The notes under the pieces were generated by a model. It saw only the letters and a list, made by a program, of their open reading frames with translations. It was not told the DNA's origin and made no database searches. Shown here in pieces: positions 1 through 36,024 of a stretch of 36,024 nt of DNA. The stretch covers positions 1-36,024 of the forward strand of contig BPGT01000006.1 of NCBI GenBank assembly GCA_026003175.1, read 5' to 3'. Every line of letters starts with the position of its first letter. The stretch's first letter is position 1. The position numbers and the translations under genes were made by a program. This DNA comes from Armatimonadota bacterium. GTDB lineage: Bacteria; Armatimonadota; HRBIN16.

Positions 1-165
1 ATCATCTGCCATCTCAGCGGTAACGTTGGTCAGCTCCCAGCGGGTACCGCACCGTGGGCACTCGCCGTCGTAGGTGTTCTGATACTGACCACCTACCAGC
101 TCCAGCTGAACCTGAGAACCGCAGGGGCAGGTAATGATGATGTACTGGGGATTGGTGTTGTACAT
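1..165 (-). CDS. Small zinc-ribbon protein, C-terminus beyond window
   Basis: The frame starts at ATG 165-163 and stays open for 55 codons to the window edge, so the gene is partial. The visible protein has the pair CPCG (residues 13-16) and CPRCG (about 39-43), a four-cysteine zinc-ribbon layout, embedded in a beta-rich stretch. An AGGAGT Shine-Dalgarno lies about 9 bases before the ATG. A longer overlapping minus-strand frame (14-295) has no such support and reads through a tandem repeat, so I rejected it. The gene is the most distal visible member of the leftward accessory operon. Zinc ribbons of this size are common in phages and can act in transcription or nucleic-acid binding; the specific role cannot be told. 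Confidence 0.7.
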   Translation of the reverse strand, partial: MYNTNPQYIIITCPCGSQVQLELVGGQYQNTYDGECPRCGTRWELTNVTAEMADD

Positions 166-181
166 GGCTTCTTAACTCCTT

Positions 182-226
182 CTTGTTCCCATCCTGCTTG
201 TTTCTATCCTGCTTGTTTCTATCCTG
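182..226. repeat. 15-bp tandem repeat, three copies
   Basis: Copies at 182-196, 197-211 and 212-226. The second and third are identical (CTTGTTTCTATCCTG) and the first differs at two bases. The repeat fills most of the gap between the stop of the 77-aa gene (240) and the Shine-Dalgarno of the zinc-ribbon gene (165). It therefore lies in the mRNA leader of that gene. Confidence 0.85.
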
Positions 227-239
227 CTCCGGTATGTTG

Positions 240-473
240 CTAACGTGTGTTCTCGTCAATGTTAGCTTCCTGCCTCTGGATGGTCTCCCTGACACGCTCC
301 CACGCTTCGTCCAGCTCGTCTCTGGTTAACTGCAGTCGCCACTGCTCCATATCGATAAGGTGCTGGTAAGCGAACAGGAGCATGTCCTCCAGATCCAGGG
401 ATTGCTCTTGCTGTTTCATGAACAGCACATCCTGTAACATGAACTCAACTGCTTCCTGTACCCGTTCGTCCAT
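240..473 (-). CDS. Small acidic helical protein, unknown function
   Basis: 77 residues, starting at ATG 473-471 with a strong GGAGGT site 8 bases upstream. The sequence is rich in Glu, Gln, Leu and Asp, has no Cys and no membrane segment, and looks wholly alpha-helical, possibly a coiled coil (residues 30-70 carry regularly spaced leucines). It sits 39 bases downstream of the 364-aa gene in the same direction. I do not recognise a family. Short acidic helical proteins are typical of phage early operons, where many bind host proteins, but nothing in the sequence identifies a partner. Confidence 0.7.
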   Translation of the reverse strand: MDERVQEAVEFMLQDVLFMKQQEQSLDLEDMLLFAYQHLIDMEQWRLQLTRDELDEAWERVRETIQRQEANIDENTR

Positions 474-512
474 GTCGTATACCTCCAGATAATGTATTTG
501 TGCACGCCAGGT

Positions 513-1607
513 CTAACATGATAGCACTTCCAAGAGTGCCTCAACACCTTTGTCACCACGTACGCTATACTCCAGCACAAGCGCTTGCATGTCCTGACCG
601 GTCTCCACCTTCTGCCAGGTAACCTCATGCACAATGGGCTGGGTGTTCAGTATGCGGTCTATTAATGTAGCCAGATAGGGCAGACTGCCCTTGCAAAGCC
701 TCTCCAGAGCGTCGTCCAATCTGAAGGTTCTAATAAGCCTGCGTGCTTCCGCTTCCAGATTGGCATCTGGAGCCAGAACCCTGTACGAGCTTGCAGAGAC
801 GTCGTAATATGCATGGATCAGTAAGTTGTCTATGATGACCAGATTCCTGGCGTCCTTCAGATCCATGCCTCTGCGTAGATACTGCTCCATGGATGCAAGC
901 GATATCAGATCTGCAGCCAAACGACGACCATACAGGAGCAGATCGTCGTACCTATCGTATAGCGTATTCCTGAACTCACTTTTGGCTATCCGGGATTGAT
1001 AGTCCAGCGCATCTCTCAGAGTCTCGATAACGTGTCTGGAGTAATATGTATCCCTCATGCCGTACATGAGCTCTGCCCTTACTACAGCGTTGGTGAACCG
1101 ATCCTTGATAGACAGGGAGCTGATGAACTTGATGAAAGGAGCCGTGTATCTCGTAGCGTCCTCCCAAAGAGCCTGTTCACAGGCATCTTTCCATTCCCGA
1201 CGGAACCGCCTGAAGAACGTGCAGGCATCCCTGTGAGCCCGTTCCACTTCGTTACCGTACAGGTAGTGGTACATTCGAGAGCCGTCCGGGTTACTCAGAA
1301 TGGACTCCCTGAGCATCCCTTCTCCTGCGCGGATGAAGGAATCGCTGAAGGCTGCCCCATCATCGTATTCAGATACAGCAACTTCCATATCGCCTGCGCG
1401 TACAACAAACGTACCCTGCTCATCGATATGCCTGCCCGGTTTGTACAGGAGAGTGGTGCCAGGAGTGAGTTCTACCTCTCTCGGTTTCATAAGGTGCACT
1501 ACTCTGTCGGGCCATCTGGTGCAGGACGGGAATTCGTATGGGGCGTCGAACAGCTCAACGGCACGGCGTGAGATGTAACGCAGAAGGAATCTGTAGTTCT
1601 TGGCCAT
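513..1607 (-). CDS. Hypothetical protein of accessory operon, 364 aa
   Basis: The start is taken as ATG 1607-1605 because AGGAGG lies just upstream. The frame extends 25 codons further, but that stretch would overlap the upstream gene's end and has no ribosome site. The 364-residue product is soluble, rich in Arg, Asp and Tyr, with no signal peptide, membrane segment or metal-binding cysteine cluster. The N-terminal third contains beta-type segments (a Lys-Pro-Gly-Arg turn near residue 55) and the remainder looks helical. It is the largest product of this operon and I do not recognise its family. Position between small unknown genes, and tight spacing (13 bases to the upstream stop), indicate co-transcription. 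Confidence 0.75.
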   Translation of the reverse strand: MAKNYRFLLRYISRRAVELFDAPYEFPSCTRWPDRVVHLMKPREVELTPGTTLLYKPGRHIDEQGTFVVRAGDMEVAVSEYDDGAAFSDSFIRAGEGMLRESILSNPDGSRMYHYLYGNEVERAHRDACTFFRRFRREWKDACEQALWEDATRYTAPFIKFISSLSIKDRFTNAVVRAELMYGMRDTYYSRHVIETLRDALDYQSRIAKSEFRNTLYDRYDDLLLYGRRLAADLISLASMEQYLRRGMDLKDARNLVIIDNLLIHAYYDVSASSYRVLAPDANLEAEARRLIRTFRLDDALERLCKGSLPYLATLIDRILNTQPIVHEVTWQKVETGQDMQALVLEYSVRGDKGVEALLEVLSC

Positions 1608-1620
1608 GTTTGACCTCCTG

Positions 1621-2043
1621 CTAGCGGGAAGTGTTATGAAATAACGCGGACAGTTCAACCGGATACTCGAGCCTGTATTCATACCTTGGGATAGCTATCT
1701 GCGCTTGCATGTTGCCGGCTCTGTTGCACTCTATCATCAGGAAGGCATCCCACAGGTATCGCTCGCCTATCAGATCGACGACTTCCCTCCATTGTCTGTC
1801 GTTGATCAGGATGGGCGATTCCTGTTCCAGTGCCTTATCAAGATGCGGCAGGTCCAGTACAGGGATAACTTCACGGTCGATGACAACTACAGGCATTCTC
1901 CACAGGATGGACTGGTGCTCATCGAGCTGCTGAGCCATAGCCTGCATCCTGTCCAGCCTGGTTGATACCTCGTCACGGCTGTATCGCCGAACGATAATCC
2001 AGAGATCGCCTTCCTCAGTGATAAGCGGAATCACCAGATGCAT
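1621..2043 (-). CDS. Hypothetical protein, 140 aa
   Basis: Start placed at ATG 2043-2041, the 15th codon of the longest frame, because GAGGAGG lies 6 bases before it and the earlier Met would overlap the upstream 91-aa gene. The protein is compact (140 residues), with alternating hydrophobic segments suggesting an alpha/beta fold. It has no Cys/His metal site and a single Cys near residue 100. It lies 13 bases upstream of the 364-aa gene's start and 11 bases after the 91-aa gene's stop, so it belongs to the same message. No family recognised. Confidence 0.7.
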   Translation of the reverse strand: MHLVIPLITEEGDLWIIVRRYSRDEVSTRLDRMQAMAQQLDEHQSILWRMPVVVIDREVIPVLDLPHLDKALEQESPILINDRQWREVVDLIGERYLWDAFLMIECNRAGNMQAQIAIPRYEYRLEYPVELSALFHNTSR

Positions 2044-2054
2044 GGTTAGCCTCC

Positions 2055-2330
2055 TCATTGCCCAATTAACACCTTGTCCTGCCATTCCTCAGCCTCATGT
2101 AGCAGGTTGTGGAGTTCCAGCCTGGCACTGAAGTCGCCATCGTCTGCGTTATGAACGAGCTCCACGAATCGGCTTATCGGCAGGTGGTGGTATAGCACTT
2201 TGCTATCTACCAGGATAGCTGTGACCTCTGTACCGTCTCCATCTGATATCACCGCATAGCGGAACCGATAGACGGTGTTCCCTGTCTGATACCGGGCTTT
2301 GTCCACAAGGGCTACGTTGAGTGTTGACAT
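2055..2330 (-). CDS. Hypothetical protein, 91 aa
   Basis: ATG 2330-2328 with AGAGGT 8 bases upstream. The 91-residue product has a beta-rich first half (a YRFRYAVISDG stretch near residues 21-31) and an acidic helical C-terminus. It starts 6 bases after the stop of the Cys/His-rich gene, consistent with translational coupling. I do not recognise the family. Confidence 0.7.
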   Translation of the reverse strand: MSTLNVALVDKARYQTGNTVYRFRYAVISDGDGTEVTAILVDSKVLYHHLPISRFVELVHNADDGDFSARLELHNLLHEAEEWQDKVLIGQ

Positions 2331-2336
2331 GTTTGA

Positions 2337-2996
2337 CTACCTCTGATTCCTCACGAACTGGATGCAATGTTCGATGATGCTTGCGAACTGTTCGTCGGAG
2401 ATGACCTCTGAGCATTTGGCGGACCTCAACGGGTACTTGTACCACCATAGCGCCCAGTCTGTCGGCTTATACAGGAAGTTCGGTCTGATAACGGCGCATC
2501 CACGCCGGTGTCCGGCATGACCTTCTTGCCGGATGATCTCCAGCAGCTTCTCCTCTATCCGCCGGTGGTAGTCGCAGGAGCACTTGATGGCAACTCCATG
2601 CCACCAGTCGTCTCCTTCAGTGGGCCAGCCTAACTGCTGGTATACCGGTTTGATGATCTCTTCCAGCTTCTGCTCGTATTGCTTCCTGAAACTGCCTCCC
2701 ATATAGGCCAGACGACCGTACTGGTCCTCAAACCGCTTCCATACCTGCTGGAAGCAATCCTCCCGGTGCTGAAGCTGGTCTCGCCATTTCCAGAAGGGAT
2801 GGTAGTCCCAGCCGCAGTCACACTCCTGGTCGTAGTCTGGGAGCAACTCGAACAAGCCGCACCGGAATTCGTCGTAGACCGAGATGTCCAGCACATGGTA
2901 GAGTGGCAGGAATATCTGCTCCCAGCGTTTCCTGTCCGGGATAGGATGGCGTTCGTAGTACTGGTCGCCTTCTTCAATGCGAGCAATGTCCAGCAT
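2337..2996 (-). CDS. Cys/His-rich putative metal-binding protein
   Basis: 219 residues, ATG 2996-2994 with AGGAGG 6 bases before it. Two Cys/His clusters are visible: CDCGWDYH (about residues 59-66) followed by HREDC (76-80), and CSCDYH (about 139-144) followed by H-x2-H-x3-C (161-167). This CxCGWD...HxxxC pattern occurs in many uncharacterised tailed-phage proteins, which is from memory. The protein is very rich in Trp and Tyr. It probably binds zinc structurally; no catalytic role can be assigned. It follows pentamer array 1 and has its own repeat-containing leader. Confidence 0.7.
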   Translation of the reverse strand: MLDIARIEEGDQYYERHPIPDRKRWEQIFLPLYHVLDISVYDEFRCGLFELLPDYDQECDCGWDYHPFWKWRDQLQHREDCFQQVWKRFEDQYGRLAYMGGSFRKQYEQKLEEIIKPVYQQLGWPTEGDDWWHGVAIKCSCDYHRRIEEKLLEIIRQEGHAGHRRGCAVIRPNFLYKPTDWALWWYKYPLRSAKCSEVISDEQFASIIEHCIQFVRNQR

Positions 2997-3007
2997 TTGA
3001 GCCTCCT

Positions 3008-3042
3008 GTGGTGGAATATCTGTCGTTGCGTGGTGGAATATC
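3008..3042. repeat. 13-bp direct repeats in leader of the Cys/His-rich gene
   Basis: GTGGTGGAATATC occurs at 3008-3020 and exactly again at 3030-3042, spaced by 22 bases start to start, about two helical turns. Just to the right, CTGCCGG near 3070 pairs with CCGGCAG near 3046 to form a 7-bp stem. The block lies between pentamer array 1 and the ATG at 2996, where an operator or leader structure would sit. Confidence 0.7.
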
Positions 3043-3078
3043 CGCCGGCAGATGGATTGGATTCCACCTGCCGGCTTG

Positions 3079-3310
3079 TTTGCCGTGCCTCGCCTTGGCT
3101 AGCCTAGCCAGGACTCGCCCCGCCCAGACAAGACTCGCCTTGCCTGCCACGACGCGCCCAGCCGCACCATGTCGCGCCGTGTCGTGCCTTGCCAGGCCTG
3201 CCCAGCCTCGCCTTGCCACGCCTGGCCTCACCATGCCGTGCCTGCCATGCCAAGCCAAGTCTTGCCATGCCACGACGTGCGATGCGGTTCCTAGCCCAGC
3301 CAAGCCAAGC
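3079..3310. repeat. Degenerate 5-bp periodic array 1 (GCCNN)
   Basis: About 230 bases made of near-continuous units of the form GCCNN on + (GGCNN on the coding strand), with NN usually TT, TC, AT, AC, AA, GA or TA. Some units have GCC changed to GTC or GAC. The array abuts the stop codon of the HAD gene (3311-3313) and ends about 80 bases before the Cys/His-rich gene. All reading frames through it give low-complexity Arg/Gly/Trp/His or Pro/Ala/Leu/Cys protein, because 5 is not a multiple of 3; I treat these frames as artefacts. Confidence 0.85.
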
Positions 3311-4018
3311 CTATTTGCCGGATAGAGAATCTATTATCAGGTCCGGCAAACCTTCCAAACTGCTCAGCACGGGAACACTCGGATCTATCTCTACCTGCTG
3401 TGTAGCCTGCCAATCGCCACGGTCTATCAATATACCTCTCGCACCACATTGCAGTGCAGGTAGAATGTCAAACTGATAACTGTTTCCCACCATGACCACT
3501 CGCTGTGGATTGTGCTGAGCATCAAGCATCTCCAGCAATCGCAGGAAGCTATCTCTGTCCTTCGTGGCTGTGACCACCACATGGTGGAAATAGCCCCGAA
3601 TCCCAGACAGGTCTATCCTGCGGTTCTGGTGTTCCATATCACCGGCTGCGGAGTAGAGCACCAGCAGATGACCTCGTTTGCGGAGCTCCTCCAGCACAGG
3701 TATCGTCTCCGGATAGAGTTCCGGCGGAGCGTCCAGCAGATGACGGAATGAGTAAATCGCTGCCTCTACTCCTGGATTGAACGGGATACCGTGTCTGGTT
3801 GCCAGAATGGTGTAGGTAATCACCAGACTCTCAATGAACCGTTCCGGTCTCAGACCACGATACGGTACACGGGCACGATCCAGATCGTCCAGCTGCTGTA
3901 TGATGTCCTCACCATAGATACCTATTTGCCCTAGCATCTGTTTGAACTCAGTCTTGATCCTCTCGTACACCGACTGTGTTCGCCAGAGCGTATCGTCTGC
4001 ATCAAGCACTACGGTCAC
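3311..4018 (-). CDS. HAD-superfamily phosphatase-like hydrolase
   Basis: The protein, 235 residues from the GTG start, has all four HAD motifs in order: DADDT (motif I, residues 6-10 from this start), the Ser of LYSAAG (motif II, about 120), a Lys in ATKDRD (motif III, about 150) and GNSYQFD (motif IV, about 175). A helical cap lies between motifs I and II. Such enzymes remove phosphate from small molecules; the substrate is unknown. I chose GTG 4018-4016 over ATG 4030 because GGAGGT-AGA spacing matches the ParB-like gene exactly. The longer frame to 4141 merely translates array 2. Confidence 0.82.
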   Translation of the reverse strand: MTVVLDADDTLWRTQSVYERIKTEFKQMLGQIGIYGEDIIQQLDDLDRARVPYRGLRPERFIESLVITYTILATRHGIPFNPGVEAAIYSFRHLLDAPPELYPETIPVLEELRKRGHLLVLYSAAGDMEHQNRRIDLSGIRGYFHHVVVTATKDRDSFLRLLEMLDAQHNPQRVVMVGNSYQFDILPALQCGARGILIDRGDWQATQQVEIDPSVPVLSSLEGLPDLIIDSLSGK

Positions 4019-4054
4019 GTCTACCTCCATAGAGTAATTCCCACCCGCCACAAC

Positions 4055-4287
4055 CCAGATGCCTCGCCAGGACTCGCCGTGCCGTGCGCCTCGCCCGCTG
4101 CCTGTGCCACGCCCTCGCCTCTGCCTGCCTTGCCTCGCCACGTCCTGCCGAGTCGCGCCTTGCCAAGCCCAGTCACGTCATGCCTAGCCGAGACTTGCCA
4201 GGTCCTGCCTTGCCATGCCTTGCCTCGCCTTGCCCGGCCGTGCCACGCCATGCCGAGCCAAGCCTAGCCGTGCCACGCCCGCCGAGA
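4055..4287. repeat. Degenerate 5-bp periodic array 2 (GCCNN)
   Basis: About 230 bases between the ParB-like stop codon (4288) and the leader of the HAD gene. Split into fives from 4131 to 4280, nearly every unit reads C-N-N-G-C, with very few slips of phase. A 47-base core (4146-4192) matches array 3 (5132-5178) with one mismatch. The HAD-side edge is a 24-base block (4040-4063) matching 5043-5066 at 22 positions. Confidence 0.87.
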
Positions 4288-5016
4288 CTAGCTCTCTACA
4301 GGTTGCTTACGTTTGCGGGCAGTCTTGAACTGGCTCAGGAAAGCACCGAGAGCTTTGTACAGGAGCCGCATCTCCCGGATGAGCTCACCGTTGCCAGTCG
4401 GTACCAGCCCGTTCTCCAGAGCAGACCTTAGCTGCTTCACCTGGAAGGTGATGGAACTGCCGAGCACCTTGCTGTGAGCGGATGCCTGATCCTCTGTCAT
4501 CTCGGTGCCGGAGAGGTGACGAACGGCGAACTTGACCGGAATGGGCTTTGGTTCATCGCCTCCGTTCTGTACACGAGCCTCACGCACCAGCAGACGCTGC
4601 GTGTACTCCAGAGGACGACCGAACAGACGAGCCAGATGGGGAACGTCTACCCCATACGGTCTCAGCAGTTGAGCTGCATGTACCAGGTCCTGAGAAGTGA
4701 GAGCCTTGCCGTGCTTGATGTTGGCACGCACGGCCTCCTCAACCATCGACCTCTCGTCCTCGTAGTGCTTGATGACAGCCGGAATCTCTGCTTCCGGACC
4801 GAACTCGGCGATGAACGCCTCCCTGCGGTGAGCACCGTCTACCAGGATGCCCGTGTCGGATACAAGGATAGGTGGCAGATTCTCACCGGCACGGATGGCG
4901 AGCTGCAGATGGTAGACGTGTACCCGGTCTATCCCTCCGGCACGGGGATAGATGCGTTCGTCCAGGATTAGCTGGTTTGCTCGAATCCTGGTAGTTGCAA
5001 CGGTATCGTCAGTCAT
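4288..5016 (-). CDS. ParB/Srx-fold DNA-binding protein
   Basis: 242 residues from ATG 5016-5014 (GGAGGT four bases upstream); the in-frame extension to 5103 only translates repeat array. The N-terminal domain has the ParB/sulfiredoxin layout: a leading segment with a dialogue of hydrophobics, LPPILVSD (about 46-53), then the signature VDGAHRREA (about 58-66). A helix-turn-helix region follows (about 105-145). The basic C-terminus ends KTARKRKQ. ParB-family proteins act in plasmid or chromosome partition, and in phages also as transcription regulators or nucleases. No ParA partner is present in this block, which argues against a simple partition cassette. The adjacent arrays could be its binding sites, but that is inference. 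Confidence 0.8.
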   Translation of the reverse strand: MTDDTVATTRIRANQLILDERIYPRAGGIDRVHVYHLQLAIRAGENLPPILVSDTGILVDGAHRREAFIAEFGPEAEIPAVIKHYEDERSMVEEAVRANIKHGKALTSQDLVHAAQLLRPYGVDVPHLARLFGRPLEYTQRLLVREARVQNGGDEPKPIPVKFAVRHLSGTEMTEDQASAHSKVLGSSITFQVKQLRSALENGLVPTGNGELIREMRLLYKALGAFLSQFKTARKRKQPVES

Positions 5017-5060
5017 ATCTACCTCCTTACGTGATGTGTTATCCCACCCTCCACAACCCT

Positions 5061-5355
5061 GATGCCTTGCCTCGTCGTGCCGGGCCCTGCGTTGACGTGC
5101 CACGCCCCGCCTCGCCTGCCTTGCCTCGTCTTGCCGAGTCGCGCCGTGCCAAGCCCAGTCACGTCATGCCTAGCCGAGCCCTGCCTGCCTCGCCAGGACT
5201 CGCCGTGCCATGTCGGGCCTCGCCTAGCCTCGCCTTGCCTGCCTTGGCCCAGCCAAGTCAAGCCTGCGCCCGCCACGCCTCGCCTTGCCTTGCCTGCCGT
5301 GCCGTGCCGAGCCCTAGCCGTGCCATGCCCCGCCGCGCCAGCCTGCCTGCCAGGA
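5061..5355. repeat. Degenerate 5-bp periodic array 3 (GCCNN)
   Basis: About 290 bases, the longest array, running from the ParB-gene leader to the stop codon (5356-5358) of the frameshifted phage-type gene. It has more phase slips than array 2 and shares its 47-base core. It also shares the motif CCAGGACTCGCCGTGCC with array 2 (near 4062 and 5190). Confidence 0.86.
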
Positions 5356-6097
5356 CTACCTGGTATCGTTCTCGGTGGGCGGGACGAACGTCGGTTTGGG
5401 ATCTGCCAGGGCTACCGCCGCGATCTCAAACAAACCCCAGCCGAGACCGTGACTCTCACGACTGTCCGGTCTGCCTTCACCGATACCGACCTGCAAGCCT
5501 ACACGAGCCAGCAGGTTGGTCACATCGGCCAGGCTGAACTGAGACTCGTCCCATGAGATGGCTCACGTTCGCCGCCCACTGTCGCCACATCGGACGGGCA
5601 CGCAGGTCCAGCACGCCGGTAGCGTTACGCACGGGCATCACCGACATCTCGGGCTCGCCCTCAATCTTGACAAGCGGCGTACCGTCCACTGCGTCCAGCC
5701 CGTCGGGGGCGACGAACAGCGACAGCTTCGCCAGAGTCATGCGGTATCCGACCAGTCGACAGGCGGAGATGAGCGCGTTGCGGAAAGCACTTGCGGGGAT
5801 GCCGACCCAGCCCTCGGAGCTGACATGCATCGCCTGCTTGTAATCTTCCTCAAAGTTGCGAGGCTCACGAGATTTGCCCTTGCGGGCTCGCTGACCTGCC
5901 TCGTGCTGCTCCCGTATCGCCTGCATCGCCTTCTGCGAGAACCGTGCCTGGCAATACGGAGTGATGCCGACGATGCGGAACTGGGCTGAGGCGAACCGTG
6001 GCGGCTGGATGACAACCTCCTGACCAGCCGAAGCGGAAAGCTCCAGCGTCGGATCGGAGCCGTTGCTCCTGGATTTGGATTTGGTTGCAACTGGCAT
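5356..6097 (-). CDS. Phage-type conserved protein, split by a +1 frameshift
   Basis: Starts at ATG 6097-6095 with AAGGAGG 10 bases upstream. The first about 178 residues include ITPYCQARFSQKA (near 45-57) and a GIPASAFRNALISACR segment (near 99-114). This resembles an unnamed protein family common in tailed-phage genomes. The uninterrupted frame runs on to 5477 with atypical sequence (VSVQPGRCDQPAG). One base shifted, the minus strand instead encodes WDESQFSLADV, LLARVGLQVGIGEGRPDS and GLGWGLFEI before TAG at 5358-5356, which is how the family ends. The switch lies near 5555-5563; total length is 3n+1. Sequencing error, mutation or recoding would all explain it. Function unknown. Confidence 0.72.
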
Positions 6098-6121
6098 TGT
6101 ACTTACCTCCTTGTTGGTTGT

Positions 6122-6457
6122 TTATGGGATATCTACACCTACCGCACCGGCCAGGTTCGGTCTGGGAGCTCTCACCGGGAACTGCTCATCGGTGAGGTCC
6201 ACACCTTCACCTGCACCGGACGCCAGCGGGTATTTCCGTTCCAGGTCTTTGAGCACATCCGTCAGCGTCTCCTGATACTGCTCTGGGAACGATGACGCCA
6301 CCTCCCGGATACGGTCTATCCCGCAACCGGACTTGAGCAGATCTTCACATCTGTCGTAGAGCTCCTCGTCCAGCGAGACACCGAACGTGTCCGCTATGGC
6401 GAACGCCTCTTGCAGAGTGCTCTTTATCGTCGTCATCACGATGTCCAGCTCGCTCAT
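6122..6457 (-). CDS. Hypothetical acidic protein, 111 aa
   Basis: ATG 6457-6455 overlaps the stop of the 267-aa gene (6454), an ATGA-type overlap indicating translational coupling. The 111-residue product is acidic and helical in its first 75 residues and then has a Gly/Pro-rich tail with FPVRAPRPNLAG. It contains no membrane segment. Two Cys (about 37 and 46) flank a short loop. I do not recognise the family. It is followed after 24 bases by the phage-type gene. Confidence 0.7.
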   Translation of the reverse strand: MSELDIVMTTIKSTLQEAFAIADTFGVSLDEELYDRCEDLLKSGCGIDRIREVASSFPEQYQETLTDVLKDLERKYPLASGAGEGVDLTDEQFPVRAPRPNLAGAVGVDIP

Positions 6458-7257
6458 AGATGTGCTCCTGTCAACTTCATGGTTTCAATCGCTATCCTGA
6501 CGTGACTCCCGAACTGGAGATGGGTCAGTGTCCGTTCGTCGGACTTAAAGACCGCATAAACGTCGCCGGAGGAATGGGAGAGCAGAGCACGACGTGGCGA
6601 TGTCTCTACCACCAGCATCGTCCCGCTCTCATTACGCTGCTTCAACTGCGCACCGAGCTCACCGAGCAACAGGTCGTCCATGTTGCCGTAGAAGCCCTTG
6701 CCGAGCCTTATCGTCAACTCGCCCGGATAGTCCAGCTGCGGTAACTGCCCCGTATCCAGAACGGTGGCTGCACGGACGACGGACAACGGTATGAAGTACA
6801 CCATGTGGGTGTATGGCGACTTCTGGGAATATATCAGACAGGGCTCTGTGCGCTCCTCAACGGGCTCCGTCTCTATGACAGGGAGCTGCAAATCCTCCGG
6901 AAGCTCCAGACAGTGCATAGCCCCCTTATGCTCTACACAGAGCGCCATCCAGCTCTTATCATCAGTCTTGACCAGCTTCAACTGTAGTTGCGCCGTCTGC
7001 TGGTTACAGACCTGACGAGCGATATCATCACTGCACCAGATGACCTTACCGTGCTCGTTGTAGTGCAATGCACGTCGGAGCTCCGGACTGGTGATATCCT
7101 GAGCGGTGGCGACAGTTACCGTGCCGATGTTCAGCGAAGCCTCTACCGGCATTGAACAGTTGAGTAACCGGGCTGCGGTCTCCAGAACCGGTTGCAGGTC
7201 GTCTGTGAACGCAACCAGCGGCGAACGGTAACTGTCTTCAAGTATCAGGGCGTACAT
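6454..7257 (-). CDS. Hypothetical protein of accessory operon, 267 aa
   Basis: Start placed at ATG 7257-7255 with GGGGAGG about 10 bases before it; the 56-codon extension upstream crosses a terminator-like hairpin and has no ribosome site. The product is soluble with many short beta strands (an EDSYRSPLVAFTDDL opening and a LDYPGELTIRLGKGFYG segment around residue 180). It has no recognisable catalytic motif. It is the first gene after the sigma-gene hairpin, so its promoter should lie between 7258 and 7336. I see no convincing -35/-10 pair there, which would fit recognition by an alternative or phage sigma factor. Confidence 0.72.
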   Translation of the reverse strand: MYALILEDSYRSPLVAFTDDLQPVLETAARLLNCSMPVEASLNIGTVTVATAQDITSPELRRALHYNEHGKVIWCSDDIARQVCNQQTAQLQLKLVKTDDKSWMALCVEHKGAMHCLELPEDLQLPVIETEPVEERTEPCLIYSQKSPYTHMVYFIPLSVVRAATVLDTGQLPQLDYPGELTIRLGKGFYGNMDDLLLGELGAQLKQRNESGTMLVVETSPRRALLSHSSGDVYAVFKSDERTLTHLQFGSHVRIAIETMKLTGAHL

Positions 7258-7336
7258 AGTCGTACACCTCCCCTTAAGAGAACTCACTGGAAAGAGATAT
7301 GAGGAACCGGCGGAGAAGGTACCGCATGTGCAAAAT

Positions 7337-7363
7337 AAGGCGCCGGTATTTATCCGGCGCCTT
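7337..7363 (-). terminator. Rho-independent terminator-like hairpin
   Basis: Perfect 10-bp inverted repeat AAGGCGCCGG with a 7-base loop. Read on the minus strand it is followed by ATTTTG. It lies 37 bases past the stop of the sigma-like gene and 80 bases before the next gene, so it should end or attenuate the sigma transcript. Confidence 0.75.
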
Positions 7364-7399
7364 GAACCGCAGAGAAGGAGGATGGAAGGATGTGACGCA

Positions 7400-8000
7400 C
7401 TAAACCCAGCAAGGAGGATCTGCACGCAGAATCTCTAAAGCCCTCTGGATATGCTGATGCACCCGCTGTCTGGACATGTTCAATAACCTGCCTATCTCGT
7501 CCATAGTGCATTCTCTCGTGCCGATACCAAAGTAACAGACGATGCATTGATACTGCAACGTGTTCAGTCGTTCCCTGAGATACCTCTGCCAGGAGAGGAC
7601 GCTGAGTATGCTGTCATAAGAAGGTTCCTCATAACTCAGGGCGTTCAATACCTCATAATAGGCTGGATGTTCTTCATTCTCTAACACGCTCTCTATGGGC
7701 AACCAGGACGGACCGGTGCATCGGTTCCTGAAGTCGCATTGAGACACGACGCAGAGATACCTGTTGTTCCTTATCCATTCCAGCATGGCATGCACCAGTC
7801 TGGTATACAACAGCGTGCTGAACTTCGTGCCTCGTGATGGATCGTAGTCCAGAATGGTCTGCCAGAGCACTATCCTGGACTCCTGCAATAACTCCTCACG
7901 CTCGTAACCGTTCCTGGCATACCGACGCACGAGCTCTGTATATCATGCGCTCGTAAGCGCTCCAGAACTGGTTGAACCTGGTCTCGTCCTGCTGCTGCAT
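7400..8000 (-). CDS. Sigma-70-family factor, split by a +1 frameshift
   Basis: Region 2 is visible as REELLQES, a YDPSRGTKFSTLL segment and LEWIRNNR. Region 4 is the C-terminal helix-turn-helix LNTLQYQCIVCYFGIGT...MDEIGRLLNMSRQRVHQHI. The part from 7930 lacks the start of region 2. One frame over, ATG 8000-7998 with GAGGGA 5 bases upstream encodes MQQQDETRFNQFWSAYERMIYRA, which joins smoothly to VRRYARNGYER if one base near 7931-7940 is skipped. The whole is 3n+1 bases, giving about 199 residues. It probably directs transcription of the accessory genes downstream. An assembly error is the simplest explanation of the break; mutation or recoding is possible. Confidence 0.78.
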
Positions 8001-8016
8001 ACTTTCCCTCACCACT

Positions 8017-8194
8017 GGAGATAGATAGCGGAACAGGGGGCATTAAGTGCCGGCATTGGGCATAAAAATTGGGGAGGCGGTAGATGCCTCCCCAGACAAA
8101 CAGAACACGGCAACGAGAGAGTTGGAGACGAGGAGGGAAGCCTGTGGGCGGGCTGGTTTTGATATACAATTGCCTTACCAGAGGAGATAGATAG
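8017..8194. repeat. 12-bp direct repeat flanking a hairpin
   Basis: GGAGATAGATAG at 8017-8028 recurs at 8183-8194. On the minus strand the similarity continues (TGGTRAGG), so the left copy includes the ribosome site of the sigma-like gene. The interval holds the 8071-8093 hairpin. The 8001-8240 stretch has no convincing gene. Confidence 0.6.
8071..8093 (-). terminator. Terminator-like hairpin upstream of the sigma gene
   Basis: GGGGAGGC and GCCTCCCC form a perfect 8-bp stem with a 7-base loop. The minus-strand transcript continues AATTTTTATG, a typical T-tract. It lies 70 bases before the sigma-like ATG, so it either ends an unseen leftward transcript or attenuates the sigma message. Confidence 0.7.
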
Positions 8195-8244
8195 GAATGC
8201 TCGCATCAAATGGTGCCAGGCTCAGGTCAATTTCAGTTTCCTAC

Positions 8245-8273
8245 TTGCACAACGCCCAGATATGTGATACAAT
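8245..8273 (+). promoter_or_regulatory. Sigma-70-type promoter for the tRNA genes
   Basis: TTGCAC (8245-8250), a 17-base spacer, and TACAAT (8268-8273). It is the best match to the housekeeping consensus on the + strand upstream of the two tRNAs, 120 bases before tRNA-Arg. No open frame with a ribosome site lies between. Confidence 0.55.
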
Positions 8274-8394
8274 AGCAACTGCATGTTCAAAACAGAGGTG
8301 CAGACGGGGCATAAACCTGTGGTATAAGAATGCACAAGGAGTGACAACACAAGGGCAACCTTGCTGAGTAATGTCATCAGGAAGAGCCTGCCCT

Positions 8395-8471
8395 GCCCCC
8401 GTAGCTCAGCAGGACAGAGCAACTGCCTTCTAAGCAGTGGGTCGGAGGTTCGAGTCCTCTCGGGGGCGCCA
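8395..8471 (+). tRNA. tRNA-Arg (TCT), CCA encoded
   Basis: The acceptor GCCCCCG pairs with CGGGGGC. The D arm TAGCTCAGC, anticodon stem-loop CTGCC-TTCTAAG-GCAG-type with anticodon TCT, and the TTCGAGTCC T-loop are all present. A G discriminator is followed by a genomically encoded CCA. It reads AGA codons. It stands 18 bases before tRNA-His and probably shares its transcript. Confidence 0.95.
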
Positions 8472-8489
8472 ACCTACTGCCTTTTCGGT

Positions 8490-8568
8490 GGCGGCTGTAG
8501 CTCAGCTGGTCCAGAGCGCCTGACTGTGGCTCAGGAGGTCGTGGGTTCGAATCCCATCAGCCGCCCCA
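8490..8568 (+). tRNA. tRNA-His (GTG), CCA encoded
   Basis: The acceptor GCGGCTG pairs with CAGCCGC. An extra 5' G (the G-1 identity base of tRNA-His) lies opposite C73, followed by encoded CCA. The anticodon loop CTGTGGC carries GTG, and the T-loop is GGTTCGAATCC. It marks the right border of the accessory block. Confidence 0.95.
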
Positions 8569-8598
8569 TACTACATGTATCTTCTGACAGCCAGCAGT

Positions 8599-8626
8599 AC
8601 AACATGTTGTGTGTCACAGTGTGACA
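8599..8626. repeat. Two adjacent perfect palindromes
   Basis: ACAACATGTTGT (8599-8610) is a perfect 12-base palindrome. TGTCACA-G-TGTGACA (8612-8626) is a perfect 7-base inverted repeat. They lie between the convergent ends of tRNA-His and the rhamnulokinase gene. There is no T-run, so they are not an obvious terminator; operator or recombination-site roles are possible. Confidence 0.6.
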
Positions 8627-8668
8627 GTTTCCCCGATTCTGAAGGTCTTGCGCTCGACCGTCCCCCAT

Positions 8669-10147
8669 TTACTCGAGAAGCCCCAGAAACCGCTCGTATG
8701 CCGCATCCCATGCCTCCGTATCACGAGGCGTGTACTCGATAATTTCGGTGGAACGGCGAATCAGCTCGCGCCCCTCGGTGACGCCTTTCAACTCGCCCAG
8801 CGCGATCATCTGCAGCATCACGTTGCCTGCCGCCGTCGCCTCCACAGGACCTGCCAGCACCGGACGGTGGCAGGCATCGGCGGTGAACTGGCACAACAGA
8901 CGGTTCTGAGTACCTCCACCGACAACGTGAACCACGCTCAACCGCTTGCCCAACAGGCTCTCCAGCTGCTCTAACACCCAGCGATAGCGCAAGGCAAGAC
9001 TCTCCAGACAGCACCGTACAAACTGTCCCGGCGTCTCCGGTGCAGGCTGCCCGGTGCTTTCGCAGTACTCGCGAATAGCTTGCAGCATGTTGGGTGGGTT
9101 CAGGAAACGGCGGTCATCGGGGTCTATAATGGCGCGGAACGGTTCTGCCTCCGATGCCATCTGTGTCAACTGCTCGTAGGTGTACTCCTGCCCCTCACGG
9201 GCGTATGCGCGTCGGCACTCCTGTACCAGCCACAGCCCCATGATGTTGCGCAAGAACCGTATCGTGTTGTGTACGCCGCCTTCGTTGGTGAAGTTCAGTG
9301 TGCGTGTGTGGGCGTTAATCAACGGTTCGGGCAGCTCTACGCCCATCAACGACCATGTGCCGCTGCTGATATAGGCGAAGTCGGTGCCGTAGCTTGCAGG
9401 CACGGCAGCCACTGCGGAGGCGGTATCGTGACTACCCGGTGTGATAACCTCTACGCTCGAAACGCCGGTCTCTTCTGCCACTGCCTGGCGTAGCTTGCCC
9501 AGTTTCGTACCCGGCGGCACAATCTCCGGCAGGAAGTGCGTGGGAAGCCCCACATGCCTCAGCAAATCCAACGCCCACTCGCCGGTGCGCGCGTCCATCA
9601 TCTGCGAAGTGCTGGCAATGGTGCGCTCGCTCACCTTCGCCCCGCTCAACCAGTAGTGGAACAGGTCGGGCATCATCAGCATCTTGTCCGCCAGGTCCAG
9701 TAGCCCAGGATGTTGTTGCTGCACTGCTACCAGCTGGTACAGGGTGTTGATGGGCATGAACTGGATACCCGTGTAGTCGTAGATGGTATCTGCGCCTACC
9801 ATCGCCTGCACGTTCTCCATAATGCCGTCGGTGCGGTGGTCGCGGTAGTGCACGGGATTGGTCAACAAAGTGCCTCGCGCGTCCAGTAGACCGAAGTCCA
9901 CGCCCCAGGTGTCCACCCCTACGGAACGCACCGCTTCGCCGTACTCGCGCACGGTCAGAGTGATTCCCTGCAGAATCTCCGCATACTGTCGCAACACGTT
10001 CCAGGTAAGCGCATCGGGCAGGCGTAAAGGTGTGTTCGCAAAGCGGTGCAGGGTTTTCAATTCTAGACGCTGCCCATCATAGATACCCGCTACGGCGCGT
10101 CCGCTCTCGGCACCCAGGTCGAAGGCAATGTACACCTGTGAGGACAC
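8669..10147 (-). CDS. rhaB: Rhamnulokinase (FGGY family)
   Basis: Phosphorylates L-rhamnulose at O-1 with ATP in rhamnose catabolism, in the cytoplasm. The 492-residue length is normal for RhaB. The N-terminal actin-like fold opens with DLGAESGR (about 10-17) and VDTWGVDFGLL (about 78-88). The second domain has SGTWSLMGVE (about 262), then VVGGGTQNRLL (about 407) and AGPVEATAAGN (about 430), the sugar-kinase nucleotide-binding elements with the RhaB-type QNxLLxQFTAD pattern. The start is GTG 10147-10145 with AAGGAGG about 13 bases upstream. No rhamnose isomerase or aldolase neighbours it, so the rest of the pathway must lie elsewhere. A close FGGY paralogue with another substrate is the alternative. 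Confidence 0.92.
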   Translation of the reverse strand: MSSQVYIAFDLGAESGRAVAGIYDGQRLELKTLHRFANTPLRLPDALTWNVLRQYAEILQGITLTVREYGEAVRSVGVDTWGVDFGLLDARGTLLTNPVHYRDHRTDGIMENVQAMVGADTIYDYTGIQFMPINTLYQLVAVQQQHPGLLDLADKMLMMPDLFHYWLSGAKVSERTIASTSQMMDARTGEWALDLLRHVGLPTHFLPEIVPPGTKLGKLRQAVAEETGVSSVEVITPGSHDTASAVAAVPASYGTDFAYISSGTWSLMGVELPEPLINAHTRTLNFTNEGGVHNTIRFLRNIMGLWLVQECRRAYAREGQEYTYEQLTQMASEAEPFRAIIDPDDRRFLNPPNMLQAIREYCESTGQPAPETPGQFVRCCLESLALRYRWVLEQLESLLGKRLSVVHVVGGGTQNRLLCQFTADACHRPVLAGPVEATAAGNVMLQMIALGELKGVTEGRELIRRSTEIIEYTPRDTEAWDAAYERFLGLLE

Positions 10148-10354
10148 GGCTTCTCACGACCTCCTTGCCAGTATAGGTTCTGAGAAGTCAGTTCGCTATG
10201 CTTCAAGCAAATCCTGCCGCAGCACAGGAACTTCTGCACACAGGTTGTGCGTAAGCGTTACAGAAGGATGGGGTCACGCGTGCGACTGCCTTGTCACATC
10301 AAAGCAATGCTACTGGATAGAATACTAAACGAAAGAACATAGAGAGGACGGAAG

Positions 10355-10639
10355 ATGCGTGTGACAGGTAGACTACTCTGCCCTGCTTGCCAGGAACTGC
10401 TTATTCCTGTGGATAGGGACGGCGTAGAAATAGACTACTGCCCTCACTGTCGCGGCGTCTGGCTGGACAGGGGCGAACTGGATAAGATTCTGGAACGCGC
10501 CTCGCTGGGAGCACCGCGTCCCACAGCCAGACAACAACCGCACCATGAGGAATGGCATGAGGAAGAGTACGAGCGCAAACATCCTCGCAAGCGCAAGAGG
10601 CTCAAGTCGTTCTTAGAAGACCTCTTCGATTTCGACTGA
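10355..10639 (+). CDS. TFIIB-type zinc-ribbon protein (zf-TFIIB family)
   Basis: 94 residues. CPAC (9-12) and CPHCRGVWLDRGEL (about 29-42) match the family signature in which the second CxxC is followed by G-x-W-L-D-x-G-E-L. The remainder is a very charged tail (His, Glu, Arg, Lys) ending in LFDFD. These proteins bind one zinc; the biological role is not established. The start is ATG 10355 preceded by AGAGAGGACG. The gap 10148-10354 upstream (about 200 bases) separates it from the divergent rhaB and must hold both promoters; I could not pick a convincing pair. It ends 43 bases before pcrA. Confidence 0.85.
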   Translation: MRVTGRLLCPACQELLIPVDRDGVEIDYCPHCRGVWLDRGELDKILERASLGAPRPTARQQPHHEEWHEEEYERKHPRKRKRLKSFLEDLFDFD

Positions 10640-10644
10640 GGCTA

Positions 10645-10673
10645 TTGATTCCATGCACCATTTCCCGTAAAAT
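10645..10673 (+). promoter_or_regulatory. Promoter giving a nearly leaderless pcrA message
   Basis: TTGATT (10645-10650), a 17-base spacer, and TAAAAT (10668-10673). Only nine bases separate the -10 box from the ATG at 10683, and no Shine-Dalgarno precedes that ATG. Both facts point to a transcript starting at or right before the start codon. Confidence 0.5.
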
Positions 10674-10682
10674 AGTGGTGCA

Positions 10683-12836
10683 ATGGATGAATGGCAAAAG
10701 TTGAACGATGCTCAGCGAGAAGCGGTAACGTACGGCGAGGGACCGCTTCTCATTTTTGCTGGCGCGGGCAGCGGTAAAACGCGCGTGCTCACCATGCGCA
10801 TCGCCCACCTCATCTCCGCACGAGGGGTCTCGCCGCGACATATCCTCGCGGTCACTTTCACCAATAAAGCCGCTAACGAGATGCGCGAGCGCATCGAGCA
10901 GCTGGTCGGCTCGGTGCAGGTGAAGCAGATGTGGGTGGGCACGTTCCACGCGATATGTGCCCGCATCCTGCGCGAGAGCGGACGCCCAATTGGTGTAGAC
11001 CCCGAGTTTGTGGTGTTCGACGAAGACGATCAGCTCAGTGTGGTTAAAGAGGTGCTGAAGCTGCTGGATATCGACGAGAAACGCTTTGCCCCGCGCTCTA
11101 TTCTCAATTTTATCAGCCGTGCAAAGGAGAAGCTGATACCGCCCCACCTGTACACACCTGTGGATTACTTCACCCAGATAGTGGGCAGGGTATATCCACA
11201 CTATCAAGAGCGACTGGAGGCGTGTCACGCGCTAGACTTTGACGACCTGCTGATGAAAACAGTGCAGCTGTTCGAGCAATACCCCGATGTGCTGGAGCGC
11301 TATCAGAAGCGTTTCCTGCATGTGCTGGTGGATGAGTTTCAGGACGTGAATCAGGCGCAGTATCGCATTGTAAAGAATCTCAGCGCGATGCACCGCAACC
11401 TGTGTGTGGTAGGCGATGACGACCAGTCTATTTACTCGTGGCGTGGAGCCGATGTGGGCATTATCCTTTCCTTTGAGCGCGATTTCCCTGATGCGCACGT
11501 GGTGAAGCTGGAGCAGAACTACCGCTCTACCCAGCCCATCCTGGACGCGGCTTTCCACGTGGTGGAGAAGAACGTCCGCCGTGCTCCCAAGCGGCTGTGG
11601 TCCGAAAAACGCGACGGGCTGCCCATCACCGTGACCGAAGTGCAGCATGAACGCGAAGAGGCGATGGTGGTTGCGCAGCATATCGCGCTCAGCGTGCAGC
11701 AACTGGGGCGCAAGTACGGCGATTTCGTGGTGTTGTACCGCACCAACGCGCAGTCGCGCACCTTTGAAGAGGTCTTCCTGAACTACCGTATCCCATACCA
11801 GATTGTGGGAGGTGTGCGCTTCTACCAGCGCAAAGAGATCAAGGATGTGCTGGCTTACCTGCGCGTCATCCAGTCGCCCAGCGATGACGTGAGTCTGCTG
11901 CGCATTATCAACGTACCCACGCGTGGTATCGGATTACAGACCATAGAGGTCATCCGCCAGCTGGCGGTAGAGGAAGGTATCAGCCTGTGGGAGGCGGTAG
12001 AGCATCCCAGCCTTTCCAACCGCTTGACCCAGCGCGCTTACCAGGCGGTTGCCCAGTTTCGCAATCTGATTCAGCAGCTACGCGCCCTGCGCGAGAAGAG
12101 CTCCGTCACCGACCTGCTCAACGAGGTTCTGAAGCGTACCGACTACCTGCAACGGCTGGGCGATACACGCGACCCTGAGGTACAATCTCGCGTGGAGAAC
12201 GTTCGGGAACTGCTTACCGCCACCCAGCAGTTCGACGCGAGCCCCGATGCGGAGCGCGGTCTGGCTGGATTTCTGGAAAGTGTGGCGCTGGTAGCGGACG
12301 TAGACTCGCTGGAAGAGGGCAGCGACCGCGTGACGCTGATGACGGTGCACGCGGCGAAGGGGTTGGAGTTCCCTGTCGTCTTTCTGGTGGGCATGGAGGA
12401 GGGATTGTTTCCGCACATCCGCGCCATCAACGACGACCCCAACGTGGAAGAGGAACGCCGATTGTGCTACGTCGCCATTACCCGCGCCAAAGAACGGGTA
12501 CATATCACCCACGCTCGCCTGCGCAGCGTGTTCGGCGTGACTAGCGGCATGTTCGAGTCGCGCTTCCTGCACGACATCCCGGAAGGGCTAAAACTGTACT
12601 GGAGCCCTACCGAGCTGGCGCATCCGTTGCCCGCGACTCAGCCTGCACGCCAGCCCGCTCCCAAAACGCAGGACGCCTACCGTGTAGGGCAAAGGGTGCG
12701 CCACCATAAGTTCGGCGAGGGGGTTATCATGAAGTGTGAGCCTCAGACCGACGACCATCTGCTGACGGTGGTGTTCCCGAACGCGGGTATCAAGCAACTG
12801 CTGGCATCCATCGCTAAATTGGAGAAGCTCTCGTAG
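10683..12836 (+). CDS. pcrA: ATP-dependent DNA helicase, UvrD/PcrA type
   Basis: A 3'-5' superfamily 1A helicase for nucleotide-excision and mismatch repair and for clearing replication or transcription conflicts. The 717 residues carry, in order, the Q-motif region LNDAQREAV (7-15), Walker A AGAGSGKT (26-33), Walker B VDEFQDVNQAQY (about 215), QNYRST (motif IV, about 280), TVHAAKGLEFP (motif V, about 553) and VAITRAKERV (motif VI, about 596). The C-terminal 55 residues hold VGQRVRHHKFGEGVI, the Tudor-like tail of PcrA that contacts RNA polymerase. That tail favours PcrA over Rep. The start at 10683 has no ribosome site but sits right behind a promoter. The stop is 15 bases before ftsY. Confidence 0.95.
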   Translation: MDEWQKLNDAQREAVTYGEGPLLIFAGAGSGKTRVLTMRIAHLISARGVSPRHILAVTFTNKAANEMRERIEQLVGSVQVKQMWVGTFHAICARILRESGRPIGVDPEFVVFDEDDQLSVVKEVLKLLDIDEKRFAPRSILNFISRAKEKLIPPHLYTPVDYFTQIVGRVYPHYQERLEACHALDFDDLLMKTVQLFEQYPDVLERYQKRFLHVLVDEFQDVNQAQYRIVKNLSAMHRNLCVVGDDDQSIYSWRGADVGIILSFERDFPDAHVVKLEQNYRSTQPILDAAFHVVEKNVRRAPKRLWSEKRDGLPITVTEVQHEREEAMVVAQHIALSVQQLGRKYGDFVVLYRTNAQSRTFEEVFLNYRIPYQIVGGVRFYQRKEIKDVLAYLRVIQSPSDDVSLLRIINVPTRGIGLQTIEVIRQLAVEEGISLWEAVEHPSLSNRLTQRAYQAVAQFRNLIQQLRALREKSSVTDLLNEVLKRTDYLQRLGDTRDPEVQSRVENVRELLTATQQFDASPDAERGLAGFLESVALVADVDSLEEGSDRVTLMTVHAAKGLEFPVVFLVGMEEGLFPHIRAINDDPNVEEERRLCYVAITRAKERVHITHARLRSVFGVTSGMFESRFLHDIPEGLKLYWSPTELAHPLPATQPARQPAPKTQDAYRVGQRVRHHKFGEGVIMKCEPQTDDHLLTVVFPNAGIKQLLASIAKLEKLS

Positions 12837-12851
12837 GGGGATACACGGTCT

Positions 12852-13745
12852 ATGCCTTTGGGAATATTCAAGGGACTTTTGCAGAAGGTAGACACGCTGC
12901 TCACGGGACGTGGGCGCGTGGATGAAGAGCTGTTCGAGGAGCTGGAAGGAGTGTTGCTCACCGCCGACATCAACGTACATACCACTATGCAGGTGCTGGA
13001 CGATTTACGTCGTGCGGTGCGAGAACAGAGGTTAAAGGAGCCTTCGGAAGTAAAGACTGTTCTGAAGGAAAGCCTGCTCGCCTCGCTGCGGTCGGGTGGA
13101 GAGGCACAGCTCAAGGTCTCTCCGGAGCCTCCGACGGTGTACCTGTTTGTGGGTGTCAATGGTGTGGGCAAGACCACCTCCATCGCCAAGCTGGCTTACC
13201 GCCTGCGTCAGCAGGACAAAAGCGTGATTCTGGCAGCGGGCGATACCTTCCGCGCCGCCGCCATCGACCAGCTGGAAATATGGGCACAGCGGGTGGGAGC
13301 GACCCTCGTCAAGCATCGCGAAGGCGCGGACCCCTCGGCAGTCATCTACGACGCCATTGCCGCCGCGCGCAATCGGGGCGTGGATTACGTGCTGGCAGAT
13401 ACCGCCGGCAGATTGCATACACGTTCCAACCTGATGGAAGAGCTCAAAAAGGTGTATCGTGTTACCGAGCGGGCGCTGGGGCGTCCGCCTGACGAGGTGC
13501 TGTTGGTGCTGGACGCGACCACCGGACAGAACGCCATCCGCCAAGCAGAGGAGTTTATGCAGGCGGTGAACGTGACGGGTATTGTGCTGGCAAAGCTGGA
13601 CGGCACCGCGCGCGGTGGGGCGGTCATCACCATCCACGATGAACTCAAAGTGCCTATCAAGCTGGTGGGGGTAGGAGAGAAACCCGAAGACCTCGAAGAT
13701 TTTGACGCGGAGGAGTATGTCGCCGCGCTGTTGGGAAATGAGTGA
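12852..13745 (+). CDS. ftsY: Signal recognition particle receptor
   Basis: SRP-dependent GTPase that docks ribosome-SRP complexes at the membrane for co-translational insertion. The 297 residues comprise a four-helix N domain (1-80) and a G domain: GVNGVGKTTS (G1, about 99-108), DTFRAAAIDQL (about 130), DTAGRLHT (G3, about 182), AKLDGTARGG (G4 and closing loop, about 246) and GVGEKPEDLEDF near the C-terminus. It lacks the long acidic A domain of the E. coli protein, as is usual outside Proteobacteria. The gene follows pcrA after 15 bases and is probably co-transcribed with it. Confidence 0.95.
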   Translation: MPLGIFKGLLQKVDTLLTGRGRVDEELFEELEGVLLTADINVHTTMQVLDDLRRAVREQRLKEPSEVKTVLKESLLASLRSGGEAQLKVSPEPPTVYLFVGVNGVGKTTSIAKLAYRLRQQDKSVILAAGDTFRAAAIDQLEIWAQRVGATLVKHREGADPSAVIYDAIAAARNRGVDYVLADTAGRLHTRSNLMEELKKVYRVTERALGRPPDEVLLVLDATTGQNAIRQAEEFMQAVNVTGIVLAKLDGTARGGAVITIHDELKVPIKLVGVGEKPEDLEDFDAEEYVAALLGNE

Positions 13746-13818
13746 CAAGTAATTTGCGTATCTGCATCAAAAATCAAAACTGGTAGATTTAGCGTTTCCC
13801 CCTTGCGACGACAGGTTT

Positions 13819-13824
13819 TATAAT
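13819..13824 (+). promoter_or_regulatory. TATAAT -10 element before the GGDEF gene
   Basis: Perfect TATAAT 33 bases before the ATG at 13858. No good -35 lies 16-18 bases upstream. Just downstream, TGGGG and CCCCA (13824-13843) could form a small hairpin in the leader, and there is no Shine-Dalgarno before the ATG. Confidence 0.45.
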
Positions 13825-13857
13825 GGGGGTAGAACATCCCCAAAAGTACACGCGGTT

Positions 13858-15156
13858 ATGAGAAAACTGAGAGAGTTGATTCATGCGCCGCCGGTGTGGG
13901 TGAACCCGCAACACCCGGTGAAGATGGCTATAGTGCTGATGCAGGGGCTTCAGGTGGATGTGCTGCCTGTGCGAGATGGCGACCAGGTGGTTGGCATGGT
14001 CGCGGCAAGGCAGCTGCTTGGTGTCGCCGAGGAGACCTGTGTGGCCGAGGTGATGAGCACCGAGGTGTTGCTTTTGGACGCAGAGATGCCTGTCCGGGAC
14101 GCGGCGGCAAAGATGGCGGAAAACGGCGCAGGCGTTGCCTTTGTCATCAACGATACGCTGGCAGGCATGGTACGGGCGATCGATCTCATCCCGGAGGTGT
14201 CCCGCTCGTACGACCCGCTCACCAAACTGCCCTGGCAGGATGCCCTGCGCGAGTGGAGCATCGAGAAACTGCGCACCGGACACGAAATCTCTATCCTCTT
14301 TTTTGATATCGACCGTTTCGGGCAGTTCAACAAGCAGTATGACCACGTGACCGGCGACCGCGTGCTGGAGATGGTGGCGCGTACCATAGAGCGCGAGCTG
14401 GACCCCGATTTGACCATCCTCTGCCGCTATGGTGGTGACGAGTTCGCCGTTGCTACACTGTATATGAGTGATGAGGCGCAGCAGCTCGCTGCCCGTATCG
14501 CCCGCCGGGTGGAGGAGATACAATTTCCCAATGTGCGCGAGGTGATTTCGGTTTCATACGGTGTTTTCGGGGGACGGCGCACCCGCGAGCGCGAGATGGT
14601 ACACTATGCTGCCACGGTGGACGACCTCATTGTCCGCGCCAGCCAAATGTGCCTGCAAATGAAACAGCGTAAGGGCGCTCTGGCAATGCTGCAACTCCCT
14701 TTGCCCGGAGTGGGGTCAGAGGAGCATACCGAGCCGCGTGTGCAGGTAACAGGAATCAGTTTCATCACACAGGGCAAGGAGGCGGAAGCCAGCGTGGAGC
14801 TGTCAATCGGCAGACTGCGCACCTTGCGGCAAGTGCGTGGCGACGCCAAGCAGCCACCCGAGGAGCTGATGGTGCAGGCAGCACGCGATGCGCTGGTTGC
14901 GCTGGTGCCCGGCATAGGTGCTGTGCAGGTGCACCATGTCTCCAAAGTCACGGTGGAACTACACGAGAAGAACGAGAAGATGGATGGTGTGATGGTGGTG
15001 GCGGAGTTGCAAACTGCTTCGGGTAGTCAACTGTTGTCCGGGTTCGCTCCTGTTCGCGAAAACGTACAGCGTGCGGCGGTGAATGCTCTGCTCCACGCGC
15101 TCAATCGTCCTCTGGCGAAGTGGCTCTCTCAATCGCGGCTAAGCTCCGCCACGTGA
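13858..15156 (+). CDS. CBS-domain diguanylate cyclase with extra C-terminal domain
   Basis: Makes cyclic di-GMP from two GTP. Residues 1-115 form a CBS pair (an LPVRDGDQVVGMV motif near 38-50 and VAEVMSTEVL near 62-71) that likely binds an adenine nucleotide. The GGDEF domain begins DPLTKLP (about 119) and has FFDIDRFGQFN (metal site, about 149) and the signature RYGGDEF (about 190-196), so catalysis should be intact. No RxxD product-inhibition site stands at the usual distance before GGDEF. Residues about 295-425 form a further domain clearly similar to the end of the protein at 19996-20679 (EAEASV, a SGxxLLxGxAxVR stretch, RAAVNALLHALNR). The gene end overlaps the convergent TauE/SafE gene by 56 bases. 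Confidence 0.88.
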   Translation: MRKLRELIHAPPVWVNPQHPVKMAIVLMQGLQVDVLPVRDGDQVVGMVAARQLLGVAEETCVAEVMSTEVLLLDAEMPVRDAAAKMAENGAGVAFVINDTLAGMVRAIDLIPEVSRSYDPLTKLPWQDALREWSIEKLRTGHEISILFFDIDRFGQFNKQYDHVTGDRVLEMVARTIERELDPDLTILCRYGGDEFAVATLYMSDEAQQLAARIARRVEEIQFPNVREVISVSYGVFGGRRTREREMVHYAATVDDLIVRASQMCLQMKQRKGALAMLQLPLPGVGSEEHTEPRVQVTGISFITQGKEAEASVELSIGRLRTLRQVRGDAKQPPEELMVQAARDALVALVPGIGAVQVHHVSKVTVELHEKNEKMDGVMVVAELQTASGSQLLSGFAPVRENVQRAAVNALLHALNRPLAKWLSQSRLSSAT

Positions 15157-15940
15157 CCAGAGCTATCGCGGTCAACGCCGCCCCGAAGCAGAGAACCAGC
15201 ATCCCTGCGCTGAAACTGATTGCCCAGGTTGCCCCTGCGACCCCTCCCAAAAACGCGCCAGCCGATAGCCATCCTTCTTGCGACCACGCAGGCGTTGTGC
15301 GCCTGATACTGACCAACGCGCTGAGCAACGCTAACGGCAGCATCAGCCATAACGACAGCCAGAGCGCACCGTGCGGCGCGATCCCCGCAAACACCAGCGC
15401 GGGCACCAGCACATATCCCCCACCGAGACCGGTCATCCCGCCAAGCACACCCGCCAGTAGCCCGGCGATGACCACCGTTCGCCACTCCCTCTGTGATAAC
15501 AGTGCGATGCGTGTATCCGCTGCACGAAACACGCCCTCGGAAAGCGTCGGGTAAGCTTGCCAAACCATGCCCGCTCCTACCACCGTCAACAGCAGGAGAA
15601 GGTACATCTGCAATGTTATCCTCCAGCGACGGGGAAACACCGCATTGCCCACCAGACCTGCAATGATGTATGCTCCCCACAAGAAGAGCACCAGAAATCG
15701 GAGGGGGAAATACTGCGCAAATACCGTTAGCCCACCGATGCAGGCGCACAGGGTCGCCAGCCAGCCCGCTGCCGTTGCACGAGCCACCGAAAAGCCGAGC
15801 AACGCAGTGCTCACCGGCAGAAAAACCGCCAGTGCGCCCAGGCTGGTGAGCCCGTACAGCGCACCAAACGCCCAGCCTAACACCAGCAGTACCAGCCCGC
15901 GCAGTACCAAAAACAACCAGTCGGAACGTGGCTGAGACAA
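15101..15940 (-). CDS. TauE/SafE (TSUP) family membrane permease
   Basis: About 279 residues with eight or so hydrophobic segments in two halves. The second half contains GVLGGMTGLGGGYVLVPAL (about 150-168), the glycine-rich signature of sulfite exporter TauE/SafE proteins. These carry sulfite, sulfoacetate or other small anions across the inner membrane; the substrate here is unknown. I chose TTG 15940-15938 because GGAGGAG lies six bases before it, whereas ATG 15976 has no ribosome site; the difference is 12 residues. The gene's last 56 bases overlap the end of the GGDEF gene on the other strand. Confidence 0.82.
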   Translation of the reverse strand: MSQPRSDWLFLVLRGLVLLVLGWAFGALYGLTSLGALAVFLPVSTALLGFSVARATAAGWLATLCACIGGLTVFAQYFPLRFLVLFLWGAYIIAGLVGNAVFPRRWRITLQMYLLLLLTVVGAGMVWQAYPTLSEGVFRAADTRIALLSQREWRTVVIAGLLAGVLGGMTGLGGGYVLVPALVFAGIAPHGALWLSLWLMLPLALLSALVSIRRTTPAWSQEGWLSAGAFLGGVAGATWAISFSAGMLVLCFGAALTAIALVTWRSLAAIERATSPEDD

Positions 15941-16037
15941 AAGGCTCCTCCGTGATGAAATGCTGGCACTCAGCATATCATATCGTAATCAGATTGCTCA
16001 AGATTTTGTACGCCCCTGCTCCCACAGGCAACTGCAC

Positions 16038-17657
16038 TCATCTCTGCCTCTCCCACACCTCAATGCGCGGGAAAGGATACAACATATCGTGAGGCACATT
16101 GCGCTTGCCGAAGTGGATGCCGTCCACGCGAAACGTTGTGTCAAATCGCGCCGCCCGATGGAAGGAGCGGTTCAACTCATCCAGAAACGCCTGCGCAGGC
16201 GCGTGGCGTACCCGTACCGCGTCATCCACTTCGAACTGACTCAGCACCACCACCTGCGCCCGCCGAATCACGTTCACATCCCACTCCGCACCCGGCACCA
16301 GCAGACGGTACTCCTTGACCTCTCGGGCGCGCTCCGCCCTGCGTGACGGTTGCAGTTCGCCCCAGTATGGGCTGAGGGGCGGCGTGTAGAACCAGGGAAT
16401 AGTGGCAAAGCCGATGCGTGTACCCTGTGGCACGTGCTGACGTATCCACTCCAGCGCTTGCAGACGTGGGTCGGGTTGCAGCAGAGCAACGGCCACCGCG
16501 ATGCCCCAGATGAGCGTGTAAACGGCGATAGACCCTGCCCCCGCCGCCACGACGACCCTGCCCGCCTGCTGGGTATTCCGCCACGCTTCCGCTATCAGCC
16601 ACGCGGTCAACACCATCAGCGGAGGCAAGATGGGTAGCAGATACCGCGCGAACCGCACGGCAAAGGAGCCGAGGAACAGATAGTACACCACCACGAAAAC
16701 CCACAGGATGAGCACCCGCGGTCGGCGCGACAGGGGAGCAATCAGCACGCTGAGCGTTGCCAGCAGCAACAGCGGCAGTCCCAATCCGAAGCGCAGATTC
16801 GTCCAGTAGTGATAAACCCAGCCCAAGCCGGTATTTACAAAAACCAGACCATGCCCCTCGCGCACATGTTTTGCCTCATACCCGAAGTCGCGCCAGAACT
16901 CTTGCGGGTTCATCCACACGCCCGGGCAAAAGAGCAGAAAAGCCACCCCGCTTATCGCTACCAGAAGCACAGCCTTGCTCAACCACGCTTCGCGGTGCTC
17001 CGTACCTCGTAGCCATAAAGCCAGCAGGGGAGCTATAAGCACCAGCGCAGTGTTGTAGCGAGTAGCGGACGCCAGCCCTACCAGCACCCCTGCCGTTATC
17101 AGGATACGCTTTGCACCGGTCTCATGCAGTTTCAGTGCGGCGAGTAACACGCCGGTAGTGAATAATGTAGCGGTAGCGTCGGTAGTGAGGAAGTGGCAGT
17201 GCAGGGTGTGTAGAGGCACTACCGCCAGCAACAACGTGGCTACCGCCGCACAACGATGTCCGCACACTCGCTTGCCTGTCTCCCATACCAGCCAGCAGGT
17301 GAGTACTCCCATGACGACAGATAACCAGCGACCGGTCAGATAGAGTCCGGCGAACGCCTCATATTGCGCGACTTCGGTGGGGAGGGTAATCCACCCGTAA
17401 GTGGAGCCGATGAGAATAGCAAGGTGCAGAAGATACAGGTACACCGTGCCGTAGTTGTAGAAGTGCGGGTCAATCTGTCCATGCGGAATGTCCAGTCCCA
17501 GCGTATAGCCCAGTATTACCCACTCGTCGGGGTGAAAGGAGAAGTAGTGCGAGGGGTCAGGTATTCCCCAGCGAATACCCATCGCGCGAAACAGAAAGGC
17601 TACCGCCAGAACGATAACCAGCGCCAGCCTGAAGAAACGCTCAGGCGTACCGTTCAT
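16038..17657 (-). CDS. GT-C glycosyltransferase (GT39/PMT-like)
   Basis: Integral membrane protein of about 539 residues. After the first membrane helix comes FHPDEW (about 41-46), the Asp-Glu pair in the first periplasmic loop that is catalytic in GT-C enzymes using lipid-linked sugars. About eleven to twelve hydrophobic segments follow, then a soluble C-terminal domain of about 150 residues. It resembles bacterial dolichyl-phosphate-mannose-type (PF13231) proteins. The acceptor is unknown. I chose ATG 17657, which overlaps the upstream HD-GYP gene by 17 bases; the longer TTG start (17717) lies deeper inside that gene. No strong Shine-Dalgarno, so translation is probably coupled. Confidence 0.8.
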   Translation of the reverse strand: MNGTPERFFRLALVIVLAVAFLFRAMGIRWGIPDPSHYFSFHPDEWVILGYTLGLDIPHGQIDPHFYNYGTVYLYLLHLAILIGSTYGWITLPTEVAQYEAFAGLYLTGRWLSVVMGVLTCWLVWETGKRVCGHRCAAVATLLLAVVPLHTLHCHFLTTDATATLFTTGVLLAALKLHETGAKRILITAGVLVGLASATRYNTALVLIAPLLALWLRGTEHREAWLSKAVLLVAISGVAFLLFCPGVWMNPQEFWRDFGYEAKHVREGHGLVFVNTGLGWVYHYWTNLRFGLGLPLLLLATLSVLIAPLSRRPRVLILWVFVVVYYLFLGSFAVRFARYLLPILPPLMVLTAWLIAEAWRNTQQAGRVVVAAGAGSIAVYTLIWGIAVAVALLQPDPRLQALEWIRQHVPQGTRIGFATIPWFYTPPLSPYWGELQPSRRAERAREVKEYRLLVPGAEWDVNVIRRAQVVVLSQFEVDDAVRVRHAPAQAFLDELNRSFHRAARFDTTFRVDGIHFGKRNVPHDMLYPFPRIEVWERQR

Positions 17658-18333
17658 GGTAGGAGGGGCTCGGCTGTCTGGACGTTTCCGCGCGGACAAT
17701 CGCCTGAAACACCTCAAAAACTCGCGGGTCGTACCGCGTTCCCTTGCCTGCTGCTATCTGCTCGGCTGCCTGCAGGCGCAGGGAGGCGTTACCTAGGTCT
17801 TTCCCGCGCAGTGCGTCCGCGTAATCACCTGCGATGTGTAGAATGCGCGACGCCAGGGGAATCTCCTCTCCCTGCAACCCATCGGGATAACCACTGCCGT
17901 CCCAATTTTCATGGTGATGGCGAATAAGCGTTGCCAGTCTCGCCAGCGAGGGGACCTGCTCCACCATCCTCTGGCTCAGCACGCTATGCAGTTTTAGCAT
18001 CTCTTCCTCGTCGCTGGTGAGAGGTCCTTCTTTGTTCAGAATACCGTATGGGATGCTAACCTTGCCGATTTCCTGTAGTAGCGAGGCGAACTCGATATCC
18101 CGTATCATTCGAGACGGCAGTCCCAGTCGTTCGGCGATTTGCGTGGCGTAGTATGCCCGCAGGCGTGCGCTGCCGGTGGTGCCGTGTTCCCGAATCTCCA
18201 CGGCGCGTGCCAACGCCTGCAGCCCCTGTTGGTAGTCGCGACGAATCTGCCCGGGTAGCCACACCAGGGCATAGTAGCACAGGAAAACAACGCTACCCAT
18301 CACCACGAGATATACGAAGGTGGTGAAGCTCAT
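17641..18333 (-). CDS. HD-GYP-like protein with degraded active site
   Basis: 230 residues. One N-terminal membrane helix (about 5-27) is followed by an HD-GYP fold. Canonical HD is replaced: the usual HDIGK reads QEIGK (about 90), and the preceding conserved His of the HSxRV element is absent (SARLR). The later elements remain: KLHS (about 113), HHHENWDGSGYPDG (about 137-150) and an AGDYADAL segment. Loss of the metal-binding His-Asp pair predicts no phosphodiesterase activity, so a c-di-GMP sensor or partner role is more likely. The start codon overlaps the stop of the intact HD-GYP gene (ATGA), so the two are translated together. Confidence 0.82.
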   Translation of the reverse strand: MSFTTFVYLVVMGSVVFLCYYALVWLPGQIRRDYQQGLQALARAVEIREHGTTGSARLRAYYATQIAERLGLPSRMIRDIEFASLLQEIGKVSIPYGILNKEGPLTSDEEEMLKLHSVLSQRMVEQVPSLARLATLIRHHHENWDGSGYPDGLQGEEIPLASRILHIAGDYADALRGKDLGNASLRLQAAEQIAAGKGTRYDPRVFEVFQAIVRAETSRQPSPSYHERYA

Positions 18334-19682
18334 GCTACCGCCTGCCTCTTCACCATCGCCGACACCGCGTGTTCGACGTGCTCAACCCCGAATTCACCCG
18401 CTGCCAATGCCTCGATAAAGGCTTTAACCACTTCGGGGTGGAACTGTGTGCCCGCTCCCTTTTGCAGCTCCGCGATGGCTTCCGGTACCGTTTGGGGTTT
18501 GCGGTAGGGACGTTGTTCACCTTTCTCGTCATCGCCCACCATCGCGTCGAAAGCGTCCACTACAGCAATAATATGCGCCTCGATGGGGATTTCGCCCATT
18601 TTCAGCCCGAACGGATAGCCCTTGCCATCAGGACGCTCGTGGTGCAGAGTAATCCACAACGCCACTGGTTCGATATGCTTGATTCCGCTAACAACCTCTG
18701 CCCCTTTCAGGGGGTGGGTGCGTATCATCTGCCAGTCCGCCTCAGTAAGGGGGGTCAATTTGTTCAGCACCGCTTCGTCGATGCCCACTTTACCCAGGTC
18801 GTGTAAAGCGGCTGCCTCGGGCAGGAGTTCGATGTGACGCGCTGGTACACCCAACCGGGTGGCCACGCTCATCGCCATCTGGCTGGCGCGTTGTAAATGT
18901 CCCGAGGTGTAGGGGTGAGCGTGCTGCACCAGCAAGCCCAGCGCGCGGATGGTTTCGCGATAGTTCCGTATCTGCTGGATGCGCTGGCGGAAGCACTCCC
19001 GGGCGGCAAGGAAGGGCACTGCCACCAGAACGAAGCCTGCGACGTGATAGGCGCGCAGCAGCAGTATCAACAGGATGGACAGAGGCATCACCAGGATGTA
19101 GGTGGGCACCACGATACGCAGGCTATGCCGCCAGACGCTTGGCAGAGGTTCCCGGTTATACAAAGCGCTCGCCACAGACACCAGCAGAGCGTTGACTACC
19201 AGGTAGACCACTGCCGCCAGAGTCAAAGCCACCAGCGTTTGTGTTGTCAGAAGGGTTGCTGCGCTGGTGCTGAACCAGTAGTACACCACTCCAGCAGTGC
19301 CTGCACTAATGACAGATTGAGCGGCGTTGAACAGCCCCCAGCGCAAGCGATAGCGTATCGGGTAAGAGCGATTCAGCAGCACTCCAGCCAGCAACGTAGG
19401 CAGGCTATCCACCGCCATAGCAGGCACTATGCCGTACATGGCGATGACGGTGCACACAATGGGGAACCCCAGCGTTACCTGAGTGCCGCCGTGCAACAGG
19501 GAGACCGGCAACATTTCGGTTGCCACGGCGAACAGCAGAATAGTGACTGCCCCTACCGGCAGCCATTGCGCTGGGGGCGTGCCAGACATGAACACCAGAG
19601 CCAACCCTGCTGCCACCAGGATGATGCCGCGATGATAATATCGTATTAGCAGCTCGCTCCACTTGGGCGGGATGTCCCGCAT
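18330..19682 (-). CDS. Membrane HD-GYP c-di-GMP phosphodiesterase
   Basis: Predicted to hydrolyse cyclic di-GMP. About 450 residues: residues 10-250 hold seven or eight hydrophobic helices resembling a MASE-type sensor. The HD-GYP domain then has HPYTSGHLQRAS (first His, about 262), LHDLGKVGI (about 292), RTHPLKGAE (about 322), HHERPDGKGYPFG (about 346) and VVDAFDAM (about 372). All metal ligands and the GYP loop are intact. The start ATG 19682-19680 has AAGGAGA 7 bases upstream; the longer frame to 19745 lacks one. Downstream genes overlap it, and a 38-aa peptide gene precedes it. Confidence 0.9.
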   Translation of the reverse strand: MRDIPPKWSELLIRYYHRGIILVAAGLALVFMSGTPPAQWLPVGAVTILLFAVATEMLPVSLLHGGTQVTLGFPIVCTVIAMYGIVPAMAVDSLPTLLAGVLLNRSYPIRYRLRWGLFNAAQSVISAGTAGVVYYWFSTSAATLLTTQTLVALTLAAVVYLVVNALLVSVASALYNREPLPSVWRHSLRIVVPTYILVMPLSILLILLLRAYHVAGFVLVAVPFLAARECFRQRIQQIRNYRETIRALGLLVQHAHPYTSGHLQRASQMAMSVATRLGVPARHIELLPEAAALHDLGKVGIDEAVLNKLTPLTEADWQMIRTHPLKGAEVVSGIKHIEPVALWITLHHERPDGKGYPFGLKMGEIPIEAHIIAVVDAFDAMVGDDEKGEQRPYRKPQTVPEAIAELQKGAGTQFHPEVVKAFIEALAAGEFGVEHVEHAVSAMVKRQAVA

Positions 19683-19753
19683 GACCGTTCTCCTTTGACC
19701 TTCCACGAGCCTGTTGGGGTCAGCAGCAACGGCGGGCGGGGGCACGCGCCATC

Positions 19754-19870
19754 CTAATAGCTGGCTGAAGGTGGTGGTGGCGGTTTAGGTGGCGGGTATA
19801 TCTCTAACTTCGCGCCGTAGGTAGTAGCCCATACCACCAGGAGCAACAACATGGTAAGCCAGTATTTCAC
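19754..19870 (-). CDS. 38-aa membrane peptide with polyproline tail
   Basis: GTG 19870-19868 stands 8 bases after GGAGGT. The product begins MKYWLTMLLLLVVWATTYGA, a short hydrophobic helix or signal sequence, and ends with a proline-rich tail (PPPKPPPPP) before TAG. It is short, but the good ribosome site, the helix-plus-tail build and its position 71 bases before the HD-GYP gene on the same strand support it. It might be an exported small protein or a membrane partner of the HD-GYP sensor. No family known to me. Confidence 0.55.
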   Translation of the reverse strand: MKYWLTMLLLLVVWATTYGAKLEIYPPPKPPPPPSASY

Positions 19871-19995
19871 TACGAGCGACCTCCACAAGTGTTCCGTTCG
19901 CGCCGCTAAGCGAACAGACACTCACTCCGCTTCTGTGCCACCCTAGCCCGCACGCCGCTGCTGGCTACAACAGGCTCTATACGATTGTCTGGAGG

Positions 19996-20679
19996 CTACT
20001 CGTCCTGGAGTGCTGCGGTCCGGCGATTCAGTGCGTCCAGCACCGCGTTGACCACGGCGCGGTTTAAATCGTTACGTACCAACGCCGAGCCGGTGAGAAC
20101 ATCCTCACCGTACTGCGACAGCATATTCACCACAGCGACCACAATCTGCCTGCCTGCTACCATCACGTTGGGGTTGATGTCCTCCACAGCAATCTGGTCT
20201 GTCATGTTGCAGGCTTGCTCCACCGCACGCACCGTGGCGCTGGCAATCAAGCGCAGCTGATTGGACTGACTTCCCTGACCGGCAGCTTGCCCGGTGAAGG
20301 TTTCAGAGCCACGCTGTAAATGCACGCTGGCTTCCGCCTTCGTACCATTGATAGTGAGTTCTACATCGGCAATGCGGAGACGGTTTCGCATGGAGCGCAA
20401 CAGGGCGCCCTGCATCTGGGCGACGCTAATTTTGCGGTGGTCCACTACAATCCCATGAGATGTCAGTAGAGCCGATTCGATATCCCGTACCACCTGCTTG
20501 GGCGAACGATTGGAGGAGACCAGCACGTGAATCTCCTGTATCGCTCCGTTCTTGTCCACCACGACACGGGCTGAGAGAACATCGCGCAATTGACGAATTA
20601 CTTTCTCGACCTGCTCGGCAGGCACCTGTCCAATCGTGCTCTTGCTCGTTGCCGGCTCTCCTGTCGGCTGGTGGGACAA
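19996..20679 (-). CDS. Conserved two-part protein sharing a domain with the GGDEF protein
   Basis: 227 codons from TTG 20679-20677 (AGGAGG eight bases upstream). The first half (about 20-90) has LSARVVVDKNGAIQEIHVL and RSPKQVVRDIESALL, a conserved bacterial segment of unknown function that I have seen in Firmicute-type genomes. The second half (about 98-222) matches the C-terminal 130 residues of the CBS-GGDEF protein: EASV then a LIASATVRAVEQ segment, IVVAVVNML, GEDVLTGSALVR and RAVVNAVLDALNR. Soluble, no membrane helix. The link to c-di-GMP genes on both sides suggests a signalling or scaffold role, which is inference. It leads the minus-strand cluster. Confidence 0.75.
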   Translation of the reverse strand: MSHQPTGEPATSKSTIGQVPAEQVEKVIRQLRDVLSARVVVDKNGAIQEIHVLVSSNRSPKQVVRDIESALLTSHGIVVDHRKISVAQMQGALLRSMRNRLRIADVELTINGTKAEASVHLQRGSETFTGQAAGQGSQSNQLRLIASATVRAVEQACNMTDQIAVEDINPNVMVAGRQIVVAVVNMLSQYGEDVLTGSALVRNDLNRAVVNAVLDALNRRTAALQDE

Positions 20680-20949
20680 ACCAACCCCTCCTTTAGGCAG
20701 GCGTTATCTTAAGTTGTGCAATCCCCTTTCCTGCATTGCTACCGCAAAATTACTGGGGTTGTGGTGTTATTGTAGCGCATCTGTTTTTATATTGCAAGCT
20801 ACGATGCCTGTTTTCCTGCTTATTTTTGCATCGTCGAAAGAAATTCCTCTTTCAGGGAGTATGAAGACACAAAAGCACCGCGCAGGAAGCCTCTACCCAA
20901 AAGGCAAAATGTAAGGATGTCACTTCAGGTATGAAGGGAGGCGTTACTC
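20680..20949. other. Divergent intergenic region, 270 bp
   Basis: AT-rich stretch between the minus-strand 226-aa gene and the plus-strand sugar locus, so it must hold two outward promoters. I see no clear -35/-10 pair. GTAGC and GCATC (20772-20781) recur inverted as GCTAC and GATGC (20798-20807), but at five bases each this may be chance. Confidence 0.5.
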
Positions 20950-22002
20950 ATGCGTTCGCGATTATGCTGGTTTGCACTTATTTTGCTGGTTGCCCTGGCG
21001 GGATGCTCCCGTAAAGGCACTGCTCCGCCGTCTCCACCGCAAAGCGGCACGACGCAGCGAACCTTCCGGTTTGCTATCATCCCCAAGCAACTGGACAACC
21101 CCGTGTTCAATTACGCGAAGATGGGCGCTCTGGGCGCAGCGGCTAAACTGGGCAACGTGGAGATTTACTGGAACGCGCCGGAAACCAACGACGAAGCCAA
21201 GCAAGCGCAAATCTTCGAAACCTATGTGCGCCAGAAGGTGGATGGCATCGCCGTTTCCTGCGTGAACGCCGAGATTATGCGCCGCGTGATCGACAAGGCG
21301 GTGGAACAGGGCATTCCGGTCGTGACATGGGATAGCGACTCGCCAAAGAGCAAACGCCAGGCGTTCTTCGGGATGGACGACTACGAGGCGGGGAAGACCA
21401 TCGGCGAGGAACTGGCAAAGCTCATCGATGGCAAGGGCAAGGTGGCTATCCTGTCGGGCGTACAGGGGGCGCAGAACCTAAGCACGCGTATTCAGGGCGT
21501 GCAGGACGCTCTGAAAGCCTACCCCGATATTCGCATTGTGACCACCGTTTACTGCAACGACGACGCTACCCGCGCCGAATCGCTTATTAACAGCGTGATG
21601 CAGCAACATCCCGACCTCGCCGGCTGGGCGATGGTGGGCGGCTGGCCCCTGTTTACCAAAACCGGGCTGAACGGCATCAAGCCGGGCGTGACCAAAGTGG
21701 CGGCGGTAGACCCGCTGGAAGGCAACCCATGGACATGGATTGAGAAGGGCTATGTGCAGGTGTGCATCGGGCAGAAAGTGTTCGACTGGGGAGCCAAAAG
21801 CGTGGAGATGCTGTACAACCTGGCGCAAGGTAAAGGCATCCCACAGGCGGATGAGAAAGGCTTCGTGAACTCGGGGCTGGACATCGTGGTGTTGGACAGG
21901 ACGAAGTTCAAAGACCCCTCGCGCTACATCTCGCTGGAAGATTACAAGAAGATGTTCGAGCAACGCAAACAGGAGGCGCAGGGGGTAGAAGCGAAACAGT
22001 AA
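20950..22002 (+). CDS. RbsB-like sugar-binding lipoprotein
   Basis: Extracytoplasmic solute-binding protein of the periplasmic-binding-protein-4 type. The 350 residues start with a lipoprotein signal (hydrophobic stretch, lipobox LAGC, Cys at 19). The mature part opens FRFAIIPKQLDNPVF and continues with VDGIAVSCVN (about 95), PVVTWDSDSPKSKR (about 121) and GMDDYEAGKTIGEEL (about 141), the classical ribose-binding layout. A GGAGG site lies eight bases before the ATG. CUT2-type proteins of this kind normally pair with RbsA/RbsC, which are not here; the nearby permeases are CUT1 type. It may feed an importer elsewhere or act as a sensor. Confidence 0.88.
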   Translation: MRSRLCWFALILLVALAGCSRKGTAPPSPPQSGTTQRTFRFAIIPKQLDNPVFNYAKMGALGAAAKLGNVEIYWNAPETNDEAKQAQIFETYVRQKVDGIAVSCVNAEIMRRVIDKAVEQGIPVVTWDSDSPKSKRQAFFGMDDYEAGKTIGEELAKLIDGKGKVAILSGVQGAQNLSTRIQGVQDALKAYPDIRIVTTVYCNDDATRAESLINSVMQQHPDLAGWAMVGGWPLFTKTGLNGIKPGVTKVAAVDPLEGNPWTWIEKGYVQVCIGQKVFDWGAKSVEMLYNLAQGKGIPQADEKGFVNSGLDIVVLDRTKFKDPSRYISLEDYKKMFEQRKQEAQGVEAKQ

Positions 22003-22028
22003 GCCTACTACAAGAAGGAGGAGAGAAA

Positions 22029-22835
22029 GTGGCGAAGATCGGTGTAATCCACTATAATTGGCCCGGCTTTTCGTTCGAGGAGTTCCTGCGGTTCGCGGCG
22101 GAAACGGGCTACCAGTACGTGGAACTGCAAATCGGTGACGTCTGGACGTCCGATATCGACAACCCCGAAGCCAATGCCGAGCGCGTGCGCAAGCTGGTGG
22201 AATCGTACGGGCTGAAAGTGTCTGCGCTGGCTGCAGGCAACGACTTCCTGCAGACCGACGAGGAAGCCATCCGCTACCAGGTGGAGCGTATGCAGCGAAT
22301 CTGCAGGCTGGCGCGCATCCTGCACGAAGAAGCGGTGGTACGCAGTGAGGGCGGCGCGCCCAAAGAGAGCGTACCCCGCCAGAAGTGGCTGGACGCACTG
22401 ACCGAGTGCTTCCAGCGATGCCTCGATTTCGTGGATCAGATGGGTGTTGCGCTGGCAATCGATAATCACGGCTACATTACCAACGACTACACCATCCTGT
22501 ACATGCTGCTGCAGAGGCTGAACCATCCACTCGTCGGCACCAATCTGGACACCATGAACTACCGCTGGTATGGGCACGACTTGCAGGTGTGCAACCGCAT
22601 CTATGAGCTGATGGCTCCGTACGCGAAGCATACACACTTCAAAGACGGCTTCGGCAGCCTTGGAGGGTACCGCGGCGCTGCGTTGGGTGATGGCGAGATA
22701 GACCTGCTTCATGCTTTAGACTACCTGAAGCGCGCCGGCTACAACGGCGTCTACTGCGCCGAGTATGAGGGTCCGGAAGCAGCTGGCGGCGTTGGCTATG
22801 CGAAGTGCTACCGCTGGCTGAAGGAGCACACGTGA
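22029..22835 (+). CDS. Sugar phosphate isomerase/epimerase (TIM barrel)
   Basis: 268 residues from GTG 22029 with AAGGAGG upstream. The fold is the xylose-isomerase-like barrel: FSFEEFLRFAAETGYQYVEL (13-32), ALAIDNHG (about 140), GTNLDTMNY (about 174, metal ligand Asp), HTHFKDGFG (about 200, His ligand) and YCAEYEGPE (about 240, Glu ligand). These residues match the divalent-metal site of the family. Members interconvert keto and aldo sugars, epimerise inositol derivatives or act on related acids; the substrate cannot be told. It lies 26 bases after the sugar-binding lipoprotein, so it probably handles the imported sugar. Confidence 0.85.
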   Translation: MAKIGVIHYNWPGFSFEEFLRFAAETGYQYVELQIGDVWTSDIDNPEANAERVRKLVESYGLKVSALAAGNDFLQTDEEAIRYQVERMQRICRLARILHEEAVVRSEGGAPKESVPRQKWLDALTECFQRCLDFVDQMGVALAIDNHGYITNDYTILYMLLQRLNHPLVGTNLDTMNYRWYGHDLQVCNRIYELMAPYAKHTHFKDGFGSLGGYRGAALGDGEIDLLHALDYLKRAGYNGVYCAEYEGPEAAGGVGYAKCYRWLKEHT

Positions 22836-22931
22836 TTGCCAGGTGAAAGGGGGGACGAAGGTTGCCGCTGATATGATGCTACTCCCCCGCACACGGGTCG
22901 TCATCTGCATTGATGAAAATGAATAAAAGCC

Positions 22932-24302
22932 ATGAAATACGTCTTTCTCGCAACCTTTTTGGTGCTGGTGTTGCTCTCGGTGGTAGCGTGGCGCATCCAG
23001 CCCGAAAACACCGCGCGGGGCAAAATCCCGCTGGTGTGGGTAAGCGACGACAACCCTGCCCGCCGCGAGCAGATTGCGCTGTTCAACCGTTTGCATCCTG
23101 AATACGACCTGCGCCTGGACCCCAGCAACACGGGCATGGAAAAGGTGATTGTGCAGTCGCTGGCAGGTGTGGGACCGGATATCTTCGACTGCTACGATGG
23201 ATTCCAGCTCTCCGCCTACGTGCGCTCGGGCATCGCGTGGGATGTGACTGAGGAACTGAAAAAGGCGGGCATCGACGTGCAGAACGAGGTGTGGAGGGCG
23301 GTGCATCCCAACATTATCCACGAAGGGCGTGTGTACGGCTTCCCTACCAACGCGGCGGTGAACGCGATATGGTTCCACAAGGATATCTTTGACAAATACG
23401 GCGTGCCCTATCCCAAGGGACCCTGGACGTGGGAACAGTTTTTAGAGGTGGCGAAGAAGCTCACCATTCGCGATAAGAACGGCAGGCCGGTGCAGTTTGG
23501 CTTCCTGATGGACTGGTGGAACTGGTATCACTTCGTGTTGCAGTGGGGAGGCAGGCTGTACACACCCGACGGCACAAGATGCATTATCGATAGCCCACAA
23601 GCCATTGCAGCAGTGCAGTTTATGCAGGACTTGATATACAAGCATAAGGTGATGCCCAGTCCTGTAGAAGAGGCGGCTATGGCGACGCAGGGCGGCTGGG
23701 GCTCAGGCACGATCACGTGGTTTGGCGCGAAGAAGGGGGCGATGGCGCTCGGCGGCAGATGGTGGCTGTGCACTCTGCGTAGCTATCAGGGGCTGAAGCT
23801 GGGTGCGGTAGAGTCGCCGCATGGACCCTACCGTGTGTTTCGAGGTTACGGACGCGCCTCACTGATTAACCGCAATAGTCCCCGTCGCCAGCACGCGCTG
23901 AAGTTCCTGCTGTATCTGGCGAGCAAGGAGTACAACGAACTCATTAATCACCAGGCGGACGCCCTTGCGCCGGTGAAAAGGTATTCCTACACCGACAAGT
24001 ACCTGCACGATCCCGCCTTCCCCGAAGAGGATTTCAACGCGGTATGGCGCGACGCGATGAACTACGCCGTACCGGATGAGATTAGTCCCTTCGTGAACGG
24101 GCAGGCGGTACAGCGCATCCTGAACAAGCAGTTAGACCTGGTGAAATCGGGGCAGAAGTCGGCGGCAGACGCCCTGCGCACCGCTGCACGCCTGATTAAC
24201 GAGGAGATTCAGAAAACGATTCAGCGCGACCCGGAACTGCGCAGGCGATATGAGGCGCTGATGCAGGAGAGGGAGAATGTCTTCTCTTCAGACATCAGGT
24301 AG
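22932..24302 (+). CDS. ABC sugar-binding protein, family 1
   Basis: 456 residues. An N-terminal hydrophobic helix (3-19) lacks a lipobox Cys, so the protein is either membrane-anchored or cleaved by ordinary signal peptidase. Mature features typical of MalE-like proteins: LVWVSDDNPARREQIALFN (34-52), a GVGPDIFDCYDG stretch (about 75), VYGFPTNAAVNAIWFHKDIFDKYGV (about 137) and a PKGPWTWEQFLEVAKKLT loop. It should deliver an oligosaccharide to the MalF/MalG-type permeases downstream. No Shine-Dalgarno precedes the ATG. The last bases contain the TATAAT element of the following antitoxin gene. Confidence 0.9.
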   Translation: MKYVFLATFLVLVLLSVVAWRIQPENTARGKIPLVWVSDDNPARREQIALFNRLHPEYDLRLDPSNTGMEKVIVQSLAGVGPDIFDCYDGFQLSAYVRSGIAWDVTEELKKAGIDVQNEVWRAVHPNIIHEGRVYGFPTNAAVNAIWFHKDIFDKYGVPYPKGPWTWEQFLEVAKKLTIRDKNGRPVQFGFLMDWWNWYHFVLQWGGRLYTPDGTRCIIDSPQAIAAVQFMQDLIYKHKVMPSPVEEAAMATQGGWGSGTITWFGAKKGAMALGGRWWLCTLRSYQGLKLGAVESPHGPYRVFRGYGRASLINRNSPRRQHALKFLLYLASKEYNELINHQADALAPVKRYSYTDKYLHDPAFPEEDFNAVWRDAMNYAVPDEISPFVNGQAVQRILNKQLDLVKSGQKSAADALRTAARLINEEIQKTIQRDPELRRRYEALMQERENVFSSDIR

Positions 24303-24304
24303 CG

Positions 24305-24310
24305 TATAAT
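24305..24310 (+). promoter_or_regulatory. TATAAT -10 element before the antitoxin gene
   Basis: Perfect TATAAT directly after the binding-protein stop, 35 bases before the ATG at 24345. The -35 position (24282-24287, TTCTCT) is poor. It would let the toxin-antitoxin pair be expressed apart from the sugar locus. Confidence 0.45.
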
Positions 24311-24344
24311 GGAATAAGGCAGTGAACGAGCCCGGGGAGAGAAG

Positions 24345-24614
24345 ATGAAAACACTCACTATCACCGTTCCTGACGACCTGCCCGGTTCGCTGGAGATGTC
24401 TGATGAGCAGTTTCAGCAAGAAGCCAGATTGCTGCTAGCGGTGAAGCTCTACGAGCTTGGCAGGATCTCTGCTGGTGTAGCCGCTCAGTTGGCGGGTGTT
24501 GAGCGTGTGAGTTTCCTTACACTGCTCTCGCGGTATAGCGTGCCTGCTATCAACCTGCAGGGTGAGGAGATAAAATACGAAATAAAGGAGGCGCGCAAAC
24601 TGGCAACCGGATGA
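24345..24614 (+). CDS. UPF0175-family antitoxin
   Basis: 89 residues. The pattern SDEQFQQEARLLLAVKLYELGRISAGVAAQLAGVERVSFL (about 19-58) matches UPF0175 proteins, small DNA-binding antitoxins paired with PIN-domain (DUF3368-type) toxins. The C-terminal part would wrap the toxin. A GGGGAGAG site precedes the ATG and the stop overlaps the toxin start as ATGA, the usual arrangement. It is intact although its toxin is not. It stands between genes of one transporter, so it looks like an insertion. Confidence 0.87.
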   Translation: MKTLTITVPDDLPGSLEMSDEQFQQEARLLLAVKLYELGRISAGVAAQLAGVERVSFLTLLSRYSVPAINLQGEEIKYEIKEARKLATG

Positions 24615-25089
24615 CAAGCCGAGTAACCGACACTTCTGCGCTTATCTTCCTGGCGAAAATAAACCGTCTGGAGCTGCTACAACTTGGCGTGCGGGAGGTG
24701 CTCGTTCCCTCAGAAGTTCTGGCGGAGGTTCAGGCAGGACCGACTGATGTCATGACGCATATTGATGCCCATCTAGGCACATAGCTGAGAGAGTGTAATG
24801 CCAGTTTGAACCGAGAGGTTGCCTTTACCCGCAGCTCGGAAAGGGCGAGGCAGCGGTGTTGAGCCAAGCAATCTGTCTGAACATGAAGAGCGTGGTATTA
24901 GACGATATGGTTGCTCGTAAGGTGGCACGACAGCTGGGGCTCCTTCTTGCGGCGCGGAAAAAGGGCTTGATTAAGAATCTCCAGAGCGAGTTGGAGAGCC
25001 TGAAAGCGTGCGGTTTCTGGATAAGTACGGTGGTAGAGCGTGAGGTGCTGCGGGAAGCAGGCGAAGGTGTACAAAGGGAGCCATGCTGA
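24611..25089 (+). pseudogene. Decayed PIN-domain toxin (DUF3368 type)
   Basis: ATG 24611 opens MTSRVTDTSALIFLAKINRL with the first PIN acidic residue (Asp 7), then VPSEVLAEVQAG, but TAG at 24781-24783 stops it at 57 residues. Family sequence resumes in another frame from about 24832: LGKGEAAVLSQA, MKSVVLDDMVARKVARQLGL, LLAARKKGLIKNLQSELE and CGFWIS, ending at 25089. The segment normally between RQLGL and LLAA (a TGTLG-type motif) is missing. Stop codon, frame change and small deletion together show inactivation of the ribonuclease. Confidence 0.82.
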
Positions 25090-26057
25090 CTATGCTTCAA
25101 CGTTTTCGTACTCGTGACGAGAGATACGTCGCGTGGCTGTTCCTGCTGCCGAACTTTCTCGGCTTCGCGGTATTTACGGCGGGACCGGTGCTGTTCTCGC
25201 TCATCGTCAGTTTCTCGAACTGGAATCTGCAGCGCACCATCCCCTTCCAGTGGATTGGCATCGAGAACTATATAGAGCTGATGCACGATCAGCAGTTCTG
25301 GCTGTACTTCATCAACACGCTCTATCTGATGCTGGGAATGCCCATTGCCATTGCGGGTTCGCTCGCGCTGGCGGTGTTGCTCAGCCAGAAACTGCGGGGC
25401 ATCGTGCTATACCGAACCCTCTTCTACCTGCCCAGTATCACCAGTGGCGTTGCGTTGATGATACTCTGGAAGGCGCTGTACAACCCCGATTTCGGTCCCA
25501 TCAACGCGGTGATTAACGCCGTGAGCCAGGCGCTGGGACTGAACGTGAAGGCGCCGCAGTGGCTGCTTTCTACCGCCAACCTGTTGGGGCTGGACGTGGA
25601 GCAGGTGCGCATGACGGCGAAGCAGTTCGGGCTGGGTGCGCGCGATGCGCTGATCATCATGGGCATCTGGATCGCCATCGGTGGAAACAATATGCTGCTC
25701 TATCTCGCCGCGCTTACCAATGTACCGCAGGAGCTGATAGAAGCCGCGCAGCTGGATGGGGCGGGCAAATGGTCGGTCTTCCGCAACGTCACCTGGCCGC
25801 AGCTGGCTCCCACCACCTTCTTCATCGTGGTAATGAGCTTTATCGGTGGATTGCAAGGGGGCTTCGAGCAGGCGCGCGTGATGACGGCGGGCGGGCCCGC
25901 GGGCACGACCACCACCCTGGCGTATTACATTTACACCAAGGCGTTCGAGGAGTTCCAGATTGGCTACGCCTCAGCGATTTCGTGGATACTGTTCGCCATT
26001 ATCTTTGGGGTGACGCTGGTTAACTGGAAGTTCGGCGCGAAAGAGGTCAGCTATTGA
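25083..26057 (+). CDS. ABC sugar permease, MalF-like
   Basis: 324 residues with six main membrane helices. The cytoplasmic EAA loop reads ELIEAAQLDGAGKWSVFRNVTWPQL (about 218-242), the site that contacts the ATPase. The N-terminus WLFLLPNFLGFAVFTAGPVLFSL is the standard CUT1 opening. An insertion of about 30 residues between the third and fourth helices includes NLLGLDVEQVRMTAKQFGL. The ATG overlaps the end of the dead toxin gene and is preceded by AAAGGGAG. It should pair with the MalG-like protein at 27123. Confidence 0.92.
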   Translation: MLTMLQRFRTRDERYVAWLFLLPNFLGFAVFTAGPVLFSLIVSFSNWNLQRTIPFQWIGIENYIELMHDQQFWLYFINTLYLMLGMPIAIAGSLALAVLLSQKLRGIVLYRTLFYLPSITSGVALMILWKALYNPDFGPINAVINAVSQALGLNVKAPQWLLSTANLLGLDVEQVRMTAKQFGLGARDALIIMGIWIAIGGNNMLLYLAALTNVPQELIEAAQLDGAGKWSVFRNVTWPQLAPTTFFIVVMSFIGGLQGGFEQARVMTAGGPAGTTTTLAYYIYTKAFEEFQIGYASAISWILFAIIFGVTLVNWKFGAKEVSY

Positions 26058-26072
26058 GAGGAGGTGCTTGGG

Positions 26073-27047
26073 ATGGCACAGGACCTGGTGCACCTGGCTT
26101 TGCAGGGTAGCGAGATGTCTGACGCGGAGGCAAAACGACTGGAACAGCATCTGCAATCCCACCCAAACGATGCGGAGGCACGTGCTCGGCTGATAGGCTA
26201 TTACAGCGGAAGGCGTTTTGACTCGCATCAGGCGCGTGAGGCACGTCAAAAGCACGTGATGTGGTTCATTCAGCACCGTCCAGATGACCCCTTTGTAGGA
26301 ACGGGTATCTGCGATATGCATCCCGATATCGATGGCGAAGCGTATCATCGGGCACGTGCTCTTTGGCTGCAGCATGTCGCTAAACATCCGAAGAGTGTGC
26401 AGATACTGGCGAACGCATGTAGTTTTCTCACCTTGAACGATCGCCCCAAAGCGATAGAGCTCGCCAAACGCATCCAATCCCTTCAGCCGCACGATCCACA
26501 ACATGCTTTGAGACTGGCACATCTCTATATGCTGGACGCGCAAGGTGTCTGGGGCAAAAGGTCCCGATACCTAGACGCCGTGCGTGTACTGGAAGCAGCC
26601 CTGCCCGACGCGAAGCGGGCAGATGATCGAATCCCCCTGCTCCGAGAACTGGCAAATGCAGCACAACGCGCGAATATGCTACCAAAAGCCGAGCGCTATG
26701 CACGGGAACTCCTCCATCTGGCATCGACGCGCCCCCAACCAGACGCTGACGGGATACACATTGCGCATACGGTTTTAGGCAAGGTGGCGCTGCACAGGGG
26801 GGATATCGAGGCGGCGAAAAAGCACTTGCTGGACTCCGCCCGCGTTTCTGGCTCTCCAGTGCTTAGTTCGTTCGGTCCCGATTTTACGCTGGCGAAGGTG
26901 CTGCTACAACGGGGTGAAAGGCAGGCAGTGATCGAGTATCTGAATCTGTGCGAGCGCTTCTGGAAGTCTGGAAAGGGCAAGCTGCCAGAATACCGGCGTA
27001 CGATAGAGGGAGGAGGTATTCCCGATTTCGGTTTCAGGGGAGAGTGA
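26073..27047 (+). CDS. TPR-repeat protein
   Basis: About 324 residues, wholly helical. Several TPR-like pairs are visible: HPNDAEARARLIGYYSGR (about 32), HPKSVQILANACSFLTLNDRPKAIELAKRI (about 110), DPQHALRLAHLYMLDAQ (about 144) and LGKVALHRGDIEAAKKHLLDSA (about 240). Start at ATG 26073 because GGAGG lies 7 bases upstream; a GTG nine bases earlier would fall inside that ribosome site. No signal peptide, so cytoplasmic. It is wedged between the two permease genes; a scaffold or unrelated passenger role are both possible. Confidence 0.78.
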   Translation: MAQDLVHLALQGSEMSDAEAKRLEQHLQSHPNDAEARARLIGYYSGRRFDSHQAREARQKHVMWFIQHRPDDPFVGTGICDMHPDIDGEAYHRARALWLQHVAKHPKSVQILANACSFLTLNDRPKAIELAKRIQSLQPHDPQHALRLAHLYMLDAQGVWGKRSRYLDAVRVLEAALPDAKRADDRIPLLRELANAAQRANMLPKAERYARELLHLASTRPQPDADGIHIAHTVLGKVALHRGDIEAAKKHLLDSARVSGSPVLSSFGPDFTLAKVLLQRGERQAVIEYLNLCERFWKSGKGKLPEYRRTIEGGGIPDFGFRGE

Positions 27048-27122
27048 CCGGGGGAATGCGGCGGCTGGATGGACATACCATACATTTCGGAGCACACACA
27101 CGCTGACGGAGAGTAGCCTTTC

Positions 27123-27986
27123 ATGGTAGAAACCGCTCCTGTCCAAAAGCCCGCACCGCTGACGGTGTGGTGGAACCGTGCGGGCACGGTTATCGCCAGC
27201 CATCTGGTGCTGACGCTTATCGCGCTCACCACACTTGCGCCGTTTGCATGGATGGTGCTGGCGAGCTTCAAGCCGCTGGAAGAGGTGGAGCGGATTAACC
27301 CTCTGCCCAGCGTGTGGCATCCTGAAAACTACGCGAAGGTGTTCGAGCAAATCCCCTTCGCCCGCTACTATTTCAACAGCGTGTTCATCGCCGCGTGGGT
27401 AACCTTCTTGCAGTGCCTCACCAGCGCGATGGCGGCGTACGCTTTTGCCCGCTTGCAGTGGAAGGGGCGCGACGCGGTTTTCCGCCTCTATCTCGCTACG
27501 CTGATGATACCGGGCGTGGTAACGATGATCCCCAACTATACGCTGATGGTGTGGTTGCATCTGCTGGACTCGTACATCGGGCTGATTGTACCGGCGGCGT
27601 TCAGCGCATTCGGCACGTTCCTGCTGAGGCAGTTTATGCTCACCATTCCCCCATCGCTCGACGAGGCGGCGAAGATAGACGGCGCGACGCACTGGCAAAT
27701 CTTCTGGGACATCATCATGCCCCTGTCGCGTGCTGGGCTGATTACGCTGGCGATATTTACCTTCATGGGCAACTATGGCTCCTTCTTCTGGCCCCTCATC
27801 CTGATTAAGAGCGAGCACCTGCGTACTCTGCCCATCGGGATGCTTTACTTTGACACCAACTACGGAAGGCAGACCAATCTCATCATGGCGGCGAGTGTGA
27901 TGAACATTATCCCACTGGTCATCCTGTTCGTGGTGTCGCAACGGTTCCTTGTGCGGGGTATTCAGCTGGGGGCGGTGAAGGGGTAG
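27123..27986 (+). CDS. ABC sugar permease, MalG-like
   Basis: 287 residues, six membrane helices. The opening LTLIALTTLAPFAWMVLASFKP (30-51) and the EAA loop SLDEAAKIDGATHWQIFWDIIMPL (about 177-200) are diagnostic for the CUT1 second permease. It completes the importer with the MalF-like partner and the family-1 binding protein. The ATP-hydrolysing MsmK/UgpC-type subunit is not in the window. A GGAGAG site precedes the ATG by 9 bases. Convergent with anmK, 29 bases between stops. Confidence 0.92.
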   Translation: MVETAPVQKPAPLTVWWNRAGTVIASHLVLTLIALTTLAPFAWMVLASFKPLEEVERINPLPSVWHPENYAKVFEQIPFARYYFNSVFIAAWVTFLQCLTSAMAAYAFARLQWKGRDAVFRLYLATLMIPGVVTMIPNYTLMVWLHLLDSYIGLIVPAAFSAFGTFLLRQFMLTIPPSLDEAAKIDGATHWQIFWDIIMPLSRAGLITLAIFTFMGNYGSFFWPLILIKSEHLRTLPIGMLYFDTNYGRQTNLIMAASVMNIIPLVILFVVSQRFLVRGIQLGAVKG

Positions 27987-28015
27987 AAGGCTGCGCGGCT
28001 GTAAACCGTGAATGG

Positions 28016-29182
28016 CTATGGCACACAGAGTTTGCCCATCACGACCGCTCGCTGTGCGCCTGTGGCGGGGGGCAAGTTATTGGTTCGTCCCCGCATCCGC
28101 TGATAGCCTAACACCGCAAACGCCACCGCCTCTTTCGCGTCGGGGTGGATGCCGTAGCGGTCGCTGGTTTCTATCTGCAGTTCGGGGAGCAGGTCTCGCA
28201 GCCGATTCATGAGCGTGAGGTTATGCACCCCTCCCCCTGAGGCGATGAGCCGCACTGCTTGCATCCTGGTGAGCACAAAGCGACGGGTGCCATCGGCGAT
28301 AGTGCGGGCAGTGAGCTCGGTCAACGTGGGAACAAGCAGTTCCGCATTCGAGAGCTTATAACGGCGCAGCAGCTTGCGCACCATCGCCTCACCGAAGGTT
28401 TCACGTCCGGTAGACTTGGGGGGCGGTTGTGCGAAATAAGGATGTTGCAGCAATTCACTCAGCCACTCCTCACGCACGGGATGTCGCTGGGCGAAGGAGC
28501 CTTCGGGGTCATAGCGATATTTGCCGCCGCTGGCTATTTCCATGGCTACGTTCATTAGCGCGTTGCCCGGTCCCGTGTCAAAGGCGATTACCTGCTCGGG
28601 CGAAGCGTTTGGGGGGATAGCGGTGAGGTTGGCGATCCCGCCGAGGTTGAGCAAGATACGCCCCTCGGAGGGGTGACGGAACAGCAGGTAGTCTACATAA
28701 GGCACTAACGGTGCGCCCTGTCCGCCCGCCGCCACGTCCGCCACCCGAAAGTCGCCGACGGTAGGCACGCTGGTGCGCTCTGCAATCACCGCCGGTTCAC
28801 CGATTTGCAGGGTGGAGCGAATGGCGCGCCCCTGCCACTCTATCGGCTCCGGCTGGTGCCACACAGTCTGTCCGTGCGAGGCGATACACAGCAGCTGTTC
28901 GGGGGGGACGTCTGCTTCCCGCATCAGCTGCAGTGCGGCTTCGGCGAACAGCTCGCCCAGCAAAAAGTTCAGGTGGCAGATTTCGGCGACGTTTGTCTCC
29001 CCGCGAATAGTGCGCGCCAGCTCTGCCCGCACGTCGGGAGGATAAGGTGTGGTGCGGAACGCCAGTGTCTCTACCTGAAGGTTGCCGTCCGCTTCGCGAA
29101 TGCGTACCAGCGCGGCGTCGATACCATCCATGCTGGTACCGGACATCAAGCCGATAACCAGGCTCGATTCGGGGTGTACCAT
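28016..29182 (-). CDS. anmK: Anhydro-N-acetylmuramic acid kinase
   Basis: Opens the 1,6-anhydro ring of anhMurNAc and phosphorylates it to MurNAc-6-phosphate in peptidoglycan recycling. The 388 residues match the family's normal length. Signature elements: GLMSGTSMDGIDAALV (11-26), IASHGQTVWHQP (about 102), GDFRVADVAAGGQGAPLVPYVDYLLF (about 145), LNLGGIANLT (about 180), FDTGPGNALMN (about 200) and IASGGGVHNLTLM (about 312). It starts three bases after the sigma-factor stop with no clear ribosome site, so translation is likely coupled. Confidence 0.95.
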   Translation of the reverse strand: MVHPESSLVIGLMSGTSMDGIDAALVRIREADGNLQVETLAFRTTPYPPDVRAELARTIRGETNVAEICHLNFLLGELFAEAALQLMREADVPPEQLLCIASHGQTVWHQPEPIEWQGRAIRSTLQIGEPAVIAERTSVPTVGDFRVADVAAGGQGAPLVPYVDYLLFRHPSEGRILLNLGGIANLTAIPPNASPEQVIAFDTGPGNALMNVAMEIASGGKYRYDPEGSFAQRHPVREEWLSELLQHPYFAQPPPKSTGRETFGEAMVRKLLRRYKLSNAELLVPTLTELTARTIADGTRRFVLTRMQAVRLIASGGGVHNLTLMNRLRDLLPELQIETSDRYGIHPDAKEAVAFAVLGYQRMRGRTNNLPPATGAQRAVVMGKLCVP

Positions 29183-29185
29183 CGT

Positions 29186-29956
29186 TCAGAACATGCCCGC
29201 GTCGCGTTGCAGATAGTTGCGGAGGCGCAATACCGCCTGCGTATGCAGCTGGTACACGCGCGATTCGGAGACTCCCAGCACTCTGCCGATTTCGCGGAAG
29301 GTCAAACCTTCGTAGTAATACAGGGCAATGACCAGCCGCTCGCGCTCGGGTAGGCGGTCAATGGCTTCCGCGAGCAGTCGGCGTGTCTCGCGCTGTTCCA
29401 CTTCGGCGATAGGGTCGGCGGTAGCATCGGAGAGCACATCGGAGATATGTAGCTTCTCGCCAGTGTCCTGCGTGCCCAGAATCAGGTCGTCCAGAGAGAG
29501 CAGGTTGGTACGCCCGGCGTCGCAGAGCAGCTGGTGGTAATCCTCTATAGCAATACCCAGTTCCTGACTGATTTCCTCTTCAGTGGGGGGGCGCCCGAGA
29601 CGGGATTCGAGGGCGGAGTAGGTGCGTTCCAGAGCTTTTACGCGGTCGCGCACGGAGCGGGGCACCCAGTCTTCCGAGCGTAGCAGCTCCAGGATGGCTC
29701 CCCGAATGAGCGCGATGGCATATGTTTCAAATTTGACCTGACGGGAGGGGTCAAACTGGTCTACCGCTTTAATCAGACCCATGATGCCCGCGCTCACCAA
29801 GTCCTCGCGGTCCAGCGTAGGTGGAAGCGAGCTAACCACGCGCCCGGCGGTAATCTTCACCAGGTAGGCATAGCGCTCGATAATCTGATTTCGTGCCTGC
29901 GGGTCGCCGTAGCGCTTGTAACGCTCCCACGCTTTGTCCATCTCCGCTGTCGGCAT
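29186..29956 (-). CDS. FliA/WhiG-type RNA polymerase sigma factor
   Basis: 256 residues. Region 2: IIERYAYLVKITAGRV (24-39), LVSAGIMGLIKAVDQFDPSR (about 53-72) and FETYAIALIRGAILELLRSEDWVPRSVR (about 76). Region 3: RLGRPPTEEEISQELGI (about 119). Region 4: LPERERLVIALYYYEGLTFREIGRVLGVSESRVYQLH (about 203-239). The order and the VPRSVR hinge are typical of sigma-28 (FliA/WhiG/SigD). Targets would be motility or developmental promoters. No flagellar gene is visible, though an FlhG-like ATPase lies nearby. ATG 29956-29954 with AGGAGA upstream. Confidence 0.92.
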   Translation of the reverse strand: MPTAEMDKAWERYKRYGDPQARNQIIERYAYLVKITAGRVVSSLPPTLDREDLVSAGIMGLIKAVDQFDPSRQVKFETYAIALIRGAILELLRSEDWVPRSVRDRVKALERTYSALESRLGRPPTEEEISQELGIAIEDYHQLLCDAGRTNLLSLDDLILGTQDTGEKLHISDVLSDATADPIAEVEQRETRRLLAEAIDRLPERERLVIALYYYEGLTFREIGRVLGVSESRVYQLHTQAVLRLRNYLQRDAGMF

Positions 29957-29998
29957 GACCTGCCTGTTCTCCTCTGCGATATCTTACCTGACGGGCTA

Positions 29999-30259
29999 TT
30001 ACGCTGCTTCTTGTTTTTCCTCCGGTTCATCCAGGGCGCGTTGTTCTTGCGGGGCAGGTCGGTTCTCGATGGGCTTCCATGCGCCTTTGGAAGCGTCTAT
30101 CAGCACTTGAAGCAGTATCATCGCTGCAGCGAGCATCACGAACACGGTCGCGGCACGCAAGAAGCTTGTCGCCAGCGACACACCGCTCCAGCTTGCCAGT
30201 AACCACGTCCACAATGCGCCCCAAAGAGCCACGAACCACGTTAGCCGACTTGCACTCAT
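29999..30259 (-). CDS. Small two-helix membrane protein
   Basis: 86 residues from ATG 30259-30257 (GGAG eight bases upstream); the longer frame to 30415 overlaps the end of glgA and has no support. Two hydrophobic helices (about 6-27 and 32-52) are followed by an acidic, Gln/Glu/Pro-rich cytoplasmic tail. It precedes the FliA-type sigma gene by 42 bases. It could be an anchor or regulator of that sigma factor, but it has no known anti-sigma motif. Confidence 0.7.
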   Translation of the reverse strand: MSASRLTWFVALWGALWTWLLASWSGVSLATSFLRAATVFVMLAAAMILLQVLIDASKGAWKPIENRPAPQEQRALDEPEEKQEAA

Positions 30260-30281
30260 GCCGAACTCCGCCACGATAGTT

Positions 30282-30311
30282 AGTATAACACAGCGATGGC
30301 GCGATTGCCAG
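30282..30311 (-). promoter_or_regulatory. Promoter for the membrane protein-sigma-anmK unit
   Basis: On the minus strand CTGGCA (30311-30306), an 18-base spacer, and TATACT (30287-30282), 23 bases before the ATG at 30259. The -10 box is strong, the -35 weak. It lies in the 115-base gap after glgA. Confidence 0.45.
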
Positions 30312-30374
30312 TTTCCTCTCGCCCCAGCCATTCTGGGAGAGGTTGCGTTCACAGTGTTTCGCCCGCCATCGGGA

Positions 30375-31862
30375 TTACGCCGCCTGTAGACTGGCTTTGC
30401 GCTGTTCCAGTGCACGCAGATATAGATCGGCGTACTCGCCAGCTGCGCGGCTCCACGAGTTGTCCGAACGCAAAGCGGTGTCTACCAGCGTACGCCACAA
30501 CTCTGGCTGCTGATACACCTTGAGCGCGCGCTTTATCGTCTTCAGGAGCTCCGCCGAATCGTACTGTTCAAACACGAACCCGTTACCCTTGCCCGTGCGC
30601 GGCGAGAAGTCGGCGATGGTGTCTGCCAGACCGCCCGTTTGGCGCACGATGGGGATAGTGCCGTAGCGCAGTGCCATCAGCTGTCCTAATCCACACGGCT
30701 CGAAGCGAGAGGGCATCAGGAACATATCGCTGCCCGCGTAGATGCGCTGCGCCAGGTCGGGGTCAAAGCCGATGAACGCGCGCATCTGCTCGGGGTGTTT
30801 GTTTGCCAGCTGCGTGAAGAGCTCCTCGTAGCGAGGGTCGCCTGTGCCCAGCACCACGAACTGAAAGCCCAGCTTCAGTATCTGCTTGGCGATGGGGGCA
30901 ATCAGGTCCAGCCCCTTCTGGTCCGCCAGACGGGTAATCATGCTCATTACCGGAGTACGCGGGTCGGCTATGAACCCACACTCCTTTTGCAAAGCCGCCT
31001 TGCACTGCGCCTTGCCCGAGGGGTCATCTGCGCTGTAGTGTGCGGGGATGCGCGGGTCGGTAGCGGGGTTGTACTCCTCATAGTCGATGCCGTTGACGAT
31101 ACCTTCTAGTCTGCCCTGCGAGGCAATATACTGCAGTAGTCCTTCCATCCGACAGCCGTACTCGGGCGTCTGAATCTCCTTTGCGTAGGTCTTGCTAACC
31201 GTATTCACCATGTCGGAGTATACGATACCGCCTTTGAGGAAGTTCACTTTGCCGTAGAACTCCAGTCGCTCGTAATGGAACAGCCACTCCGGCAATCCCG
31301 CCTTCCACAGCAGATCGTATCCGAACTCGCCCTGGTACGCCAGGTTGTGGATGGTAAACACCAACCCTACCTGCTGCCATTCTGGCTGGTGCGCATGAAG
31401 CACCCGGATGTACACCGGCACGAACCCTGTATGCCAGTCGTTGGCGTGGATGATATCTGGCATCCAGTTCAGCGCTTCCAGCATCAGCGGGATGGTGCGG
31501 TCGAAGAAAATGTACGGTTCTGGCTCCAGCGCGTATATCTTCTTCGATTCGGTGGCTTCGGTGAAATAGTGTTTATGCCCCACCAGGTACACAGGCACGC
31601 CGCCGTTTAACGTGGTGCGCCGGATAATCGCCTCTTCGGTGGTCAGGGAATTAATCGGCACAGGCAGGCTTTTGATGACCGTGCGCACCGGATAGTCGGG
31701 GTTCTTTTCAATCATTCGGTAACAGGGCATGGCGACGCGCACATCGTGCCCCAGCGCGCGCAACGCTTTGGGCAACGCGCCAGCCACATCCGCCAGTCCG
31801 CCGACCTTCGCCAGTGGGGCAACCTCTGCGGAAACAATCAACACCTTCAAGCTACGAGCCAT
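30375..31862 (-). CDS. glgA: Glycogen synthase (ADP-glucose type, GT5)
   Basis: Transfers glucose from ADP-glucose to the growing alpha-1,4-glucan. The 495 residues are of GlgA length. The ADP-glucose loop KVGGLADVAGALP (19-31), HANDWHTGFVPVYIR (about 139), FTIHNLAYQGEFG (about 167), GIVNGIDYEEYNP (about 254), SMITRLADQKGLDL (about 302) and SRFEPCGLGQLMALRYGTIPIVRQTGGLADT (about 384, with the catalytic Glu of E-x7-E type) are all present. The start overlaps the end of the MinD-like gene by 16 bases, with GAGGAGG upstream. No branching enzyme or glgC is near. Confidence 0.95.
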   Translation of the reverse strand: MARSLKVLIVSAEVAPLAKVGGLADVAGALPKALRALGHDVRVAMPCYRMIEKNPDYPVRTVIKSLPVPINSLTTEEAIIRRTTLNGGVPVYLVGHKHYFTEATESKKIYALEPEPYIFFDRTIPLMLEALNWMPDIIHANDWHTGFVPVYIRVLHAHQPEWQQVGLVFTIHNLAYQGEFGYDLLWKAGLPEWLFHYERLEFYGKVNFLKGGIVYSDMVNTVSKTYAKEIQTPEYGCRMEGLLQYIASQGRLEGIVNGIDYEEYNPATDPRIPAHYSADDPSGKAQCKAALQKECGFIADPRTPVMSMITRLADQKGLDLIAPIAKQILKLGFQFVVLGTGDPRYEELFTQLANKHPEQMRAFIGFDPDLAQRIYAGSDMFLMPSRFEPCGLGQLMALRYGTIPIVRQTGGLADTIADFSPRTGKGNGFVFEQYDSAELLKTIKRALKVYQQPELWRTLVDTALRSDNSWSRAAGEYADLYLRALEQRKASLQAA

Positions 31863-32803
31863 GTTTGTTCCTCCTCTTTTGGTATAGGCAGTAGAGCAGG
31901 TGGGCGCAGGTAATCCGCAAGCCGCGCCAGAAACGCATGGAGCCCTCTGCCTGCTCCCGGATGCGACAGGATTCGAGTTCGGATTTCTGCCGCCAGCGCA
32001 GATAGCCCCTTTGCCGCCAAACCATCGGGGCAGGAGAGCCAGAAGCAGGCGTTTTGCTCTGCTGCTGTGTTCACACTATTATCTTCCACAATACTGCCTA
32101 ACAGCTGCACCCTCCCTCCAAACTGCACAGAGAGCAACTGCTCTACCTGTTTACCAATCTTGTGCGCTTGCGCGGGGGAGATACATCTGTTCATCACCCA
32201 GCCGACCTGCAGGTCGGTGCGCTGCAGCAGTAGCCGCTTCACCAGACTATACGTGTGCAGCAGGCTCTCTCGTTGCGGCAGGGCGACCGCCAGCACGATG
32301 TCGGATGACAGAGCGTAGGCGAAGGTATCGGTAGACTGGGCGTTGCCAGTATCGATCAGCACCACATCCGCCAGCACTTCGAGGCTGCGCAGGCGTTCTA
32401 TGACGTCTCGTTGCTCCTGGGCAGGCAAGCGTTTGAGGGCGAGGATACGTGTTCCTCCCGGCAGCACGCGGATACCTGCTGCTCCAGACACCAGAATCTC
32501 CGGCAGGTCGCGCCGGTCGGCGAACAGGTCTTCGAGAGAATAACGGGGCTCTGTGCCCAGTAGACGATTACAGGTCAACGCGCCCACGTTACCGTCCACC
32601 AGCACCACATGACGCCCTGTCTGCCCCAGCAGGGCAGAGAGGTTGGTGGCGATGGTAGTTTTGCCTGACTCCGGCGTGCCGCTGACCACGCTAATGACCC
32701 ACGTGCCCATGCGCAAGCCGGGTGTAATGCCCAGCACGCCGTCCGCTGGTCGCTGAGAGATGAGCCGGCGCAGCCCCAATGCCTGATCCTGTACAACAGC
32801 CAC
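31847..32803 (-). CDS. MinD/FlhG-like P-loop ATPase, altered P-loop
   Basis: 318 residues from GTG 32803-32801 (GGAGG six bases before). A 35-residue N-terminal lead is followed by WVISVVSGTPESGKTTIATNLS (35-56), which sits where MinD proteins have KGGxGKT. The first signature Lys is absent (TPESGKT). The switch region VVLVDGNVGALTCNRLLG (about 65) and VVLIDTGNAQST (about 141) are typical. C-terminal tail is rich in Pro and Glu. Such ATPases position flagella, division or pilus machinery. Relation to FlhG/FleN is suggested by the nearby FliA-type sigma gene but unproven. Confidence 0.82.
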   Translation of the reverse strand: MAVVQDQALGLRRLISQRPADGVLGITPGLRMGTWVISVVSGTPESGKTTIATNLSALLGQTGRHVVLVDGNVGALTCNRLLGTEPRYSLEDLFADRRDLPEILVSGAAGIRVLPGGTRILALKRLPAQEQRDVIERLRSLEVLADVVLIDTGNAQSTDTFAYALSSDIVLAVALPQRESLLHTYSLVKRLLLQRTDLQVGWVMNRCISPAQAHKIGKQVEQLLSVQFGGRVQLLGSIVEDNSVNTAAEQNACFWLSCPDGLAAKGLSALAAEIRTRILSHPGAGRGLHAFLARLADYLRPPALLPIPKEEEQTWLVA

Positions 32804-32879
32804 GCGATACCTCCCACCGCAACATCTTGCCTGTGAAGATTATCGGGTAAAGCAGGGCGTTTTTACAGGGAGGCACGGG

Positions 32880-33860
32880 CTAGCTCGCCGCCTGCAACCC
32901 AAACCGCTTCATCTGCTCTTCCAGTCGCTGCCACAGCGGTTCATCCACCTGCACGCCCGCTTGTTCCAGTGCCATACATACTGCCGCAACGACCATCGGG
33001 AAACGCGGACGCACAATCTGCGCCAGGGTGCTGCGGGAGACTCGCTCGCGGAAAGCTTTGTGCAGTGGCTCCGCTGCCGCTGCTACCCCTCCTACTATCC
33101 CCACAGCCGCCCGGCGATATTGCATCCCCAGCTTACGCAATACCACGACCGCCATCAGTCCCAGCTCTCTGCCCGCGCTGCTCAGGATGCGCGTTGCCAC
33201 CCGCTCCCCAAGCTTTGCGGCATCCGAGACCGTTCTAGCGGCGGAGGCGAGGTCGGCGCGCGAGAGCTGACCGGAGTAAATCAGATGGTGCAGTGCACTC
33301 AGGGTGCTCACCCCGAAATGTTCCAGTATAGCTCGCCTCAGCCATGTGGCTGGGATGCGACCATCTTCTGCGCGGGTGCAAGCGTTTATCGCCTGCAGGG
33401 CAATCCAGTACGCGCTACCTTCGTCGCCCATCAGATACCCCCATCCACCGACAGCAACGGTCTCGCCTGCCTCGTTCATCCCAAATGCCACCGAGCCAGT
33501 GCCAGCTATCACCACTGCGCCGGGTGCGCCCTGCGTAATACAGTACAACGCGGTGCGAGTATCATGTGTGACCACCACCCTCTCCGCAGGCAGCGACTGG
33601 CGGCAAATCTCTCCTACTTTTGGACCGCCACCCGTCATCCCGCACAGCGCCACTGCGAAACGTGTGTCCGGCAGTAAGGAGGCGCTTTGCAGTGCCCCGT
33701 TCAAAGCTGTCTGTAGGGACTGCTGAAGGCGTTCCGGTCCGCCCGATTCGTGAATATGGTTGGCAGCGCCACCTACCCCGAGCCCGAGCAGATTGCCTTC
33801 GGAGTCTGCAATCAACGCACGGGTGGTGCTCTGCCCGCCGTCGATGCCAATGACCAGCAT
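32880..33860 (-). CDS. BadF/NAGK-type sugar kinase
   Basis: 326 residues from ATG 33860-33858; the upstream frame extension to 33923 lacks a ribosome site. The ASKHA fold shows GIDGGQSTTRALIAD (5-19), GAANHIHESGG (about 31), VAGTGSVAFGMN (about 119) and GGWGYLMGDEGSAYWIALQAI (about 136), the pattern of N-acetylglucosamine kinases in the BadF/BadG family. It probably phosphorylates GlcNAc or a related amino sugar, in line with anmK in the same run. Activation of an oxygen-independent benzoyl-CoA reductase is the family alternative and unlikely with no partner subunits. Confidence 0.85.
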   Translation of the reverse strand: MLVIGIDGGQSTTRALIADSEGNLLGLGVGGAANHIHESGGPERLQQSLQTALNGALQSASLLPDTRFAVALCGMTGGGPKVGEICRQSLPAERVVVTHDTRTALYCITQGAPGAVVIAGTGSVAFGMNEAGETVAVGGWGYLMGDEGSAYWIALQAINACTRAEDGRIPATWLRRAILEHFGVSTLSALHHLIYSGQLSRADLASAARTVSDAAKLGERVATRILSSAGRELGLMAVVVLRKLGMQYRRAAVGIVGGVAAAAEPLHKAFRERVSRSTLAQIVRPRFPMVVAAVCMALEQAGVQVDEPLWQRLEEQMKRFGLQAAS

Positions 33861-33900
33861 ACGCGGCACCTTTCTTCCCTCCCTGCTGTCAGCGTGTTGT

Positions 33901-34839
33901 TTATTGTGTACGGACTTGCGCAATCACTATCTCTTCCTGGGTAGCACTACTCGCCTGAGACAGGTATCCCGAACCGTCCGAAGTGCGTGAGATGTGCGCA
34001 ACAATACTGGAGCGCCCCTCGATAACCACATCGTCGAAAAGCTTCCCCACCATCATCGGGTTGACACCGATTATCTCGCGATGCTGCTGGCACGCCTGCC
34101 ATAAGCCTGTTTTCCAGCTCTCCGCCTGCTCCTGTGTCCATGGTAATGGGTTAAACGAAGGCTGCGCGATCAAACGTACTTTCTGGCGTGCCAGAGCCTC
34201 TATCACGTCGGCGTGGAAGCCGTCCCAACAGATGGCGACGCCCAGCCTGCCCACGGGCGTGTCTACTACCCGTACGTCTTCCACCCTGCCTGCGCAGAGG
34301 TCCATCCCTTCCTGTTGTTCCAGAGGGATGAGATGCACCTTGCGTTGTGTCAGTATCAGCCGGCCCTTGGGGTCAAACACGTAGCAGGTGTTATACACTT
34401 CGCCGGGGCGATTTTCATCGGGTAGCGGTGCGCTGCCTGCCACCAGAGTCACACCGTGTTTACGCGCTGCCTGCGAGAACAGGCGGCGATAACGGCTTTC
34501 CAGCTTTTTGCCTAGCGCCAGCAGAATGGCCCGCGTTGGAGAAGTCTTGTACGAATCTATCGCCTGACGGATGGGGGAGGCGTAGCGTTGTGAGAGCACT
34601 GCAGCTGCTTCGTAGATGCTTCTACAACCTTTAACCGCCTCGTAGTCATCCAGAAAGAGCATTCCCAGACCAATGTCTTCGGGGAAGACGACCAGCGCAG
34701 GGATGCCAGACCGAATGCGCTTCGTGGCAGAGGTAAGTAGCCTATCAATGCGATGTTCCAACTGCTTCTCATTCTGGTAATCTTCCAGAGTGGTGCGCAT
34801 CTGTATAGCAATCAGCGCCACTTCGCCACCTGGCTTCAT
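33901..34839 (-). CDS. Carbon-nitrogen hydrolase (nitrilase superfamily)
   Basis: About 312 residues from ATG 34839-34837 (GGAGG upstream by 8 bases). The catalytic triad is visible: Glu in VFPED (about 54), Lys in TQRKVHL (about 167) and Cys in VAICWDGFH (about 205). A QPSFNPLPW segment lines the active site. The enzyme cleaves an amide or nitrile C-N bond in the cytoplasm. An insertion of about 60 residues between Glu and Lys regions (an LDDYEAVKGCRSIYEAAAVL stretch) is longer than in typical omega-amidases. The substrate is unknown. It is followed by the sugar kinase after 40 bases. Confidence 0.85.
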   Translation of the reverse strand: MKPGGEVALIAIQMRTTLEDYQNEKQLEHRIDRLLTSATKRIRSGIPALVVFPEDIGLGMLFLDDYEAVKGCRSIYEAAAVLSQRYASPIRQAIDSYKTSPTRAILLALGKKLESRYRRLFSQAARKHGVTLVAGSAPLPDENRPGEVYNTCYVFDPKGRLILTQRKVHLIPLEQQEGMDLCAGRVEDVRVVDTPVGRLGVAICWDGFHADVIEALARQKVRLIAQPSFNPLPWTQEQAESWKTGLWQACQQHREIIGVNPMMVGKLFDDVVIEGRSSIVAHISRTSDGSGYLSQASSATQEEIVIAQVRTQ

Positions 34840-35018
34840 ATTGAGAACCTCCGTTGCCTCCTGTTTTTTAATTTCGTGGTAACCTGCCAGTTTCCTGCAA
34901 AACATCTGCCTGAGCAAGGGTGAGGCAGGTGAGAGGAGTGAAGCAGTTGGAATAAGGTGGGAGATGGCTTCGCCGCTTGTGCAGCTCGCATGGACACGTG
35001 CGCTTTTTCACCCGTCGC

Positions 35019-35047
35019 TTGACGGTAATGCTCGTTCATGCTATGCT
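35019..35047 (+). promoter_or_regulatory. Sigma-70-type promoter of the secreted-protein gene
   Basis: TTGACG (35019-35024), a 17-base spacer and TATGCT (35042-35047), with the GTG start 26 bases further on and AAGGGAGG between. The divergent 234-base gap also holds the nitrilase promoter, which I cannot locate. CTGCCT and AGGCAG near 34906-34928 could form a short stem. Confidence 0.6.
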
Positions 35048-35073
35048 TGAGACGAGGAAGGGAGGTTGTTACC

Positions 35074-36024
35074 GTGTTCGCACGTTGCGCTCTGATAGTG
35101 CTGGCAATCATATCCTTCACCAGCGGTTACGCACAGACGCTTTATTACATCGACTTCCGCAACCCGTATGAGGTCGCCCGATGGCAACCTACCCATGCCA
35201 TCAGTCGGCTACTGCCCACATGGGATGGGATGCAGATAGAGATTTCGGGCGAAGACCCCTATACCATCGGTCCCGCCTATAGCCTGCCTTCGGATCAGGC
35301 GCTGTATCTGCGTCTTCGGGTGAAGGCAGAGGTGGGCACGTTCTGGCAGATTTTCTATTTTCGTGACGGCACCTGGGCGACGGAGGAGCAATCCGTGCGC
35401 TTCACCGTGCCGCAGGGACAGTGGGGTGAGCCAACGCTTATTCTGCCCGTCCTGCCCGGCAACTATCGGTTTCGGATTGACCCACCTGGTCCTTCCGGCA
35501 GAGCGTGGGTGCGTTACATGAGCATCGAGGTGCGTCATATTCCTCAGGAGCCACAATGGCTGCAACCTGTTCTGCCCGATTTGCAGGGTGAGGTGCATGA
35601 GATACGCTCCGGCGATCTGGTGCTGCGGCATGGTGTGCCTGCACCCGGTAACTTTGAGGTGCTCGTAGTGGGCGAGCGCATGGCAACCGGCTTTACCCGC
35701 CCCATGATAGGCTACCAGATGGGCAACAACAGCCGGTGGGTGGACGTGCACTCCGCCATGCAGAACACGCGCCTGTGGCGTGAGGGAGGTACGCTGGTGG
35801 TGGAGTATACCTTGCGCGACCCGGACGGAGGTAACTGGTTATGGACACAACGGTTCACACCGAATACATCTTCAGGCGCGATAGATACGCAGACGCAGGT
35901 GAGCGTAGACCAGTCGCGTGAGGTGTACTTTCTGCCGATGTTCCTGCTGCTGCCCGGCATGGGCAGTTACGGCGTGTCCAAGGGACAGGGGCTGTTTGCA
36001 GGGCTGGAGTATCTGGAAAACGAA
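35074..36024 (+). CDS. Secreted protein, unknown function, 3' end beyond window
   Basis: GTG 35074 stands eight bases after GGGAGG, and the frame is open for 317 codons to the window edge. The first 20 residues (LIVLAIISFTSGYAQ) are a signal peptide with likely cleavage after YAQ. Two beta-rich regions follow: about 25-155 resembles a carbohydrate-binding-like sandwich (LYLRLRVKAEVGTFWQIFYF) and about 165-317 continues beta-rich (VLVVGERMATGF, RWVDVHSAM, FAGLEYLENE). It resembles N-termini of large exported hydrolase-like proteins in environmental bacteria, but no catalytic motif is visible. Function open. Confidence 0.8.
   Translation, partial: MFARCALIVLAIISFTSGYAQTLYYIDFRNPYEVARWQPTHAISRLLPTWDGMQIEISGEDPYTIGPAYSLPSDQALYLRLRVKAEVGTFWQIFYFRDGTWATEEQSVRFTVPQGQWGEPTLILPVLPGNYRFRIDPPGPSGRAWVRYMSIEVRHIPQEPQWLQPVLPDLQGEVHEIRSGDLVLRHGVPAPGNFEVLVVGERMATGFTRPMIGYQMGNNSRWVDVHSAMQNTRLWREGGTLVVEYTLRDPDGGNWLWTQRFTPNTSSGAIDTQTQVSVDQSREVYFLPMFLLLPGMGSYGVSKGQGLFAGLEYLENE

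What the first reader, a model, noticed from the sequence alone, without database searches (positions are those of the whole stretch)
17641..19682. Intact and degenerate HD-GYP proteins in one coupled pair
The upstream membrane protein keeps HDLGK and all ligands, while the downstream one has QEIGK and no first His yet keeps HHHENWDGSGYP. A start/stop overlap fixes their ratio. This looks like an enzyme-pseudoenzyme complex.
Basis: partly seen in the sequence, partly recalled or inferred. Interest (0 to 1): 0.5.

Follow-up and report, generated by a model that had tools for sequence, protein, structure and literature searches.

The report
Conserved HD-GYP enzyme–pseudoenzyme membrane pair
Two neighbouring membrane proteins, one with the metal-binding site of a signal-degrading enzyme and one in which that site is broken, have been kept together in distant relatives, which suggests that the broken one is a working partner or sensor and not a decaying gene.

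Summary
Upstream gene U (18330-19682, minus; MASE9-type membrane domain plus HD-GYP) keeps HDLGK and the seven metal ligands common to the family. Downstream gene D (17641-18333, minus; one membrane helix, stalk, HD-GYP) reads QEIGK, lacks H189, probably D305, and the RPY nucleotide triplet, but keeps H250, H276, H277 and GYP. U and D genes overlap in 26 of 27 pairs read, occur in six families of the phylum, and are present or absent together. D is under purifying selection (median dN/dS 0.107). So D is a maintained, predicted non-hydrolytic HD-GYP; that it binds U is inference. Degenerate HD-GYPs are known (DvhD, PA2572) and so, from recall, is a fused active/degenerate chain (V-cGAP3); the two-gene, co-translated form appears to be a new variant. 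Extras: U has His for catalytic Asp183 in 26 of 27, and in 13 of 27 a four-cysteine rubredoxin-like insert beside the nucleotide site.

The parts
18330..19682 (-). U: MASE9-type multi-helix membrane domain, long stalk helix and HD-GYP domain with HDLGK and seven metal ligands; His at the position of PmGH D183
17641..18333 (-). D: one N-terminal membrane helix continuous with a stalk helix (residues 3-48), then a degenerate HD-GYP (QEIGK, no H189, HHHENWDGSGYP kept)
18330..18333 (-). ATGA start/stop overlap of U and D; the same 4-nt overlap in 10 of 10 genus members
16038..17657 (-). PMT_2-type membrane glycosyltransferase whose likely ATG (17657) lies inside the end of D; a homologue was clustered in 23 of 28 loci examined
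19996..20679 (-). uncharacterised 227-aa protein just upstream of U, no Pfam match; a homologue was clustered in 19 of 28 loci examined

Best explanation
U and D form a conserved two-gene c-di-GMP module in the membrane. Shown by sequence: D has lost a metal ligand that hydrolysis needs in PmGH, keeps its predicted fold, is under purifying selection, and is co-inherited and overlapped with U. Inferred: D is a non-hydrolytic HD-GYP partner that dimerises with U through the membrane-proximal stalk helices and thereby regulates U's phosphodiesterase output, or relays its nucleotide state to co-encoded membrane proteins such as the glycosyltransferase. In the sister families D probably still binds c-di-GMP (R314, Y316 and Y285 mostly kept). 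In this genus it looks reduced to an allosteric or scaffold role.
For: HD_5 matches in both. H221 absent in 28 of 28 D and present in 27 of 27 U; two further D (L017, partial L155) read MDMGK and MDIGK, and two further U (L017, L154) read HDIGK. H221A, H189A and D222A essentially abolish PmGH activity (passages of PMC4159591). D and U each form one group in two trees: 100/100 with 138 rows and 99/99 and 100/100 with 82 rows after four long or odd rows were left out. Pair in 10 of 10 genus genomes. In 28 genomes of five other families: U in 21, D in 20, neither in 7. Start/stop overlap in 26 of 27 pairs. dN/dS median 0.107 for D (40 usable pairs of 45) and 0.079 for U (38 of 45). D model (mean pLDDT 91.9): one helix from membrane to stalk; best solved matches PA4781, DvhD and PmGH. 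DvhD dimerises mainly through stalk helices (section read); the PmGH dimer uses its GAF domain and long helix (passage).
Against: No call tests a U-D contact; two regulators of one nucleotide can share an operon without binding. U's D183 is His in 26 of 27, and D183A abolished PmGH activity, so U may not be an ordinary enzyme. D keeps H250, H276, H277 and, outside the genus, H189 and D222, so it may still bind metal. PMC12943098 says HD-GYP domains may accept changes in key residues without losing activity (section read). In G240 both U and D are broken into pieces in the assembly, which could be error or decay. The larger tree places another degenerate HD-GYP of this genome (L002, branch 3.75) inside D.
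Confidence: 0.5

Rival explanations
1. D is a stand-alone c-di-GMP receptor of the DvhD kind: it binds the nucleotide without hydrolysing it and is co-encoded with a phosphodiesterase only so that both act on the same local pool.
For: DvhD, a degenerate HD-GYP (SQ for HD), binds c-di-GMP and failed to hydrolyse it and is among the closest solved sequences and folds. In the 18 aligned D outside this genus R314 is kept in 15, Y316 in 16, Y285 in 18.
Against: In the 10 D of this genus R314 is Lys in 8, Gln in 1, Arg in 1, and Y316 is Leu, Ile, Met or Ala in 10 of 10. The D model leaves no room for a periplasmic domain. It does not explain why D was not seen without U in the 38 genomes searched for both.
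Confidence: 0.3
2. Both proteins are non-canonical: U's His183 makes U weak, specialised or inactive, and the pair is a two-headed sensor instead of enzyme plus partner.
For: His at 183 in 26 of 27 U, against Asp in 73 and His in 1 of 81 control domains; D183A abolished PmGH activity.
Against: The seven shared metal ligands and K225, D308, R314 and Y316 are invariant in 27 of 27 U; His could act as a general acid (inference).
Confidence: 0.15
3. D is still a hydrolase with an altered metal site or another substrate; Gln and Glu replace His and Asp as ligands.
For: H250, H276, H277, K225 and GYP are kept in 10 of 10 genus members. E185A and D305A of PmGH kept some activity.
Against: H221A, H189A and D222A essentially abolish activity in PmGH; position 221 varies among D orthologues (Q, M, R, A, E), unlike a chemical replacement.
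Confidence: 0.1
4. D is a decaying duplicate of no function.
For: Loss of metal ligands; both genes are broken in the G240 assembly.
Against: dN/dS 0.066-0.166 over 40 pairs; D kept beside U in six families.
Confidence: 0.02

Closest known systems
DvhD of Desulfovibrio vulgaris (PDB 9rbz, 9rc0; PMC13090378)
   Same: membrane protein with stalk helix and an HD-GYP whose HD motif is lost while GYP is kept
   Different: DvhD also lost the double His and has periplasmic dCache and cytoplasmic PAS domains; D keeps HH, is short, and is encoded beside an HD-GYP with the full ligand set
V-cGAP3 of Vibrio cholerae (PDB 5z7c)
   Same: one chain with two HD-GYP-like stretches, the first matching only around a GYP-like segment; that one is active and the other degenerate is recalled, the paper was not read
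   Different: fused in one chain; here two overlapping genes, both membrane-anchored by prediction
PA2572 of Pseudomonas aeruginosa (YN-GYP)
   Same: HD-GYP protein with altered HD, reported inactive in c-di-GMP hydrolysis (passage of PMC3774798)
   Different: no coupled HD-GYP partner mentioned in the two passages seen
PmGH (4mcw) and PA4781 (4r8z)
   Same: fold of D and ligand set of U
   Different: D lacks H221 and other ligands; U has Tyr at 185 (unlike PmGH) and His at 183

Membership tests
HD-GYP domain family (Pfam HD_5), upstream U | HD_5 profile, HDxGK, HHExxDGxGYP and seven shared metal ligands | tested here: met
   position 183 deviates
HD-GYP domain family (Pfam HD_5), downstream D | HD_5 profile and HHExxDGxGYPxxxxxxxI motif | tested here: met
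HD-GYP domain family (Pfam HD_5), downstream D | HD motif and full metal-ligand set | tested here: not met
   H221 absent in 28 of 28; D305 aligned in 2 of 28
MASE9 sensor domain (U) | Pfam MASE9 above its cut-off | tested here: met
   35.5 bits, cut-off 24.3, for the window's U; not matched in the one sister-family U scanned at E 0.001 (L128)
DvhD/LapD-type c-di-GMP receptor (D) | nucleotide-contact residues kept | tested here: inconclusive
   mostly kept outside the genus; R314 and Y316 mostly changed within it
DvhD/LapD-type c-di-GMP receptor (D) | periplasmic sensor domain | tested here: not met
   D model: first helix is residues 3-48, so only two residues precede it
DvhD/LapD-type c-di-GMP receptor (D) | binds c-di-GMP without hydrolysis | not testable with these tools
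   needs an assay
Enzyme-pseudoenzyme complex | physical interaction of the two proteins | not testable with these tools
   no complex prediction or assay was available

The most novel reading that the evidence does not exclude
U and D are an obligate heteromeric c-di-GMP switch, a trans HD-GYP enzyme:pseudoenzyme pair. In many sister-family members the U active site is further gated by a rubredoxin-like four-cysteine domain inserted between D308 and R314, making the module a redox- or metal-responsive phosphodiesterase.
Probability: 0.3. Interest if true: 0.65.

Novelty: new variant of a known kind. Interest (0 to 1): 0.45.

Why it matters
Inactive partners are familiar for GGDEF and EAL proteins (recalled) but little described for HD-GYP in the papers seen here. 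This genome (97% complete) has ten GGDEF matches, no EAL match and six HD_5 matches, so HD-GYP proteins are its only recognised c-di-GMP phosphodiesterases, and a maintained, co-translated inactive partner would be a control point of the system. The conserved loss of one ligand gives a natural set for testing what a dead HD-GYP is for.

Tried and rejected
Decay of D: rejected on dN/dS and conservation. Assembly error as the cause of QEIGK: rejected, since 10 of 10 genus members have it. Recent tandem duplication: rejected, since U and D HD-GYP domains are about 31% identical and form separate groups. In the larger tree another degenerate HD-GYP of this genome (L002, branch length 3.75) fell inside D and the bootstrap had not settled. 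A smaller tree without L002, L062x38, L081x0 and L004x8 and with every third remaining control kept (26 controls, PmGH, 28 D, 27 U) still groups D at 99/99 and U at 100/100; where L002 belongs stays open. The best phylum matches to D outside the six families whose loci were fetched (L035, L036) read HDIGK and HDVGK; the match list was capped. One search counts one in-frame TGA in two D matches (L014, L022); the D ORFs used from these genomes are 227 and 229 aa, so I take the stops as C-terminal. My first motif table was misaligned and was replaced; my first PmGH numbering had a wrong offset and was replaced.

Paper searches, listings only: HD-GYP + degenerate + dimer, 'degenerate HD-GYP', V-cGAP3, HD-GYP + pseudoenzyme (none), HD-GYP + Armatimonad (none), HD-GYP + rubredoxin (three papers, not opened), tandem or inactive HD-GYP, MASE9 or HD-GYP (the eight listed hold no MASE9). 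No title or abstract start listed described this pair; the library lacks most subscription journals. Papers opened: PMC4159591 (passages), PMC13090378 (abstract, passages, section 10), PMC3774798 (two passages), PMC12943098 (passages, sections 16 and 17).

Full report
What is there. Two minus-strand genes overlap by ATGA: U, 18330-19682, 450 aa, and D, 17641-18333, 230 aa. Pfam gives HD_5 for both and MASE9 for U only. I take the phylum to be Armatimonadota from the titles of L040 and L041; another close record (L038) is titled Anaerolineae. The D model (AlphaFold2, 28 sequences, mean pLDDT 91.9) is one helix running from membrane into a stalk (3-48) and then an HD-GYP fold. Its best solved matches are PA4781 (4r8z), DvhD (9rbz) and PmGH (4mcw). 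The U model is weaker (mean pLDDT 81.1).

State of the active sites. I numbered positions by PmGH (metal ligands E185, H189, H221, D222, H250, H276, H277, D305; passages of PMC4159591). The window's U has all but E185, which is Tyr. The window's D has S189, Q221, E222 and G305 and keeps H250, H276, H277, K225 and GYP. Across 28 aligned D, position 221 is Q (11), M (7), R (7), A (2) or E (1) and never H; H250, H276, H277 and GYP are kept in 28 of 28. H189 and D222 are kept in 18 of 18 outside the genus and in 0 of 10 within it. D305 is kept in 2 of 28, but the alignment there is uncertain in the genus because of one extra residue. K225 is Asn in 4 of 28. Across 27 aligned U the seven ligands are invariant. 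In 81 other HD-GYP domains, gathered with D as bait or as HD_5 matches of this genome, 78 have HD, one HE, one YD and one AQ. Outside the alignments, L017 and the partial L155 also lack the His in D, and L017 and L154 keep it in U.

A deviation in U. D183 of PmGH, whose change to Ala abolished activity, is His in 26 of 27 U and Asp in one. In the 81 controls it is Asp in 73, Glu in 3, His in 1, other or gap in 4.

Relatives. The pair is in 10 of 10 genomes of the genus. In 28 genomes of five other families a profile search finds U in 21 and D in 20 (one partial), and neither in 7. The U without D (G228) ends 48 nt before the end of its contig. In G231 the two lie at the ends of different contigs. 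In G240 both are in pieces. The start of D, as chosen by my ORF script, overlaps the stop of U in 26 of 27 pairs: by 4 nt in all 10 genus members and by 8 to 65 nt in 16 of the other 17; in L131 D starts after the stop. D and U form separate single groups. D has median dN/dS 0.107 (range 0.066-0.166, 40 of 45 pairs usable) and U 0.079 (38 of 45).

Neighbourhood. Of 28 loci compared (the window and L117-L143, several cut by contig ends), a PMT-type glycosyltransferase clusters in 23 and the 227-aa unknown protein in 19. In one sister-family locus (L128) the genes that follow D are DUF5317, the glycosyltransferase and a tyrosine recombinase; these DUF5317 and recombinase clusters occur in 11 and 14 of the 28 loci. 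Upstream genes there look like infC, rplT, pheS and pheT (recognised by eye, not by a family search). In this window the glycosyltransferase ATG at 17657 lies inside D.

How it most likely works. Shown: D is a maintained HD-GYP domain lacking a ligand that hydrolysis needs in PmGH. Inferred: it is a non-hydrolytic partner of U, joined through stalk helices; DvhD dimerises mainly through such helices and PmGH through its GAF domain and long helix. DvhD shows that such a domain can bind c-di-GMP and change conformation. The contact residues R314 and Y316 are mostly kept in sister families but not in this genus, so here a scaffold or allosteric role is more likely than sensing.

Known and new. 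Degenerate HD-GYPs are known singly (DvhD; PA2572; Leptospira proteins). V-cGAP3 has two HD-GYP-like stretches in one chain (the split in activity is recalled). I saw no description of a two-gene pair in the listings named under Tried and rejected. I call it a new variant of a known kind.

Noticed in passing
U orthologues L128-L130 and L132-L141 (13 of 27 in A3): A four-cysteine CxxC...CPxCG insert, rubrerythrin-type rubredoxin-like, lies between D308 and R314 of the HD-GYP domain. Pfam RUBY_RBDX is above its cut-off in L133 (31.8 against 26.5), below it in L138 (22.5) and was not reported for L128 at E 0.001. The window's U lacks the insert.
   Followed up: partly
window 18330-19682, residue aligned to PmGH D183: His replaces the catalytic Asp in 26 of 27 aligned U orthologues, against Asp in 73 of 81 control HD-GYPs.
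   Followed up: partly
window 19996-20679 and 13858-15156: The unknown 227-aa protein shares a C-terminal region with the nearby CBS-GGDEF protein (29% over 132 aa, E 2e-8) and has no Pfam match at E 0.001.
   Followed up: partly
G000:C1:1133776-1134261 (L002): A second degenerate HD-GYP in the same genome (AQVGL for HDxGK, QNKHFDGSGF for the GYP region); in one tree it falls inside D on a very long branch.
   Followed up: partly
whole genome G000: Ten GGDEF, three PilZ, six HD_5 and no EAL matches.
   Followed up: no
L081 3069-5630: Another Armatimonadota contig has two overlapping membrane-type HD-GYP reading frames, HDVGM then HDIGK, so the His is kept in both.
   Followed up: no
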